Shown here piece after piece: positions 1 to 64,000 of a DNA stretch of 64,000 nucleotides. The notes under the pieces were generated by a model, which was not told the origin of the DNA, made no database searches, and worked only from the letters and a program-made list of their open reading frames with translations. The DNA is from Aestuariivirga litoralis (GTDB taxonomy: Bacteria > Pseudomonadota > Alphaproteobacteria > Rhizobiales > Aestuariivirgaceae), in assembly GCF_015714715.1 (NCBI RefSeq), contig NZ_WAHS01000002.1, forward strand, positions 682,001-746,000. The letters are read 5' to 3'. The stretch's first letter is position 1. Each line of letters opens with the position of its first letter. A program made the translations under genes and the position numbers.

Positions 1-506
1 AGCTTGCCAAACGCATAGGCCATATAGGAGGTGATCGGGAAAGACCGGCGCTGACCGATAATGTAAATCCGATCAGCCTTGGCCAATTGGCGGATCGCCT
101 GTTCCAGCCGCTCGCCATCCAGCCGGTTGCGCAAATCCTGAATGGATTTCTCCGAAGCCTCCGCAAAACCCTGAAACAGCATGGCCGCCTTGTGCGCCTT
201 GCTATCGGCGCGCAGATGCGACAGGCGTTCTTCATAGGAAATCACCCGCTCGCGCAGGCGCGAACGGAACACATCCTGCAAATCAGAAAAGCCGTTGAAG
301 CCTAGGCTCTGGGCGAATCGCACCAGCGTGGAAGGCTGCACATCCGCCGCCTCGGCAATTGAAGCGGCCGTACCGAAGGCCACTTCATCTGGATTATCCA
401 GCGCATAAACAGCCACTTGCGCCAGCCTTTTGGGCAGGTTTTGCGCGCGTTCCATGATCATGGAACGCAAAGCTTCAAAATCGCGCGGGGCATCGGTCAC
501 ACTCAT
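1..506 (-). CDS. MurR/RpiR family transcriptional regulator (3' part missing)
   Basis: Reading the minus strand from the ATG at 506 gives an open frame of 168 codons running off the left edge, so the C-terminus is outside the window. The first ~75 residues form the RpiR-type helix-turn-helix: AASIAEAADVQPSTLVRFA, followed by QSLGFNGFSDLQ, is the characteristic recognition region. From about residue 130 the protein enters a SIS (sugar isomerase) domain, seen as ADRIYIIGQRRSF. Members bind phosphosugars or related ligands and control catabolic genes. The ligand cannot be told from this half, and the target operon probably lies to the left. The next gene to the right is divergent. Confidence 0.85.
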   Translation of the reverse strand, partial: MSVTDAPRDFEALRSMIMERAQNLPKRLAQVAVYALDNPDEVAFGTAASIAEAADVQPSTLVRFAQSLGFNGFSDLQDVFRSRLRERVISYEERLSHLRADSKAHKAAMLFQGFAEASEKSIQDLRNRLDGERLEQAIRQLAKADRIYIIGQRRSFPITSYMAYAFGK

Positions 507-814
507 GGAATGAAAAAAGCATGTTTGCTGGAACAAGCCAAGCGGGATGGAATATTCATTCCACAGTCGGTTAACCCCGATTGGAATTGACATTGCACTG
601 CAACATGCCTATGTGACCGCTATCGCTGCCGGCCCAAACGACGACGTGAGGAGCTTTTTAGCTACCAGTCAGGCCAGGCGCCCATGAAGAACTCGATAAG
701 TTCATGGGCCAGTAAGAGCGCCCCAACTTTCCTTTCACGTGGGATCGTCAACTTCGCCTGTTCAGGAACAGCGGCGGAGCCAAATCCCTTATGTTCCGTT
801 TGAAAGGGTCCTCT
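507..814. other. Divergent intergenic region with leader hairpin
   Basis: No gene was found between the RpiR regulator and the DEAD-box helicase. The region must hold both divergent promoters, but no clean -35/-10 pair is obvious. Its clearest structure is a hairpin with 9-nt arms at 680-688 (GCCCATGAA) and 701-709 (TTCATGGGC) and a 12-nt loop. It lies about 105 nt upstream of the helicase start, so it could sit in the helicase mRNA leader. A smaller CTGTTC/GAACAG inverted repeat follows near 758-771. Confidence 0.5.
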
Positions 815-2842
815 GTGACTCAATTTACCGACCTTGGCCTTTCCCAGAAGCTGCTCGATGCGCTCAACCAGGAAGGCTACACCACCCCAACCCCCATCCA
901 GGCAAAATCCATTCCTTCATTGCTTGAAGGCCGCGATTTGCTGGGCATCGCCCAGACCGGCACCGGCAAGACCGCTGCTTTCGCGCTGCCGATCCTCGAG
1001 CGCCTGTCGCGCCATGAAGACCGTGTGGCCCGCGGCACCTGCCGCGTGCTCATTCTGTCGCCAACCCGTGAGCTTGCCGCCCAAATCGGCGAAAGCTTCA
1101 AGACCTATGGCAAATACATGAAGTCGTCGCGCGCTGTCGTTTTCGGCGGGACGTCGATCGGCAAGCAGGTTGAAATGTGCCGCAACGGTGTGGACATTCT
1201 CGTTGCCACCCCCGGCCGCCTCGTCGACCTGATCGAGCGCCGCGCCATTTCGCTCGGCAAGGTTGAAATCCTGGTTCTCGACGAAGTGGACCAGATGCTG
1301 GACCTCGGCTTCATCCACGCCATCCGCAAGATCACCGCTTTGATACCGAAGACCCGTCAGAACCTGTTCTTCTCGGCCACCATGCCGAAGGAAATCGCTG
1401 GCCTGGCTTCTGGCCTGCTGAACAATCCAGTGCGCGTTGAAATCGCCCCCGTGGCGACCACCGCTGAGCGTGTGAACCAGTCCGTGATCCATGTCGATCA
1501 GCCCGGCAAGATGGCCGTGTTGAACGACCTGCTGAAGGACAACAACATGACGCGCACCTTGGTGTTCACCCGCACCAAGCATGGCGCCGACAAGGTTGTG
1601 CGTGGTCTGGCTCAAGCCAACTACACCGCCGCCGCCATTCACGGCAACAAGAGCCAGCCCAACCGCGAAAAGGCGCTGGCAGGCTTCAAGAGCGGCAAGA
1701 TCCTCGTCCTCGTGGCGACGGACATTGCCGCCCGTGGCATCGACGTCGATGGCGTGTCGCACGTCATCAATTTCGATCTGCCGCATGTGCCGGAATCCTA
1801 CGTGCATCGCATCGGCCGCACCGCCCGTGCAGGCGCTGAAGGCCAAGCCATCGCTTTGTGCGCCGGTGATGAACGTTCATTGCTGCGCGACATTGAGCGC
1901 ACCATCCGCATGTCGATCCCGGTGACCACCCATCCGCTCGGCAAGCAGGAAGTGCCGCAGGGCCGCGAGACCAGCACGCGCCCCAATGGCCGTGCCATGG
2001 CACCAAAGGCCGGCGCGCGTGAACCCCGCAATATGGGGGACCGCCCGGCCCGCGAGAAATCCAACGGCGGCAGAGCCCACCGTGGCCAACCCGGCTTTGC
2101 CGTGAAGCCGAATGCCGGACGCGCCGCACCGGGTGACCGTATGGACGCACCGGTTCAGGCCCACGCCGAAACGGCAGCGCCTGCACGCCACGTTCACGAC
2201 GAAAAGATCGCCACTGCCAACAAGCGCACCGATTGGACGCCGATGCAGGGCGAACCCACCGTGATGTATCAGAAGCCCAAGGCCAAGGAGCACGTTTCAA
2301 ACGAACGCCCGCACCAGCCCTGGTTCAACAAGCGTTCGGAAAACGGTGCCAACCGTGGCGGCAAGACCCGCGACCGCAGCTTCGGTGACAAGCCGCGTGG
2401 CCCCCGCACCGAAGGCGGTGAAAGGCGCGCTCATGGCACTGAAAAGCCATGGAGCAACCAAGGCGGCGAATTTGCTGGTGACCGTGCACGCGATGAGCGT
2501 AAGGCTGGTGACAAGCCGCGTGGCAATTTTGGTGACAAGCCCCGTGGCAATTTCGCTGGTGACAAGCCGCGCGGCAATTTTGGCGACAAACCCCGTGGCG
2601 ACCGTAATTTCAGCGACAAGCCCCGCGGTGAGCGCAGCTTAGGCGACAAGCCGCGCGGAAACTTTGGCGACAAACCGAGAGATGCCGGCGCAGGTGATCG
2701 CCCGCGCGGCAATTTCGGTGACAAGCCCCGTGGCAATTTCGCCGGCGGCAAGCCGCGCAGCGGTTCCGGTGGCGGCAAGCCCGGCGGTTTCGGCCGCCCC
2801 TCAGGCGGCAGCTTCAAGCGCCCGAACCGCGCTGAAGGCTAA
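815..2842 (+). CDS. DEAD-box ATP-dependent RNA helicase with GDKPRGNF-repeat tail
   Basis: ATP-dependent RNA helicase of the RhlE/DeaD type, acting in ribosome assembly, RNA decay or cold adaptation. The core has the Q motif, Walker A AQTGTGKT, PTRELA, TPGR, SAT, ATDIAARGID and HRIGRTARAG. Motif II reads DEVD (residues 156-159 from the GTG) instead of DEAD. The helicase core ends near residue 370. The rest is a basic, disordered tail, and its last ~140 residues are many degenerate copies of GDKPRGNF, likely an RNA-binding arginine/glycine tail. I prefer the GTG at 815 because the protein then begins VTQFTDLGLS, where family members normally start, and an AAAGGG lies 5-6 nt upstream. An in-frame ATG at 791 is the alternative. 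The gene is followed by a strong terminator. Confidence 0.93.
   Translation: MTQFTDLGLSQKLLDALNQEGYTTPTPIQAKSIPSLLEGRDLLGIAQTGTGKTAAFALPILERLSRHEDRVARGTCRVLILSPTRELAAQIGESFKTYGKYMKSSRAVVFGGTSIGKQVEMCRNGVDILVATPGRLVDLIERRAISLGKVEILVLDEVDQMLDLGFIHAIRKITALIPKTRQNLFFSATMPKEIAGLASGLLNNPVRVEIAPVATTAERVNQSVIHVDQPGKMAVLNDLLKDNNMTRTLVFTRTKHGADKVVRGLAQANYTAAAIHGNKSQPNREKALAGFKSGKILVLVATDIAARGIDVDGVSHVINFDLPHVPESYVHRIGRTARAGAEGQAIALCAGDERSLLRDIERTIRMSIPVTTHPLGKQEVPQGRETSTRPNGRAMAPKAGAREPRNMGDRPAREKSNGGRAHRGQPGFAVKPNAGRAAPGDRMDAPVQAHAETAAPARHVHDEKIATANKRTDWTPMQGEPTVMYQKPKAKEHVSNERPHQPWFNKRSENGANRGGKTRDRSFGDKPRGPRTEGGERRAHGTEKPWSNQGGEFAGDRARDERKAGDKPRGNFGDKPRGNFAGDKPRGNFGDKPRGDRNFSDKPRGERSLGDKPRGNFGDKPRDAGAGDRPRGNFGDKPRGNFAGGKPRSGSGGGKPGGFGRPSGGSFKRPNRAEG
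2390..2790 (+). repeat. Degenerate in-frame tandem repeat coding GDKPRGNF
   Basis: About 15 degenerate copies of a roughly 24-27 nt unit encode G-D-K-P-R-G-N-F and variants such as AGDKPRGNF and SDKPRGERS inside the helicase tail. Copies share long stretches of identical DNA, so unit number probably varies by slippage between strains. Confidence 0.85.
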
Positions 2843-2864
2843 GGCCTAGAGATTCAACAACAGA

Positions 2865-2891
2865 AGCCCGCGAGCAATCGCGGGCTTTTTT
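2865..2891 (+). terminator. Rho-independent terminator of the helicase gene
   Basis: A 9-bp stem, AGCCCGCGA / TCGCGGGCT, with a GCAA loop is followed by a run of T. It starts 22 nt after the helicase stop codon. Confidence 0.9.
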
Positions 2892-2913
2892 GTGCCCAAG
2901 CTACCACCCCATT

Positions 2914-2943
2914 CCGTCACCCCTGCGAAGGCAGGGGCCCAGC
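2914..2943 (+). repeat. Palindromic repeat copy A (CGTCACCCCTGCGAAGGC type)
   Basis: A 30-nt unit beginning CCGTCACCCCTGCG and ending in CCCAGC. Its core is a 7-bp hairpin, CCCCTGC / GCAGGGG, with a GAAG loop. It is oriented toward the GIY-YIG gene, whose start codon is 37 nt further on. Its inverted partner is copy B at the other end of that gene. Related copies occur at 48455-48483 and 48511-48540. The sequence resembles the widespread intergenic CGTCATTCCCGCG...GGAATCCAG class of alphaproteobacterial palindromes. Confidence 0.85.
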
Positions 2944-2980
2944 TTCTTGACAACCTACGAAGCCACTTTAGCTTCCCTGC

Positions 2981-3349
2981 ATGTCCGAAGAAAAGCAGCC
3001 CGCTGTTTACATCACAGCCAATCGTTATCGCGGCACCATCTATATCGGGGTGACGAGTGCGCTGTGGAACCGCATCTCAGAGCACAAGAATAGTGCCTTT
3101 GACGGCTTCACGGCAGAACATAACGTGCATCATCTCGTCTGGTACGAGCACCATCACATGATGGAAGATGCCATCCGCCGCGAGAAACAACTCAAGAAAT
3201 GGAAACGTGATTGGAAAATCCGGATCATTGAGGAGATGAACCCGGAATGGCACGACTTGCACGAAAAGATCGATCCCATCGGCACACTTGTTGCGCTCAA
3301 AGCTGGGCCCCTGCCTTCGCAGGGGGTGACGGTTCTTGGGGAAAGTTAG
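2981..3349 (+). CDS. Small GIY-YIG family nuclease
   Basis: A stand-alone 122-residue GIY-YIG endonuclease of the YhbQ/UPF0213 type. The N-terminal motif appears as AVYITANRYRG then TIYIGVTS, with the catalytic arginine in LWNRISEHK. The conserved RREKQLKKWKRDWKI carries the glutamate that binds metal, and IIEEMNPEWHDL closes the domain at about residue 92. The last ~20 residues (AGPLPSQGVTVL and on) are encoded by palindromic repeat B, so the native C-terminus is lost in repeat sequence. The gene sits between a terminator and a convergent gene, with inverted repeat copies on both sides. Cellular function of such small members is not established; single-strand or branched DNA cleavage is plausible. 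Confidence 0.9.
   Translation: MSEEKQPAVYITANRYRGTIYIGVTSALWNRISEHKNSAFDGFTAEHNVHHLVWYEHHHMMEDAIRREKQLKKWKRDWKIRIIEEMNPEWHDLHEKIDPIGTLVALKAGPLPSQGVTVLGES
3302..3332 (-). repeat. Palindromic repeat copy B, inverted relative to copy A
   Basis: On the minus strand this 31-nt unit matches copy A except for one extra C (CCGTCACCCCCTGCG). It overlaps the last codons of the GIY-YIG gene and ends 17 nt before its stop. Together A and B form terminal inverted repeats around a 358-nt interior holding the gene. Confidence 0.85.
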
Positions 3350-3353
3350 GTGA

Positions 3354-4568
3354 TCACAAACACCGCACCAGATCAGCCCAGAGATCTTCGCCATCCTCAA
3401 TGCCAACCGACAGCCGAAACACGCCATCGCCTGCCAGCGCGCGGTAACGCGCCGCCGCCTCCGGGCCATGCCGGAAGGTTGATTTCTCGATGTCATCCGT
3501 GCCGATCCAACAGATCAGGCTGCGGTGATGACCGAGCGAGACGGCATAGTGCGTGATCTCCAGCGTATCAATCATACGCTGCGCGATGGCAGGGCCCGCT
3601 TCATGCGTCTGGAACGTCATCATGCCGGAAAAATTCTTCATCTGTCGCTTGGCCAGGTCGTGTTGTGGATGCGATGGCAGACCCGGATACAGTACATTCT
3701 TCACCGCCGGATGCGCTTCCAGTTTTTGCGCCAAAAAGAGCGCAGCCTTCTCATGCGCCGCCATGCGCAAGGGCAGCGTGGCCGCACCGCGCAAAATCAG
3801 CCAGGCATTGAACGGCGACATGATGCCGCCGAAATGCACCATGGCTTCGAGATTGAGCGCCGCCATGTCAGCCTTGCGGCCGATCACGCAGCCACCCATC
3901 GCATCGCCATGCCCGCCGATATATTTGGTCAGCGAATGCATCACGAAATCCGCGCCGAGTTCCAAAGGCCGCGTGGCCAGCGGCGTGCAATAGGTCGAAT
4001 CCACCACCACATCGCGCACGCCCTTGGCACGAGCCAGCGCCGACAGTGCCGCAATGTCACTGAGCATCATCGATGGATTGGAGGGTGACTCGATCCACAG
4101 CATCCGCGTATTGGGCCGGATCGCAGCGGTCACGGCTTCCACATCGGAAGTATCAACGTAAGAGGCTTCAATGCCAAAGCGCGGCAGCGTATCGCGCGCC
4201 AATTCGGCAATGCCCACATAATTGCTTTCCGGCATCAACAGATGATCGCCCGCCGAAAGCCGCCCGCAAATCAGCGCATGGCCGGCACCCACGCCGGACG
4301 CAAAACACAGCGCCGTCTCGCCGCCTTCTAGCGCCGCTACTTTCTCTTCCAGCTGCCGCACTGTAGGGCTGCCCACGCGCGCATAGACAAAGCCTTCAGT
4401 GCTTTCATCCTGATCGCGCGCCGAAAAACCCGTGAGCTTCTCCGGCGCGAAAGTGGCTGACATGACCAGATTGGGCGATGACGCGCGAGTAACAGGATCA
4501 ACAAATTCGCCCGCATGTACGGCTGTGGTGGCAAAGCTCAGCGGCCCCAAAGTGTTCTTCTTGGTCAT
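3354..4568 (-). CDS. Cys/Met metabolism PLP-dependent enzyme (cystathionine gamma-synthase/lyase family)
   Basis: A 404-residue fold-type I PLP enzyme. The PLP lysine is in HSLTKYIGGHGDAMGG, the cofactor aspartate in VVDSTYCTPL, and FASGVGAG binds the phosphate. YARVGSPTVRQLEEKVAALEG is the typical N-terminal segment, quoted here as YARVGSPTVRQLEEK. The family includes cystathionine gamma-synthase, cystathionine gamma-lyase, methionine gamma-lyase and O-acylhomoserine sulfhydrylases, and sequence motifs alone do not settle which. It therefore handles transsulfuration or methionine breakdown. It lies downstream of the atp operon but behind that operon's terminator, so it has its own promoter. 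It converges on the GIY-YIG gene with a 4-nt gap. Confidence 0.88.
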   Translation of the reverse strand: MTKKNTLGPLSFATTAVHAGEFVDPVTRASSPNLVMSATFAPEKLTGFSARDQDESTEGFVYARVGSPTVRQLEEKVAALEGGETALCFASGVGAGHALICGRLSAGDHLLMPESNYVGIAELARDTLPRFGIEASYVDTSDVEAVTAAIRPNTRMLWIESPSNPSMMLSDIAALSALARAKGVRDVVVDSTYCTPLATRPLELGADFVMHSLTKYIGGHGDAMGGCVIGRKADMAALNLEAMVHFGGIMSPFNAWLILRGAATLPLRMAAHEKAALFLAQKLEAHPAVKNVLYPGLPSHPQHDLAKRQMKNFSGMMTFQTHEAGPAIAQRMIDTLEITHYAVSLGHHRSLICWIGTDDIEKSTFRHGPEAAARYRALAGDGVFRLSVGIEDGEDLWADLVRCL

Positions 4569-4601
4569 GTCTCACTCCCTGCCCGCCAGCTTGCGATGGC
4601 A

Positions 4602-4633
4602 CAAAACAAAAAACCAGCCTTGTGGAGCTGGTT
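4602..4633 (-). terminator. Terminator of the atpHAGDC operon
   Basis: On the minus strand AACCAGC, an 8-nt loop and GCTGGTT are followed by TTTTTTGTTTT. It lies 26 nt beyond the atpC stop and before the PLP enzyme start. Confidence 0.85.
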
Positions 4634-4658
4634 CTTCAGGATCAAATTGTATGGCTTG

Positions 4659-5048
4659 TTACAGAACGCTCTGCAGCGCCTTCAGGTGATCGAGATTTTC
4701 CTGGGCCACGCGCTTGGCTTCGGCTTCGGTGGCATCGGCGACGTCTTCCTCGGCGTCCTTGATCTGCTTGGCCAAGGCGGCAGCATCAAGTTCTGCTGTC
4801 GGAATGGCGCGTTCGGCCAGCACCGTGAGGCCCTGCGGGTTCACTTCGGCAAAACCGCCACGCACGAAAATACGCTGCGAACCAGAAGCTGCCGTCACCG
4901 TCACCACGCCGGGGCGCAATGACGTGAGCAGCGGCGCATGTTGCGGCAGGATGGTCATTTCACCTTCCGTGCCGGGCAGCTGCACGCTGTCCACGTCGCC
5001 CGAGAAGAGCAACTTGGCCGGTGAAACGAGTTCGAAGTGAAGCGCCAT
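4659..5048 (-). CDS. atpC: F1 ATP synthase subunit epsilon
   Basis: A 129-residue epsilon subunit, part of the rotating central stalk of the F1Fo ATP synthase, which couples rotation and can inhibit ATP hydrolysis. The N-terminal beta-sandwich is seen in FELVSPAKLLFSGDVDSVQLPG then EGEMTILPQHAPLLTSLRPG (each shown in part). The C-terminal helical hairpin is short and alanine-rich. It is the last gene of atpHAGDC, 15 nt after atpD and just before the terminator. Confidence 0.95.
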   Translation of the reverse strand: MALHFELVSPAKLLFSGDVDSVQLPGTEGEMTILPQHAPLLTSLRPGVVTVTAASGSQRIFVRGGFAEVNPQGLTVLAERAIPTAELDAAALAKQIKDAEEDVADATEAEAKRVAQENLDHLKALQSVL

Positions 5049-5063
5049 CGTTCTGTCTTTCGC

Positions 5064-7435
<2,372 letters not shown>

Positions 7436-7451
7436 TGCGGCCCCTTAAAGT

Positions 7452-8981
7452 TTAAGCGAACGACTTGGTGTAGGCTTCAACCGCGGCCTTGAGCAGCGGC
7501 ATTGTCTTGTCCGAAATCGCCTTCTCCGAACGGATGGCATCCATCACGCCGGCATGCTTGTCGCGCATCAGGCGCAGCAGGCCTTCTTCGAAGCTCTTGA
7601 TCTTGGCAACCGGAATGCCGTCGAGATAGCCGTTCACGCCGGCATAGATCGAGACAACCTGCTCTTCCATTTTCAGCGGCGAGAACTGGCCCTGCTTCAG
7701 CAGCTCCGTCAGGCGCGCACCACGGTTGAGCATCTTCTGCGTCGCCGCATCAAGGTCCGAACCGAACTGGGCGAAGGCCGCCATTTCGCGGTACTGAGCG
7801 AGCTCGCCCTTGATCTTGCCAGCCACCTGCTTCATCGCCTTGGTCTGCGCAGCAGAACCCACGCGCGACACGGAAAGGCCGACGTTCACAGCCGGGCGGA
7901 TGCCCTGATAGAACAGATCGGTTTCAAGGAAGATCTGGCCGTCAGTGATCGAGATCACGTTGGTCGGAATGAAGGCCGACACGTCGTTGCCCTGGGTTTC
8001 AATGACCGGCAGCGCGGTCAGCGAACCGCCGCCCAGCGAGTCGTTGAGCTTGGCAGCGCGTTCCAGCAAACGAGAGTGGAGATAGAACACGTCGCCCGGA
8101 TAGGCTTCGCGGCCCGGCGGGCGGCGCAGCAGCAGCGACATCTGGCGGTAAGCCACGGCCTGCTTGGAAAGATCGTCATAGGCGATCAGCGCATGCATGC
8201 CATTGTCGCGGAAATATTCGCCGACGGCGCAACCGGCAAACGGTGCCAGATATTGCAGCGGGGCCGGATCGGAAGCAGTAGCGGCGATGATGACAGAATA
8301 TTCCAGCGCGCCATTGTCTTCCAGAACCTTCACGAACTGGGCAACCGTAGAGCGCTTCTGGCCGCAAGCGACATAAACGCAATAGAGCTTGTCTTTTTCC
8401 GGGCCAGCAATGTGGATCGGCTTCTGGTTCAGAATGGTGTCGAGGATGATCGCGGTCTTGCCGGTCTGGCGGTCACCGATCACCAGTTCGCGCTGGCCAC
8501 GGCCAACGGGGATCAAAGCGTCAATGGCCTTGAGGCCAGTGGCCATCGGCTCATTCACTGACTTGCGCGGAATGATGCCGGGGGCCTTCACGTCCACACG
8601 CGACATTTTCTTCGACTTGATCGGGCCCTTGCCGTCGAGCGGGTTGCCCAGCGGATCGATCACGCGGCCGAGGAGTTCCTTGCCGACGGGGATTTCCACG
8701 ATGGCGCCGGTGCGCTTGACGAGATCGCCTTCCTTGATGTCACGGTCGGCGCCGAAAATCACGCAACCGACATTGTCGGTTTCGAGGTTGAGGGCCATGC
8801 CGCGGATGCCACCGGGGAATTCCACCATTTCGCCGGCCTGCACATTGTCGAGGCCGTGCACGCGGGCAATGCCGTCACCGACGGAGAGAACCTGGCCGAT
8901 TTCAGCAACATCGGCATCCTTGCCGAAATCCTTGATCTGCTTCTTGAGGATGGACGAAATTTCGGCGGCGCGAATATCCAT
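7452..8981 (-). CDS. atpA: F1 ATP synthase subunit alpha
   Basis: The 509-residue non-catalytic nucleotide-binding alpha subunit of F1. The P-loop is GDRQTGKT (about 169-176) and the family signature [17 protein letters not shown] is near residue 365. The regulatory N-terminus begins [16 protein letters not shown]. It abuts atpH with a 1-nt gap, indicating translational coupling. Confidence 0.98.
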
Positions 8982-8982
8982 G

Positions 8983-9540
8983 TCAGCCGTTTCCCTTCAT
9001 TGCAACTTTGAGATTTTGAAGTTTTGTTTTGAGCGAATTGTCGATCAGCGTCGAGCCAATCTTGACTGTCAGGCCACCGAGCAGCGAAGCATCGGTCTTG
9101 GCCACCAGCTGCACATCCTTGCCCACCCGGGCTTTCAGTGCAGCAGCGAGATCCTTGAGCTGGGCAGCGGTGAGCTTTTCAGCCGAGGTGACATCAGCCA
9201 CCACTTCGCCCTTGTCTTCAGCCACCAGAGCCTGGAATGCGTCAATTGCACCCGGCAAAGCGGTCAAACGGCGATTCTCGCACAGCAGTTTCACGAAATT
9301 GAGCGCCAGACCCGACATGCCGCCCTTGGCACTGAGCGCTTCAATGGCCGCCATCTGGTCTTCAGACTTGAAAACGGGGGATGAAAACAGCCGCTTCAGG
9401 TCAGCTGATTCAGAAATTGATTTGGCAAGGCCCGCAAGGGCCGAGGCAACGGCGGGAACCGCCTTTTCTTCTTTCGCAAGGTCGAACAGCGCGCTGGCAT
9501 AGCGCCCCGCCACCCCGCTCGTCATGAGTTGTGCCGCCAC
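8983..9540 (-). CDS. atpH: F1 ATP synthase subunit delta
   Basis: The delta subunit (OSCP) links F1 to the peripheral stalk. The family region begins [19 protein letters not shown], and the C-terminal domain ends with [14 protein letters not shown]. The frame is open further upstream, to 9660, but that extension is not family-like. I chose the GTG at 9540, which gives [15 protein letters not shown] and about 185 residues, the usual size, with AAGAAAG about 7 nt upstream. The ATG at 9525 (180 residues) is the alternative. It is the first gene of the F1 operon; the Fo genes are not in this window. Confidence 0.93.
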
Positions 9541-9651
9541 GAGCAAACTTTCTTGTTTGTAAGTATTAACGCGTGCGCCTGCTATCACACCAAAACAGGG
9601 CTGTCCATGCGCTTTTAGCGGCGTTTCATCGTAAATTTGGCGGGCTGCGCG

Positions 9652-9695
9652 CGCAAACAAAAAAGGCCCGCCGCGGGAGGAGCTGCGGCGGGCCT
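9652..9695 (-). terminator. Terminator between the DUF1127 genes and the atp operon
   Basis: An 11-bp GC stem (AGGCCCGCCGC / GCGGCGGGCCT, arms 9664-9674 and 9685-9695) is followed on the minus strand by TTTTTTTGTTTG. It separates the upstream DUF1127 genes from atpH on the same strand. Confidence 0.9.
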
Positions 9696-9711
9696 GTTTG
9701 CTCGATCTATT

Positions 9712-9852
9712 TCACTTCGAAATGAAATTTTCGAGCTGATAGCGTTTGATACCCATGTCGGCCAGATCGGCGTCGGACAGGCGGATATAGACTGGCTTTG
9801 CCTGTCTTGTGGCAGATCCCGGCTTCTTGTTGCGGAGGAAGCGGGTCAGCAT
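9712..9852 (-). CDS. DUF1127-like micro-protein, second of a tandem pair
   Basis: A 46-residue basic protein. The second half, YIRLSDADLADMGIKRYQ, keeps the DUF1127 core pattern L-x-D-x-x-L-x-D-x-G-I/L. The first half (MLTRFLRNKKPG) is basic. It starts 4 nt after the stop of the neighbouring DUF1127 gene with no Shine-Dalgarno sequence of its own, so translation is probably coupled. DUF1127 proteins of alphaproteobacteria have been linked to RNA binding and to modulation of sensor kinases. The divergence from the classic domain makes this assignment less firm than for its neighbour. Confidence 0.7.
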   Translation of the reverse strand: MLTRFLRNKKPGSATRQAKPVYIRLSDADLADMGIKRYQLENFISK

Positions 9853-9856
9853 GGAA

Positions 9857-10006
9857 TTAGCGGGCCGCGTCGCGGGCAACACGATGGATGTCAGCGCGTG
9901 CGATGCCGAGGTCGGCCAGTTCGCGGTTCGTCAGAGCTTGCAACTCAGTGACGGTACGGCTGTAACGCTTCCAGGTGGTGATACGGGATTTAAGAACTTC
10001 AAACAT
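9857..10006 (-). CDS. DUF1127 domain micro-protein
   Basis: A 49-residue protein of the YjiS/DUF1127 family. It begins MFEVLKSRITTWKRYSRTV and has the signature ELQALTNRELADLGIARADI. A good ribosome site (AAGGAG) lies 8 nt before the ATG. Arg-rich DUF1127 proteins in Agrobacterium and Rhodobacter act as small regulators of phosphate/carbon metabolism or as RNA-binding factors. It is the first gene of a two-gene unit closed by the terminator at 9652-9695. Confidence 0.9.
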   Translation of the reverse strand: MFEVLKSRITTWKRYSRTVTELQALTNRELADLGIARADIHRVARDAAR

Positions 10007-10282
10007 CTTTGGTACTCCTTGTTTCCCCTTCCGGGGGAATATGTCTTTCGCTTACGCAGCAACATATAGTGCAACGCAGCAAAAAGAGTACTGCAAAATT
10101 TGCATGGCTCGTAATACATTAAATAATTCATGCGTTTATAAAGTTGTAACAATGCTTAATATTTATGTTGCACTGCCACAATGTTGAGCAGTTGAGGTCA
10201 CAAAGCGGCCTAAACCCTTAACCTGCATTAAGCATACCGCTTGCCCCAAAATTAACCGCTCTGCCCATAGATTGGAAAAAGA

Positions 10283-12463
10283 GTGGGGATCTCGACTTTG
10301 GCCAATACGCATGACGACCAGGCATTTGACTTCAATTTGACGCCAGCGGCGCCTCAACAGGTCGAATCCGCAAGAGAATCAGTCAGTGAACAGCCCGAAA
10401 TGGGTGATTTGGACCTGGCGTTGAAGGCCGCTGGCGAAGCCGCCTATCGCTGGATTGTCGAAACCGATGAAATCATCTGGAGCCCCAATGTGGCCGAGGT
10501 GCTGGGTTGCCCCTCTTCCTTCGTTTCCACCGGAAAGCGCTTTGCCAGCCTCCTGGACGTTGAAAACGTCACCACCCGCTATGAAACGGTGATGAATTCC
10601 AAGGCCCGCGACGATGGCCGCGGCGTTCCCTTCCAGATTGAATATATGTTCAAGAGCCAGGGCAGAAACAACCCTGTCTCCGTATGGATCGAGGATGCCG
10701 GCCGCTGGCAGGCAGGCCTGGATGGCAATCCTAAAGTGGTTTTCGGCACGGTGCGCCGCGTCGATGAGCGCCACCGCCGCGAACAGCATCTGAATTTCAT
10801 GGGCAATTGCGATCCGCAAACCGGCATGATGAACCGTGGCCGCATGACCGAAGCCCTGGGCGAAGCCATTGCTGTCGCCACCAAGGCCAGCACGCAATGC
10901 GCCTTCGCCATTGCCGCCATTTCCAATCTGGCACTGGTCAATGAAGCCTATGGCTTCGAAATCGCCGACGAAGTGATTGTCGCCGTGGGCCGCAAACTGC
11001 GCCAGGTGATGCGCGGTGGCGACGGCATCGCCCGTTATTCCGGAGGCAAATTCGGCATCATCCTCAATGACTGCAAGGAAGAAGAGCTGGAAATAGCCCT
11101 CAGCCGCTATCTTGAAGCGATCCGCGATAGTGTGATTGAAACGGGCCGTGGTCCAGTCTGGGCCACGCTGTCAATCGGCGCCGTCACCTTGCCGAAATAT
11201 GCTGCCACTGCAAGTTCCGCCACATCCTTTGCGGAAGAAGCCTTGAGCGAAGCCCAGAAACTGCCCGCCGATGGCTATATCATTTTCCGCCCCTCCGAAC
11301 GCCGCAACGCCGAGCGCGAAATCAATTCGCGTTGCGCCACCGAAATCGTGACCTGCCTGAAGGAAGAGCGTTTCAAGCTGGCCTTCCAGCCCATCGTCGA
11401 TACCAAGACCGGCAAAACAGCCTATCACGAAGCGCTGCTGCGCATGCGCGATCAGGAAACCGGCGAGCTGATCACCGCATCGCATCTGATCCCGGTGGCG
11501 GAACGCCTAGGCATCGTACGCCTGGTGGACCGCGCGGTGCTGCAGCTCATCATGCAGACTTTGCAGCAGCAACCCGACGCGATGCTGACCATGAACATTT
11601 CTGGCACCACCGCCACCGACCCGCATTGGTACGACCAAATTCTCGATGCCATGCGTGCCGAACCCAAAATGGCCGAGCGTCTGACGGTTGAAATCACTGA
11701 AACGGTGGCGCTCAGCCATCTCGCTTCGACGCGACGCTTCGTGGAAACCCTGCGTGAGGCCGGCTGCGGTGTGGCCATTGACGACTTCGGCTCGGGCTAT
11801 ACCTCGTTCCGCAGCTTGCGCGAATTGCCCGTCACCATGTTGAAATTTGATGGCTCCTTCTGCACCAATCTGCGCGAGAACCCGGACAATGAATATATGG
11901 TCCGCAGCCTGATTGATCTTTCGCATCGCTTTAATCTGAAATCAGTGGCCGAATGGGTGGACCGCAAGGACGACGTCGAAGCACTGACCGAATGGGGCGT
12001 TGATTATCTGCAGGGCCATTTCGTCAGCGAAGCAACTTTGACGCCCAGCTGGGCCTCCGCCGTGCGCCCCGCCGCCCAAGAACCCTTCATCATCCGCCCC
12101 GCCCGCGCTGTGGGCCCGGAAATTGTGGTGGCGGCCCCGCCGGTAACAACGGCATTCGACTTCAGCGAGACGGCCGAAGAAGAGATCGAAATCGCGCCCT
12201 TGCTGGATGTAGCACCGACGGCCTTCGCCGCCACGCCAGAGCCCACGCCCATGGTCGCATTGCCAGTGTTGGCGCCTGAACCAGAGATAACATTGGAAGC
12301 CCCAGCAGCACCTGCGCTGGATGAAACCATGCTCGATTTCTCAGCGCTGGATGACAGTATCGAAAAGCTGCGCGATGCCTTGCGCGGTCTGGAATTCAGC
12401 GCCGCGGCACCTGTAGCTGATGCTTCACGCGACGAAGAAGACAGCGACCAGCACGCCGCTTAA
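10283..12463 (+). CDS. PAS-GGDEF(degenerate)-EAL cyclic-di-GMP phosphodiesterase candidate
   Basis: A 726-residue signalling protein without a clear membrane segment. Residues ~50-155 look PAS-like (YRWIVETDEIIWSPNVAEVLG). Residues ~165-335 are a GGDEF domain whose active site reads SGGKF, so diguanylate cyclase activity is unlikely. Residues ~350-590 are an EAL domain that retains the expected catalytic set: FQPIVDTKTGKTAYHEALLRM in part, the asparagine in MNISGT, glutamate in EITET, IDDFGSGYTS, the lysine in LKFDGSF, glutamate in SVAEWVD and glutamine in YLQGHF. It probably hydrolyses c-di-GMP, with the other domains as regulators. The last ~140 residues are acidic, proline/alanine-rich and probably disordered. 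The start is a GTG just after GGAAAAAGA; a TTG at 10298 is an alternative. Confidence 0.9.
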   Translation: MGISTLANTHDDQAFDFNLTPAAPQQVESARESVSEQPEMGDLDLALKAAGEAAYRWIVETDEIIWSPNVAEVLGCPSSFVSTGKRFASLLDVENVTTRYETVMNSKARDDGRGVPFQIEYMFKSQGRNNPVSVWIEDAGRWQAGLDGNPKVVFGTVRRVDERHRREQHLNFMGNCDPQTGMMNRGRMTEALGEAIAVATKASTQCAFAIAAISNLALVNEAYGFEIADEVIVAVGRKLRQVMRGGDGIARYSGGKFGIILNDCKEEELEIALSRYLEAIRDSVIETGRGPVWATLSIGAVTLPKYAATASSATSFAEEALSEAQKLPADGYIIFRPSERRNAEREINSRCATEIVTCLKEERFKLAFQPIVDTKTGKTAYHEALLRMRDQETGELITASHLIPVAERLGIVRLVDRAVLQLIMQTLQQQPDAMLTMNISGTTATDPHWYDQILDAMRAEPKMAERLTVEITETVALSHLASTRRFVETLREAGCGVAIDDFGSGYTSFRSLRELPVTMLKFDGSFCTNLRENPDNEYMVRSLIDLSHRFNLKSVAEWVDRKDDVEALTEWGVDYLQGHFVSEATLTPSWASAVRPAAQEPFIIRPARAVGPEIVVAAPPVTTAFDFSETAEEEIEIAPLLDVAPTAFAATPEPTPMVALPVLAPEPEITLEAPAAPALDETMLDFSALDDSIEKLRDALRGLEFSAAAPVADASRDEEDSDQHAA

Positions 12464-12468
12464 GGCCT

Positions 12469-13086
12469 TTACTTCGAAATCGTATCCAGCTTCCGCTGCA
12501 TGGCGGCCATCTGCTCTTTCAGCGTGGCCAGATCATCGCTTGAAGCGGCAGGAGCAGCCTCAGGCTTGGGTGGCACCGGATTGGGTGCACCACCCATCAC
12601 ATTGGCGAAGGGATTGAACATCTTCACGGCTTCATTGAACATCGCCATGTTGCGCTTGGCCTGATCTTCCATGCCTTTGAAGGGCTCAGCGATGCCCCCC
12701 ATGCCCATCTGGTCGAGCATCTGCTTGCGGATCTTGTCTTGGTCCTTGACCAGATTGTCGAGCGAGAAGTCCAGATAGCCCGGCACCACACCCTGCATCT
12801 GGTCGCCATAGAACTTGATCAGTTGCCGCAGGAAATTGACCGGCAGCAGGTTCTGCGAGCCCTTGTTCTCTTCTTCGAAAATGATCTGGGTCAGAACCGA
12901 ATGGGTGATGTCTTCGCCCGTTTTGGCGTCATAAACCAGGAAATCCTGGCTGTTTTTGACCATCTGGGAGAGGTCATCGAGGGTGACATAAGTGCTGGTG
13001 GCCGTATTATAGAGACGCCGATTGGCGTATTTTTTGATCACGGTAGCCTGTTTGGCACCCGTTCCCTGCGACTGATCTTCACTCAC
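12469..13086 (-). CDS. phaR: Polyhydroxyalkanoate synthesis repressor PhaR
   Basis: The regulator of PHB granule metabolism: it represses phasin and synthesis genes and is released by binding polymer. The N-terminal PHB/PHA accumulation DNA-binding domain is clear (VIKKYANRRLYNTATSTYVT, residues ~16-35, then LDDLSQMVK and DFLVYDAKTGEDIT). A PHB_acc repeat follows (ILTQIIFEE-like SVLTQIIFEEE), and the C-terminus is a short coiled coil (LATLKEQMAAMQRKLDTI). The frame is open back to 13170, but GTG at 13086, with GGGAGAG about 6 nt upstream, gives the normal 205-residue protein. It diverges from phaA, the usual arrangement in Rhizobiales. Confidence 0.95.
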   Translation of the reverse strand: MSEDQSQGTGAKQATVIKKYANRRLYNTATSTYVTLDDLSQMVKNSQDFLVYDAKTGEDITHSVLTQIIFEEENKGSQNLLPVNFLRQLIKFYGDQMQGVVPGYLDFSLDNLVKDQDKIRKQMLDQMGMGGIAEPFKGMEDQAKRNMAMFNEAVKMFNPFANVMGGAPNPVPPKPEAAPAASSDDLATLKEQMAAMQRKLDTISK

Positions 13087-13123
13087 TGCCAACTCTCCCT
13101 GATGACCTTTTAAAGTTGCGCCG

Positions 13124-13165
13124 TGCAGTGCACATTTGCAAGTGCAAAAAAATCTCGCAATTGCA
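13124..13165. promoter_or_regulatory. Candidate PhaR operator between phaR and phaA
   Basis: A cluster of TGC/GCA dyads in the divergent control region: TGCAGTGCAC (13124-13133), the perfect inverted repeat TTTGCA-AG-TGCAAA (13135-13148) and the palindrome GCAATTGC (13157-13164). PhaR proteins of Paracoccus and Rhodobacter are known to bind TGC/GCA-type dyads. Position and motif fit autoregulation plus control of phaAB, but no binding is shown. Confidence 0.5.
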
Positions 13166-13214
13166 CTCACGAAGGGTCTAAACTTTAGCCAATAGCCCCT
13201 TTGGAGACCAAATT

Positions 13215-14396
13215 ATGAGTGCCAATACCGATATCGTCATCGTTTCAGCCGCAAGAACCCCTGTCGGGTCTTTCAATGGGGGCTTGTCGTCCCTCACTGG
13301 TGCCCAGCTGGGCACCATCGCCATCAAGGCCGCACTGGAGCGCGCCAAGGTCGAATCCGCTGAAGTGAACGAAGTGATCCTCGGCCAGGTGCTCACCGCA
13401 GCCCAAGGCCAGAACCCGGCTCGCCAAGCCTCAATCGCCGCCGGCATCCCGAAGGAAGCCCCAGCCTGGTTGATCAACCAGGTCTGCGGTTCGGGCTTGC
13501 GCTCAGTCGCCATCGGCGCCCAGCAGATCATCACTGGTGATGCCGCGATCGTGGTGGCCGGTGGCCAGGAATCGATGAGCAAGTCAGCCCATGCGGCACA
13601 CCTGCGTGATGGCGTGAAAATGGGCGATTGGAACCTGATCGACACCATGATCAAGGACGGACTGTGGGATGCCTTCAACGGCTACCACATGGGCATGACT
13701 GCCGAGAACGTCGCCAAGCAATGGCAAATCACCCGCGACCAGCAGGATGAATTCGCGGCGAAGTCGCAGAACAAGGCCGAAGCCGCGCAAGCCGCAGGCA
13801 AGTTCAAGGACGAGATCACCCCCGTCACCATCGCCTCCAAGAAAGGCGATATCGTCATGGACACCGACGAATATATCAAGAAGGGCGTGACCGCTGAAAG
13901 CATCGCCAAATTGCGCCCCGCCTTCAACAAGGAAGGCACGGTTACCGCCGCCAATGCCTCAGGCATCAATGATGGTGCCGCCATGGTGGTGCTGATGAGT
14001 GCGGCGGAAGCCGCCAAGCGCGGTTTGACACCTTTGGCCCGCATCGCCTCTTTCGCCACAGTAGGTGTTGATCCTGCCGTCATGGGCTCAGGCCCGATCC
14101 CCGCCTCGCGCGCCGCACTCAAGAAGGCTGGCTGGAATGCCGCCGACCTCGATGTGATCGAAGCCAATGAAGCCTTCGCCGCACAAGCTTGCGCCGTGAA
14201 CAAGGACATGGGCTGGGACATTGCAAAGGTGAACGTCAATGGTGGTGCCATCGCCATCGGACATCCCATCGGCGCATCGGGCGCCCGCATCCTCAACACC
14301 TTGCTCTATGAACTGAAGCGCTCCGGCGGCAAGAAGGGCCTCGCCACGCTCTGCATCGGCGGCGGCATGGGCGTTGCCATGTGCGTGGAGCGGTAA
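13215..14396 (+). CDS. phaA: Acetyl-CoA acetyltransferase (beta-ketothiolase)
   Basis: Condenses two acetyl-CoA into acetoacetyl-CoA, the first step of PHB synthesis (and the reverse in its breakdown). It is 393 residues, normal for the biosynthetic thiolase. The nucleophilic cysteine is in [11 protein letters not shown] (about residue 92). The histidine motif is [18 protein letters not shown] and the second cysteine is in [13 protein letters not shown]. It is followed 115 nt later by phaB on the same strand. No phaC synthase is present in the window. Confidence 0.97.
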
Positions 14397-14415
14397 ACTT
14401 TCCGCCCGGCACCAC

Positions 14416-14434
14416 CCTCCCCCAATGGGGGAGG
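14416..14434. repeat. Intergenic palindrome CCTCCCCC-AAT-GGGGGAGG
   Basis: An 8-bp GC-only stem with a 3-nt loop in the 115-nt phaA-phaB gap. There is no T-run, so it is not a classical terminator. It resembles short C/G-rich palindromes scattered in alphaproteobacterial intergenic DNA. It could modulate the relative expression of phaA and phaB or stabilise the upstream mRNA end. Confidence 0.6.
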
Positions 14435-14511
14435 CGCGCCACCAAACCAGTTGCCCCAATTTCGCCCCTGCGGCATGATCTTCCCATAAAAACAAAATCT
14501 GGGAGAATGTC

Positions 14512-15237
14512 ATGAGCCGTGTTGCAGTCGTCACGGGCGGAAGCCGAGGTATCGGTGCAGCCATTTCCAAAGAGCTGAAAGCCAAGGGCTGCAAAGTAGC
14601 CGCTATTTACGCGGGCAATGATGCAGCCGCATCCGCCTTCACTGCCGAGACAGGCATCAAGACATACAAATGCGATGTGACCCATCCGCAGATTTGCACA
14701 GTGACGCTGAAAGAGATTGAAACCGATCTCGGCCCTGTTGATATCCTCGTCAACAATGCCGGCATCACCCGCGATGCCATGTTCCACAAGATGACATTGG
14801 GCCAATGGCAGGAAGTGCTGAACACCAATCTCAACGCACTGTTCAACATGACGCAGCCAGTCTGGGGCGGCATGCGTGACCGCAATTTCGGCCGCATCAT
14901 CTGCATCTCGTCGATCAACGGCCAAAAGGGCCAGATGGGCCAGGCGAATTACGCTGCCGCCAAGGCCGGCGAGATCGGCTTTGTGAAATCACTGGCGCAA
15001 GAAGGTGCGGCCAAGGGCATCACCGTTAATGCCATTTGCCCCGGCTATATCGGCACCGAAATGGTGAAGGCCGTGCCGGAAAAAGTGATGAATGAGCGCA
15101 TCCTGCCGCATATCCCCGTGGGCCGCATCGGCGAGCCTGAGGAAATCGCACGCTGCGTGGCCTTCCTCGCCGCCGATGAAGCCGGCTTCATCACCGGTTC
15201 CACGCTGACCGCCAATGGCGGCCAATACATGGTGTAA
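14512..15237 (+). CDS. phaB: Acetoacetyl-CoA reductase
   Basis: An NADPH-dependent reductase that makes (R)-3-hydroxybutyryl-CoA for PHB synthase. It is a classical 241-residue short-chain dehydrogenase. The Rossmann motif is VVTGGSRGIGAAI, NNAGITRD is present, and the catalytic serine/tyrosine/lysine lie in SSINGQKGQMGQANYAAAK. The phaB-typical VNAICPGYIGTEMV and the C-terminal TANGGQYMV are present. GGGAG lies about 7 nt before the ATG. Confidence 0.96.
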   Translation: MSRVAVVTGGSRGIGAAISKELKAKGCKVAAIYAGNDAAASAFTAETGIKTYKCDVTHPQICTVTLKEIETDLGPVDILVNNAGITRDAMFHKMTLGQWQEVLNTNLNALFNMTQPVWGGMRDRNFGRIICISSINGQKGQMGQANYAAAKAGEIGFVKSLAQEGAAKGITVNAICPGYIGTEMVKAVPEKVMNERILPHIPVGRIGEPEEIARCVAFLAADEAGFITGSTLTANGGQYMV

Positions 15238-15238
15238 C

Positions 15239-15335
15239 GCATGCCCCGCCAAAGTGTGATGCGGTTTGGCGGTCGGGGCATGCGCCATTTTAAAGTGGCG
15301 CGAATCCTTTTCGGCAAGCCGCGAGCGGCTTGCCG
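15239..15335. repeat. Three consecutive hairpins between phaB and ccmA
   Basis: Hairpin 1 (15239-15283) pairs GCATGCCCC-GCCAAA with TTTGGC-GGGGCATGC, leaving a 4-nt bulge. Hairpin 2 (15282-15301) is GCGCCA / TGGCGC with a TTTTAAAG loop. Hairpin 3 (15312-15335) is a perfect 11-bp stem, CGGCAAGCCGC / GCGGCTTGCCG, around GA. None has a T-tract. They fill almost the whole intergenic space and probably insulate phaAB from ccm. Hairpin 3 ends 12 nt before the ccmA start. Confidence 0.75.
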
Positions 15336-15347
15336 GGATACGCGCTA

Positions 15348-15950
15348 ATGTGGGACTTGGTGCTTGAAGCCAGGTCCTTGGCTTGCGAACGCGGCGGCAG
15401 AGAAGTTTTCCGCGATCTGGATTTTAGTGTGAAAAGCGGCGAGGCGCTCGAGCTGCGCGGGCCCAATGGTTCGGGCAAGTCATCGCTGCTGAGATTGCTG
15501 GCGGGGTTGAATAAGTACTCCAAGGGAACTTTCACTCTTACATCCGTCATTCCCGATACCGTCGGAGAACACGCTCATTACATTGGCCATCAGGAAGCCA
15601 CCAAATCCGCGCTTAGCGTGCAAGAAAATCTCGCATTCTGGTCCACCTTTCTCAGCGGCGAAGCATTCAGCGATCTCAAATCTTTTCGCCTCGACCGCCT
15701 CGCCGACGACGAAGCCCGCCTTCTCTCCGAAGGTCAGCGCCGTCGACTGGCCCTCTCGCGCCTTGTCGCGGTGAAGCGCCCGCTCTGGCTGCTGGATGAA
15801 CCCACAGTCGGCCTTGACCAGACTGCACTCACTGATCTGCGCCGCGAAATGACTTCGCATCTGGCGCAAGGCGGTCTGATCATCGCCGCCACTCATGCTG
15901 CATTAGGCCTGCCCGGCATTCGCAGCCTCGAACTAGGGGCCGCAACCTGA
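15348..15950 (+). CDS. ccmA: Heme exporter ATP-binding protein CcmA
   Basis: The ATPase of the CcmABCD complex, which releases holo-CcmE for cytochrome c maturation. Walker A is GPNGSGKSS, the signature is LSEGQRRRLALSRL and Walker B is LWLLDEPTVGLD. At about 200 residues it is the usual compact size. The frame is open from 15330, but hairpin 3 covers that part, and the ATG at 15348 gives MWDLVLEARSLACERGG, the normal start region. Its stop overlaps the ccmB start by 1 nt. Confidence 0.94.
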   Translation: MWDLVLEARSLACERGGREVFRDLDFSVKSGEALELRGPNGSGKSSLLRLLAGLNKYSKGTFTLTSVIPDTVGEHAHYIGHQEATKSALSVQENLAFWSTFLSGEAFSDLKSFRLDRLADDEARLLSEGQRRRLALSRLVAVKRPLWLLDEPTVGLDQTALTDLRREMTSHLAQGGLIIAATHAALGLPGIRSLELGAAT

Positions 15951-16618
15951 TGCGCCGCCAGCTTATGGCGCTGGTGAAGCGCGACCTCACCCTCGCCCGC
16001 AAGCAAGGCGGCGGCCTCGGTGCGGCCTTGAGCTTCATGCTGGCCGTGGTTGTATTGGTGCCACTGGCCGTTGGCCCCGATCTCAATCTGCTGGCCCGCC
16101 TGGCCGCTGGCCTGATGTGGCTCTCGTTGCTGCTGGCCGTGCTGCTCACCGCTGACCGCATCTTCCAGCAGGATTTCGAGGATGGCTCGCTTGACCTGAT
16201 GACCATGACGGCCTTGCCCTTTGAACTCGTGGTCCTCACCAAGGCCCTCACCCACTGGCTTTCCGTCTCGCTGCCCCTCGCATTGATTGCGCCGCCACTG
16301 GGTCTGATGCTGAATCTCGATGTGAACCAGCTTCCCATTCTCTGGGCCGCGATGATCACTGGCTCGCTCGCTTTGTCCCTGTTGGCCGGTCTGGGCGGTG
16401 CAATCACCGCAGGCTTGCGGCGTGGTGGCCTGCTGACGGCACTTCTGATTCTCCCCCTTTACATTCCTGTGTTGGTCTTCGGCATTTCAGTCTCCGCCGC
16501 CACAATAGGCCCGCAGAGTGCGTGGCCTTCGCTGCTCATTCTCATCGCCATCACGCTCCTGTGCCTGGTTGTCACCCCTGTGGCATCGGCAGCAGCACTG
16601 AAGGCTTACTTGCGCTGA
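15950..16618 (+). CDS. ccmB: Heme exporter membrane protein CcmB
   Basis: An integral membrane subunit of the CcmAB transporter, 222 residues with about six hydrophobic helices. The family start MRRQLMALVKRDLTLARKQG and the motif QDFEDGSLDLMTM with PLALIAPPLGL are present. It is translationally coupled to ccmA (TGATG) and followed by ccmC after 21 nt. Confidence 0.94.
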   Translation: MRRQLMALVKRDLTLARKQGGGLGAALSFMLAVVVLVPLAVGPDLNLLARLAAGLMWLSLLLAVLLTADRIFQQDFEDGSLDLMTMTALPFELVVLTKALTHWLSVSLPLALIAPPLGLMLNLDVNQLPILWAAMITGSLALSLLAGLGGAITAGLRRGGLLTALLILPLYIPVLVFGISVSAATIGPQSAWPSLLILIAITLLCLVVTPVASAAALKAYLR

Positions 16619-16639
16619 ATGATGGGCTATATTTGAACC

Positions 16640-17362
16640 ATGCAGAAATTTGCCAACCCGGCTCTGTTCCTGAAACTGGCCAATGCGCTGATCCCCTTCG
16701 CCTGGGCGCTGACCGCTGTGCTGTTCGCCGGCGGACTTTATGGCGCGCTGGTCACCAGCCCTGCCGATTACCAGCAGGGCGAAACCGTACGCATCATGTA
16801 TCTGCATGTGCCCGCCGCCTGGATCGCTATGTTCGCATACGGCTTCATGGCGCTGGCCAGCGCCACGGCGCTGATCTTCCGCCACCCGCTGGCCGATACC
16901 GCCGCAAAATCCGCTGCACCTCTCGGCGCCGTCTTCTGTTTCCTGGCGCTGGCCACCGGATCGATCTGGGGCAAGCCCATGTGGGGTGCGTGGTGGGTGT
17001 GGGATGCAAGACTGACATCATTCTTCATCCTGATGCTGCTCTATCTGGGATACATCGCCATCTGGCAGGCGATTGAAGACCCGCATCTGGCTGCCACCAT
17101 TGCCCGCATCGTGGCGCTGGTTGGTTCGATCATTCTGCCCATCATCAAATTCTCGGTGGAATGGTGGAACACCTTGCACCAGCCGGCCTCGGTGCTGCGC
17201 ATGGATGGCCCATCGATTGACAAATCCATGCTCTGGGTGCTGCTGGTCATGGCGCTGGCTTACACGGCGTTGTTCATCACCTTGCTGCTGGTCTCGATGC
17301 GCAGCGAGATCGCAGCGCGCAAGCTACGCAATCTGCGCCTGTCTGAAATCCGGGAAAGCTGA
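16640..17362 (+). CDS. ccmC: Heme transporter/lyase subunit CcmC
   Basis: A six-helix membrane protein that presents heme to CcmE. The tryptophan-rich heme-handling motif is WGAWWVWDARLTSF, and conserved histidines sit in MYLHVPAAW and WWNTLHQPAS. It has 240 residues, typical of the family. Its stop overlaps the ccmD start by 1 nt. Confidence 0.96.
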   Translation: MQKFANPALFLKLANALIPFAWALTAVLFAGGLYGALVTSPADYQQGETVRIMYLHVPAAWIAMFAYGFMALASATALIFRHPLADTAAKSAAPLGAVFCFLALATGSIWGKPMWGAWWVWDARLTSFFILMLLYLGYIAIWQAIEDPHLAATIARIVALVGSIILPIIKFSVEWWNTLHQPASVLRMDGPSIDKSMLWVLLVMALAYTALFITLLLVSMRSEIAARKLRNLRLSEIRES

Positions 17363-17499
17363 TGGACTGGCTGGCCCACAATTCAGGTTTTGTGATTGCC
17401 GCCTATGCCATTTCAGGCATTTGCCTTGTCGCACTCGTCATAGGCGTGGTTGGGTTGGATAGGCAACGCGCCCGCGCACTCAAAAACCAGAAGAACTAA
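17362..17499 (+). CDS. ccmD: Heme exporter protein CcmD
   Basis: A 45-residue single-helix protein: MDWLAHNSGFVIAAYAIS, a hydrophobic helix, then the basic tail LDRQRARALKNQKN. It matches the CcmD pattern of a short membrane helix followed by R-x-R-x-L, and it starts inside the ccmC stop (TGATG). It stabilises the release of holo-CcmE. No ccmE, ccmF, ccmG or ccmH follows, so the cluster ends here. Confidence 0.9.
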   Translation: MDWLAHNSGFVIAAYAISGICLVALVIGVVGLDRQRARALKNQKN

Positions 17500-17528
17500 T
17501 TCAAAAAGCGGAAGTGAGTTTGAGCGGC

Positions 17529-18047
17529 CTAAACGACAGGCTTGCGCTTCAGTTTGACCTTGCCATTGCCCGCCGCATTTTCAGGCTCCGGCGTATTGGC
17601 GTCGATCTTGTCCATCTCGGCACCAAGACCAGCCAGGCATTCCAGAACCACCTTGCGATCCGGCCCTGCAAAATGCGCCAGCAACTTGCGGTCAATATCT
17701 TCGGCGCCTGATTGGCAGCCGCGCAGCATCTTCTTGCCGACAGGCGTGAGGCGGATGGCATTGGTGCGCGCATCTTCCTTGGAGCGCTTGCGTTGCAGAT
17801 AGCCCTGCGCCATCAGGCGCGCCACCACGTCAGCCAAAGTCGAACGGTCAATGCCGGTGACTTTCACCAGCTCTGTCTGGCTCTTGCCTTCAAAACTATC
17901 GACGGCGGCGAGAACAGTGAACTGACGGTGCGTCAGCCCGCTCTTGCCCACTTCTTCCATATAGAGATGCACAGAGTACTGCACCGCCCGCTTGAGCAGG
18001 TGTGAGAAGGAACGTGCGAACGGCTTTATTTCTTTTTGTACCGACAT
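17529..18047 (-). CDS. MarR family transcriptional regulator
   Basis: A winged-helix repressor-type protein. The DNA-binding part is clear: LTHRQFTVLAAVDSF, TELVKVTGIDRSTLADVVAR (recognition helix), then QGYLQRKRSKEDARTNAIRL for the wing. The tail (NGKVKLKRKPVV) is strongly basic and longer than usual. The frame opens at 18128, but the ATG at 18047 gives MSVQKEIKPFARSFSHLL, with GGAAA about 7 nt upstream, and fits family length (172 residues). It is convergent with ccmD. The ligand and targets are unknown; a palindrome at 18112-18121 may be its own operator. Confidence 0.88.
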   Translation of the reverse strand: MSVQKEIKPFARSFSHLLKRAVQYSVHLYMEEVGKSGLTHRQFTVLAAVDSFEGKSQTELVKVTGIDRSTLADVVARLMAQGYLQRKRSKEDARTNAIRLTPVGKKMLRGCQSGAEDIDRKLLAHFAGPDRKVVLECLAGLGAEMDKIDANTPEPENAAGNGKVKLKRKPVV

Positions 18048-18111
18048 CACATTTCCAGCGCGGTGCTGTGCCTCTTTCGTTTTGGAGTTGCGCACTCTTG
18101 AAGCGGTTAGC

Positions 18112-18121
18112 TCCAATTGGA
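18112..18121. promoter_or_regulatory. Palindrome TCCAATTGGA, candidate MarR operator
   Basis: A perfect 10-bp palindrome about 65 nt upstream of the MarR start codon. MarR proteins commonly bind palindromes next to their own promoter. The site is short and could be chance. Confidence 0.3.
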
Positions 18122-18300
18122 AAGACATCCATCAGCAGCGCGCTGAACTCCTAGCGATTGGCGTTGCACGCCGCAAGTGCAAATTTCTTCAACCAAGAGA
18201 CATCAGCTAGTGACAATTTTTAAACGAATGCAAGTCTTGACAAGAGGTGAATTCTGATTCGACCGTATACAGATCATCAGCCTGCGGAATAAATCTGATC

Positions 18301-18322
18301 GCTCAAAAAACTGATCAGTTTT
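18301..18322 (-). terminator. Weak candidate terminator after yciB
   Basis: The perfect palindrome AAAACTGATCAGTTTT (18307-18322) is read on the minus strand with extra T residues after it, 34 nt beyond the yciB stop. The stem is AT-rich, so its strength is uncertain. Confidence 0.4.
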
Positions 18323-18355
18323 GAATGATTCAAAGCTGCCAGAGCGTGCAGCGCA

Positions 18356-18907
18356 TCAGTCCTTGATGTATTTCGCCATGAACGGCGCATTCGCAAGCGC
18401 AAAAACCAGCGTGCAGATCAACAGGCCGAAAGCCTTGAAGGCCACCCACACTTCAGTGCTGAAGAAATTCCATATGACGATATTGACGATGCCCATCGCC
18501 GCGAAGAAGACAGCCCAGCGGATGGTCAGTGTGCGCCATGCATCATCCGGCATCTCAATCGCCGAACCCATCATGTCTTTCAAGAAGATGCGCTTGAAGT
18601 AAAGCCCGGCCAGCAGGATGAAAGCGAAGAAGCCTTCAATCAGCGTCACCTTCAGTTTCAGATACCACGGGTCCTGCAGATAAAGCGTGATGGCGCCGAA
18701 CAGGCCCACAAACACCGCACCCACCAAAGCAAACTTGTTGATCTTGCGCGTCAGGTAATAGCTGATCGCCAGCGACACGAAGGTTGCAGCCATCAGCACA
18801 GCCGTGGCCCACAGCAGCCCGAGTTGCCAATTGGCCACAAAGAAGGCCAGCAGTGGCCCAAGGTCCAGCGCCAGTTTCTGGCCCTGTGAGATTTTTACAT
18901 CAGTCAT
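18356..18907 (-). CDS. yciB: Inner membrane septation protein IspZ/YciB family
   Basis: A 183-residue membrane protein of the intracellular septation A family. It starts with a basic/polar lead, then LALDLGPLLAFFVANWQLGL, and has about five hydrophobic helices. The family hallmarks TLYLQDPWYLKLKVTLIEG in part and RWAVFFAAMGIVNIVIWN are seen. It takes part in cell-envelope synthesis and septation. It starts within the ftsY stop (4-nt overlap) and is the last gene of dapF-mtaB-ftsY-yciB. Confidence 0.93.
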   Translation of the reverse strand: MTDVKISQGQKLALDLGPLLAFFVANWQLGLLWATAVLMAATFVSLAISYYLTRKINKFALVGAVFVGLFGAITLYLQDPWYLKLKVTLIEGFFAFILLAGLYFKRIFLKDMMGSAIEMPDDAWRTLTIRWAVFFAAMGIVNIVIWNFFSTEVWVAFKAFGLLICTLVFALANAPFMAKYIKD

Positions 18908-20307
18908 TTTTCGTCCAATCCGGCAATCGCCCGCGCAAAACCCTCGGCATCGAAGGGTTGCAGATCGTCGATCTGCTCGCCCACGCCCACGGCATGAATG
19001 GGAAGTTTGAATTTCTCGGCAATGGCAACGAGGATGCCGCCGCGCGCCGTGCCATCAAGCTTGGTCATGATCAGGCCCGTCACGCCGGCCACCTTGGTGA
19101 ACACTTCGGCCTGGGCCAAGGCGTTCTGCCCAGTCGTCGCATCCAGCACGAGCAACACCGCATGCGGTGCGCCCGCATCGAGCTTCTTGATGACGCGCAC
19201 CAGCTTGTCCAGCTCATCCATCAGATGCGCCTTGTTCTGCAGGCGGCCGGCGGTGTCGATGAACAGAATATCGGTCTTCGAATCCTGCGCCTGCTTCAGT
19301 GCATCAAAAGCCAGGCCCGCCGCATCAGCCCCGGTCGGGCGCGAGATAGTCTCAGCACCGATGCGCTGGCCCCAAACGGTGAGTTGCTCAATGGCTGCAG
19401 CGCGGAATGTATCACCGGCGGCAAACATCACCTTGAATCCTTCCGCCGCTGCGATTGACCCCAGCTTGCCGATCGTGGTGGTCTTGCCCGAGCCATTCAC
19501 CCCGACGACCATGATGACGAATGGCTTCTCCGCCCCGAAATTGAACGGCACTTCAACGGGCTTCAAAACCTTGGCCACTTCGGAGGCGAGAATCTGCTTC
19601 ACTTCTTCCGGATCAACTTCCTTGTCATAGCGACCATCTGAAACCCGCGCGATGATGCGCTCGGCGACAGCAAGGCCCAGATCGGCTTGAATGAGCGTGT
19701 CTTCCAGATCCTGCAGCGTTTCCTTGTCGAGCTTCCGCTTGGTGAAGATCGCAGTGATGGAACCGGAAATCCCCTTGGAGGATTTCGACAGGCCATCCTT
19801 GAGGCGCGAGAACCAGCCACTGCGCTGCGGCGCTTCCACAACGGCAGGCACAGGTGCGGGAGGCGGAGGTGGTGGTGGCTCAACGATAACCGGCGCAATT
19901 TCAACAATCGGCTCTTCAACAACAGGCTCTGGCGCAAGTTGAGGCTTCTTGGCTTTTGCTACCGGCTTTTCCGGCTCAGCCTTCTTCGTCCTGGGCGCAG
20001 GTTTTTCAGGCTCCGCCTTCTTGGCAGGAGCCTTTTTTGCTTCTTCTTTTTCCGGCTCGGCCTTTTTCGGTGAAGACGTTTTCTTCGGCGGCGGCTCCTT
20101 TTTTGCAGGAGGCTCTTTCTTGGAGGGTGCCTTCGGTTTGGCCGGAGCCTTCTCCCTTACTTCGGGTTCAGCAGGCGCCGGTTCAGGCGCAACAATTACT
20201 TCCACTTCAGGTTCGGGCGCGGGCAGCGCGGCTTGTTCTGCCGGCGGCGGAGCTTCATCCGGCTTGCCGGTGATCCGGTTGAACAGTTTCTTGAAGAAGC
20301 CGGCCAT
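18904..20307 (-). CDS. ftsY: Signal recognition particle receptor FtsY
   Basis: The membrane-associated GTPase that receives SRP-ribosome complexes. The C-terminal NG domain has GVNGSGKTTTIGKLG (P-loop), DTFRAAAIEQL, DTAGRLQNKAHLMDEL, TKLDGTARGG and VGVGEQIDDLQPFDAEGFA. The first ~160 residues are a low-complexity A-domain of lysine, proline, alanine and glutamate repeats (KKEPPAKKEPPPKK and similar), longer than in many relatives and probably used for lipid contact. Total length is 467. Its start overlaps the mtaB stop by 1 nt. Ffh, its partner, is encoded at 45.9-47.4 kb. Confidence 0.97.
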   Translation of the reverse strand: MAGFFKKLFNRITGKPDEAPPPAEQAALPAPEPEVEVIVAPEPAPAEPEVREKAPAKPKAPSKKEPPAKKEPPPKKTSSPKKAEPEKEEAKKAPAKKAEPEKPAPRTKKAEPEKPVAKAKKPQLAPEPVVEEPIVEIAPVIVEPPPPPPPAPVPAVVEAPQRSGWFSRLKDGLSKSSKGISGSITAIFTKRKLDKETLQDLEDTLIQADLGLAVAERIIARVSDGRYDKEVDPEEVKQILASEVAKVLKPVEVPFNFGAEKPFVIMVVGVNGSGKTTTIGKLGSIAAAEGFKVMFAAGDTFRAAAIEQLTVWGQRIGAETISRPTGADAAGLAFDALKQAQDSKTDILFIDTAGRLQNKAHLMDELDKLVRVIKKLDAGAPHAVLLVLDATTGQNALAQAEVFTKVAGVTGLIMTKLDGTARGGILVAIAEKFKLPIHAVGVGEQIDDLQPFDAEGFARAIAGLDEK

Positions 20308-21551
20308 TACATCCCCACCATCAGATGGGACGCCGAGACGGAAACCACCTTGGCCTTGATCACCGCACCCGGCACCATGGCGGTTTCAAACTTCGCCAAT
20401 GCAAAATGGGGCGTGCGGCCGATCGATGGCGTTTCCACCAGAATGTCGCGCGTGGCACCCACTTCAGCGGCGAGAAAAGCCTGCAGCCGCGCTTCACCCT
20501 TGGCGCGCAGCAAGGCGGCGCGACGCTTTACGATCTCGCGGTCCACGGGCGGCATCTTGGCCGCTGGCGTGCCGGGCCGTGGCGAATAAGGGAACACATG
20601 CAGGAAGGTCAGCGCGCATTCATCCACGATGCGAAGCGAGTTTTCGAACATCTCGTCCGTCTCGGTTGGGAAACCGGCAATAATGTCCGCCCCGAACACC
20701 ATATCGCTGCGCTTCGAACGCAAGTCTTCGCAGAACGCAATCGTATGCTCGCGGTTATGGCGGCGCTTCATGCGCTTCAAAATCATGTTGTCGCCGCTCT
20801 GCAGCGAAAGATGCAGATGCGGCATGATCCGTGCCTCGCCTGCGATCACTTCAATCAGTTCTTCATCCGCTTCGATGGAATCAATCGACGACAAGCGCAG
20901 GCGTTTCAACTCAGGAACTTGGCGCAACATCGTTGAAAGCAACCGCCCCAGCTTCGGCGCACCTTCAAGGTCAGCACCCCAGCTCGTCAGGTCCACGCCG
21001 GACAGCACAATCTCATTGTGACCTTCCGCCGCCAACCTGCGCACCTGCTCAACCGCATCGGCAATCGGCACCGAGCGTGAATTGCCGCGGCCGAACGGAA
21101 TGATGCAGAAGGTGCAGCGATGGTCGCAGCCATTTTGCACCTGAACAAAAGCGCGCGTGCGCCCGGTCAACCGGTCAATCACCGGTGGCCGCGTTTCCTT
21201 CACCTGCATGATGTCGGATACATCAACGCGTGGGCGGTTGGTGGCAGGCAGCCAGGCCGAGGCCTGCAGCTTTTCTTCATTGCCCAGAATGCGCGTTACT
21301 TCCGGCATAGCGGCGAAAGTTTCCGCTTCCGTCTGCGCCGCACAGCCCGTCACGATGATCTGCGCGCCGGGATTTTCCTTGGCGGCCTTGCGGATCGCCT
21401 GCCGTGCCTGCCGCGTCGCTTCCGCCGTCACCGCGCAGGTATTGAAAATGATCACGTCTTTCAGGCCGGCCTTTTCGGCATGGCCGCGCATGATCTCGCT
21501 CTCAAATGTGTTGAGGCGGCAGCCGAACGTGTGGAGCTGGGCTTCCTTCAC
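20307..21551 (-). CDS. mtaB: tRNA t6A37 methylthiotransferase MtaB
   Basis: A radical SAM enzyme that converts t6A37 to ms2t6A37 in tRNAs reading ANN codons. The N-terminal UPF0004 domain carries three cluster cysteines (TFGCRLN, FNTCAVT, VTGCAAQ). The radical SAM CxxxCxxC is CDHRCTFCIIPFGRG. Family stretches SGVDLTSWGADL and HLSLQSGDNMILKRMKRRHN are present. The TRAM-like C-terminus is short. It lies in a tight unit with dapF upstream (4-nt overlap) and ftsY downstream. Confidence 0.94.
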   Translation of the reverse strand: MKEAQLHTFGCRLNTFESEIMRGHAEKAGLKDVIIFNTCAVTAEATRQARQAIRKAAKENPGAQIIVTGCAAQTEAETFAAMPEVTRILGNEEKLQASAWLPATNRPRVDVSDIMQVKETRPPVIDRLTGRTRAFVQVQNGCDHRCTFCIIPFGRGNSRSVPIADAVEQVRRLAAEGHNEIVLSGVDLTSWGADLEGAPKLGRLLSTMLRQVPELKRLRLSSIDSIEADEELIEVIAGEARIMPHLHLSLQSGDNMILKRMKRRHNREHTIAFCEDLRSKRSDMVFGADIIAGFPTETDEMFENSLRIVDECALTFLHVFPYSPRPGTPAAKMPPVDREIVKRRAALLRAKGEARLQAFLAAEVGATRDILVETPSIGRTPHFALAKFETAMVPGAVIKAKVVSVSASHLMVGM

Positions 21552-22390
21552 AACAGCCCTTCCGGCAGCGTGCCTTCAAAATCCAGCGCCGCCGGCCCCG
21601 TCATCAGGATGTGGCCGTTGTCTTCATTCACGGCCATCAACAGATCACCGCCCGGCAAGGTGATCTTGCACTTCGCATCGATGATCTTGATCCGGTGCCC
21701 CGCCGCCATCGTGGCACACGCCGCCGTACCGCAAGCCTGCGTGAGGCCCGCACCACGCTCCCACACTTTCAGGAGAACATGATCGCGCGCCACCACTTTT
21801 GCCAGCGAGATATTGGCGCGCTCGGGGAACATCGGATGATTTTCAATCATCGGGCCGACCTTGGCGAAATCCACCACGTCGAGATCATCCACCCAGAAGA
21901 TGCAATGCGGATTGCCCACATTCACCACTGACGGCGAATGCAGCAGTGGCTTGTCGATTGGGCCAATCTGCAATTCGATATGGCGCGTATCAGGGAACGC
22001 TTCAGAAAGCGGAATATCCTTCCAGCCAAATTTCGGCTTACCCTGATCAATGGTGACCAGATGCGTGCCGGCCTTTTTCGCCGTCAGCATGCCACCCTTG
22101 GTTTCGATAGTGGCAATCTCAGCTTGCTTCTCGTCGAACACCAAGTCAGCGATGCAGCGCGAGGCATTGCCGCAACTCGGCACTTCACCACCTTCGGCAT
22201 TCCAGATGCGCATCCGCACATCGGCCACGGGCGAACGCTCCAGCACGATTAACTGGTCGCAACCAATGCCAGTCTTGCGGTCAGCGATGGCGCGCGCCTG
22301 TGCTTCCGAAATGGCAAGCGGCTTCGCCCGCGCATCAAGCACGACAAAATCATTGCCGAGACCGTTCATTTTCCGGAAAGGGAGGCTCAT
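21548..22390 (-). CDS. dapF: Diaminopimelate epimerase
   Basis: Interconverts LL- and meso-diaminopimelate, for lysine and peptidoglycan. The two active-site cysteines are in PSCGNASRC and TQACGTAACAT. The N-terminus KMNGLGNDFVVLDAR is typical. It has 280 residues. It is the first gene of the dapF-mtaB-ftsY-yciB unit; lysA, which acts later in the pathway, is at 52.8 kb. Confidence 0.97.
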   Translation of the reverse strand: MSLPFRKMNGLGNDFVVLDARAKPLAISEAQARAIADRKTGIGCDQLIVLERSPVADVRMRIWNAEGGEVPSCGNASRCIADLVFDEKQAEIATIETKGGMLTAKKAGTHLVTIDQGKPKFGWKDIPLSEAFPDTRHIELQIGPIDKPLLHSPSVVNVGNPHCIFWVDDLDVVDFAKVGPMIENHPMFPERANISLAKVVARDHVLLKVWERGAGLTQACGTAACATMAAGHRIKIIDAKCKITLPGGDLLMAVNEDNGHILMTGPAALDFEGTLPEGLL

Positions 22391-22429
22391 ATGCGGCCTT
22401 ATATGGGAGTTTAGGGGTGGAAAGCTAGA

Positions 22430-23308
22430 TCAGCGCGTCGGCACCGGGGTTTCGCCGGAATAGTCGTAGAATCCACGTTTCACCTTGCGGCCCAGCCAGC
22501 CGGCCTCGACATATTTGACCAGCAGCGGGCACGGCCGGTATTTCGAATCCGACAAGCCCTCATGCAACACCTGCATGATCGAGAGGCACGTATCCAGCCC
22601 GATGAAATCGGCCAGCTCCAAGGGTCCCATCGGGTGATGCGCACCCAGCTTCATCGCCTTGTCGATGGCCTCAACACTGCCCACGCCCTCATACAGCGTG
22701 TAGATCGCTTCATTGATCATCGGCAGCAGAATGCGGTTGACGATGAAGGCCGGGAAATCTTCCGACACGGCAATCGTCTTGCCCAGCGAGCCCACAAATT
22801 CATTCACCTGCTGGAACACCGCCTCATTAGTGGCAATGCCGCGGATCAGTTCGACCAGTTCCATCATCGGCACCGGATTCATGAAATGTATGCCCATGAA
22901 TTTTTCCGGCCTACCAGTGGAGGCTGCGAGCCGCGTAATCGAAAGCGAAGATGTGTTGGTGCCGATGATGCAATCCGGTTTCAGATGTGCCGCGACATTT
23001 TCCAGAATCTGCTTCTTCACAGCTTCCTTCTCGGTAGCCGCCTCGATCACCAGATCGCAATCCTTGAAGGCTGCCAGATCGGGCGCCGACTTGATCTTGC
23101 CGAGTGCTGCAACCTTCTGCTCTTCGGTGGCCTTGCCGGATTTGATGCGGCGGTCAAAATTCATGGCGACACTTTTGATGCCGGCATGCACGCGCTCGGC
23201 CGTTTGGTCGTTCAGCAGCACATCATAGCCCGACGAGGCGCAGACCTGCGCGATGCCAGCGCCCATTTGCCCGGCACCGATCACGCCGACTTTTACGATT
23301 TTTGTCAT
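22430..23308 (-). CDS. 3-hydroxybutyryl-CoA dehydrogenase
   Basis: An NAD(P)-dependent L-3-hydroxyacyl-CoA dehydrogenase, 292 residues. The Rossmann motif is VGVIGAGQMGAGIAQVCA. The catalytic histidine/glutamate region is GIHFMNPVPMMELVELIRG with the upstream EAATE. The C-terminal domain has VNRILLPMINEAIYTLYEGV and KLGAHHPMGPLELADFIGLD. It likely works in butyrate/short fatty-acid oxidation or acetoacetyl-CoA reduction. It lies downstream of etfBA on the same strand, with a DUF3224 gene between. Often named hbdA. Confidence 0.95.
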   Translation of the reverse strand: MTKIVKVGVIGAGQMGAGIAQVCASSGYDVLLNDQTAERVHAGIKSVAMNFDRRIKSGKATEEQKVAALGKIKSAPDLAAFKDCDLVIEAATEKEAVKKQILENVAAHLKPDCIIGTNTSSLSITRLAASTGRPEKFMGIHFMNPVPMMELVELIRGIATNEAVFQQVNEFVGSLGKTIAVSEDFPAFIVNRILLPMINEAIYTLYEGVGSVEAIDKAMKLGAHHPMGPLELADFIGLDTCLSIMQVLHEGLSDSKYRPCPLLVKYVEAGWLGRKVKRGFYDYSGETPVPTR

Positions 23309-23384
23309 GGGCGGCGAAACTATGCCCTTGAGGTGCGCAACTCAAGCCCATTTCGCAGGCGCAAAATGACACAGTTAATGGGGT

Positions 23385-23789
23385 TCAGACGCCCTCTGCT
23401 TCGAAGAACACCCGGTGCGTGCCATCTGCATCAATTACGATGCTGCCTGAACCGTTGATCCCGGCCAGAGCACCCGTCCCACTTCCCGGAACGATGTTGA
23501 AATTTTCGCCCGAGCGGTCCTTGCCGCTGGTCGTCGCTGCGTGCCAGAAATTGAACGCACCCTTCTTCCCAGACAGCGCGCCCTCGAAACTTTCCATCGC
23601 AATATAAGTGCCACCCTTGGCGGGATCATACGCGGCGACAAAGATGGTCGATGACCGGCCTTCGATCTCGCCCTCATAAGTCTTGTCGAAAGTGGTCACA
23701 CCGACTGGCAACGCGGTCGTCACTTCGGGCATGGGCTTGAGATCCCTGGGCTTGAAATTCTGAACTTTGAACGTGCCGGAATAGCGCAT
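23385..23789 (-). CDS. DUF3224 domain protein
   Basis: A 134-residue soluble beta-rich protein of the DUF3224 family. It shows the alternating pattern KTYEGEIEGRSSTIFVAAY, then GTYIAMESFEGALSGKKGAF, FNFWHAATTSG, FNIVPGSGTGALAGINGSG and DGTHRVFFEAEG. Function is unknown. Relatives have an allene-oxide-cyclase-like barrel. It follows the etfBA terminator and precedes the hydroxybutyryl-CoA dehydrogenase. Confidence 0.82.
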   Translation of the reverse strand: MRYSGTFKVQNFKPRDLKPMPEVTTALPVGVTTFDKTYEGEIEGRSSTIFVAAYDPAKGGTYIAMESFEGALSGKKGAFNFWHAATTSGKDRSGENFNIVPGSGTGALAGINGSGSIVIDADGTHRVFFEAEGV

Positions 23790-23800
23790 GGGGTGACCTC

Positions 23801-23833
23801 AAAAAGAAAGGGCGAAGCTATTCCGCTCCGCCC
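23801..23833 (-). terminator. Terminator of etfBA
   Basis: On the minus strand GGGCGGAGC, a 6-nt loop and GCTTCGCCC (one G-T pair) are followed by TTTCTTTTT. It starts about 26 nt after the etfA stop. Confidence 0.8.
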
Positions 23834-23858
23834 CTTGCAGCAAGTCTGTATCTAAAAC

Positions 23859-24785
23859 TCAGAGAGCCTTTTCAAGTTCCGGCACCGCAGTGAACAGATC
23901 GGCCACCAGGCCATAATCCGCCACCTGGAAGATCGGCGCCTCGTCATCCTTGTTGATGGCGACGATGGTTTTGGAATCCTTCATGCCGGCGAGATGCTGG
24001 ATCGCACCCGAGATACCCACAGCGATGTAAAGATCGGGCGCAACTACCTTGCCGGTCTGGCCGACCTGATAGTCATTCGGCACATAACCCGCATCGACAG
24101 CAGCGCGCGAGGCGCCGACGGCGGCGTTGAGCTTCTTGGCGACAGCTTCAAGCATCTTGAAGTTCTCGCCCGACTGCATGCCACGCCCACCCGATACGAT
24201 GATCTTGGCCGAGGTCAGCTCAGGACGATCCGACTGCGTGAGGTTTTCCGAAACGTAAGACGAAAGCCCCGGATTGGCCGCAGCAGCGACTTTCTCAATC
24301 GCAGCAGAACCACCCTCGGCAGCAGCCGGGAACGACGCGGTGCGCACGGTGATGACCTTCTTCGCATCGGTGCTCTGCACGGTCTGCACGGCATTGCCAG
24401 CATAGATCAGGCGCACGAAAGTGTCGGGCGAGACCACGTCAGAAATATCCGAAACCTGCATCACGTCAAGCAAAGCGGCAGCGCGCGGCATGAAATTCTT
24501 GCCGTTGCCAGTAGCGGGCGCAACGATGTGATCATAAGCGCCAGCCAGCGCCACAATATTGGCAGCCATGGCTTCCGCCAGCGGGCGCTCCAGATCAGGC
24601 GTATCGATGTGAAGAACCTTCTTCACCCCAGCCAGCTTTGCAGCGGCAGCAGCGGCAGCATCAGCCTTGTGGCCAGCCACCAGCACATGCACGTCGCCGC
24701 CCATCTTGGCAGCAGCACTCAGCGCCTTGTGGGTTGCGTCCTTGAGGGTCGCATTGTCATGTTCAGCAATGAGAAGAACAGCCAT
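23859..24785 (-). CDS. etfA: Electron transfer flavoprotein alpha subunit
   Basis: The FAD-binding subunit of the ETF heterodimer, which carries electrons from acyl-CoA dehydrogenases and dimethylglycine/sarcosine dehydrogenases to ETF-quinone oxidoreductase. The C-terminal FAD domain shows [52 protein letters not shown] and [19 protein letters not shown]. It has 308 residues. Its start overlaps the etfB stop by 1 nt. Confidence 0.97.
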
Positions 24786-25531
24786 CAGATTGCTCCTGCT
24801 TCTTTGAGTTTCGAAACGAGTTCAGCGACCGATTTCACCTTCACGCCAGAAGCGCGCTTTGGCGGGTCTTCGGTCTTCACCACCTTCAGGCGGGGCTTCA
24901 CGTCAGCGCCGTAATCCGCCGGGGTCTTTTCATCGAGCGGCTTTTTCTTGGCCTTCATGATGTTCGGCAGCGAAGCATAGCGCGGCTGGTTCAGGCGCAA
25001 ATCCGTCGTCACGATCAGCGGCGTCTTTACTTTCAGCGTCTGCAAGCCACCATCGATTTCGCGGGTGATCGTGGCATCGCCGGAACCGAGTTCGATCTTC
25101 GAGCAGAAAGCCGCCTGCGGCCAGCCCAGCAGCGCAGCCAGCATCTGGCCTGTCTGGTTGCAGTCGTCATCGATGGCCTGCTTGCCGGTGATTACGATTT
25201 CCGGCTTCTCGGCCTCGACAACGCCCTTGAGAATCTTGGCCACGCCCAGCGGCTCGACATATTCGTCATGCTTCACAAGGATGGCACGGTCAGCACCCAT
25301 GGCGAGTGCCGTGCGCAGGGTTTCCTGCGTCTGGGCCGGGCCGATGGAAACCACCACCACTTCCGTGGCCTTGCCAGCTTCCTTCAGGCGGATCGCCTCT
25401 TCGACGCCGATTTCATCGAACGGGTTCATCGACATTTTGACATTGGCCAGCTCGACACCCGAACCATCCGCCTTCACACGAATTTTGACGTTGTAATCAA
25501 CGACGCGCTTGACCGCGACCAGAACCTTCAT
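24785..25531 (-). CDS. etfB: Electron transfer flavoprotein beta subunit
   Basis: The AMP-binding partner of EtfA, 248 residues. It starts [20 protein letters not shown] and has [30 protein letters not shown] and the recognition-loop region [17 protein letters not shown]. It is the first gene of etfBA. Confidence 0.97.
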
Positions 25532-25621
25532 TGAACAGTCCTCTGTTGGAATTTGACGGCTTCTAGGGCTTGTGCACCTGCGAAGTCAAATGCCAGTGCG
25601 GCATGGAGCGGCCTGATTCCG

Positions 25622-26227
25622 TCAACCGCCGATCAACAGTTTCACCGCCAGCCAGAACATGATGGCCGCAATGGCAAAATCAATGCCCCGCCAGACAGAA
25701 GGCTGGGAAAGCGGTTGACGTAAGGCCTTTGCCCCATAGCCGATGGCGAAGAACCAGATGAACGACGCCAGCGAGGCGCCCAGCGCAAACGGCGCCTGCT
25801 CACCCGCAGGCCGCGCATTGGCAATGGAACCCGCCAGTACCACGGTATCAAGATAGACATGCGGATTGAGCCAGGTGAAGGCAGCGCAAAGCGCCAAAGC
25901 CGAAGCCAGGCTGCGCACTTTTTCAGGGCTTTCTTCCAGGGCATGGGGATGCAACGCCCGCAGGAGCGCCTTGATACCATACCACAGCAGGAACAGTGCA
26001 CCGCCATAACGCATCACCGTCAGCAATTGCGGCAGCAAAGCCAGCAACGTGCCCAGCCCAAAAGTGCCGCCCCAGATCAGGATGGCATCAGACACCGAGC
26101 AAAGCAGGCACATCCAGAACACATAGGAATTGAGGATGCCCTGCCGGATCACAAAGGCATTCTGCGGCCCAATCGCCACAATGAGCCCGCCGCCCAGGGC
26201 GAGGCCTGCCAGGAAAGCTTGGAGCAT
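25622..26227 (-). CDS. LysE/ArgO family amino-acid exporter
   Basis: A 201-residue membrane protein of the LysE superfamily. It begins LGGGLIVAIGPQNAFVIRQG, the family signature, and has a central loop FTWLNPHVYLDTVVLAGSIA and about six helices. ArgO/LysE members export arginine or lysine. The specific substrate is not determined from sequence. It follows the adenosyltransferase gene with no gap. Confidence 0.9.
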   Translation of the reverse strand: MLQAFLAGLALGGGLIVAIGPQNAFVIRQGILNSYVFWMCLLCSVSDAILIWGGTFGLGTLLALLPQLLTVMRYGGALFLLWYGIKALLRALHPHALEESPEKVRSLASALALCAAFTWLNPHVYLDTVVLAGSIANARPAGEQAPFALGASLASFIWFFAIGYGAKALRQPLSQPSVWRGIDFAIAAIMFWLAVKLLIGG

Positions 26228-26815
26228 CTAGCGCGTCTTCCCCGGCACCCAAAGCACATCGCCGTTGCCGGCCTTGGCATTCACCCAGCGGGAGGCGACG
26301 AAGAAGAAATCCGAAAGCCGGTTGATATAGGCAATGGCGCCCTCGCTCACCGGCTCATTGTCCTGCGCAGCAAGCTCAACGATCAAGCGTTCAGCTCGGC
26401 GACACACCGTGCGGCACATATGCAATTGCGCCGCTGCCGCATGGCCAGCAGGCAGCACAAACGACCGCAGCGGAGAAAGATCGGCATTCAGCTCATCGAT
26501 CTCTTTTTCCAGCCGCTCATATTGCTTGGGCAGGATGCGCAACGGCTCATAATCCAGCTTCTCGCCCCGGTCCGGCACGCAGAGATCAGCGCCCAGATCG
26601 AACAATTCGTTCTGGATGCGCATCAGCATCAGATCGAGCTTCATCAGATCATCGCGGGTGGTCGAAAGCCGCGCCACGCCGACACAGGCATTGGTTTCAT
26701 CGACGGTGCCGTAAGCGGCGATGCGCAGCGAGGCCTTGGACACGCGCTCGCCTGAGCCTAAAGCCGTCTCGCCCTTGTCGCCGGTGCGGGTATAAATGCG
26801 ATTGAGAACAACCAT
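26228..26815 (-). CDS. Cob(I)alamin adenosyltransferase, PduO type
   Basis: Makes adenosylcobalamin from cob(I)alamin and ATP. It has 195 residues. The N-terminal ATP site RIYTRTGDKGETALGSGERV and the helix-bundle motif MCRTVCRRAERLIVELA, followed by YINRLSDFFFVASRW, are diagnostic. It lies in a minus-strand run with the YbbAP-type genes upstream and the LysE exporter downstream. Confidence 0.95.
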   Translation of the reverse strand: MVVLNRIYTRTGDKGETALGSGERVSKASLRIAAYGTVDETNACVGVARLSTTRDDLMKLDLMLMRIQNELFDLGADLCVPDRGEKLDYEPLRILPKQYERLEKEIDELNADLSPLRSFVLPAGHAAAAQLHMCRTVCRRAERLIVELAAQDNEPVSEGAIAYINRLSDFFFVASRWVNAKAGNGDVLWVPGKTR

Positions 26816-26824
26816 GAACCGCTT

Positions 26825-29317
26825 TTACTCGTTCCTGAGATAGAAGCTAGGCTTGGCCGAAAGGGCCCGCACCGTGACGATGAGGCCCGCTGCAATCGTA
26901 ATCACCATCGCCAGTGCCGCCGTGACCAGCGCCGTCAGCGGTGAAAATTGGAACGGCATGTCGAGCGCAAACCGCGCCAGGAACCACGAAGCAATACCGC
27001 CCACCACAATGCCGAAGACAGCCGAGACCAGACCCAGCAATCCATATTCAATGATGAAAGCGCCCAACAGCTGCCCGCGCGTGGCGCCATAGGTTTTGAG
27101 CACCACAGCCTCATAGCTGCGCATCGAAAGCCCCGCCGCCAAAGCGCCGGCCAGCACCAGCACACCGGTAAGCAGCGAAATCACATTGGCACCGCGCACT
27201 GCAGCCAGCATCTTGCCCAACAGATCACCCACCGTCTGCAAAGCGTCCTTCACCCGCACCGAAGTGACGGAAGGAAAGGCCTCAGCCATGGCATTCAGAA
27301 CCTGCCCCTCGTCGCCACCTTTCATTTCGGCGGTCACCACTTCGGAATGCGGTGCGCCTTCCAACGCGGCCCGGTTGAACACAAGCACAAAGTTGATCGC
27401 CATCGATTTCCAGTTCACCTTGCGGGTGGAGGCAACCGTGGCTTCCACGTCGCGGCCCAGCACGTTGACGGTGATCTTGTCGCCCAGCGTCACGCCGATG
27501 GAATCGGCAATATCATCGCTCATCGAAACCAGCGGCGGTCCCGCATAGTCCTTGGCCCACCATTTGCCCGAAACCAGAGTGGAACCCTTGGGCAGATCAT
27601 CAGAGAAGGTCAAACCCCGGTCACCCTTCAAGGCCCAGGCGCCATCGGGTTTCGATTTCACCTCATCAGCCGGAACACCCTTCACTTTGGAAATACGCCC
27701 GCGCAACATGGGCGAGTTGGAAATGTCGGCGATGCCCGGCTGCGCGGCCAGTTTGGTTTTGAACGCATCAAACTCATTGCCCTGCACATCAATAAAGAAA
27801 AACGCTGGTGCATTTTTGGGAAGATTGGCTGAAAGCTCGCGGCTGATCGTTTGGTCAGTCAGAGCCAGCGTCACGAACAGCGATAGCCCTAGCCCCAAGG
27901 CCATGATGACAGATGTGCTCGCCGCTCCGGGACGATTGAGACTGGCCAGCGCCTGGCGCAGCAACAGGCCTTTCGGCTTCGGCAACATGCCGACCAGCTT
28001 CACCACCGCCAGCGACAGCAGCACCAGAACCACAAAGCTCGCCGCCAGTCCGCCGATGAACGCCGCCGTCACCCGCTTCTCATCAAACGAGAACAGCGTG
28101 ATCGCCGAAGCCACCAACAGCAGCACGAAACTGACCGCCATGGTGGTGCGCGGCGGCAGGCCCTGCGGCTCCACACCCTGCGCGCGAAACAAGGCGGCCC
28201 CCTTGATCGCCGCGATCCGCGACAGCGGCCACAGCGAGAACGCCACCGTAACCAGAAGCCCCAGCACCGCCGCAAAAATCAGCGGCTGCGGATCAAACGC
28301 CAGCGAGAGCGGCAGTGGGATCAGCGACCCCAGAAGCGTATGAACCAGCCAGGGCGTGGCCGCCCCCAGCGCCAAAGCCAGCGCCAGACCCAGCACGCTC
28401 ACCAGCAAAATCTCGATCAGCGAAATCGCCATGACATCGCGGTTGGGCACGCCCAGGCATTTGAGAATGGCAATCGTCTCGCGCCGCCGCGAGATGAAGG
28501 CCGAAACCGCATTGGCAATGCCAGCTCCGCCGATCACCAATGCGGCAATCGACACGAGCGTCATGAAGGTCGAAAGCCGTCCCACAAATTCATCGGCACC
28601 CTGTGCCGCCTTGTCGGTGGTGCGCACGCGCCAGCCGGCTTCCGGAAATTTCGCCTGCGCTTCTTTTTCGACTGCTTTGCCCGCACTCAATGTGGATGGC
28701 TGCGGCAGCTTCACAGTGTAAGCATAAGTGACCAAACTACCTGGCTGAATGAGCCCCGCACTGTCCAGCGCCGCGCGCGTCATCATCAGCCGCGGCCCGA
28801 AGATGATGCCGGATGCAATCCGGTCCGGCTCGGTGGTGATCGTGGCTGCGATTTTGAAACGGGCCGCGCCGAGTTTCACTTCATTGCCCAGTTTCAAATG
28901 CAGCCGTGACAGAAGAAGAGGATCAACGGCAACGGAAGACGCGTCCAGCTTGACCGCAGGTTCCAGCTGCAACGACCCGTAAAGCGGATAGCTCTCCGCC
29001 ACCGCCTTCAATTCCACCAGCGTGGAAGCACCGCCACCCTGCGCCATGGCGCGCATATTGGCCGTCTCGCCCACCTGGCCCTTGCTGGACAGAAAGGCCA
29101 GTTCCTCCGGCTTTGCTTCGCGCTGAACCAAAGAGAAGGCAATGTCGCCGCCGAGCAGCACTTGCCCCTGTTCGCTCAAGCCCCGCGACACGGATGACGC
29201 AAGCGACCCGATCATCGCAATCGCCGCCACGCCCAGCGTGAGGCAGGACAGCAAGATCCAGAAACCGCGCAAACCTGATCGCAGGTTGCGCAGCGCCAGC
29301 TTGAACCACAACTTCAA
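26825..29317 (-). CDS. FtsX-like ABC transporter permease, YbbP type
   Basis: An 830-residue permease of the MacB/FtsX superfamily with the long YbbP architecture: one N-terminal helix, a large periplasmic domain, a block of helices in the middle, a second periplasmic domain and three C-terminal helices. The start [20 protein letters not shown] and the central LVIGGAGIANAVSAFISRRR are characteristic. The C-terminal domain has SLLTGVLVLAGALAAG. Its ATPase partner overlaps it by 4 nt, and tesA, the usual third member of this locus, is divergent. The substrate is unproven; a lipid or envelope role is suspected for the family. Confidence 0.9.
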   Translation of the reverse strand: MKLWFKLALRNLRSGLRGFWILLSCLTLGVAAIAMIGSLASSVSRGLSEQGQVLLGGDIAFSLVQREAKPEELAFLSSKGQVGETANMRAMAQGGGASTLVELKAVAESYPLYGSLQLEPAVKLDASSVAVDPLLLSRLHLKLGNEVKLGAARFKIAATITTEPDRIASGIIFGPRLMMTRAALDSAGLIQPGSLVTYAYTVKLPQPSTLSAGKAVEKEAQAKFPEAGWRVRTTDKAAQGADEFVGRLSTFMTLVSIAALVIGGAGIANAVSAFISRRRETIAILKCLGVPNRDVMAISLIEILLVSVLGLALALALGAATPWLVHTLLGSLIPLPLSLAFDPQPLIFAAVLGLLVTVAFSLWPLSRIAAIKGAALFRAQGVEPQGLPPRTTMAVSFVLLLVASAITLFSFDEKRVTAAFIGGLAASFVVLVLLSLAVVKLVGMLPKPKGLLLRQALASLNRPGAASTSVIMALGLGLSLFVTLALTDQTISRELSANLPKNAPAFFFIDVQGNEFDAFKTKLAAQPGIADISNSPMLRGRISKVKGVPADEVKSKPDGAWALKGDRGLTFSDDLPKGSTLVSGKWWAKDYAGPPLVSMSDDIADSIGVTLGDKITVNVLGRDVEATVASTRKVNWKSMAINFVLVFNRAALEGAPHSEVVTAEMKGGDEGQVLNAMAEAFPSVTSVRVKDALQTVGDLLGKMLAAVRGANVISLLTGVLVLAGALAAGLSMRSYEAVVLKTYGATRGQLLGAFIIEYGLLGLVSAVFGIVVGGIASWFLARFALDMPFQFSPLTALVTAALAMVITIAAGLIVTVRALSAKPSFYLRNE

Positions 29318-30000
29318 TGCTTGCTCTCTTTCACCAGACCGTCGCGCACTTCCAGAATGCGCCCGCAGCGTTTGGCCAAGGCCCGGTCATGGGTGACCAG
29401 CAGTAGCGTGGCTTTCTCCTTGTCCTTCAGTTCGAACAGCAGCTCGATGATCGCAGAGCCGGTTTCCTGATCGAGATTGCCGGTAGGTTCATCCGCCAGC
29501 AAAATCTGCGCGCCTGCCGCCACGGCGCGCGCAATCGCCACGCGCTGTTGCTCGCCACCGGAAAGCTGGCTGGGATAATGTTCAAGCCGGTGGCCCAGGC
29601 CGACACGCTTCAACGCGGCGGCGGCCCGGTCAAACGCATCGCCCACACCTTTGAACTCCAAAGGCACGGCAACATTTTCCAGCGCCGTCATCGTGGGGAT
29701 CAAATGAAACGACTGGAAGATTATCCCGATCTTGTCGCGGCGGAATTGCGCCAGCGCCGATTCGGATTTTCCGGTGAGATCAATTCCCGCTGCCTCCACC
29801 TTACCCTTGGTCGCGGCCTCAAGCCCGGATGCCACCATCAATAGTGAGGTCTTGCCGGAGCCCGAAGGCCCGATAATGCCGATGGCTTCGCCGGGCTTGG
29901 CAGAAAAGGAAACACCTTTGAGGATTTCAACCGGTCCGGCATGGGAATTCAAAGTGAGGAAAACATTTTCAAGCGTCAGTGCGGCAGGCATCTCTTGCAT
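29314..30000 (-). CDS. ABC transporter ATP-binding protein, YbbA type
   Basis: The ATPase that pairs with the downstream FtsX-like permease. Walker A is GPSGSGKTS, the signature [14 protein letters not shown], Walker [13 protein letters not shown], and the switch histidine TLLLVTHD. It has 228 residues. It belongs to the LolD/MacB ATPase group. The start is at 30000; an ATG three codons later is also possible. It shares a promoter region of at most 26 nt with the divergent tesA, so the two promoters must overlap each other's leader. Confidence 0.92.
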
Positions 30001-30026
30001 CCAGAAGGTTGAGGCCAGATATAGGG

Positions 30027-30641
30027 ATGATGCGCCTGATTTTCATATTTCTTTTTGGTTGGATGCTGATCGCCCTGCCCGCTTCGGCCACCACCATACT
30101 CGCCTTGGGCGACAGCCTCACAGCAGGCTACGGTTTGGAGCCCGGCCACGCGATGCCGGATGTGCTGCAAGCTGCGCTGAAGAAAGACGGCAAGGATATC
30201 ACCATCATCAATGCTGGCGTGTCCGGTGATACGGCGGCGCAAGGTGCCGCCCGCCTCGACTGGGCGCTGACTGATGATGTGAAGGCGATCATTCTCGAAC
30301 TCGGCGCCAATGATGCACTGCGCGGCCTGCCGCCCGAGCAGGTTGATGTGGCGCTGCGTTCAGTGATGGATAAGGCCAAGGCGAAAAATCTTCCTGTGCT
30401 CATTCTCGGCATGAAGGCGCCGCCCAATCTTGGTGCGGATTATCAAACCAAATTCGATGCGATTTACCCGAAGCTCGCCAGCGATTATGGCGCGTTGCTT
30501 TATCGGTTTTATCTGGATGGCGTGGCAGCGCAGGCGGATTTGAACCAGCAGGACGGCATTCACCCCAATGACAAGGGCGTGGCTTTGATCGTGCCGAAGT
30601 TGTTGCCTTTGGTGGAGCAACTTGTTGCCAAGTTGCCATAA
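30027..30641 (+). CDS. tesA: Periplasmic arylesterase/lysophospholipase, TesA type
   Basis: A secreted SGNH hydrolase. An N-terminal signal peptide, MMRLIFIFLFGWMLIALPASA in essence, is followed by block I LALGDSLTAGYGL (nucleophilic serine), block III LGANDALRG and the block V dyad DGIHPN. It has about 204 residues. The frame is open from 29979, but only the ATG at 30027 (or 30030) gives a signal peptide start. It hydrolyses short acyl thioesters or lysophospholipids in the periplasm. It is divergent from ybbA, the conserved arrangement. Confidence 0.93.
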   Translation: MMRLIFIFLFGWMLIALPASATTILALGDSLTAGYGLEPGHAMPDVLQAALKKDGKDITIINAGVSGDTAAQGAARLDWALTDDVKAIILELGANDALRGLPPEQVDVALRSVMDKAKAKNLPVLILGMKAPPNLGADYQTKFDAIYPKLASDYGALLYRFYLDGVAAQADLNQQDGIHPNDKGVALIVPKLLPLVEQLVAKLP

Positions 30642-30737
30642 ATCGTGGCTCATATAAAGTCTGATTCGGGGCTACAGCGATTGAACTTCGTGCAAGCTTG
30701 CACGTTTATTCTGCGCTGAATGACGGAGGGCTGCAGA

Positions 30738-31277
30738 ATGATGCGCTTGTTTACGGGGCTTGAACTTCCCTCCGACATTTCCCTCGACCTCAATTTCATG
30801 CAAGGCGGTATCGAAGGCGCACGCTGGATTGACCGTGAGAATTTTCACATCACTTTGCGCTTCATCGGTGACATTGACGACGCGCTGGGCCGCGAAGTGA
30901 CCATGGCTTTGGATGAAGCGGCGATCCGCCCCTTCCAGGTTGCGATTAAGAGCATCGACGTTTTCGGCGGCAACAAGCCTCATGCCATCATCGCCCGCAT
31001 CGAGGAAAACCCCGAACTGATGCGCCTGCAGCTGGCGCAGGAACGCATCTGCCAGTCACTGGGTCTCCAACCAGAAGGCCGCAAATTCATCCCGCATGTC
31101 ACGCTGGCGCGCCTGCGCGATCCTGATCCAAGGGCACTCCGCAGCTTCATCGAAAGCCATGCGCTCTATCGCTCGCGCCCCTTCATGGTCGAACATTTCG
31201 TGTTGTTCTCATCGAAGCCCTCGCGCGGCGGCGGTCCCTATGCGGTGGAAGAGTCCTATGGGGCAGCCTATGCCTGA
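30738..31277 (+). CDS. thpR: RNA 2',3'-cyclic phosphodiesterase (2'-5' RNA ligase family)
   Basis: A member of the 2H phosphoesterase family. Both catalytic motifs are visible: HITLRF (residues ~37-42) and HVTLAR (~118-123). It has 179 residues. The ATG at 30738 has GGAGGG 7 nt upstream, better than the earlier start at 30720. Its final codons overlap the next gene's start by 8 nt. Confidence 0.93.
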
Positions 31278-31527
31278 GGAACTGCCCGAAGGCTGGGTGC
31301 GCGTCGAAGGCCGCGATGCCATTTTCAAATCATTCAAGTTCAAAAGCTTCAACGCTGCCTTTGGTTTTATGACACGCGTTGCACTGGTTGCGGAAAAAAT
31401 GGACCACCATCCGGAATGGTTCAACGTCTATTCCAGGGTAGATGTCACCCTCACCACCCACTCCAAAGGCGGGGTGTCGGAGCTGGACATTAGACTTTCA
31501 CAAGAAATGAATCGCCTAGCCGCTTGA
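31270..31527 (+). CDS. 4a-hydroxytetrahydrobiopterin dehydratase
   Basis: Pterin-4a-carbinolamine dehydratase, which recycles pterin cofactor after aromatic-amino-acid hydroxylation. The core is complete: [20 protein letters not shown] then [20 protein letters not shown], with the catalytic histidine pair and the later TTH. At 85 residues it lacks the first ~12 residues usual in relatives, and no better start lies upstream in frame without entering thpR. It overlaps thpR by 8 nt, so translation is coupled. Usual name phhB. Confidence 0.88.
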
Positions 31528-31578
31528 TTGTTGAAATCGGCCACACCATATTCCCTTGACCATTAAGAGGAGTTTTCA

Positions 31579-32307
31579 ATGGCTGACTATCGTGGTTTCC
31601 CACAATCCGGTACCACAACTGCCGGTCTGGACCTGGGTCTCAGGTCCTATATGCTCAAGGTTTACAATTACATGGCGGGCGGCCTTGCACTGACCGGCGC
31701 GGCTGCACTTGGCACCTATAGTGTTGCCGTTCAGAACGGCCAGCTCACCCCGCTGGGCCTGACCCTGTTCAAGGGCCCGCTGATGTGGGTGCTGTTGCTG
31801 GCACCTTTGGCCATGGTGTTTTTCTTGTCCTTCCGCATCAACAAGATGAGCGTTGGCGCTGCCCAACTCACCTTCTGGGCCTATGCCGCCCTGGTGGGCG
31901 TTGGTTTCACGCCCTTGGCGCTGGTCTATACCGGTGCTTCGCTGGCACAGGTGTTCATGGTGACAGCCGGCACATTCGGCGCGGTCAGCCTCTATGGTTA
32001 CACCACCAAGCGTGACCTGACGGGCTTTGGCAGCTTCCTGTTCATGGGCCTGATCGGCCTGATCATTGCCTCGCTGGTCAACATCTTCCTGCAGAGCAGC
32101 GCCATGAGCTTCGCGCTCTCGGTTGTCGGCGTGCTGGTCTTCACGGGCCTCACTGCTTACGACACGCAGAAGATCAAGGACATGTATTATGCCGGTGACG
32201 ACGGCACAATGATGGGCCGCAAGGCGATCATGGGCGCGTTGAACCTCTATCTCGACTTCATCAACCTGTTCCTCAGCCTGCTTCGCCTGATGGGCGACCG
32301 CCGCTAA
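31579..32307 (+). CDS. Bax inhibitor-1/YccA family membrane protein
   Basis: A 242-residue seven-helix membrane protein of the BI-1 family. It has the short N-terminal lead ADYRGFPQSGTTTAGLDLGL before helix 1. The family stretches FWAYAALVGVGFTPL, GAVSLYGYTTKRDLTGFGSF and VFTGLTAYDTQKIKDMYY are present. It likely acts as a cation leak or as a partner of membrane proteases (FtsH in E. coli). GAGGAG lies about 7 nt before the ATG. It ends in a strong terminator. Confidence 0.95.
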   Translation: MADYRGFPQSGTTTAGLDLGLRSYMLKVYNYMAGGLALTGAAALGTYSVAVQNGQLTPLGLTLFKGPLMWVLLLAPLAMVFFLSFRINKMSVGAAQLTFWAYAALVGVGFTPLALVYTGASLAQVFMVTAGTFGAVSLYGYTTKRDLTGFGSFLFMGLIGLIIASLVNIFLQSSAMSFALSVVGVLVFTGLTAYDTQKIKDMYYAGDDGTMMGRKAIMGALNLYLDFINLFLSLLRLMGDRR

Positions 32308-32327
32308 AGCTTAGATACAGAAATCAA

Positions 32328-32356
32328 AACGCCACCGGAAACGGTGGCGTTTTTTA
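32328..32356 (+). terminator. Terminator after the Bax-inhibitor gene
   Basis: A 10-bp stem AACGCCACCG / CGGTGGCGTT with a GAAA tetraloop and a T-run. Confidence 0.93.
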
Positions 32357-32392
32357 TTTTAGCTTCTTCGCCCGGGCAGCGGGAGAGGACGA

Positions 32393-32740
32393 TCAAACCA
32401 CTTCGTATTTCTGTTTCTTCTCCAGCACGCGCAGCACCTGAGCCAAATCATTCCCGCGGCGCATGATGAGCCCGCCGGGTGCGATCACGCAAAACTGGCC
32501 GCCCTTGGCGGCCAGCTCCGGATTCTTGATGATCGAATAAAGCGGCTGTTCCGAAGCACGGCGATGAATATCAAACCGCGCCGCTTCCCGGCCAAAATCC
32601 ATGGCGTAGTCACGCCACTCGCCATCCGCCACATTGCGCCCATAGAGACTCATGATCAGGCCAAGCTCACGCCGGTCGAATACCACCGGCCTTTGCGATT
32701 TCTGCGGAAAACGCAGAATTTCAGGACTCTCGCTGCTCAT
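32393..32740 (-). CDS. DUF2794 domain protein
   Basis: A 115-residue alphaproteobacterial protein of unknown function. Its core VVFDRRELGLIMSLYGRNVA, YAMDFGREAARFDIHRRASE and PLYSIIKNPEL matches DUF2794. The frame is open to 32794, but the ATG at 32740 has GAGGTG 4-9 nt upstream and gives MSSESPEILRFPQ. It is convergent with the Bax-inhibitor gene and divergent from the htpG region. Confidence 0.85.
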   Translation of the reverse strand: MSSESPEILRFPQKSQRPVVFDRRELGLIMSLYGRNVADGEWRDYAMDFGREAARFDIHRRASEQPLYSIIKNPELAAKGGQFCVIAPGGLIMRRGNDLAQVLRVLEKKQKYEVV

Positions 32741-32834
32741 CGCACCTCGACTGTCATGTGCATGTAACATGAGGCGCAGAAGTGATTTTCGCAAGGGGAG
32801 AAATTCCCCAGTTTCGCCTTAATTCAATCAAGTC

Positions 32835-33017
32835 TTGGACACGATACAGGTCCACAAAGCATGTGTTGCCTCGACAGCCCGGTCGATTGCTTTGTGAAGC
32901 CCCCCAGCCCCTCAAAGCCCCTAGATCGGCCGGGCTCCCCTGTACCGAGCAAGATTTGCTTATGTGAGTCTGTTAGGTCCCCTAAGGCGGTTGCCAGTTG
33001 CAACCGCCCTTTTTTTT
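32835..33017 (+). ncRNA. Candidate structured small RNA upstream of htpG
   Basis: A perfect plus-strand terminator ends here although no plus-strand gene lies upstream, so some non-coding transcript must use it. The preceding ~170 nt is rich in structure. One element is an extended hairpin with outer arms CACAAAGCA (32853-32861) and TGCTTTGTG (32888-32896) and inner stem TCGAC/GTCGA. A competing 12-nt pairing joins 32876-32887 and 32925-32936. A long-range TACAGG/CCTGTA pairing and a C-rich single-stranded stretch (32900-32922) complete it. The 5' end is a guess. I cannot match it to SRP RNA, 6S, tmRNA or RNase P by eye. Confidence 0.45.
32986..33017 (+). terminator. Rho-independent terminator upstream of htpG
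   Basis: An 8-bp stem GGCGGTTG / CAACCGCC with a 7-nt loop is followed by eight T. It lies 70 nt before the htpG start, with the htpG promoter candidate after it. Confidence 0.88.
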
Positions 33018-33034
33018 GCTCTATGCCCAACCCC

Positions 33035-33063
33035 TTGACGGCCAAGCCTGCATTTCCAATATG
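33035..33063 (+). promoter_or_regulatory. Candidate htpG promoter, possibly sigma-32 type
   Basis: TTGACG (33035-33040), preceded by CCCC, then 17 nt, then AATATG/CCAATAT (33056-33063). HtpG is normally under the heat-shock sigma factor RpoH, and the CTTGAC half fits an alphaproteobacterial RpoH -35. AGGGAAG at 33073-33079 is the ribosome site. Confidence 0.45.
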
Positions 33064-33086
33064 CGCGGCAACAGGGAAGCGACTCA

Positions 33087-34955
33087 ATGAGCAAAGACGG
33101 CAAATCGAAACCGCAGGAATTCCAGGCCGAAGTCGGCAAGCTGCTGCACATGATGGTGCATTCGGTCTATTCCGACCGTGATGTGTTTTTGCGCGAGTTG
33201 ATTTCCAACGCATCCGATGCGCTCGACAAGCTGCGCTATGAAGCCATCGCCAAACCGGATCTGCTGGAACAGGACCCCAAGCTCGAAATCACCATTACAC
33301 CCGACAAGAAAGCCAAGACGCTGACCATTGCCGACTCAGGCGTGGGCATGAGTGCGAAAGAGCTCACCGACAATCTGGGAACGATCGCCAGATCCGGCAC
33401 GCAGAATTTCGTAGCCAAGGCGCAAGGAAAATCCAAAGACAAGGACGCGCCGCAACTGATCGGCCAGTTTGGCGTGGGTTTCTATGCGGCCTTCATGGTG
33501 GCCGGAGAAGTGGAGGTCTTCTCCCGCAAGGCCGGTGCCAAGGCGTGCAATGTCTGGCGCTCCAACGGCGAAGGTACCTTCACGGTGGATGAAGCCGAGG
33601 GCCAGGCGCGCGGCACCAAGATTGTTCTGCATCTGCGCGATGACGCGAGCGACTATCTCGAAGCCTGGAAGATCGAAGAGGTCGTCAAAACCTATTCAGA
33701 TCACATCACCCATCCGATCATGTTGGCGGGCGAAGATGGCGAGCCGAAGCAGATCAACTCCGCCTCTGCCATCTGGATGCAGCCCAAGGGCAAGGTGAAG
33801 CCAGAGCAGCACAAAGAATTTTTCGGCGCGCTCAGCCACAGCGCCGAAGCGCCGGCCCTCACCATCCATTACCGCGCCGAAGGCAAGCAGGAATATAATG
33901 TGCTGCTTTACGTGCCGGGCGATCGGCCGTTTGATCTCTATGATCCCGAACGCAAGGGCAAGCAGAAGCTCTACGTGAAACGCGTCTTCATCGCTGATGA
34001 TGCAGCCTTGCTGCCGCCTTACCTGCGCTTCGTGCGCGGGGTGATTGATTCATCCGACATGCCGCTCAATCTCAGCCGCGAAATGCTGCAGAACAACCCG
34101 GATGTGGCCGCCATCCGCAAGGCCGTGACCAACCGCGTGCTGCAGGAGTTGAAGAAGCTAGGCGAGAATGATTCCGCCGCCTTTGCCAAGGTGTGGGACG
34201 TGTTTGGCCCGGTAATCAAGGAAGGCCTCTATGAAGATTGGGAGCGCCGTGACGCCTTGTTCGAAGTGGCGCGCTTCAACACCACCAAGCGCACCGCCAT
34301 CACGCTGAAGGACTATATCGGCGGCCTGAAGGAAAACCAGACGGCGATCTATTATCTGACAGCGGAAGACGCCGCCAAGGCCGCATCAAGCCCGCAGCTG
34401 GAAGGCTATAAATCGCGCGACATTGAAGTACTGCTGTTCACCGATCCGGTCGATGCCTTCTGGGTGCGCACCGCCATGGGCTTTGAGGGCAAGCCCTTCA
34501 AATCGGTGGCACAGGGTGCAGCCGATCTCGATCTGATCAAGCCAATCGACGAAAAAAAGGAAGAGACCGCCGACACACCCGAAACCGCAGCGCTCATCGC
34601 CGCAGTCAAGCAGGCACTGGGCACCCGCGTTTCCGATGTGCGCACCTCGAAGCGCCTGACGGATTCAGCCTGCTGCATCATCAATGATGGCCAGATGGAC
34701 CGCACGCTGGAAAAGCTGCTCTCGCGCCAAAAGGATTCCGGCGTGTCAGTCTCTGCCCCCGTGCTCGAAATCAATCCCGGCAATGGATTGGTCAAAGCCT
34801 TGGCCACTGCGGTGAAGACCAAGGGTGCAAGCGCCGTCGAAGACGCGGCGCACCTGCTGCTTGACCAGGCCTTCGTACTGGAAGGCGAACAGGTCGCCGA
34901 CCCCGCCAGCTTCGCCAAGCGCCTGGACGCAATGATGGCGAAGGCGTTCTCTTAG
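33087..34955 (+). CDS. htpG: Molecular chaperone HtpG (Hsp90)
   Basis: The cytosolic Hsp90 chaperone, a 622-residue dimeric ATPase. The N-terminal ATP lid and pocket are seen in LRELISNASDALDKLRYEA, DSGVGM and GQFGVGFYAAFMVA. The middle domain has RGVIDSSDMPLNLSREMLQ. The C-terminal dimerisation domain is complete. It is convergent with the DUF429 gene, overlapping it by 4 nt at the stop codons. Confidence 0.97.
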   Translation: MSKDGKSKPQEFQAEVGKLLHMMVHSVYSDRDVFLRELISNASDALDKLRYEAIAKPDLLEQDPKLEITITPDKKAKTLTIADSGVGMSAKELTDNLGTIARSGTQNFVAKAQGKSKDKDAPQLIGQFGVGFYAAFMVAGEVEVFSRKAGAKACNVWRSNGEGTFTVDEAEGQARGTKIVLHLRDDASDYLEAWKIEEVVKTYSDHITHPIMLAGEDGEPKQINSASAIWMQPKGKVKPEQHKEFFGALSHSAEAPALTIHYRAEGKQEYNVLLYVPGDRPFDLYDPERKGKQKLYVKRVFIADDAALLPPYLRFVRGVIDSSDMPLNLSREMLQNNPDVAAIRKAVTNRVLQELKKLGENDSAAFAKVWDVFGPVIKEGLYEDWERRDALFEVARFNTTKRTAITLKDYIGGLKENQTAIYYLTAEDAAKAASSPQLEGYKSRDIEVLLFTDPVDAFWVRTAMGFEGKPFKSVAQGAADLDLIKPIDEKKEETADTPETAALIAAVKQALGTRVSDVRTSKRLTDSACCIINDGQMDRTLEKLLSRQKDSGVSVSAPVLEINPGNGLVKALATAVKTKGASAVEDAAHLLLDQAFVLEGEQVADPASFAKRLDAMMAKAFS

Positions 34956-35641
34956 ACTTCGATCCGCATCAGCAACCCGAGCGCGTCGCGTTCTTCCACA
35001 TCGGGAAAGCGCAGCGCCTTTCTTTCAAGAATGCGCCACGCGGACCACGCTGCAGCACAGGCATCGATCACATCATCACGTTTCACGTCTTTGCGCGGAA
35101 AATCGAAATGATGCGGCTGCAAGGCGGGCAATCCTTGCGCTTGAAGCAAAGCCATGCGTTCCGCTTCACCTTCCGGCGTCTTCTTGGAATGCCGAAGTGC
35201 CGCGAAGACATTCATCGCACAAAAGGCCAGTTCGGGATGCGTTTCATGCACCAAGGCCTGAAGCGCTGGCATCATCAAGCCGTCCACTTCTCTCATCTTG
35301 GGAAACAGATGGAAGGTCTGTTTCGAAAGTTTGCGCGGCGGATCTGAATGTTTGAGATTCTCCACACACGCCGCCGCGTAACTCTCCTGATAAATCGCAG
35401 CGCGCGACGGGATGGCAAAGATGCTCGACTTGCGGCCCGTCAACTTCGCCCGTGCTTCGCGCTCAGCCTTGCGCCGGTGCAATGGCGGCAATCCTATGGG
35501 CATGTCCACGGCAATCACCGATGTATCGAGTTCCAGCACCTCTGCGAAATGCGCAAACAATCTCGTGGTGAGCGCTTCGCCATCCCAGATGGCCGCGATC
35601 CAACCGCCCCTCGCGCCATCAACCCCGATGACGTGGGACAA
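34952..35641 (-). CDS. DUF429 domain protein
   Basis: A 229-residue protein of the DUF429 family, which has a predicted RNase-H-like nuclease fold. It begins VIGVDGARGGWIAAIWDG (first acidic residue of the fold) and has VIAVDMPIGLP and KRDDVIDACAAAWSAWR, whose aspartates probably bind metal. The role is unknown. It starts 3 nt after folD and is the last gene of the argC-leuD side operon. Confidence 0.85.
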   Translation of the reverse strand: MSHVIGVDGARGGWIAAIWDGEALTTRLFAHFAEVLELDTSVIAVDMPIGLPPLHRRKAEREARAKLTGRKSSIFAIPSRAAIYQESYAAACVENLKHSDPPRKLSKQTFHLFPKMREVDGLMMPALQALVHETHPELAFCAMNVFAALRHSKKTPEGEAERMALLQAQGLPALQPHHFDFPRKDVKRDDVIDACAAAWSAWRILERKALRFPDVEERDALGLLMRIEV

Positions 35642-35644
35642 ACC

Positions 35645-36571
35645 TCAGCCTCTCGCTAAAGCCGAAAGCGCCGCCAGGTCAGCTCCACCAAACTGCTGGG
35701 CATAGAATTTCTGCTGCGTTTGCGCGGCACGCAGCGCGTTGCGCATCAGGATCGAGACTGTCACCGGCCCTACTCCACCAGGCACCGGGGTGATCCAGCC
35801 CGCCACTTCCGCGCAGGCGCCGTAATCCACATCACCCACCGTGATGAACTTGCCGTCTTCTTCAATCTGGTTGATGCCGATATCGATCACAGCTGCACCC
35901 GGCTTGATCATGTCGGCCTTGATGAAGCGCGGGCGGCCCACCGCCACAAACACCGCATCAGCGGCGCGCGAATGAACTGCGAGATTGCGCGTGAGGTGAT
36001 GGCACACAGTGACAGTCGCACCCTCAGCCAGCAGCAAAAACGCAATCGGTTTGCCAACGATTTCGGAATGACCGATCACAACAGCGTTCAGGCCTTCAAG
36101 CTTCAGCCCCGTACGGCGCAGCAGCTCCACCGAAGCTGCCGCTGTGCAGGGTGCCAGAGCCACGTCCTTGTAAACAATATTGCCAATGGATGCGGGATGC
36201 ATGCCCTCCACATCCTTCAGCGGATGCACGGCGGCTTGCAATTCGCGGATCGCCAGATGCGCAGGCACCGGGCGCTGTATGATGATGCCGGTGACGCGCG
36301 GATCAGTGTTCAGCGCCTGAAGCAGTCCCAGCATTTCGATGCGCGAAATTGTCTCCGGCAGATTGCGCTCTTCAAAGGCAATCCCAGCACGCGCCGCACC
36401 CTTGGCCTGGTTGCGCACATAAAGCTGCACGGCAGACACATTGCCGATGCTGATCGACACCAGCTTCGGGTTCCAGCCTTGCTCCTGCAAGGCTACAACA
36501 CCGTTTTTCACTTCAGCATAAATATCATCCGCGACTGGTTTCCCCAGCAGCGCAGCATGGGCAGATGTCAT
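35645..36571 (-). CDS. folD: FolD-type methylene-THF dehydrogenase with K-to-Q active site
   Basis: A FolD-fold protein of 308 residues, acting on 5,10-methylene-THF. The NADP domain (VVIGHSEIVGKPIAFLLL, AVGRPRFIKADMIKPGA) and the C-terminal TPVGGVG signature, here ITPVPGGVGPVTV, are intact. In the substrate site the motif equivalent to E. coli YVASK (Lys56) reads YVRNQ (Gln55). KDVDGFHP is KDVEGMHP, QLPLP is QRPVP and CTP is CTA. Lys56 is needed for cyclohydrolase activity, so this protein is probably a dehydrogenase only. It overlaps the flavin oxidoreductase gene by 1 nt, which suggests processing of methylene-THF released by that enzyme. A canonical folD may exist elsewhere in the genome. 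Confidence 0.85.
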   Translation of the reverse strand: MTSAHAALLGKPVADDIYAEVKNGVVALQEQGWNPKLVSISIGNVSAVQLYVRNQAKGAARAGIAFEERNLPETISRIEMLGLLQALNTDPRVTGIIIQRPVPAHLAIRELQAAVHPLKDVEGMHPASIGNIVYKDVALAPCTAAASVELLRRTGLKLEGLNAVVIGHSEIVGKPIAFLLLAEGATVTVCHHLTRNLAVHSRAADAVFVAVGRPRFIKADMIKPGAAVIDIGINQIEEDGKFITVGDVDYGACAEVAGWITPVPGGVGPVTVSILMRNALRAAQTQQKFYAQQFGGADLAALSALARG

Positions 36572-37737
36572 TAGAAAATGTTCTTCTCGAAAAGCGGTTG
36601 GTTGGCAGCAATGCGCTCTACACCCAAACGCTTCAGATCGATTGTCTTGTACTCACCATGGATAATGAGCTCTGAAATGGCATTGCCGGTGGCCGGGCCC
36701 TGCTGGATGCCATGGCCGGAAAATCCATTGCCGAAATAGAAATTGGGCAGGCTGGGATGGCGGCCGATAATGCCATTCTGGTCAAACCAATTGTAGTCAT
36801 AGTGGCCGACATATGAACTCACGACCTTCGCTTCTTCAAACACCGGAATGCGTTCGGCAGCCGAGGGCCACAGGCGTTCTTCGAACCAGTGATGCTCCAT
36901 CTCCCAGTCTGGCTTCGGTTCTTCGTCCTCTCCGGGCGTAAAGCCGAACAGGAAGTTGCGCCCTTCGGGCCGCCAATAGACGCCATCAGTATTGAACCAG
37001 GCAGGTCCTTTACGGAATTCCTCCGGCGCCTTGGGGCAATCGACGATATAGACGTAACGCTTGGCGGCAGAGACGGGGAGATCGAAACCCACCATCGCAG
37101 CAATGGCACCGCCCGATGCGCCACCGGCATTAACGACAACGCCGGCACCAATTTTGCCGCCGGCTTGAAGAGTCACGGATTTGGCCTCCCTGCCCGCATC
37201 AATCGCCACGACTTCATCAGCCAGATAAGTGACATTCTTGGCAATCGCGCCTTTGCGGATCAGCGTGAGTAATCCGTAGGGATCAAACCAGCCCTCACCC
37301 GTGCGGCCCAAGGAGCCCATGGCGATGCCCTCAAACTGCGCATAGGGATATTTCGCGGTCAGTTCGCTTTGCGACAGCAGCACCGTATCCGCGCCCAAAG
37401 AATTCTGCAGCTTGGCATTCTCTTCCAGCACCGACACCGAAGCCTCACTGGCCAGCACCAGATAGCCCGTCTCACGGAAGCTGATGTCAGACTCAGGCCC
37501 GAATTCTGATTTCAGATTGCGGATGAGGTTGAGCCCGAAAGTCGAAAGATGAACATTCTCCGCATTGGAGAATTGCTTGCGGATGCCGCCCCAGGACAAG
37601 GGTGTGCAGGCCTTGGCATAGGTCGGGTCTTTCTCAATGACGGCGATCGATCCCTTGAACCCGTTCTTGCGCAGGAAATACGCTGTGGAAGAACCCACAA
37701 TGCCCCCGCCCACAATCACCACGTCATAGTTTGTCAT
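36571..37737 (-). CDS. FAD-dependent oxidoreductase, DAO family
   Basis: A 388-residue glycine/D-amino-acid oxidase-type flavoprotein. The dinucleotide motif VVIVGGGIVGSSTAYFLRK is N-terminal. ACTPLSWGGIRKQFSNAEN follows, where sarcosine/dimethylglycine-type enzymes have their flavin region, and the C-terminus has FYFGNGFSGHGIQQGPATG, the second FAD contact. It is soluble and lacks the THF-binding C-terminal domain of full dimethylglycine dehydrogenases. The start is the ATG at 37737, within the transporter stop (TGATG). The substrate is not determined; a secondary or tertiary amine such as sarcosine is plausible given the linked folD. Confidence 0.88.
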   Translation of the reverse strand: MTNYDVVIVGGGIVGSSTAYFLRKNGFKGSIAVIEKDPTYAKACTPLSWGGIRKQFSNAENVHLSTFGLNLIRNLKSEFGPESDISFRETGYLVLASEASVSVLEENAKLQNSLGADTVLLSQSELTAKYPYAQFEGIAMGSLGRTGEGWFDPYGLLTLIRKGAIAKNVTYLADEVVAIDAGREAKSVTLQAGGKIGAGVVVNAGGASGGAIAAMVGFDLPVSAAKRYVYIVDCPKAPEEFRKGPAWFNTDGVYWRPEGRNFLFGFTPGEDEEPKPDWEMEHHWFEERLWPSAAERIPVFEEAKVVSSYVGHYDYNWFDQNGIIGRHPSLPNFYFGNGFSGHGIQQGPATGNAISELIIHGEYKTIDLKRLGVERIAANQPLFEKNIF

Positions 37738-38687
37738 CAAATCACTCCGGCATCAGCAAGATAGAGCAGCACAGAAGCCGTGATGGCGGCAAGCCCCGTG
37801 CCCAATGCAACTGCGCCCGAAACCGCTGGCACTGCCTCATCGTAACGTTGTGCGAAAAGAAAGGCATTGGCCCCGGCTGGCATGGCGGCAAACAGCACGG
37901 CAATCTTGGCGTAAAGCGGCGGCAGCGGAAACACATAATGCGCCAGCACAAACACGGCGAGCGGCATGACCACCATTTTCATGGCGATCAGCAGGAACAT
38001 GCCGCCCCATGAGCCGCGCAGCGAATAGGCGGCAAGCGACGCGCCAAGGGCGATGAGCGAGGTTGGCACCGAAGAATCAGTCAGCATCTGCAACATCTTC
38101 ATCGGTATGGGCGGCAGGCTGAGGCCCAGCGCGCGGTAGAGGCCACCAAAGATCAGCGCCAGGACGATGGCATTGGTGCCAAGGCTTTTGGTCAGCTCCC
38201 AGCCCAGCGCGCGCCAATTGAGGTTGGAGGCATTGCGCGCCATCTCACGGTGGACGGTGGCCAGAGTCCACATCAGCGGCGCATGCACCGACAGGATCAG
38301 GGCCAGCGGCACGCCGACTGAATCGCCAAAATGCTGAAGCGCCAGCGGCACGCCGAGCAGGCCAAGATTGCCGTAGATCGCCGCCGTGCACATCACCGCA
38401 CTGCCCGACTGGTTCAGTCCCTCGATCTTGCGCGCCACGATCCAGGTGAGAAAGAAAGTGATGGCGGCCCCGCCGAAAAAGGCAAACCACATGCTCCACG
38501 GTGCCACATCCGCCATGTCCATCGTCGCCGTGCTCTGGAACAGGAAGGCCGGCAGCGCCGCATTGAACACGAACAGCGAAAGCCCGCGCACGGCACCCGC
38601 ATCGATCACATTGATGCGCGCAAAACCGTAACCCAGCACGATCATGCCGAAGACGGGAATGACAGTCGTGAGGATCGCGGTGGGCAC
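37737..38687 (-). CDS. AEC family transporter
   Basis: A 316-residue membrane protein of the auxin efflux carrier (AEC/MdcF) family with about ten helices. It starts with ILTTVIPVFGMIVLGYGFAR, then VRGLSLFVFNAALPAFLF, and has AIYGNLGLLGVPLALQHFG and FAAMPAGANAFLFAQRYD, all typical. It may carry small organic acids or amines for the flavoprotein downstream. Its start directly abuts the leuD stop. Confidence 0.9.
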   Translation of the reverse strand: MPTAILTTVIPVFGMIVLGYGFARINVIDAGAVRGLSLFVFNAALPAFLFQSTATMDMADVAPWSMWFAFFGGAAITFFLTWIVARKIEGLNQSGSAVMCTAAIYGNLGLLGVPLALQHFGDSVGVPLALILSVHAPLMWTLATVHREMARNASNLNWRALGWELTKSLGTNAIVLALIFGGLYRALGLSLPPIPMKMLQMLTDSSVPTSLIALGASLAAYSLRGSWGGMFLLIAMKMVVMPLAVFVLAHYVFPLPPLYAKIAVLFAAMPAGANAFLFAQRYDEAVPAVSGAVALGTGLAAITASVLLYLADAGVI

Positions 38688-39293
38688 TTAAGCCCAGGGG
38701 CGTGCAGCGCCCAGCTTGCTCTCATAGGCATCAATGCTGGATGCCTTTTCCATGGTGAGGCCGATGTCATCGAGGCCGTTCAGCAGGCAATGCTTGCGGA
38801 AGGCATCGAGATCGAACTTCACACTGCCGCCATCGGGGCCGCGGATTTCCTGGTTCGGCAGATCGACGGTCAGCGTGGCATTGGCGCCGCGCGAGGCGTC
38901 ATCCATCAGCTTCTTCAGATCATCAGGCGAAACCTTGATCGGCAGGATGCCGTTCTTGAAGCAATTGTTGTAGAAAATATCGGCAAAGCTGGTGGAGATC
39001 ACACAGCGAATCCCGAAATCCAGCAGCGCCCACGGCGCGTGCTCGCGGCTCGACCCGCAGCCGAAATTATCACCCGCCACCAAAATCTCGGCCTTGCGAT
39101 AAGCCGGCTTGTTCAACACGAAGTCCGGCAATTCCTTGCCCTCTTGCGTGAAGCGCATTTCAAAGAACAGCGACTTGCCTAATCCCGTGCGCTTGATCGT
39201 TTTCAGGAACTGCTTCGGGATGATCATGTCGGTATCGACATTGACGATGTTCAGTGGCGCAGCCACACCGGTCAGCACTTCAAACTTTTGCAT
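38688..39293 (-). CDS. leuD: 3-isopropylmalate dehydratase small subunit
   Basis: The small subunit of isopropylmalate isomerase in leucine synthesis, 201 residues. The conserved stretches [34 protein letters not shown] and [17 protein letters not shown] are all present. The large subunit leuC is on the same strand 1.9 kb away (41186-42592), with argC and two small genes between. Confidence 0.97.
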
Positions 39294-39304
39294 CGGTCTT
39301 TTCC

Positions 39305-40264
39305 TTACGCAGCCAGATCAACAGCGGATGCTTCGTCCGCGCCGATCATCAGATTGAGATTTTGCACGGCGGCACCCGAAGCGCCCTTGCCGAGATTGTC
39401 ATAGATCGCCATCAGCAGCACCTGGCCAATCGCTTCATTGGCGAAAACATGCAGGCGCATGCGGTTGGTGTTGTTCAGTACTTCCGGCTCAACATCGGCT
39501 GCACTCGCGATGTGCTGCAGTGGAGCAACTTCAATGAAGCGTGCGCCATCAAAATGCTTGGCCAGCAAGCCGTGAATTTCCGCAGCGGACGTTTTGCGCG
39601 AAAGCAAATCGGTAAACAGCGGCACCGAGGTCAGCATGCCTTGTGCGAAACGGCCCACACTGGGCTCAAACAGCACATCACGCGAGAGCCCGGTATAGGC
39701 CTTCATCTCCGGCAGGTGCTTGTGATGGAAAGTCAGCCCGTAGGGAAAATACTGCGGCGCAGATTCACCCTTGGCCACATAATCCTCGATCATCTTCTTG
39801 CCACCGCCGGTATAGCCCGACACGCCGTGATAGGAGACAGGATAGGTCTTCGGCATCAGCCCGGCATCGAGCAGCGGCTTCACCAAAGCGATCAACCCCT
39901 GCGGCCAGCAGCCGGGATTAGCCACGCGCTTGGCCTTAGAAATCTTGGCGCCTTGCGCCTTGTCCATTTCCGGAAAACCATAAGCCCAATCCGGGTTGAT
40001 CCGGAATGCGGTTGAAGCGTCGATCACCCGCGTTTTCGACGATGGCTTGATCAGCGACACCGCTTCAATCGCCGCGTCATCGGGCAGGCAGAGAATGGCC
40101 ACATCCACGCCGTTCAGCAGATCAGCCCGCGCCTGCGCATCCTTGCGCTTGTCGGCGGCGATCGACACCAATTCAATATCAGTGCGTGCCTTCAGCCGGT
40201 CACGGATCTGCAACCCGGTGGTTCCGGCCTCGCCGTCGATGAAGATGGTGGTTTTCTGGCTCAT
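39305..40264 (-). CDS. argC: N-acetyl-gamma-glutamyl-phosphate reductase (short type)
   Basis: The third step of arginine synthesis, NADPH-dependent. At 319 residues it is the shorter type 2 ArgC. The N-terminal [17 protein letters not shown], the catalytic cysteine in [18 protein letters not shown] and [17 protein letters not shown] are seen. It is the first gene of the run argC-leuD-AEC-oxidoreductase-folD-DUF429, 11 nt ahead of leuD. Confidence 0.95.
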
Positions 40265-40430
40265 GACCGGGGCTCTTAAGCCTCTGGGCCGGGGTTTTCA
40301 ACCTGAACCGAAAATGAATGCCTGCCTCAGAGTGGGTTCAGCCATGCACACGTAGAAGGGTGACATCAACGGTGCACAACACCAACGACAAACAAACTGA
40401 AACGCTCAACCCAACCAAAGGAATAACATC

Positions 40431-40721
40431 ATGAAAAAGACCCTGATTGCTCTCACCGCCGCTGCCACCCTGGCCATCGGCTTTTCCGCAACCGCCGCCA
40501 AGGCTGACGGCCTCTATTTCGGCGTAGGCGCCGGTGGCCAGCCCAACTTCGGCATCAGCATCAATGACGGTTATGGCTACGGCTACGGCCATCACCATGG
40601 CTACTACAATGCCGGCTGGGACGGCGATGATTGCGGCCCGAAGATCGTGAAAGTGTGGAAGTGGAACTACAACCACACCTTCAAGTACAAGACCTTCAAG
40701 AAGGTTTGGTCTTGCTACTAA
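40431..40721 (+). CDS. Small exported glycine/tyrosine/histidine-rich protein
   Basis: A 96-residue protein with a clear signal peptide (MKKTLIALTAAATLAIGFSA, cleavage after AKA near residue 25). The mature part begins DGLYFGVGAGGQPNFGI. It continues with a glycine-tyrosine-histidine stretch (GYGYGYGHHHGYYN) and ends with a basic, tryptophan-rich segment holding two cysteines (DDCGPKIVKVWKWN ... VWSCY), which could form one disulfide. AAAGGAA lies about 7 nt before the ATG and a strong terminator follows. I do not recognise a family. It is probably periplasmic or secreted, and the HHH cluster could bind metal. Confidence 0.8.
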   Translation: MKKTLIALTAAATLAIGFSATAAKADGLYFGVGAGGQPNFGISINDGYGYGYGHHHGYYNAGWDGDDCGPKIVKVWKWNYNHTFKYKTFKKVWSCY

Positions 40722-40765
40722 GCAATCCCTGAAGGACTTCTCCCAAAGAGGGTCCCCTGCAAAGC

Positions 40766-40803
40766 AAAAGCCCAGCGTGACGCTGGGCTTTTGTTTTTTT
40801 TAA
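40766..40803. terminator. Bidirectional terminator between two small genes
   Basis: A 12-bp stem AAAAGCCCAGCG / CGCTGGGCTTTT with a 3-nt loop is followed by GTTTTTTTTT on the plus strand, and has AAAA (T on the other strand) on the left. It serves the plus-strand exported protein and probably the convergent small gene at 40818. Confidence 0.92.
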
Positions 40804-40817
40804 TTGATGAAAGGCGC

Positions 40818-40973
40818 TTAGTTGCAGCCTTGGGCGCAGCTTATCCCGCCATTATTCATGGCTTGCACCGTGGTGAAACCGGCAACCGCACCGCTGATCA
40901 GAGTCAGGCCAACCAGTGCGAACATAACGCGGCGCAGAAACTTGGCGTCAGCCTTTACAGATACAGAATTCAT
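40818..40973 (-). CDS. Small single-helix membrane/exported peptide
   Basis: A 51-residue protein: basic lead (MNSVSVKADAKFLRRVM), one hydrophobic segment (FALVGLTLISGAVAGFTTV, roughly residues 18-36), then a short tail AMNNGGISCAQGCN with two cysteines four apart. It is either a signal-anchored membrane peptide or an exported micro-protein cut after VQA. The ATG at 40973 has GGGGAGA about 8 nt upstream. It converges on the exported protein gene and shares its terminator. No family recognised. Confidence 0.65.
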   Translation of the reverse strand: MNSVSVKADAKFLRRVMFALVGLTLISGAVAGFTTVQAMNNGGISCAQGCN

Positions 40974-41185
40974 TATGGTCGTCTCCCCGGCCTCGAAGGC
41001 CATTCCCCAGTCTTGCGATCATAGGCGTTAAACCCAGAATCGCTTCATTAACGTGAAGGTTGCCTTAATGAAGCCCTAAAACCTTAACAAGTTAAATGTC
41101 GCTGTTCCGCCATGCAAAATTTGCGCACACGCTTTCAATCTGCTCAGCACTTTATATCTTAAGTTGCAACACTTGATTCGTTCGC

Positions 41186-42592
41186 TCAGTTCGAGCGGAT
41201 ATCAACGAAATGCCCGGCAATAGCCGCCGCCGCAGCCATTTGCGGGCTCACAAGATGTGTGCGCCCCTTATAGCCCTGGCGGCCTTCGAAATTGCGATTC
41301 GAGGTTGAGGCTGCGCGCTGGCCCGGCTTCAACTGGTCCGGATTCATCGCCAGGCACATGGAGCAGCCCGGCTCACGCCATTCAAAACCAGCGGCCTTGA
41401 AAATCTTGTCGAGGCCCTCGGCTTCCGCTTGTTCTTTGACCAGCCCAGAGCCCGGAACGATCATCGCATAGGCCAGCTTGTCGGAAACCTTCTTGCCCTT
41501 CACCACTTCGGCGACAGCACGCATGTCTTCGATGCGGCCATTGGTGCAGGAGCCGATCCACACAACGTCGAGGCCAATGTCGGTGATCTTCTGGCCCGGC
41601 TTCAGATCCATATACTCCAGCGCACGCCACTTCGACTGGCGCTTGCCTTCTTCCTCGATCAGATCCGGGTTCGGTACCGTGCCATCAATGGAAGCCACGT
41701 CTTCCGGAGATGTGCCCCAGGAGACAATCGGCGGCAGGTTTGCAGCGTCAAGCGTGATCACGCTGTCATAATGCGCGCCTTCATCCGTCTGCAGGTTCTT
41801 CCAATAGGCCACAGCTTCATCCCAGGCCGCGCCCTGCGGCGCCATGGGTCGGCCCTTGAGATAGGCAAAGGCCTTCTCGTCGGGCGCAATCAAACCAGCG
41901 CGCGCGCCGCCTTCAATCGTCATGTTGCAAACGGTCATGCGGCCTTCCATCGAAAGGTCGCGAATGGCTTCACCAGCAAATTCGATCACATGGCCGGTGC
42001 CGCCGGCCGTGCCGATCTTGCCGATGATCGCCAGGATGATGTCCTTGGCGGTCGAGTGTGGCGCCAGCTTGCCATCCACCCGCACCAGCATGTTCTTGGC
42101 CTTCTTCTGGATCAGCGTCTGGGTAGCGAGCACGTGCTCCACTTCCGACGTGCCGATGCCATGCGCCAAAGCCCCGAAGGCGCCATGAGTTGAGGTGTGG
42201 CTGTCGCCGCACACAATGGTGGTGCCTGGCAGCGTGAAGCCTTGCTCAGGCCCCACGACGTGCACAATGCCCTGGCGCTTGTCGAGCTCATTGAAATAGG
42301 GAACGCCGAAATCCTTGGCATTCTGCGCCAGGGTTTCCACCTGGATGCGGCTTTCTGGCTCGGCAATGCCCTTGGAACGGTCAGTGGTCGGCACGTTGTG
42401 ATCGACAACCGCCAGCGTCTTTTCCGGATGGCGCACGGTGCGCCCCGTCATGCGCAGGCCTTCAAAAGCCTGGGGGCTCGTCACTTCATGCACAAGGTGG
42501 CGGTCAATATACAAAAGGCACGTGCCGTCTTCGGCCTGATGGACCACATGGTCATCCCAGATCTTGTCATAGAGCGTGCGTGCTTTTGCCAT
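41186..42592 (-). CDS. leuC: 3-isopropylmalate dehydratase large subunit
   Basis: The [4Fe-4S] aconitase-family large subunit of isopropylmalate isomerase, 468 residues. Cluster cysteines lie in [14 protein letters not shown] and [14 protein letters not shown]. The N-terminal [11 protein letters not shown] and the motif [20 protein letters not shown] are typical. It works with leuD at 38.7 kb. About 210 nt of non-coding DNA follows its stop, and 227 nt precedes it, in front of the divergent HMA gene. Confidence 0.97.
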
Positions 42593-42819
42593 GTCTCTTC
42601 TCGTCTCTCACCGCCCCTCGTCTTTCACTGACAGATAGGGCGGCCTTAAAGGGCTTTTGCGGCGTATTTAGCGATTACGACGCCTGAGTCAAAGCCTACG
42701 CTGCGCAGGTCTGGCATTCGCCCGCCCGGAGCGGAGGCAAGCCATGCACTGAGAACATATTGGGCGGCAACCCGCCTCCCCCTGTTGCAAGTCGCAGGTG
42801 CTGTTCTTAAATTCCAGTC

Positions 42820-43494
42820 ATGAACACTTTTGCGATCACCGGAATGACCTGTGCGGGCTGTGCCCGCAAAGTTGAAGCGACCCTCAAGTCTCTGGCCCCT
42901 TCGGCCACGGTGACGCTTGAGCCGCCTCGCGCCGTGTTGGATGAGCCGGTGGGTGAGCAGGCCTTGAACGCGGCTTTGGCCGCAGTTGGAAAATACCGCG
43001 TCAGCGCGGAAGCCAATACACAAGCGGTCGAGGCCGCGGCCCCAACCTGGATCAAAACCTATTATCCCTTGCTGCTCATCGTCGGCCTGATCGCTTTGGG
43101 CGCTGCGGCAGGCCCCGGCTGGATGCTGAACTTCATGGGTGGCTTTTTCGTTGTCTTCGGCGCCTTCAAGCTGCTCGATGTGCCGGCCTTCGCCAATGCC
43201 TATGCCCGCTATGATGTGATCGCCAAGGCGTTCAAGCCCTGGGGCATGGCCTATCCCTTTGTGGAAACCGCATTGGGCTTTGCCTTCCTGTTCCGCTTCC
43301 AAATCCCGGCCATGCTGTGGGTGGCACTCGCTTTGAGCCTCATCGGTGCCATCGGCGTGATCCAGGCCAACCTCAACAAGCAGACCATCCAATGCGCCTG
43401 CCTGGGCACTGTGTTCCAGCTGCCCATGTCCGTCGTCACCATCGTGGAAAGCTTAGGGATGGCCGCCATGGCGGTATGGATGCTGGCGGTCTGA
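42820..43494 (+). CDS. HMA domain fused to a MauE/DoxX-like membrane domain
   Basis: A 224-residue fusion. Residues 1-65 are a heavy-metal-associated domain (FAITGMTCAGCARKVEATLK, cysteines 11 and 14). Residues ~75-224 contain four hydrophobic helices resembling the MauE/DoxX group, with a conserved-looking QCACLGT motif near residue 190. MauE-like proteins supply electrons or disulfides to extracytoplasmic partners. The fusion suggests copper or thiol-redox handling at the membrane. It diverges from leuC and converges on rplS. Function inferred only. Confidence 0.75.
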   Translation: MNTFAITGMTCAGCARKVEATLKSLAPSATVTLEPPRAVLDEPVGEQALNAALAAVGKYRVSAEANTQAVEAAAPTWIKTYYPLLLIVGLIALGAAAGPGWMLNFMGGFFVVFGAFKLLDVPAFANAYARYDVIAKAFKPWGMAYPFVETALGFAFLFRFQIPAMLWVALALSLIGAIGVIQANLNKQTIQCACLGTVFQLPMSVVTIVESLGMAAMAVWMLAV

Positions 43495-43525
43495 AACAAA
43501 AAGGCCGGTCACTAGGACCGGCCTT
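43495..43525 (-). terminator. Terminator of the ffh-rplS operon
   Basis: A 10-bp stem AAGGCCGGTC / GACCGGCCTT with loop ACTAG, followed on the minus strand by TTTTTGTTT. It starts 23 nt after the rplS stop. On the plus strand it has too few T to be a strong terminator for the HMA gene. Confidence 0.85.
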
Positions 43526-43547
43526 CTGAATTCCAAATTGGAAAAGC

Positions 43548-44153
43548 TTACTTCGCAGCAGCCAGCTTCTTGGCCTGCTCGATCCAGCTTTCCTTCTTGC
43601 TCTTGCCCTTGAGGCCGAGCTTTTCGTCGAGGGCGAAAATCTGCTCGTCGCTCATTTCGGCGATCTGGTTGGTCGAGGTGATGCCCTCGGCAGCCAGCTG
43701 TTCCTTGACCTTCGGGCCGATCGAATTGATGCGCGACACGTCATCGGCAGCAACAGCAGCCTTGTGATGCACTTCTTCAACGGCGATCGGACCGCTATCC
43801 TGCTTCTCGACGATGCGGGCAGCTTTGCCGGTGAGGCCCTTGAGGTAATAGAGCTTGGCGCGGCGCACTTTGCCACGGCGAACCAGCTTCACAGAATCAA
43901 CCAGCGGCGAATACATCGGGAACACACGTTCCACGCCTTCGCCGTAAGACAGCTTGCGCACCGTGAAGCTTTCATTGAGGCCGCCACCGCTGCGCGAAAT
44001 CACCAGGCCTTCATAGGCCTGGATGCGCGAACGCTCGCCTTCAACAACCTTCACATTGACGATCACCGTATCGCCCGGGGCGAAATCGGGAAGCTGGCGC
44101 TTGGCGGCAACAACGGCCATCTGCTCTTTTTCAAGCTGCTGGATAATATTCAT
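43548..44153 (-). CDS. rplS: Ribosomal protein L19 with C-terminal helix-hairpin-helix extension
   Basis: Large-subunit protein L19 at the 30S/50S interface. Residues 1-115 are ordinary L19: [48 protein letters not shown] and [18 protein letters not shown]. Residues ~138-201 are an added domain, [20 protein letters not shown], then [39 protein letters not shown]. It looks like the helix-hairpin-helix module also found at the end of L21 in Rhizobiales. Standard L19 is about 115 residues, so this one is nearly doubled. The ATG at 44153 has AGGA 8 nt upstream; the frame is open to 44213 but that part is not L19. Last gene of the operon. Confidence 0.93.
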
Positions 44154-44209
44154 GGGAAATGTCCTAAATCTCAGAGTTGTGGGGCTTAAACTGCAAAGGT
44201 GTGGAAAAG

Positions 44210-44902
44210 TCAACCTTTGCGCTTCGTGTATTTGTCATAAAGGTCAGGTCTTCGGGCCTTGGTGAGGGCTTCGCGCTGGGCATGCTTCCATGCGGCTATG
44301 GCCTTGTGATCGCCAGAGCCTAAAATCTCAGGCGTTTCAAGCCCTTCCCATAGGCGGGGCTTGGTGTAATGCGGGTGCTCCAGAAGCCCGTCCTCGAAGC
44401 TTTCCTCGGCATGGGATTGGTCATGGCCCATCACGCCCGGCAGAAGCCGCACAATGGCATCCAGCATGACGAGTGCGGCTGGTTCACCGCCGGAGAGCAC
44501 ATAATCGCCTACCGAAACCTCTTGCAGGCTCCTAGCGTCGATTACCCGCTGGTCAATCCCCTCAAAACGCCCACAGATGATCATGCAACCCTCGCCCTGG
44601 GCCAGTTCCCGCACAAAGCTTTGGGTGAGCGGCGCACCGCGGGGCGACATCAGCAGGCGCGGGCCCTTGTGGGACGTGCCATCAATGGCCTTGGCCAGAA
44701 TATCGGGCTTCAGCACCATGCCAGCCCCGCCACCCGCCACATGGTCATCCACCGTGCGGTGTTTGTCAGTGGCGAAGGAGCGGATATCAACGGCATCAAA
44801 GGACCACTTGCCATCCTTCAACGCCGAACCCGCCAGCGAATGCGCCAGCGTGCCCGGAAACATGTCCGGAAACAGCGTCAATATGGAAGCGTGGAAGCTC
44901 AT
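44210..44902 (-). CDS. trmD: tRNA (guanine-N1)-methyltransferase
   Basis: Makes m1G37 in tRNAs, preventing +1 frameshifts. It is a trefoil-knot SPOUT enzyme of 230 residues. The N-terminus [19 protein letters not shown], the [22 protein letters not shown] stretch (in part), [13 protein letters not shown] and the knot region [20 protein letters not shown] are present. It starts within the rimM stop (4-nt overlap). Confidence 0.97.
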
Positions 44903-45369
44903 TCTTCGTCGCTCAGATAACCATCAGGCAAATTCAGCGTCACATTATCGGCAACGGAATCAATGAAGGACACCGGGATCAGCATCCCTCCCTCAAGTTC
45001 CATCAACTCACCCGCGCCGAAATTCTGGAAACCGGTGATGCGGCCCAATCGGTGCTCGCCTGCAACAACTTCCTTGCCCTGCACGTCGGAGAGATAGACT
45101 TCACCCTCCTTCAGCGCCGGCAATTTCTCCCGCGCGATGAACAGCTCCGTACCCCGGAGCGCCTCGGCCGCATTGCGATCCGGAACATTCTTTAGTGTAC
45201 AGATGAATTCATCCTTGGCGAACTTGGCCTTGGTGATCTCAAACACACGGCCCTCTGCGGATTGCAAAGGGCCGTAGGATGAAAAAGCCTTTGGGTCAGA
45301 CGTGAAGCTTTTGACCTTCACTTCGCCCTTGATGCCATGGGCCGCAACAATGGTGGCAACGTGAATCAT
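44899..45369 (-). CDS. rimM: Ribosome maturation factor RimM
   Basis: A 30S assembly factor that binds S19, 156 residues. The N-terminal barrel starts [20 protein letters not shown]. The C-terminal PRC-barrel has [39 protein letters not shown]. The frame is open to 45576 across the end of rpsP, but the ATG at 45369 gives the family start. It lies 22 nt after rpsP and overlaps trmD by 4 nt. Confidence 0.95.
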
Positions 45370-45391
45370 GTTGTCACCAGCCACCTTCGTC

Positions 45392-45820
45392 TTAAGCGGC
45401 AGGCGTTTCAGCCGGAGCTTCGGCCGGAGCTGCAGCAGCTGCAGCCGCAGCGGCCTGTGCGGCTTCAGCAGCAGCGGCAACCTTGGCAGCGGCATCAGCA
45501 GCAGCCTTTTCGCGCTCGGTGCGCTTCTTGCCCGGCTTGGCCTTGTTCGGATTGTTGCGGGCATCGCGCTTGGCAACGCCGTTCTTGTCGAGGAAGCGCA
45601 GCACGCGGTCGGTCGGCTGTGCGCCCTTCTTCAGCCATTCAGCGGCCTTGGCGGTGTCGAGCTTCACGCGCTCAGCCGAATCCTTCGGCAGCATCGGGTT
45701 GAAAGCGCCAATGATGTCGATGAACTTGCCATCACGCGGCGAAGTCGCAGCGGCAACCACGATGTGATAATAAGGGCGCTTCTTGGTGCCGGCACGGGCC
45801 AGACGGATCTTAACGGACAT
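45392..45820 (-). CDS. rpsP: Ribosomal protein S16
   Basis: Small-subunit protein S16. Residues 1-~80 are canonical ([60 protein letters not shown]). Then comes a ~60-residue lysine- then alanine-rich tail (long runs of A with P, E and T), common in alphaproteobacterial S16. Second gene of ffh-rpsP-rimM-trmD-rplS. Confidence 0.96.
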
Positions 45821-45850
45821 ATTCAGTACTCCTGTTTGATTTGATCTAGA

Positions 45851-47416
45851 TTATTTCTTCTTCCCCAGACCGGGGAAACCTTTGAGAGGATTGCCACCAA
45901 GACCAGGCAAGCCGCCCAGTCCCGGTAATTTCGGTAAGCCAGAGCCAAGGCCCGGCAGCGACGGCATGGCGGGCATCTTGCCGCCATCCATCATGTCTTT
46001 GAGCTCTGGCGGCAGAGCATTCGGGTCCATCCCGGCCAGCTCTTTCTGCATCGCTTCCATTTCGGCTTCCGATGGCATGGCCTTGCCACCCATCATCTTG
46101 CCCAGAAGGCCTTTGCCCTGGCCCATCTGCTTCATCATGTCGGCCATGCCCTGATGCATCTTGATGAGCTTGTTCACATCTTCCGGCCTGGTGCCGGAGC
46201 CGGCCGCAATGCGCTTCCTGCGCTTGCCGTCGAGAATTTTAGGATTGCGCCGCTCGGCCTTGGTCATCGAGCCGATGATCGCCAGCTGGCGGTTGAACAC
46301 CGTCTTGTCGAGGTCCACCCCTTCCAGCTGCTTGCTGATCTTGCCCATGCCCGGCAGCATCTTCATCACACCGCCCATGCCGCCCATTTTCTGGATCTGC
46401 TTCAGCTGGTCGGCCATGTCGTTCAAGTCAAACGCGCCCTTGCGCATCCGCTCGGCGATCTTCTTGGCCTTCTCATGGTCGATATTCTGCGCGGCAGCTT
46501 CGACCAGCGAAACCACGTCGCCCATGCCGAGGATGCGGCCGGCAATACGATCAGGGTGGAAATCTTCCAGCCCGTCCAGCTTTTCGCCGGTACCCAAAAG
46601 CTTGATCGGCTTGCCGGTGACAGCGCGCATCGAAAGGGCCGCACCGCCACGACCATCGCCGTCAATGCGCGTCAGCACGATGCCGGTAATGCCGATCTTT
46701 TCGTCAAACGAGCGCGCCAGATTCACTGCGTCCTGACCCGTCAAAGAGTCAGCGACCAGCAGCGTTTCCTTCGGCTTGGCAATGTCACGCACCGAAGCGG
46801 CTTCAGCCAAAAGCTCCGCATCGATGTGCAGGCGGCCGGCCGTATCCAGCATCACCACGTCATAGGCACCCTTGCGGGCTTCCGACATGGCGCGCTTGGC
46901 AATGGCAATCGGGTCCTGCCCTGCCACGATCGGCAAAGTATCCACCTTCACCTGCTTGCCGAGGATGGCCAGCTGTTCCTGCGCCGCAGGGCGGCGCGTA
47001 TCCAGCGAGGCCATCAGCACCTTGCGCTTCTCGCGCTCAGACAAACGCTTGGCGATCTTGGCGGTGGTGGTGGTTTTGCCTGAGCCTTGCAGGCCCACCA
47101 TCAGAATGGCGACGGGCGGCGAGGCGCGCAGGTTCAGCGCCGATTGGTCCGAACCCAAAGTCTCGACCAGCGTGTCATGCACGATCTTGATGACCATCTG
47201 GCCCGGCTTGATCGACTTGACGACGTCAGCACCAATGGCGCGCTCACGCACCTTGTCGGTAAAGGTCTTGACCACCTCAAGCGCCACGTCGGCTTCCAGC
47301 AGCGCCCGGCGCACTTCGCGCATGGCCGTATCGACATCAGCCTCCGACAGGCTGCCACGGCCTGTGAGGGTGTCGAATATGCCACTAAGGCGCTCGCTTA
47401 AGCTTTCAAACATCAA
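45851..47416 (-). CDS. ffh: Signal recognition particle protein Ffh
   Basis: The SRP54 GTPase that binds signal sequences. The N domain begins MFESLSERLSGIFDTLTGRG. The G domain has GLQGSGKTTTTAKIA, DTRRPAAQEQL, DTAGRLHIDAELL, TRIDGDGRGGAALS. The M domain is methionine-rich (RKRIAAGSGTRPEDVNKLIK, then MHQGMADMMKQMG). The final ~60 residues are proline/glycine/leucine-rich. It has 521 residues and is the first gene of the ribosome-maturation operon. FtsY is at 18.9 kb. Confidence 0.97.
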   Translation of the reverse strand: MMFESLSERLSGIFDTLTGRGSLSEADVDTAMREVRRALLEADVALEVVKTFTDKVRERAIGADVVKSIKPGQMVIKIVHDTLVETLGSDQSALNLRASPPVAILMVGLQGSGKTTTTAKIAKRLSEREKRKVLMASLDTRRPAAQEQLAILGKQVKVDTLPIVAGQDPIAIAKRAMSEARKGAYDVVMLDTAGRLHIDAELLAEAASVRDIAKPKETLLVADSLTGQDAVNLARSFDEKIGITGIVLTRIDGDGRGGAALSMRAVTGKPIKLLGTGEKLDGLEDFHPDRIAGRILGMGDVVSLVEAAAQNIDHEKAKKIAERMRKGAFDLNDMADQLKQIQKMGGMGGVMKMLPGMGKISKQLEGVDLDKTVFNRQLAIIGSMTKAERRNPKILDGKRRKRIAAGSGTRPEDVNKLIKMHQGMADMMKQMGQGKGLLGKMMGGKAMPSEAEMEAMQKELAGMDPNALPPELKDMMDGGKMPAMPSLPGLGSGLPKLPGLGGLPGLGGNPLKGFPGLGKKK

Positions 47417-47679
47417 ATCTCTTTCTTGTTCGCCCTTCTCCCCTCGAGGGGAGAAGGTGCCAAAGGGCGGATGAGGGGACGGCCCTCGTCAGCCTTTCAA
47501 GCGTGCCAAAGACCCAAACGAAAAAACACCCGGGAACGAAACTCGTTGCCGGATGGAGCCCTTTCATCTCCCGCAAAGGCTCAAGGCCCGCATGTATGAA
47601 ACAGCATCAGATCGTTCAAGCGTCTGACAGAATGTGGCTGCGCATAGGGGAAAAGGGGCGGGGAGTCAAATTTGCTCGC
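47417..47679. other. Intergenic region between ffh and the broken gene
   Basis: It contains the palindromic repeat above and about 200 nt to its right in which I see no supported gene. A 60-codon plus-strand frame at 47503-47685 has no ribosome site or recognisable protein. Confidence 0.5.
47431..47469. repeat. Palindromic intergenic repeat in the ffh leader
   Basis: A perfect 24-nt palindrome at 47434-47457 (CCTTCTCCCCTC followed by its complement). It is embedded in wider arms CGCCCTT (47431-47437) and AAGGGCG (47463-47469), and GATGAGGGGACGG follows. It resembles the CTCCCC...GGGGAG plus GGGCGGATGAGGGG repeats common in Rhizobiales. It lies 18 nt upstream of the ffh start codon on the ffh transcript side. 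Confidence 0.8.
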
Positions 47680-48403
47680 TTATAGACCGTCGCGAAGCTT
47701 TTCCAGTTCGTCTTTGATGCCCAAAATCAGAAATTTCTCGGGATAGATTATTTGAAATATGCCGAGATTCCAGATGCCTATTTGAGCACATGACCGGATA
47801 GCGAAATCCAATTCATGCCTATCGCCGTGTAGATAAATCTTCAGAAAATCCACTCGATCAGCGCTGCGGTCCATTCGAGTATTGAGAGTGAATCCTCCGA
47901 TGTTAGGGTGCGCTCCGTAATCAATCGCTCGTTCATAAAGCTGCTCAAAGATGTCCGCTAACTTAGGTGCTGCCTTACGAATGGCCTTCCTTAAAGCGCC
48001 GTGAGTGAACGTATCCCTGAATTCCTTACGCTCTTTCGGCCCATCTTCTCTATTTAATCCAAAGTTCGGCCAGCTTTTTATCCGTGTGAACAAAATATCC
48101 ATAGGCGGCGGTTTCCAAGCTTAGACGAAGCATGGCACTCAACTCTTGCGTTTGCCCAGCCATTGCCAAACCACACCCGGAGCGAAAGGCGCTGTGAGAA
48201 CTATGGATAAATTGAAAAGGGAACCAAGGCCGCGGGTTTACCGACTGATCAAGCACCTTGAAAAAGCAAGCATCTATCGCGATTAATCTTTTGCACTCCG
48301 GTTTGCCAACGAAGGTTGCATACTGGTTCGAGCGATAATCATCCAAGAAAGCGGTTAACTTATCAGTTCCCCAATGCGGCGGAGGTGGATGCGGTATAGC
48401 CAT
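47680..48403 (-). pseudogene. Frameshifted gene for an uncharacterised protein
   Basis: Two overlapping minus-strand frames read as one protein if a single base is removed. The first starts at the ATG at 48403 (GGGAG 9 nt upstream), runs through MAIPHPPPPHWGTDKLTAF and LRLSLETAAYGYFVHTDKKL, and hits TAG at 48050. The second continues NREDGPKERKEFRDTFTHGA and YERAIDYGAHPNIGGFTLNT to 47680. The switch point is the AAA run at 48053-48055: one A fewer gives I-N-R-E-D. The joined ~240-residue product looks like a soluble helical protein of unknown function. Base use is visibly more AT-rich than the neighbours, suggesting acquisition by transfer. A sequencing error is the alternative. Confidence 0.65.
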
Positions 48404-48454
48404 TTGCCTGTGCTCCCACTCAAACGATAGCACAAACATCTGTGCGTTATTAGG

Positions 48455-48483
48455 CCGTCACCCCTGCGAAGGCAGGGTCCAGC
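48455..48483 (+). repeat. Palindromic repeat copy C
   Basis: A 29-nt unit, CCGTCACCCCTGCG...GGGTCCAGC, nearly identical to copy A at 2914. It lies 52 nt upstream of the broken gene's start and faces copy D. Confidence 0.85.
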
Positions 48484-48510
48484 TTTGGCGAACGAGCCAG
48501 TGACTCCGAA

Positions 48511-48540
48511 GCTGGATTCCCGCCTTCGCGGGAATGACGG
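48511..48540 (-). repeat. Palindromic repeat copy D, inverted partner of C
   Basis: On the minus strand it reads CCGTCATTCCCGCG...GGAATCCAGC, with an 8-bp internal stem ATTCCCGC / GCGGGAAT. C and D are separated by 27 nt and form an 86-nt inverted doublet (48455-48540), like REPIN-type elements. Confidence 0.85.
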
Positions 48541-48594
48541 GTAGTGACGTCGGTAACTATACCACGTCCAGCCCGCCCCAAATGATCACCGCCA

Positions 48595-48969
48595 TCACGA
48601 CGCGAACCCAAATACGCCCAGCGCGCCCATCACGAACATGACCACACCGGCCGCAATGGCCATGACGTTGACCAGCCTCATATCGACTTTTCCGCCCGGC
48701 GAGGTTTGCGCCTGTTTGACCATCCAGATGACGATGGCCAGCGCCAAGGCCAGCCACGCCGCCGACATGACCCAGTTCGAAAGCCCGTGAAAATGAATGT
48801 TGGCAAGCTTGTATCCACGGCCAGTATAAATCGGAAACCAGAAATCATCGCCCCAGAGACTGTACACCGCAGTGCCCGCCACCACGGCGGCAAAGGCCGC
48901 CCGCGCGGTTTGCCTCAGCCCCATATTCGGATCCGGCTCGCTTTTCAAACCTCTACCGGGGTCGCTCAT
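48595..48969 (-). CDS. Small three-helix membrane protein, unknown function
   Basis: A 124-residue protein with three hydrophobic segments: about 22-42 (TARAAFAAVVAGTAVYSLWG), 66-86 (WVMSAAWLALALAIVIWMV) and 98-122 (VNVMAIAAGVVMFVMGALG). A loop between the first two reads FWFPIYTGRGYKLANIHFHG. No family recognised. It is divergent from the GyrI-like gene, and its downstream side faces the repeat doublet. Confidence 0.65.
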   Translation of the reverse strand: MSDPGRGLKSEPDPNMGLRQTARAAFAAVVAGTAVYSLWGDDFWFPIYTGRGYKLANIHFHGLSNWVMSAAWLALALAIVIWMVKQAQTSPGGKVDMRLVNVMAIAAGVVMFVMGALGVFGFAS

Positions 48970-49028
48970 CGCGGTCTCGCTCCAACTATCTTGCTGCGTT
49001 TTTATAGCGCCCGTGCGATGAACCTGGC

Positions 49029-49478
49029 ATGAACCACCGCCTCACCACCACCCCGCCCCTCACCCTCGCCGGCCGCAACAAGACCTTCCCCATCGGCCCC
49101 GGCCAGGGCATCAAGGATTTGTGGCAAGTCTTCATGACGGATTTCGGCAAGATCGCGGGCCAGGTGGGCTTCAATGCCTATGGCGTCTGTCACAATTTCG
49201 ACGGCAAGGGGCATATGGATTACCTGTGCGCCGTCGAGGTGAAAGATGGTGGTCAAGTGCCGGGCTACATGCATGTGCTGCAGATTCCGGCGCGAAAGAC
49301 CGCCGTGTTCACCCACAAGGGCCCGATCGAGAAAATCCACGAGACTTGGAATGCAATCTTCACTGAACATCTGCCCGCAGCCAAACTCGAAGTCGCCCCC
49401 GGCCCACAATTCGAAGTCTATGGCGAGGCCTTCAATGCCGGCCGCGAAGAGATCGAAATTTTCATTCCGGTGAAGTGA
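49029..49478 (+). CDS. GyrI-like / AraC effector-binding domain protein
   Basis: A stand-alone 149-residue effector-binding domain of the GyrI-like/BmrR-C type. The N-terminal half has IKDLWQVFMTDFGKIAGQVG and NAYGVCHNF. The second half has MHVLQIPARKTAVFTHKGPI (the family's pivotal A-x-F-x-H-x-G-P), WNAIFTEHLPA and EVYGEAF with FIPVK at the end. Such domains bind hydrophobic small molecules or act in toxin/drug tolerance. Its last 17 nt overlap the convergent SRPBCC gene. Confidence 0.85.
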   Translation: MNHRLTTTPPLTLAGRNKTFPIGPGQGIKDLWQVFMTDFGKIAGQVGFNAYGVCHNFDGKGHMDYLCAVEVKDGGQVPGYMHVLQIPARKTAVFTHKGPIEKIHETWNAIFTEHLPAAKLEVAPGPQFEVYGEAFNAGREEIEIFIPVK

Positions 49479-49944
49479 GGGTCTCCACCAGCTTCACCAG
49501 CCCATCGAAATGATGCTCGGTGCCACGGATGCGTGAGGCATCCTGCTCGGGCACATCGGCATCGCCATAATAGGTCGTCATCTCGGTGAAGATCATCGCC
49601 GTGCCCAGGCCCACAGCCTTCAGCACCACATCTCCCAGCGAAGTGGAATAAAGCTTCTCGTCGATGAACAGGTCATAATTGTAAACCAGCCGCTCGCCCG
49701 GCTGCACCGCATGAAAGGTGCAAACGAAATGTGTGAGCATGCCATTGGCCCATTTCACCTTCAGCTCCTCATGCCCGCCCACGCGCGCATTGAGTTGCCG
49801 TGACAGCTCGATTCCATCCGGCGGACCCTTAAACCATTGCTTCCTCAGTTCAAGATTTGTGAAACACTCAAACACTTCCCTGGGCGATTTGCTGAAGGCG
49901 CGGGTGAAGGAAAATCCCGCACAGGTGGGTGAAAGCACGCTCAT
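49462..49944 (-). CDS. SRPBCC (AHSA1-type) domain protein
   Basis: A 160-residue START-like protein of the AHSA1/activator-of-Hsp90 group. It has FSFTRAFSKSPREVFECFTN then RKQWFKGPPDGIELSRQLN, and the C-terminal DGLVKLVETL helix. Function is unknown; such proteins bind hydrophobic ligands. It overlaps the upstream ArsR gene by 4 nt, a very common pairing. Confidence 0.88.
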   Translation of the reverse strand: MSVLSPTCAGFSFTRAFSKSPREVFECFTNLELRKQWFKGPPDGIELSRQLNARVGGHEELKVKWANGMLTHFVCTFHAVQPGERLVYNYDLFIDEKLYSTSLGDVVLKAVGLGTAMIFTEMTTYYGDADVPEQDASRIRGTEHHFDGLVKLVETLTSPE

Positions 49945-50300
49945 GGTTTTTGTCTCCGGGTTTTGGCTGGAATGTCGGGCAGGCTGTCGAGCAGCGTGTC
50001 GAGATTGTCGAACTGCTCCTGCCAGAAGCGCTGGCGTTCATTGATCCACGAGCCGATCTGCGCCAGCGCCTTCATGTTCACCTTGCACTGCCGCACCCGC
50101 CCGCGCTTCTCGGTAATCACTGCCCCGCAGCTTTCCAGCACCTGAATGTGCTGGACGACAGCTGCAAGTGACATGGAAAAAGGTGCCGCCAGCTCGCTCA
50201 CCGAGGAAGGCCGCTGCGACAGCCGCTCGATCATCGCGCGCCGCGTCGGATCAGCCAGGGCAGCCATCAGGCCGGAAAGTTCATCTTGATGCTTAAGCAT
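49941..50300 (-). CDS. ArsR family regulator paired with an SRPBCC protein
   Basis: A 119-residue winged-helix repressor: LMAALADPTRRAMIERLSQR, PSSVSELAAPFSMSLAAVVQ (recognition helix), HIQVLESCGAVITEKRGRVR (wing). It lacks metal-binding cysteines of the ELCVCDL type, so it is not a metal sensor. It is the first gene of an operon with the SRPBCC gene, and probably regulates it and itself. Confidence 0.9.
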   Translation of the reverse strand: MLKHQDELSGLMAALADPTRRAMIERLSQRPSSVSELAAPFSMSLAAVVQHIQVLESCGAVITEKRGRVRQCKVNMKALAQIGSWINERQRFWQEQFDNLDTLLDSLPDIPAKTRRQKP

Positions 50301-50305
50301 TCCCT

Positions 50306-50350
50306 TAGGTATTAAGGAGACGTTAATAAGTCAAGCAAATACTTTAGTAT
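50306..50350 (-). promoter_or_regulatory. Promoter and operator candidate of the ArsR-SRPBCC operon
   Basis: On the minus strand TTGACT (50329-50334), 17 nt, TACCTA (50306-50311). Just upstream are ATACT / AGTAT arms with a TT spacer (50339-50350) and AAGTATTTGCTTGACTT, a possible ArsR site. The -10 is so near the ATG that the mRNA would be almost leaderless. Confidence 0.35.
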
Positions 50351-50377
50351 CGAGCCGATTCTAACTTAAGCGGCAGA

Positions 50378-50707
50378 TTACTTTGCTGTTTTCTTGGGCT
50401 TTTTCGCCGTCACAGTGGTCCAGGCCATCTGCAGCGCGCTCTTGAGCAGCGCCTCATCCGCCTTGTCCTGGTCCACAAAGGTCCAGCCTTGCCGGCCCCA
50501 ATGGCCGTCATGCGCCACCACGATGCCGGGCTCGGAGCCGCACAACATCTCCTGCTCCTCAGGCTTCAGCTTCACATAGGCCATGCCCTTGGCGCTCAGG
50601 CCTCCGAAAATCTTGTTCTTCACCCGGAAGTCGGCCTTGCCGAAATGCGATTTCTCCTCCACCCCCGGCAGTGCCAAAGCAAGCCTCCGGAAAAGCTCAA
50701 TGGACAT
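50378..50707 (-). CDS. MmcQ/YjbR family protein
   Basis: A 109-residue protein of the MmcQ/YjbR family, with a double-wing DNA-binding-like fold. It has LFRRLALALPGVEEKSHFGK, FRVKNKIFGGLSAKGMAYVK, then GRQGWTFVDQDKADEALLKS, and a lysine-rich end. The start at 50707 (MSIELFRRL) overlaps the TlpA gene by 11 nt, with AAGG 9 nt upstream. Molecular function unknown. Confidence 0.88.
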   Translation of the reverse strand: MSIELFRRLALALPGVEEKSHFGKADFRVKNKIFGGLSAKGMAYVKLKPEEQEMLCGSEPGIVVAHDGHWGRQGWTFVDQDKADEALLKSALQMAWTTVTAKKPKKTAK

Positions 50708-51275
50708 CAATGGCGGCCTTGATGATCGCCTTGGCCTCATCCGAAGCCCAGGGTGCTGGCCCCAGCAAGCGGCCCACTTCCTGCCCCTCGCGGTTTAGAA
50801 GCAGCGTGACCGGAAGCCCTGGCGCCTTTACGGCATCCAAGGCCGTGGCCTTCTGGTCGGCATAGAGCGTGAGATTATCCGCCCCCACCTGCTTGAGAAA
50901 ATCTGCCGAAGCCTGGTACCCCTTCAAATCCTCACTCAATTCTACCACTTGGAAATCCGGCCCGCCCATCTCCTTTTGCAGCTTGGCCAGTTCCGGCATT
51001 TCCTTGCGGCACGGCGCACACCAGGTGGCCCACAGGTTCAGCAGGGTGACTTTGCCCTTGAGTGCAGAGATGTCTTTAGGTGCACCGCTGGCATCCACCA
51101 TGGCGAAGGGGGCGAGGTCTTTCGGCTGCGGCTGTTTGATGTAAGCGGCCATGGAAAGCTTCTCCTCGGCCACGGGCGCCATCTTCACCTTGCCTTGGCC
51201 CCCCATGAACCAGTAAATGCCCGCCACGACGAGAAGAGCGAGAAGGGCGGCGATGGTTGTCTTGTTGCTGTTCAT
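50697..51275 (-). CDS. TlpA-like membrane-anchored thioredoxin
   Basis: A thiol-disulfide oxidoreductase anchored in the inner membrane, facing the periplasm. The single N-terminal helix is TTIAALLALLVVAGIYWFMG (residues ~6-25). The thioredoxin fold has the active site LWATWCAPCRKEMPEL (C-x-x-C) and the cis-proline region PGLPVTLLLNREGQEVGRL. It has 192 residues. It resembles TlpA, which feeds reductant to cytochrome oxidase copper centres or to c-type cytochrome maturation, and may complement the incomplete ccm cluster here. It is divergent from argH. Confidence 0.9.
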   Translation of the reverse strand: MNSNKTTIAALLALLVVAGIYWFMGGQGKVKMAPVAEEKLSMAAYIKQPQPKDLAPFAMVDASGAPKDISALKGKVTLLNLWATWCAPCRKEMPELAKLQKEMGGPDFQVVELSEDLKGYQASADFLKQVGADNLTLYADQKATALDAVKAPGLPVTLLLNREGQEVGRLLGPAPWASDEAKAIIKAAIDVH

Positions 51276-51309
51276 GAGTGCTTTCTAGCTTGGCGATTGG
51301 GGTTTTGGT

Positions 51310-52701
51310 ATGGCCAATAAAATGTGGGGCGGGCGGTTTGCGCAAGGCCCTGACGCCATTATGGCGAAGATCAACGCATCAATTGATTTTGATAAAAAAT
51401 TGTACGCCCAGGATATCGCCGGCTCCAAGGCCCACGCCGTCATGTTGGCACGGCAGAAAATCATTTCGCGCGCCGACGCCGCCGCCATCACCAAGGGCCT
51501 TGATGCGATCAAGGCCGAGATTGAATCCGGCAAGTTCAATTTTTCAGCTGAGCTGGAAGATATCCACCTCAACATCGAAAGCCGCCTGAAAGAACTGATC
51601 GGCGAACCCGCTGGCCGCCTGCACACGGCGCGGTCCCGCAACGATCAGGTGGCCACCGATTTCCGGCTCTATGTGCGCGAAGCCGTCGATCACTTCATCA
51701 GCGCGGTGCAGGATTTGATGCTGGCGCTGGCGGAGAAGGCCGAAGCCAACGCTTCCACCTTGATGCCGGGCTTCACCCATCTGCAATCGGCCCAACCGGT
51801 CACCTTCGGCCATCATCTGCTGGCCTATGTCGAAATGCTGTCACGCGATTTGGGCCGCTTTCAGGATGCGCGCAAACGCCTGAATGAAAGCCCGTTGGGC
51901 TCGGCGGCCCTTGCCGGCACGTCCTATCCGATTGACCGCAAGGCCACCGCCGATGCTTTGGGCTTTGACCGGCCTACAAGGAATTCGATGGATGGTGTAT
52001 CGGCGCGTGACTTTGCGCTCGAAGTTCTGTCGGCCTGTGCCATCTGCTCCATTCATTTGTCGCGGCTGGCCGAAGAGATTGTGATCTGGTCCACCTCGCA
52101 ATTCCGCTTTGTGAAACTGTCTGACAAGTTCACCACCGGCTCGTCGATCATGCCGCAGAAGCGCAACCCGGATGCGGCGGAGCTGATCCGCGCCAAGCCG
52201 GGCCGCATCCTCGGTGCGTTCACCGCACTTGCCGTGATGATGAAGGGCCTGCCGATGTCCTACGCCAAGGACATGCAGGAAGATAAGGAACAGACTTTCG
52301 ACGCGTTGGAAAACATAGAACTCGCTCTGGCCGCCATGACCGGAATGGTGCGCGATCTGGAGCCAAACAAGGACGCCATGCTGGCCGCCGCCAATAGCGG
52401 TTTCTCGACAGCGACTGATCTCGCCGACTGGCTGGTGCAGACTTTAAAGATGCCCTTCCGCGACGCCCATCATGTCACCGGCCGCATCGTGGCTTTGGCC
52501 GAACAGAAAAACGTGCTGCTCTCAGATTTGCCGCTGGCCGATATGCGCAGCGTCCATGCCAAGATTGATGAAGGCGTGTTCCGCGTGCTTTCAGTGCAGG
52601 CCTCGGTCGCCTCGCGCAAGAGCCAGGGTGGCACCGCCCCGGCCAATGTGTTAGGTGAGGCCAAGGCCTGGGTGAAACAGCTAAAGGGAAAACGCAAATG
52701 A
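51310..52701 (+). CDS. argH: Argininosuccinate lyase
   Basis: The last step of arginine synthesis: cleaves argininosuccinate to arginine and fumarate. It is a fumarase/aspartase-superfamily enzyme of 463 residues. It begins [20 protein letters not shown] and carries [24 protein letters not shown]-type [15 protein letters not shown], and the signature [12 protein letters not shown] with the mobile serine loop. It overlaps lptM by 4 nt (ATGA). Confidence 0.98.
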
Positions 52702-52811
52702 GCCTGTTCAAGAAAATCATGCTGCTCGGGCTCTGCCTCGTTGCCCTTTCCGCCTGCGGTGTGCGCGGTGATCCGGTGCCGCCTTCAAAGGCCAATACTG
52801 TTGTAAATTAA
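52698..52811 (+). CDS. lptM: Small lipoprotein, LptM-like
   Basis: A 37-residue lipoprotein: [20 protein letters not shown] with a lipobox (LSAC, cysteine 20), then [17 protein letters not shown]. Short lipoproteins with a C-G-x-x-G-D/P-x-x-P-P start, between argH and lysA, are the LptM/YifL family, which assists LptDE assembly. It overlaps argH by 4 nt and lysA by 1 nt (TAATG), so all three are translationally coupled. Confidence 0.85.
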
Positions 52812-54079
52812 TGCATCACTTTTCTTACAAGAACGGCGTCCTCCATGCCGAGGATGTAGATCTGAACACGCTCGCTGACGAAGTGGGCACGCCATTTTAT
52901 TGCTATTCGACGGCTACGCTTGAGCGTCACTTCAAGGTGATGAATGACGCCTTCAAGGATACCGACCATCTGCTCTGCTATGCCATGAAGGCCAATTCCA
53001 ACCAGGCCGTGCTGAAAACCATGGCGGCCTTGGGCGCTGGCATGGATGTGGTCTCGGAAGGTGAACTGCGCCGTGCACTGGCCGCTGGGGTTCCGGCCCG
53101 CAAGATCGTGTTTTCCGGTGTGGGCAAGACCGCGCGGGAAATGGCTTTGGGCCTGCGCGAAGGCATTGCCTGTTTCAATGTTGAGTCCGAACCTGAGTTA
53201 GAACTTCTCTCAGAAGTGGCAAGCCGCGTGGGCCAGCGCGCCAATGTATCGATCCGGGTGAACCCGGATGTCGATGCCAAGACGCATGCCAAGATCACCA
53301 CGGGCAAGGCCGACAACAAATTCGGCATCTCCTATCTGCGCGCCTCGGAAGTCTATGCCCGCGCCGCCGCTTTGCCCAATATCGATGTGACGGGCGTGGA
53401 CATGCATATCGGCAGCCAGATCACCGAACTGGCGCCCTTTGAGCAGGCCTTCAAACTGATGGCCACGCTGGTCGAGAAGCTGAAAGCCGAAGGCCACAAT
53501 ATCCGCCATCTTGATCTGGGCGGCGGCTTGGGCGTGCCTTACCGCGGCAGCAATGACGTGCCGCCGCACCCCGACGAATATGCCGCCATGGTGAAGCGCA
53601 CGCTCGGCCATCTCGGCTTGAAATATATGATGGAACCGGGCCGCATGATCGTCGGCAATGCCGGCATTATGGTCACCCGCGTGATCTATGTGAAGGAAAA
53701 TGAAGGCCGCCAATTCGTCATCCAGGATGGCGCGATGAATGACCTGATCCGCCCCACGCTTTATGACGCCTATCACGAAATTATCCCGGTCAACGAAACG
53801 CGCAGCGAGCAGTCATTTGAGGCTGACGTGGTCGGCCCCGTCTGCGAAACTGGCGACTACCTCGCCAAGGGCCGCAGATTGGCGAAAGTGGAACAAGGCG
53901 ATCTTCTCGCCGTAATGACGGCGGGCGCTTACGGCGCCGTGCAAGCAAGCTCCTACAATTCCCGCCCGCTCATCGCTGAAGTTCTGGTCAAGGAAGACAA
54001 ATGGGCCGTGGTGCGCGAACGCCAGACCTATGAAGACCTGATCGGCGCCGATCGTCTGGCCACCTGGCAGGACTCGTAA
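52811..54079 (+). CDS. lysA: Diaminopimelate decarboxylase
   Basis: Makes lysine from meso-diaminopimelate, using PLP. It is an alanine-racemase-fold enzyme of 422 residues. The PLP lysine is in CYAMKANSNQAVLKTMA. HIGSQITEL, LDLGGGLGVPY, EPGRMIVGNAG and the active-site cysteine region GPVCETGDYLA are present. It acts after DapF (21.5 kb). Confidence 0.98.
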   Translation: MHHFSYKNGVLHAEDVDLNTLADEVGTPFYCYSTATLERHFKVMNDAFKDTDHLLCYAMKANSNQAVLKTMAALGAGMDVVSEGELRRALAAGVPARKIVFSGVGKTAREMALGLREGIACFNVESEPELELLSEVASRVGQRANVSIRVNPDVDAKTHAKITTGKADNKFGISYLRASEVYARAAALPNIDVTGVDMHIGSQITELAPFEQAFKLMATLVEKLKAEGHNIRHLDLGGGLGVPYRGSNDVPPHPDEYAAMVKRTLGHLGLKYMMEPGRMIVGNAGIMVTRVIYVKENEGRQFVIQDGAMNDLIRPTLYDAYHEIIPVNETRSEQSFEADVVGPVCETGDYLAKGRRLAKVEQGDLLAVMTAGAYGAVQASSYNSRPLIAEVLVKEDKWAVVRERQTYEDLIGADRLATWQDS

Positions 54080-54135
54080 TCGTCCCCCTATGACGAAATT
54101 TTGAACTGGGCTTTGTCCACGTTCTTGCCGGAATC

Positions 54136-56586
54136 ATGCTATACCCGGGTCATATGAGTGAGCCGCTTCCCAAACATCTGAGCCGAAGCCTGTTGCTCCA
54201 GCGCCTCAGCCTGCGTTGGGAGGGCCTGTGGGTCGCCTTGCAAGGCCCGCTCGTGGTGATGCTCGCTACCCTTGCTCTGCTCTGGTCCGGCCTGCTGCAA
54301 TATGTAGGCCGCCCCCTGCCCGCGATCATTCTGGCTATTCTCGGCCTCGCCTTCCTTTACACTTTGCGCCCCCTGTTCCGGCTGCGCCCGCTGCCCGACC
54401 ATCTGGTGCTGCGCAAGCTCGATGACGTGAATGCGCTGAAAAACCGCGAGGCCTCCAGCCTTGGCGACCGGCTTGTGCCGGAGGAAGAAGGTGCCAGCGA
54501 AATCTGGACCGAACATCTGCGCCGCAAACTGGCTGCCCTGCGCCAGCTGCGCGTGCAAGGCCCGGCCTCGACCTGGCGCAAATTCGATCCACTGGCCTTG
54601 CGCTTGCCGGTGATCATGGCCGTCGTTGCAGCTTTCTTCCTCGGCACTGGAGATCTCTGGTCAAACCTCACCAATGCCGCATCACTCTCCGCTCCAGTGC
54701 CGCCCAAGCCCGTTCTGTTCGACGCTTGGCTGAAGCCGCCAGCTTACACTGGCAAGCCGCCGCTGCTGCTCACCTCAGCCGCGATGATGGAGAAGTTGAA
54801 AACCCAGAACGAGCTGACGGTGCCAGAGGGCTCCATCCTCAATCTGCGCGTCACCGGCAGCACCAAGCCCGGCGTGGATTTTTTCTCACCGGGCAGCACC
54901 GATACCGAGGTGAAAATCGACGGCGCCAAGATTGAAAAGACGCCTGATGCCCTGACGGGCGACATCAAGCTGGACCGTCCAGTCAGCGTGCGCGTCTCCA
55001 ACGGGGATGCGGAACTCGCCACCTATCATTTCAGCCTGATCGCCGATGAAACACCCAAGATTGAAATCATCGGCACGCCAGAAGCCGCCGAGCGCGGCAA
55101 GCTCTCGGTGAAGTGGCATGCCTCGGATGATTACGGCCTGCGCGCCATCAAAGCGGAAATCTCGCTGGCGGACGAACAGGAAAACGGCATCACCGGTTTT
55201 GAGAGCAATGGCGTGTTTCTCTACGACCCGCCGGAATTCAAGATGACGCTCAAGAAGCCCGGCGCCAAGGACGACACCGAAACCTCGACCACGGATTTGA
55301 CTGCCCATGCCTGGGCCGGCCTCTATGCCGAGATCATTCTCACCGCCACCGATGCGGCGGGCCACAAGACATCCACGGCGCCCACCCGCTTCAAGCTGCC
55401 GGACCGTGAATTCATCAAGCCACTGGCGCGCGCTTTGGTGGAACAGCGCAAGCACATCATTCTTGATCCCAATGCCGCGCCCGATGCGTCCACGCTGGTG
55501 GGCGCGATGCTGCTTTACCCGTCTGACATTGCCTCCAACAGCGGCCTCATCATCAATCTTTCTGCGCTGAACAACCGCCTCTCCACCGCTTCGGCTACTG
55601 ATGATGTGGTCGCCGTGGTCAAAGACATGTGGCCGCTGATCCTCGCCGTTGAGAATGGCCGGCTCGATGATGCCCGTGCCGAATTGAAGGCCCTGGCGCA
55701 AGAGCTGCAGCAGGCGCTGCGTGATGGCGCACCGAAGGAAAAGATCGACGAACTCACCCGCCGCATGCGCGAAGCAATGGACCGTTTGATCGCCCAACTG
55801 CAGAAAGAGGGCAAGGACCGCGCCGCCCAAGGCTTGAAGCCGCAGGGTCAGCAGGGCCAGGGCATGACCAAAGAGCAATTGCAGCAGATGCTCGACCAGA
55901 TCGGTAAACTGGGTAAGGACGGTGACAAGAATGCTGCGCAGGACATGCTCTCGCAGTTGGACCAATTGCTGCAGAACCTGGAACCCGGCGACGGCAAGAA
56001 TGCCCAGAACGGTTCCGGCGGCCAGAACGAAGATCTGAACGCGCTTTCCGAAATGATGCGCCAGCAGCGCAAGCTCATGGACCAGACCCAGCGCATGCCA
56101 GGCGGCGCCGGCAAGGATGAAGGCGGCAATGAGGGCCTCGCCGACCAGCAAAAGCAATTGCGCGATAAGCTCGGCAAATTGGGCCAGGGCATGAGCGGTG
56201 ATGAAGGTGGCGACAAGCTGGGCGATGCCGGCAAGAACATGGATGGCGCCGAGCAATCTCTTCGTGACGGCAACAAGGAAGGCGCTCTCAAGGAACAGAA
56301 CCAGGCGCTGCGCAACATGCTGCAGGGCATGAGCAAGCTCACCCAGCAGCTCGGCAAGAATGGCCAGGGCGATGCCTATAGCAACAGCCGCGAAGGCCGC
56401 GACGGCAAGGACACTGATCCGCTGGGCCGTTCCCTCAATGGCCCCAATCAAAATCTGGTGCCGTCAGAACTCGCCTCGCGCCGCGCCCATGAAATCCTCG
56501 AACAACTCCGCGCCCGCGCCAATGAGGAAGGCCTGGATGACGAGACGAAGGCTTATATTGATCGGCTTCTGAAGGACGAGTTTTAG
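54136..56586 (+). CDS. TIGR02302/DUF4175 family large membrane protein
   Basis: An 816-residue protein typical of alphaproteobacteria next to lysA. Two membrane helices lie near residues 35-55 and 60-75, and a third near 155-170. A large periplasmic region of beta domains follows (ALTGDIKLDRPVSVRVSNGD and similar). From ~560 on there is a glutamine/glycine/lysine-rich low-complexity region with coiled-coil character (QQMLDQIGKLGKDGDKNAAQ, RQQRKLMDQTQRMPGGAGKD). It closes with SELASRRAHEILEQLRARAN. Function is unknown. The start could be the ATG at 54136 or 54154. Confidence 0.88.
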   Translation: MLYPGHMSEPLPKHLSRSLLLQRLSLRWEGLWVALQGPLVVMLATLALLWSGLLQYVGRPLPAIILAILGLAFLYTLRPLFRLRPLPDHLVLRKLDDVNALKNREASSLGDRLVPEEEGASEIWTEHLRRKLAALRQLRVQGPASTWRKFDPLALRLPVIMAVVAAFFLGTGDLWSNLTNAASLSAPVPPKPVLFDAWLKPPAYTGKPPLLLTSAAMMEKLKTQNELTVPEGSILNLRVTGSTKPGVDFFSPGSTDTEVKIDGAKIEKTPDALTGDIKLDRPVSVRVSNGDAELATYHFSLIADETPKIEIIGTPEAAERGKLSVKWHASDDYGLRAIKAEISLADEQENGITGFESNGVFLYDPPEFKMTLKKPGAKDDTETSTTDLTAHAWAGLYAEIILTATDAAGHKTSTAPTRFKLPDREFIKPLARALVEQRKHIILDPNAAPDASTLVGAMLLYPSDIASNSGLIINLSALNNRLSTASATDDVVAVVKDMWPLILAVENGRLDDARAELKALAQELQQALRDGAPKEKIDELTRRMREAMDRLIAQLQKEGKDRAAQGLKPQGQQGQGMTKEQLQQMLDQIGKLGKDGDKNAAQDMLSQLDQLLQNLEPGDGKNAQNGSGGQNEDLNALSEMMRQQRKLMDQTQRMPGGAGKDEGGNEGLADQQKQLRDKLGKLGQGMSGDEGGDKLGDAGKNMDGAEQSLRDGNKEGALKEQNQALRNMLQGMSKLTQQLGKNGQGDAYSNSREGRDGKDTDPLGRSLNGPNQNLVPSELASRRAHEILEQLRARANEEGLDDETKAYIDRLLKDEF

Positions 56587-56599
56587 AGAACGAAAGTTC

Positions 56600-57151
56600 T
56601 CAATCCTCTTTCACCACATGCCCCACAAAAGGCAGCTCGCGGAATTGATGCGCCATGTCCATGCCGTAGCCGACGACGAACAGATCCGGGCATTCAAACG
56701 CGCAATGATCCGCCTTGATCGACGCGGCCAGATGGCCGGGCTTGAACAGCAGCACCGCCGAGCGCACCGACTTGGCGCCCCGCGCCGCCAGCAGATCCTT
56801 GGCAAAAGCCAGCGTGCGGCCAGATTCCAGAATGTCATCCACCAGCAGGATGTCACGGCCCTGGATTTCTGAATCAATGTCACGCAACACATCAACCTTG
56901 CCGGATGATTTCATCGCGGCGCGATATGATGACAGGATCATGAAATCCACTTCCGGCGTCAGCCCGGCGTGATGCATGGCGCGTAAGAGATCAGCCGCAA
57001 AAACGAAACTGCCCTTCAGCACCGGCACCACCAGCAGGCGATTGGGCTTGGTGGCGGCAATTTCAACAGCCAGGCTTTTCAGCCGTTCGGAAATCTGGTC
57101 TTCGGAAAACAGGACATCGATGCGATGTCCATCAATTTTGATCGAGCTCAT
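56600..57151 (-). CDS. hpt: Hypoxanthine phosphoribosyltransferase
   Basis: Purine salvage: hypoxanthine (or guanine) plus PRPP to IMP (or GMP). It has 183 residues. The PRPP loop is ILLVDDILESGRTLAFAKDL. VVPVLKGSFVFAADLLRAM and VDFMILSSYRAAMKSSGKV are typical. Convergent with the TIGR02302 gene and 4-nt-overlapped by the zinc-ribbon gene upstream. Confidence 0.95.
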   Translation of the reverse strand: MSSIKIDGHRIDVLFSEDQISERLKSLAVEIAATKPNRLLVVPVLKGSFVFAADLLRAMHHAGLTPEVDFMILSSYRAAMKSSGKVDVLRDIDSEIQGRDILLVDDILESGRTLAFAKDLLAARGAKSVRSAVLLFKPGHLAASIKADHCAFECPDLFVVGYGMDMAHQFRELPFVGHVVKED

Positions 57152-57855
57152 AAGGTAGGGTTTGAGCCGATTTCATCCGCATGTGCAAAGCGAATTTGCA
57201 GTTTTTGCGCAAGTTCGGGCGGAGAAGATACGCGCGTGGTGAAGGCGGTGGTTTCACCCGGCCGCAGCGGCCGCGCTGCCGTATCCAGCGTCCAGGTATA
57301 GACTTCCACGCCCTTTTCATCGGTCAGCGCAAAGCGCAACGACGGAATCTTGCGGATATCCTCGGTCGGGTTGCTGATCTCACCCTTCACCGTCAGCACA
57401 TGTTGGCCGCCGGTGGATTTGTTCACCTGTTCCACATGGGCAATGTTGAGCCCGTAAAGATTGATCTCATGGCCGAATTTCGCATAGGCCCCAGCGGTGA
57501 CTGGGGCGGCCAGCACCGTGGCCTCCGGCGCAATGGCCGCAAACAGAAAGGGTGACGCCGCGACGAGCGCAAACGATGCCCAGCCACCGATGGTCTTGGT
57601 GCGGGCCATCTGCCGTGCCTTGTAATCCTGCCGCACATTGCGCGCCGCTTCCACCAATTGGCCGACATCAAACTGGTGCTCATCAATCTCTTCAAACGTC
57701 GCAGGCAGCACCGCGTCGGTAATGTCCTTGATTTCGATCACTGGCAGCTCCTGCCAATGGTGCCCGCAGGCATTGCAGGTCACTTTGAATGGCTCATGCC
57801 CCGCATGGGCGCCGATATTGTACCTGGTGGTGCAAGATGGGCAAGAAACGATCAT
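57148..57855 (-). CDS. Zinc-ribbon (MJ0042) and DUF3426-like membrane protein
   Basis: A 235-residue protein. The N-terminal zinc ribbon is seen in MIVSCPSCTTRYNIG and CNACGHHW (two C-x-x-C pairs, residues ~5-8 and ~29-32). One membrane helix lies at about 92-115. The C-terminal part is a DUF3426-like immunoglobulin fold (HVLTVKGEISNPTEDIRKIP, VYTWTLDTAARPLRPGETTA). Role unknown, but its place next to ftsE is conserved in alphaproteobacteria. It diverges from ftsE and overlaps hpt by 4 nt. Confidence 0.85.
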   Translation of the reverse strand: MIVSCPSCTTRYNIGAHAGHEPFKVTCNACGHHWQELPVIEIKDITDAVLPATFEEIDEHQFDVGQLVEAARNVRQDYKARQMARTKTIGGWASFALVAASPFLFAAIAPEATVLAAPVTAGAYAKFGHEINLYGLNIAHVEQVNKSTGGQHVLTVKGEISNPTEDIRKIPSLRFALTDEKGVEVYTWTLDTAARPLRPGETTAFTTRVSSPPELAQKLQIRFAHADEIGSNPTL

Positions 57856-57982
57856 GGTGGCCCCGGCTAATCGCGATAGAATCGCTGATGATGATTCGGT
57901 TGGGTTTGGTGGCGGCTGGTTTGGGGACTAGCGTAACGCCGTTTAGGGTTAATGCGTGGTTAACGCGGGGACGAAGTTGAAG

Positions 57983-58645
57983 ATGGGGGTCATTGAGCTT
58001 CAGGATGTTTCGCTCCGCTATGCCGGCGGGCCGCCTGTATTGCATGACGTCAATCTTGATCTGGCGCAGGGCGATTTGCGTTTTTTGACCGGGCCTTCGG
58101 GTGCCGGAAAATCCACCCTGCTGCGCCTGTTGTTTCTGGCCTTGAAGCCCGATAGCGGCATCGCCCGCGTCTTCGGCTCTGATGTGAGCCGACTCACACC
58201 GCACGAGCGCGCACTTCTCCGCCGCAAGCTGGGCGTGGTGTTTCAGGATTTCCGTCTGCTGAAACACATGTCGGTGTTTGAGAATGTGGCGCTGCCCCTG
58301 CGTGCTGCGGGCGCACGGCCAGAGACCTATGCGTCCGATGTGAATGACTTGCTGGACTGGATCGGCCTCAAATCCCGCGCCCACGATTTGCCTGACACTT
58401 TGTCAGGCGGCGAAAAGCAGCGCGTGGCCATTGCCCGCGCGGTGGTGACCAAGCCGCAAGTGATCCTGGCTGATGAGCCCACCGGCAATGTCGATCCCGC
58501 CATGGCGCGTAGGCTTCTGCGCCTGTTTCTGGAACTGAACCGGCAAGGCACTACTGTGCTGCTGGCAACCCATGATACCGAGCTGATCCGGCGGGCCGGC
58601 GGCCAAGCCCTGCATCTCGAAGCCGGGACTTTGGGCGCAGCATGA
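57983..58645 (+). CDS. ftsE: Cell division ATP-binding protein FtsE
   Basis: The ATPase of the FtsEX complex, which activates septal peptidoglycan hydrolases. Walker A is TGPSGAGKSTLLRLLF, the Q-loop VVFQDFRLLKHMSV, the signature [14 protein letters not shown], and Walker [12 protein letters not shown]. The frame is open from the GTG at 57956, but the ATG at 57983 gives MGVIELQDVSLRYAGG, the family start. It overlaps ftsX by 4 nt. Confidence 0.95.
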   Translation: MGVIELQDVSLRYAGGPPVLHDVNLDLAQGDLRFLTGPSGAGKSTLLRLLFLALKPDSGIARVFGSDVSRLTPHERALLRRKLGVVFQDFRLLKHMSVFENVALPLRAAGARPETYASDVNDLLDWIGLKSRAHDLPDTLSGGEKQRVAIARAVVTKPQVILADEPTGNVDPAMARRLLRLFLELNRQGTTVLLATHDTELIRRAGGQALHLEAGTLGAA

Positions 58646-59550
58646 GCGATCAGCCCAGCGCAAAGCCATCACCCGTTTTCCCGCGCCGGGTAGCACCCCT
58701 GCGCGCTCTGATCATCACCATGGCGGTGATGTGCTATCTCGCCTGCCTGGCCATCGGCGCACTCGTCCTCATCAACCGCGCTACCCAGAGCTGGACGCAA
58801 GGCCTCGCCCGAGAAATCACTGTGGAAGTGCGGCCGCTTTCGGATGCCAAGCTGGATGATGAAGTCAAGAAAGCGCTGAGCTTGCTCGAGGCCACCAAGG
58901 GTGTGCTGAGCACCGAAGCCTTGCCACTGGAAGACAGCGCGCGCCTGCTGGAGCCTTGGCTCGGCAAAGTTGAAGTGGATGACCTCCCTCTGCCACGCCT
59001 GATCCGCGTTAGCATCGATGAGGCGAACCCGCCTGATTATGAAGCGCTTGCCACTTCACTCACCACGCAAGTGAAAGGTGCGAGCCTCGATACCCACCAG
59101 CGCTGGCAGAACGAATTCATCCGCCTCGGCAACAGCCTGACCTTGCTCACGGCACTGGTGCTGGGCCTGATCTCGCTGGCCACTATTCTGCTGGTCACCG
59201 CTGCGGCGCGCGGCGTAATCGAGGCCAATCGCAGCATTGTCGATGTGCTGGAATTGATCGGTGCCGAGCCGCATTTCATCGCGCGACAGAATGACCGGCA
59301 GTTCCTGTCCTCGGGCCTTACCTCAGGCTTCGCTGGATTGATCTTGGGCCTGCTCACATTCTCGGCGCTCGGTGTTTTCGGCGGTGCCGCCGACGAGGCG
59401 ATGGCCGCCGCTGGCCGTTCTCTCTTCTTTGCCCCGCAAGCGCGTTGGCAGCTGGTGGCGGGCCTTCTCTCCGTGCCGGTCGCTGCCACCTTGATTGCGC
59501 TGCTGGTTTCGCGCATCACTCTGATGCGAATTCTAGGCAAGGATCTATGA
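58642..59550 (+). CDS. ftsX: Cell division permease FtsX
   Basis: The membrane partner of FtsE. It has 302 residues with an N-terminal helix (~residues 25-47), a periplasmic loop (ITVEVRPLSDAKLDDEVKKA to about residue 155) and three C-terminal helices (LTLLTALVLGLISLATILLV, LTSGFAGLILGLLTF, LVAGLLSVPVAATLIALLV). It overlaps ftsE and plsC by 4 nt each. Confidence 0.93.
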   Translation: MSDQPSAKPSPVFPRRVAPLRALIITMAVMCYLACLAIGALVLINRATQSWTQGLAREITVEVRPLSDAKLDDEVKKALSLLEATKGVLSTEALPLEDSARLLEPWLGKVEVDDLPLPRLIRVSIDEANPPDYEALATSLTTQVKGASLDTHQRWQNEFIRLGNSLTLLTALVLGLISLATILLVTAAARGVIEANRSIVDVLELIGAEPHFIARQNDRQFLSSGLTSGFAGLILGLLTFSALGVFGGAADEAMAAAGRSLFFAPQARWQLVAGLLSVPVAATLIALLVSRITLMRILGKDL

Positions 59551-60269
59551 TCGTTCTGCGCTCCCTCATCTTCAACATCGCCTTCTATGTGGTGTTGATG
59601 CTGTTTCTGATTTTCGGCCTGCCGCTCACGCTGGCAAGCCGCATCACCGCCATCCGAGCCTTGCAGGCCTGGGGCCGCACCATGAACTGGCTGCTGCGCG
59701 TGATCTGCAACATCAAGGTTGAAGTGCGAGGTGCCGGGAACATTCCGCCGGGCCCGCTTCTGGTGGCCGGCAAGCATCAATCCACCTGGGAGACTTTCGC
59801 GCTGCCGGTCCTGTTCAACGATCCCTGCGTGGTGTTGAAGAAGCAGATTTTCTACATCCCTCTCATGGGCTGGCCCTATGGCTACAAGTTCCGCATGCTC
59901 CCGGTGGATCGCGGTGCCGGAAGCAAAGCGCTGAAGGACCTGATCCGCCGCGGCAAAGAGGAATTGGCCGCTGGCCGCCAGATCATCATCCTGCCCGAAG
60001 GCACCCGCCGCCCGGTCGGTGCGCCGCCCGATTACAAGTCAGGCACGGCAGCGCTCTATACCAATCTCAATGTGCCCTGCGTCACCTTCGGCCTGAATGC
60101 CGGAGTGTTCTGGCCGCGCCACGGTTTCCTGCGCCCACCTGGCACCATTGTCATTGAATTCGGCAAGACCATTCCGCCCGGACTAACGCGTAAGGTTTTT
60201 GAGGCGCAGCTGCAGGATACGATCGAAACCATTTCCAACCGGCTGGTGGCCGAAGCCTCAAAAAGCTGA
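59547..60269 (+). CDS. plsC: 1-acyl-sn-glycerol-3-phosphate acyltransferase
   Basis: Makes phosphatidic acid from lysophosphatidic acid. It has 240 residues, with an N-terminal membrane helix (SLIFNIAFYVVLMLFLIFGL). The acyltransferase block I reads KHQSTWETF, that is H-x4-E in place of the usual H-x4-D. Block III is LPEGTRRPVG, and GLNAGVFWPRH follows. It starts inside the ftsX stop (ATGA). Confidence 0.94.
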   Translation: MIVLRSLIFNIAFYVVLMLFLIFGLPLTLASRITAIRALQAWGRTMNWLLRVICNIKVEVRGAGNIPPGPLLVAGKHQSTWETFALPVLFNDPCVVLKKQIFYIPLMGWPYGYKFRMLPVDRGAGSKALKDLIRRGKEELAAGRQIIILPEGTRRPVGAPPDYKSGTAALYTNLNVPCVTFGLNAGVFWPRHGFLRPPGTIVIEFGKTIPPGLTRKVFEAQLQDTIETISNRLVAEASKS

Positions 60270-60337
60270 TTTTCAAAATTCGTTCTTGATTTGTTTACCA
60301 ATGTCGTTCTATGAATGTTCCAACGAGGAACACCATC

Positions 60338-60721
60338 ATGAACATTCATGGCACTGCCTTCTCAGAGACCGCCAGCAAGGACATTCCGGAACTGCGTGAA
60401 CGCTTCTGGTTCTGGCGCGGTGCCTCCGGCCAGAACTATATTCACTCGGTCTATACGCCGGAAACCTGCCCGCCGCTGCCGGGTGCCGTCTATGTCGGCG
60501 TGAAGCGGCATGGGGCCATGCGCACCGCCATGGTGGTCGGCCGTTTTGATCCGCATCTGGAAGGCGGCCTGCCTTCGGTGTTCCGCCATTTTGATGAAAT
60601 CCACGTGCATCTTTTGGCCCGCGCACCGGGTGCGGCAGAATCTGTGCGCAACGATCTCGCCGTGGCCCTGGGCGAAGACGGTGAACTTGAAACCAAATCG
60701 GCTTTTCGGGTCGCCGCCTAG
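60338..60721 (+). CDS. Conserved hypothetical protein
   Basis: A 127-residue soluble protein. It begins MNIHGTAFSETASKDIPELR, then FWFWRGASGQNYIHSVYTPE, PPLPGAVYVGVKRHGAMRTA and DEIHVHLLARAPGAAESVRN. I do not recognise a characterised family, but such proteins seem to occur across Rhizobiales. The ATG at 60338 is preferred because GAGGAA lies 7 nt upstream; 60311 is an earlier option. It lies between plsC and the convergent ChaC-like gene (4-nt overlap). Confidence 0.75.
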   Translation: MNIHGTAFSETASKDIPELRERFWFWRGASGQNYIHSVYTPETCPPLPGAVYVGVKRHGAMRTAMVVGRFDPHLEGGLPSVFRHFDEIHVHLLARAPGAAESVRNDLAVALGEDGELETKSAFRVAA

Positions 60722-61245
60722 TTCATAACGTGCGGGGCGAAGGCTTCCATCCCCGGATCATGAATGCCCAGTTCACGCAAATGCTGGATCGTATTGGCCA
60801 CATAGTCCCGGCATGAGCCCATCGTGCCATGGCCCTGGCCGATGAAATGCAGAAGCTCTTCCATTTTCATCTGCGGCACATATTGCTTGCTGGTGCGCTG
60901 CACGATGTAGGTCAGAGCTTCAACGCTCTCGCCTGAGTCCAGAACCACAAAACGCTTCTGCCGCTCATGATAGGCATCGCCCAGCATTTCGCGCGCTCGT
61001 ACCTTGGCAATCACCTCGGCCCAGTTTTCGGCCGCCACGTCATAGACCAGGCCCAGGCATGACCCGCCACGGTCCAGCCCCAGAACCAGCCCCGGTTTTT
61101 CCGGCGTGCCCCGGTAGTGATGCGAGAACACGCTCAGACGCCGGTGAAAGCCATGCAGGCGTGCCTTGCGCGCCGAGGTGAAATTGAAATCCGGCCGCCA
61201 CATCAGCGATCCATAGGCAAAAATGCGATGCGGCTCGGTGCTCAA
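60718..61245 (-). CDS. ChaC-type gamma-glutamylcyclotransferase
   Basis: Degrades glutathione to 5-oxoproline and Cys-Gly. It has 175 residues. The substrate loop is FAYGSLMWRPDF. RLSVFSHHYRGTPEKPGLVL, GLDRGGSCLGLVYDVAAENW and TYIVQRTSKQYVP follow the ChaC pattern. Its start is 10 nt after the tyrA stop, so it is probably co-transcribed with hisC-tyrA. Confidence 0.92.
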   Translation of the reverse strand: MSTEPHRIFAYGSLMWRPDFNFTSARKARLHGFHRRLSVFSHHYRGTPEKPGLVLGLDRGGSCLGLVYDVAAENWAEVIAKVRAREMLGDAYHERQKRFVVLDSGESVEALTYIVQRTSKQYVPQMKMEELLHFIGQGHGTMGSCRDYVANTIQHLRELGIHDPGMEAFAPHVMN

Positions 61246-61254
61246 TTCAGAAAA

Positions 61255-62175
61255 TCACTTCGGCTTGTGCCCACGGCCAAAGTCCGGCGCCGCCGTATCC
61301 TGTCCGGCAGCAATAATGCCACGCCGCACTTCGCGCGCCCTCGTGAACAAATTGAACAGCGTATCACCATCACCCCAGCGCACGGCGCGCTGTAGCACCG
61401 CAAGTTCTTCCGAAAAGCGGCCCAGCATTTCCAGCACCGCTTCCTTGTTGTTCAAAAACACATCGCGCCACATCGTCGGATCAGATGCCGCGATACGGGT
61501 GAAATCACGAAAACCCGAAGCCGAATATTTGATCACTTCCGAATCCGTCACCGTCTCCAGATCAGCCGCCGTCGCCACGGTGTTGTAAGCAATGAGATGC
61601 GGCAAATGGCTGGTGATCGCCAGCACCAGATCATGATGCCCGACTTCCATCGTATCCACCATCGAACCCAGCCCTTCCCAGAACTGGGTGAGCTTGGCCA
61701 CCGCCGCAGAATCAGCGCCAGGCAGTGGCGTCAGGATGCACCAGCGGCCATGAAACAATTCGGCGAAGCCCGCGCGCGGCCCTGACTGCTCGGTGCCTGC
61801 CACCGGATGGCCAGGAATGAAATGCACATTTTGCGGAATAAACGGCCCGCAATCACGCGCAATGGCGCCTTTGACTGAGCCCACATCCGTGACAATCGCA
61901 CCCGCCTTCAAATGCGGGCCAATCTCTTTCGCCAAGGCAGCACAGGCCCCCACCGGCGCGCACAGGATCACCAGGTCAGCATCCTTCACTGCATCAGCTG
62001 CGTGAACATGCACGTCATCGACCAGTTTGATTTCCAGAGCCACTGCTCGCGTTTCCGCACTTCTGGCATGGCCAGAAATATGCCGGGCCAAGCCTTTGGC
62101 GCGGATGCCATGGCAGATCGAAGACCCAATCAGCCCCAAGCCCAGCAAGGCCACTTTTTCAAACATGATGCTCAT
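61255..62175 (-). CDS. tyrA: Prephenate/arogenate dehydrogenase
   Basis: A NAD(P)-dependent cyclohexadienyl dehydrogenase of tyrosine synthesis, 306 residues. The Rossmann motif is [54 protein letters not shown] and [17 protein letters not shown] are diagnostic. It overlaps hisC by 4 nt. Confidence 0.95.
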
Positions 62176-63266
62176 TTCAGAAATTCTTTCAGCGCGGCAA
62201 CCACCGCATGATTGGCCTCTTCCGGCCCGATGGAAAGTCGAAGCGCGGCAGGCAGCCCATAGGAATCAACCCGCCGCAAAATCAATCCGCGCTCGCTCAA
62301 AAAGGCATCCGCCTTTTGTGCCGCCTCCGGCGACCCGAAATGCACCAGAATAAAATTGCCCACCGAAGGCGTGACCTTCAGGCCCAGCTTCGAAATCTCA
62401 TCCGTCAGCCATGAAAGCCACTTGTTGTTGAACGCCACCGCTTCATCCACAAAGCGCGTGTCCTCAATCGCCGCAACACCCGCCTTCAGCGCCGGCAGGC
62501 TTACGTTGAACGGGCCCCGAATGCGGTTCAGCACATCGGCAATCGGGGCCGGGCAATAGGCCCAGCCCAGCCGCAGCGCGGCAAGCCCGTGGATTTTCGA
62601 GAAGGTGCGCGTCATCACCACATTGTCATGCGCTTCCACCAGTGAAACACCCGCGTCGTAATTATTGCTCAGCACAAACTCGGCATAGGCCGCATCCAGC
62701 ACCAGCAACACATGCGCAGGCAAGCCCTGATGCAGGCGCTTAACCTCGGCAGCACTCAGATAAGTGCCGGTCGGATTGTTCGGATTGGCCAGAAACACAA
62801 TCTTGGTTTTCGCCGTCACCCGCGAGAGAATCTCGCCCACATCAGCCCGGTGTGCATGCTCCGGCGCCACCACCGATTTCGCCCCATTGCTGGCAATGGC
62901 AATCGGGTAAACCAGAAAACCAAACTGCGAATAAACCGCCTCATCCCCCGGCCCCAGATAGGCATGGGCCAGAAGCTGCAGCAGCTCATCAGAGCCCGCA
63001 CCACAGACAATGTTCTCAGCCTTCAGCCCATGCCGCTTGGCAATCGCAGCGCGCAATTCAGTGGCAGACCCATCGGGATAAAGCGCCATGTCCTTCGCCG
63101 CCGCCGAAAAAGCTTCGGTCGCCTTCGGGCTGGCACCCAAGGCCGATTCATTCGACGACAATTTGAAAACCTTGCCCGTCTTGGCCCCGGATTTCCCCGG
63201 CACATAGGCATGGATGTCCAGGATGCCGGATTTGGGCTTCGGGCCGTTGATATTTTGCGTGGTCAT
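62172..63266 (-). CDS. hisC: Histidinol-phosphate aminotransferase
   Basis: A PLP aminotransferase of 364 residues. [53 protein letters not shown] and the PLP-lysine region [18 protein letters not shown] are seen. In Rhizobiales such hisC genes beside tyrA often serve aromatic amino acids as well as histidine. Confidence 0.94.
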
Positions 63267-63284
63267 GTCCCCGGCTATAAAGAG

Positions 63285-64000
63285 CTATCCGCGTGAAGCC
63301 AAGCCTCTGCCCGCAGGCTGCGGATTGGGCAGCAGCACCGGGCGCAAACGCGGCAAGGCGCGGCGCACCAGCTTGCCGGTGGAATAGGCATGGATCTGCT
63401 TCACCGCCTCAATCACGATGACGCCCCCCATGCGCCCGATCCCGGTGCGGCCCAATGGCTCCAGCCCCTTCATCAAAGGCAGTCCCAGCCAGGGCGGGGC
63501 GATCAGGCTGTAATCCACCCGCTTCAGCGAAAACTGCGCCGCCTTCAGCAGCGTCATCAATTGATTGGTTGAAAAGGGCTGGCCCTGGCCAAAAGGCGAA
63601 GCATCCGACACCGACCAGAAGCCGCGCCGGTTCGGCACGACGACGATCAGCCGCCCTTGAGGCGACAGCACGCGCCAGACCTCTTCCATCAGCTCCTCGG
63701 CACTTTCGGCAAATTCCAGCGCATGCACCAGCAAGGCCACATCCACGACATTGTCGCCCAAAGGCAGATCAAGCTCATCCACCAAGGCCGAGCGCACCTT
63801 GCCCTGTTCCGGCCAGTGGATCACCCCGGCGCGGGCCATCATGAAAGACAGGGCGCGTTCATGGCCTTGAATATAGGGCGAAGCATAGCCCAGCCCCAGC
63901 ACCAGCTGGTCCGCCGGCACCACGACGGCCGGCTTCAACTTCGCTGCCAGCACGCCTTGCGTGACCCGGCCCAAAGGATGAGAATAGAATTCAGCAATAT
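63285..64000 (-). CDS. Class I SAM-dependent methyltransferase (5' end outside window)
   Basis: The open frame continues past the last base (IAEFYSHPLGRVTQGVLAAK), so the true start is to the right of the window. The methyltransferase core shows VLGLGYASPYIQG (motif I area), VALLVHALEFAESAEELMEE and VWRVLSPQGRLIVVVPNRRG. The C-terminus is basic. Members of this type lie next to the glyoxalase-II gene in many alphaproteobacteria; that gene is not visible here. The substrate is unknown. Confidence 0.88.
   Translation of the reverse strand, partial: IAEFYSHPLGRVTQGVLAAKLKPAVVVPADQLVLGLGYASPYIQGHERALSFMMARAGVIHWPEQGKVRSALVDELDLPLGDNVVDVALLVHALEFAESAEELMEEVWRVLSPQGRLIVVVPNRRGFWSVSDASPFGQGQPFSTNQLMTLLKAAQFSLKRVDYSLIAPPWLGLPLMKGLEPLGRTGIGRMGGVIVIEAVKQIHAYSTGKLVRRALPRLRPVLLPNPQPAGRGLASRG

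Follow-up and report, generated by a model that had tools for sequence, protein, structure and literature searches.

The stretch of DNA analysed here (the window, 64,000 nucleotides, equal to C2:682001-746000 of the 3.33-Mb genome G000) contains, between a DEAD-box RNA helicase gene and a cystathionine gamma/beta-lyase-type gene, a short reading frame for a GIY-YIG nuclease (P0001) that is bracketed by two inverted palindromes, copy A and copy B, and elsewhere a head-to-head pair of such palindromes that holds no gene (Table 1). Near-identical inverted palindromes around a GIY-YIG gene had been described by an earlier, sequence-only reading of this DNA, and this description holds, copies A and B differing by one extra C and both being predicted to fold. 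The core of copy A is CGTCACCCCTGCGAAGGCAGGGGCCCAG (2915-2942, plus strand), and that of copy B (3302-3331, minus strand) is the same sequence inverted with the additional C. Both present the CGTC tag and the CCCAG tail and, when folded as DNA, give hairpins with a 7-bp stem and a 4-nt loop, the fold energies of -8.9 kcal/mol (copy A) and -8.5 kcal/mol (copy B) being equalled in 2 of 200 and 4 of 200 shuffles, respectively. At the first stem position an A faces a C, leaving 7 bp paired; the full stem is seen in other units of the same genome, for example CGTCATTCCCGCGAAGGCGGGAAT.

Table 1 Features of the palindrome-nuclease unit, the gene-less doublet and the neighbouring genes (positions are those of the window)
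Feature	Position	Strand	Basis or remark
Copy A, CGTC-tagged REP hairpin with CAGCTT tail	2914-2945	+	Left end of unit
GIY-YIG single-domain nuclease ORF, P0001, 122 aa	2981-3349	+	PF01541
Copy B, inverted REP hairpin with one extra C	3299-3332	-	Right end of unit
Entire palindrome-nuclease unit, 420 bp	2913-3332	.	L003 versus L103 homology; empty in G008
Head-to-head REP doublet lacking a gene, heterodimer, 87 bp	48455-48541	.	Sequence match and fold
Left neighbour, DEAD-box RNA helicase gene	791-2842	+	Named by eye from sequence
Right neighbour, cystathionine gamma/beta-lyase-type gene	3354-4568	-	Named by eye

P0001 contains a single Pfam domain, PF01541 (49.5 bits, cut-off 22.6), and residues Y10, Y21, R31, H35, E68 and N87, whose catalytic role we assume from I-TevI, are invariant across the three GIY-YIG copies of its own genome. 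The sequence-only reading had the repeats enclosing only this gene: one gene does lie between them, but its frame crosses copy B and stops past it, at 3349, so that copy B and the sequence beyond it supply the codons for approximately 16 residues. No family in NCBIfam was found for P0001 or P0003, no match to P0001 among phage records, and in Rfam only two matches below the gathering score (E 0.13 and 0.19), both to the left of the unit. An AlphaFold2 model of P0001 based on a 9-row alignment had a mean pLDDT of 41.8 and was set aside, and the only solved chains at E of 0.01 or below were the UPF0213 GIY-YIG chains PDB 1zg2 (1.3e-5) and 1ywl (0.0039), a weak similarity which is taken to indicate a different subfamily. 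Strict CGTC hairpins number two in the window, compared with a mean of 0.62 and a maximum of 3 in 60 approximate dinucleotide shuffles; this count alone is not striking, and the evidence for an arrangement beyond chance is that of the whole genome and its relatives.

Allowing up to three mismatches, the 28-mer of copy A occurs eight times in the 3.33-Mb genome and not once when read backwards, while a looser REP pattern retrieves 22 units versus none backwards. Eighteen of these 22 units form nine head-to-head pairs which measure 81-88 bp across. The gene-less inverted doublet at 48.5 kb had been read as the same unit as that around the gene, which applies to one of its arms, this being the copy A unit one base shorter and with one substitution, but not to the other, CGTCATTCCCGCGAAGGCGGGAATCCAG, which has a different stem; the fold obtained for the doublet as a whole is a single long hairpin (-31.4 kcal/mol, z -7.3). 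Most of the doublets read have in common a tail GCTT/AAGC, often CAGCTT/AAGCTG, and end as the unit does (CGTC...CAGCTT). The relation suggested earlier between a gene-less and a gene-bearing form is supported: as doublets and unit have the same ends, the GIY-YIG gene is located where a doublet has its short spacer. Three GIY-YIG genes of one clade are present in this genome, namely that of the window (L003), L001, which is bracketed by an inverted CGTC pair with another stem, and L002, whose bracketing palindrome is a variant form built on the core GGGCTYGACCC.

Loci for comparison were obtained by a PF01541 search of 61 relatives (among the matches listed) and by reading 80 further stretches; of the matches listed, those with short frames were read together with some longer ones, while matches of UvrC length and a few others, such as G051:C18, G026:C42 and G011:C29, were left out. 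After removal of duplicates (L008 and L014-L020) and of L005, which lay outside the question, 113 loci were retained among the matches listed, two of which (L021 and L022) come from outside the 61 relatives. All were re-classed by a profile grown from the three own-genome copies, and 84 were assigned to the clade and 29 placed outside it at a cut-off of E<1e-30, which was set after the flanks had been seen and falls in a gap from 1.6e-33 to 1.5e-29.

The enrichment of repeats at this type of GIY-YIG gene that had been put forward as a check is found: a strict CGTC hairpin lies within 350 bp of 60 of the 84 clade loci as opposed to 1 of the 29 other GIY-YIG loci (among the matches listed), with hairpins on both sides in 49 clade loci, 42 of which have them as a pair of plus orientation upstream and minus orientation downstream. 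The 350-bp flanks of the 84 clade loci hold 158 hairpins in 58.8 kb, compared with 17 in 410 kb of distal sequence. With 300-bp flanks the strict CGTC density is 31.4 per 10 kb near versus 0.48 distal for 77 clade loci; this density test used 77 of 84 clade, 27 of 29 other GIY-YIG and 43 of 50 DUF559 loci, the rest having less than 300 bp of flank. Among the 24 clade members that have no strict CGTC hairpin nearby, some (L002, L059) use variant palindromes and others show none by these tests. The strict detector misses long-loop forms; under a relaxed detector 61 rather than 56 of the 77 relatives were positive, but distal hits also rose, from 19 to 111. In a motif-free test, from which 1 of 84, 1 of 29 and 5 of 30 loci were left out, 245 shifted windows served as the background, and the inverted repeat between the flanks scored higher than their 99th percentile in 64 of 83 clade loci; the control was not clean, 30 of 195 mismatched locus pairs also exceeding the threshold, which we attribute to palindrome families that loci have in common.

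A phylum-wide set unused for discovery was also searched: 102 of its 199 genomes gave a match, 17 of the best 29 loci read were strict-positive, and several of the 12 strict-negative ones contain long-loop CGTC palindromes as judged by eye. A plasmid collection (33 records matched) yielded a strict hairpin within 400 bp in 12 of 17 named loci read, three of these 12 being one Sphingobium locus in three strains. Related contigs in named genomes belonged to Hyphomicrobiales or Alphaproteobacteria MAGs in eight of nine cases and to Brevundimonas in one. Bracketing by CGTC repeats of all short GIY-YIG genes was also considered and rejected on the single positive locus outside the clade, and the impression from stop counts that many copies are broken was discounted because many alignments may extend past the natural stop.

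Palindromes and proteins vary together. Across the 42 loci with plus-upstream and minus-downstream hairpins, the distance between the upstream and downstream palindromes is 0.065 within a locus, as against 0.33 between loci and 0.328 when the loci compared belong to one genome (26 such comparisons, in none of which the hairpins are identical). Over these 42 loci the distances between proteins correlate with those between palindromes (Mantel r 0.65, 0 of 2000 permutations), and r is still 0.62 over 831 pairs after removal of syntenic or more than 75%-identical pairs; the permutation removes shared ancestry only in part, while the within-genome comparison controls for the host. From position and covariation together, a pairing of each enzyme with a putative target in its own flanking palindromes is strongly supported.

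The limits of the unit were assessed from copies in unrelated places. The window copy (L003) and L103 of genome G020 have 420 bp in common, corresponding to window positions 2913-3332 and extending from palindrome edge to palindrome edge, with nine further bases (to window position 3341) under looser scoring. Similarly, four loci in three genomes (L044, L059, L060 and L065, two of them in G005) encode proteins 88-92% identical and have homology over 374-385 bp, which in the four aligned pairings starts at or just before TCTCTCCATGG, the outer end of the left palindrome, and stops no more than a few bases from CCATGGAGAG, which forms the outer end of the right one; a translated search detected no common flank in five of the six pairings, L044 and L060 having the downstream flank in common. 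A wider boundary test was applied to 42 pairs selected for their lack of common flanks (L021 excluded), so that an alignment end near the gene is partly given by construction, which does not apply to an end at the palindrome edges. Strict palindromes are known on both sides for 20 of these pairs, and the homology ends within 10 bp of the edge on the left in eight, on the right in seven and on both sides in two, the alignment in the remaining pairs mostly ending between gene and palindrome. The composite unit of the sequence-only reading is supported by the L103 block and by these four loci, but few of the wider pairs end at both edges. Among the 566 cross-genome clade pairs of 60% identity or more, common flanks were found by translated search in at least 26, a lower bound because flanks missing at contig ends are undetectable.

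Sites both with and without the unit exist, as had been sought in close strains, although the comparisons are between species rather than strains. For the window locus, 22 lyase loci of other genomes were read (21 genomes besides G000), and the helicase gene adjoins only in G008, in which the lyase is 79% identical; here the site is empty, the helicase and lyase stop codons being 55 bp apart and the intervening sequence containing neither a CGTC palindrome nor a GIY-YIG gene. Azospirillum lipoferum 4B has a doublet-gene-doublet arrangement between sufB and sufC, a site at which A. ramasamyi, A. oryzae and strain B510 (approximately 96% identical in the aligned pieces) carry neither gene nor doublets. 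At the fnrL site of Sphingobium the unit is present in seven records (four of the seven aligned), one of which, strain TYG73, has a frameshifted copy. The gene-less fnrL sites of TYG64 (L185) and TYG74 (L184) hold one symmetric palindrome with a CGTC tag at both ends, which in TYG64 equals the product expected if the filled form underwent a deletion between its two ACCCCGGG runs and in TYG74 does so with substitutions; this palindrome could be a deletion scar or a possible target. Strains TYG65 and TYG72 have no CGTC palindrome at this site.

A further site, next to a gene named soxG by eye, is matched in 34 of 37 genus genomes, and 30 loci were read, some of which are cut by contig ends. Empty, doublet-only and gene-bearing states all occur there within one genus: G011, G018 and G031 contain gene and palindromes, G001 an oppositely oriented copy from a different lineage, G006 a 51%-identical gene lacking strict hairpins, and G020 and G035 the doublet only (one arm being degenerate), while 21 of the 30 loci have neither gene nor strict hairpin, including G029, whose neighbour is approximately 30 bp away. 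Gene-less sites thus present a putative target in some cases (the palindrome in TYG64 and TYG74, the doublet in G020) and none in G008, G029 and A. ramasamyi, so that insertion is not always into an existing CGTC palindrome; no target duplication was seen by eye. Taken together, boundaries and empty or filled sites support the view that gene and palindromes are present or absent as a block.

Counts per genome point in the same direction. The 23 of 37 genus genomes with a CGTC-flanked clade gene have a median of 42 REPs, compared with 6 in the other 14 (Mann-Whitney p 1.8e-4), and the Spearman coefficient of gene and REP counts over the 37 genomes is 0.51. Between 0 and 6 clade genes were found per genome, the tallies counting only clade genes read, and three genomes have neither a clade gene nor a REP of the pattern used, a pattern with one loop type that makes the REP counts too low for other forms. 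Exceptions are G008 and G017, with 49 and 24 REPs, respectively, and no gene, and G036, with four genes and seven REPs.

At the suf site of Sphingomonas parapaucimobilis, a DUF559 gene lies between inverted copies of another palindrome, a locus that led to a wider test of DUF559. DUF559/Vsr resembles EDxHD enzymes. A pyrimidine-armed palindrome (class D, e.g. CCCTCTCCC...GGGAGAGGG) occurs within 300 bp of 33 of 43 DUF559 loci, in 21 of them on both sides. Its density at these loci is 58.9 near versus 0.45 distal per 10 kb, and at the clade GIY-YIG loci 0.43 near versus 1.01 distal; as the detector counts symmetric hairpins on both strands, these class D densities need to be halved and the inverted-pair counts are void. 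CGTC hairpins at the DUF559 loci amount to 1.2 near versus 0.7 distal per 10 kb. Phylum-wide (75 of 199 genomes with a match), the best 30 DUF559 loci read have a class D palindrome within 300 bp in 30 of 30 cases, 14 on both sides, with a density of 76 near versus 3.5 distal (both-strand counts), and a CGTC hairpin in 1 of 30. Covariation with the protein is likewise seen for the class D palindromes of DUF559 (r 0.50 over 23 loci, 0 of 2000), and for the copies L208/L228 and L211/L224 the homology ends at the palindromes, other copies having long common flanks. A third palindrome, class E (CYTCAYSCTGAGG), is near 8 of 27 other GIY-YIG loci, on both sides in six (13.0 versus 0.21 per 10 kb). 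The loci of the motif-free test served to define classes D and E, and the set on which both were counted overlaps them, only D having also been tried on other loci. In the resulting 3 x 3 comparison the palindrome association is nuclease-specific, and DUF559 (Vsr-like), an unrelated nuclease family, evidently pairs with a palindrome other than the CGTC one; a literature search for DUF559 together with palindromes retrieved no paper.

Several observations accompany this comparison. Two class D palindromes are located in the window itself (14416-14434 and 47435-47456), and G000 has DUF559 genes at C2:186417, C1:1499752 and C1:1547456 (L224-L226), each with class D-like flanking palindromes. A second GIY-YIG group (L069, L088, L100, L120, L121 and others) has a CCTCATCCTGAGG-like palindrome, conserved synteny being apparent for its members L120, L121 and L122.

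Among known systems, P0001 appears most to resemble Ssn, the Neisseria single-strand nuclease. The sequence-only reading knew of no system of this type; a pairing of a GIY-YIG enzyme with a repeat does have a precedent in Ssn, a GIY-YIG nuclease that reportedly cuts single-stranded DNA at a Neisseria repeat, in work attributed to Chenal et al. in Nat Commun in 2025 that is said to concern cutting and transformation and that probably pairs homologues with nearby repeats already. The Neisseria gonorrhoeae homologue of P0001, which we take to be Ssn, is 52.9% identical over 85% of the query (E 2e-17) and sits among 16 strict CGTC hairpins (dRS3-like repeats) in 4.3 kb. Like Ssn, P0001 consists of a single GIY-YIG domain with the presumed catalytic positions intact; whereas the Ssn work reportedly concerns cutting and transformation, the present material has gene and palindromes present or absent as a block and comes mainly from Alphaproteobacteria.

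The palindromes belong with the CGTC REPs (Di Nocera et al. 2013, PMC3733652), which occur in several phyla and have a CGTC tag, a stem of 8 or 9 bp that is almost always A-T complementary in its first two positions, a 4-5 nt loop and a short unpaired tail fitting CCA, are mostly head-to-head dimers and apparently have no dedicated transposase. The window units likewise have the CGTC tag, a 4-nt loop, a CCA-like tail and head-to-head dimers, and differ from the repeats as described there by being paired with a nuclease clade. The arrangement of a gene between inverted palindromes, along with gene-less doublets with the same ends, is that of REP/REPIN elements and their RAYT (TnpA-REP), but the enclosed gene matches PF01541 only and not a Y1/HUH transposase, and the palindrome tag is CGTC rather than GTAG. 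GIY-YIG and EDxHD are listed among six homing endonuclease families (PMC6083498); as in homing endonucleases, a small free-standing nuclease is proposed to spread at its cognate site using no transposase, but a self-splicing host element is absent and what the enzyme presumably recognises is a hairpin occurring in many copies.

Our preferred reading, to which we give modestly better than even chances, is that nuclease and palindromes form an Ssn-type selfish unit with homing-like spread. The single-domain GIY-YIG nuclease would recognise and cut the hairpin of its own CGTC palindrome in single-stranded DNA, a state that would arise in replication gaps, uptake or transfer, the two flanking palindromes serving it as cognate targets and at the same time forming the unit's ends. 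Following the cut, host repair would copy the unit, or the palindrome doublet alone, into the new place via palindrome homology or strand capture, giving a homing-like, transposase-free spread of which the gene-less doublets would be the non-autonomous form. The cutting of single-stranded hairpins by P0001 is suggested by analogy with Ssn, and we infer nuclease cutting as the cause of spread as well as the repair step. GIY-YIG enzymes cut DNA by hydrolysis without rejoining the ends, and the homing-like route would fit a hydrolytic nuclease better than transposition does, although no junction displays it and some empty sites are target-free.

A host-serving nuclease, which cuts genomic palindromes and modulates DNA uptake or single-strand turnover while the palindromes are kept for regulation or targeting, is an unlikely but serious alternative: Ssn is reported to act in Neisseria transformation, CGTC hairpins surround the gonococcal homologue (53%), and covariation is expected of any enzyme-site pair. 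Against it speak the patchy presence of clade genes within one genus (0 to 6 per genome), which looks like that of a mobile passenger, their mostly non-syntenic positions (26 of 566 pairs with common flanks, a lower bound), the bounding of the closest copies at the palindrome edges and the frameshifted copy in Sphingobium TYG73. The 81-88 bp head-to-head doublets resemble REPINs, and mobilisation of CGTC REPs by other transposases is suggested in PMC3733652; on this reading single-stranded hairpins would be moved by a Y1/HUH transposase acting in trans with the GIY-YIG gene as partner or passenger. We regard such REPIN-like transposition as improbable, for it leaves the sequence-matched palindromes of one nuclease clade unexplained, and the RAYT and IS200 genes of CGTC-repeat species are reported to lack flanking CGTC units (PMC3733652).

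Palindromes acting as terminators or mRNA stabilisers around many small genes, with the bracket as a by-product, would agree with REPs being mostly downstream of coding regions (PMC3733652) and with copy B being at the frame end; the nuclease-specific association in the 3 x 3 comparison, with CGTC hairpins near a single one of 29 other GIY-YIG loci, largely refutes this explanation already and makes it very improbable. Extending the favoured reading of a selfish unit, a general bacterial class may be envisaged in which Ssn-type GIY-YIG, the second GIY-YIG group and Vsr-like DUF559 nucleases would each have captured their own palindrome family, carried at both ends and spread by hairpin cutting and host repair; this proposal is more tentative, its chances falling just short of even. 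The origin of CGTC REPs becomes testable through a sequence-matched nuclease inside block-like copies, and the DUF559 result suggests one principle behind several repeat families. If true, the general class would explain the origin of REP-like families that have no RAYT and would amount to intron-free homing and to transposition that needs no transposase. As natural pairs whose covariation is visible, these nucleases and palindromes also offer ready material from which to learn how such enzymes read hairpins.

Three individual loci deserve mention. L176, on the Planktothrix plasmid NZ_LR882964.1, has a clade-type GIY-YIG gene with an MmeI-type restriction gene on one side and drmA, a DISARM gene, on the other, and no strict CGTC hairpin near it. 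L049 (G029:C78) has a 491-residue stop-free frame over a clade GIY-YIG domain with flanking CGTC hairpins, which may be a fusion or a chance frame. On the Photobacterium plasmid pGJ3-1 (L179), seven consecutive CGTC/TGTC hairpin pairs follow the GIY-YIG gene at positions 2962-5130.
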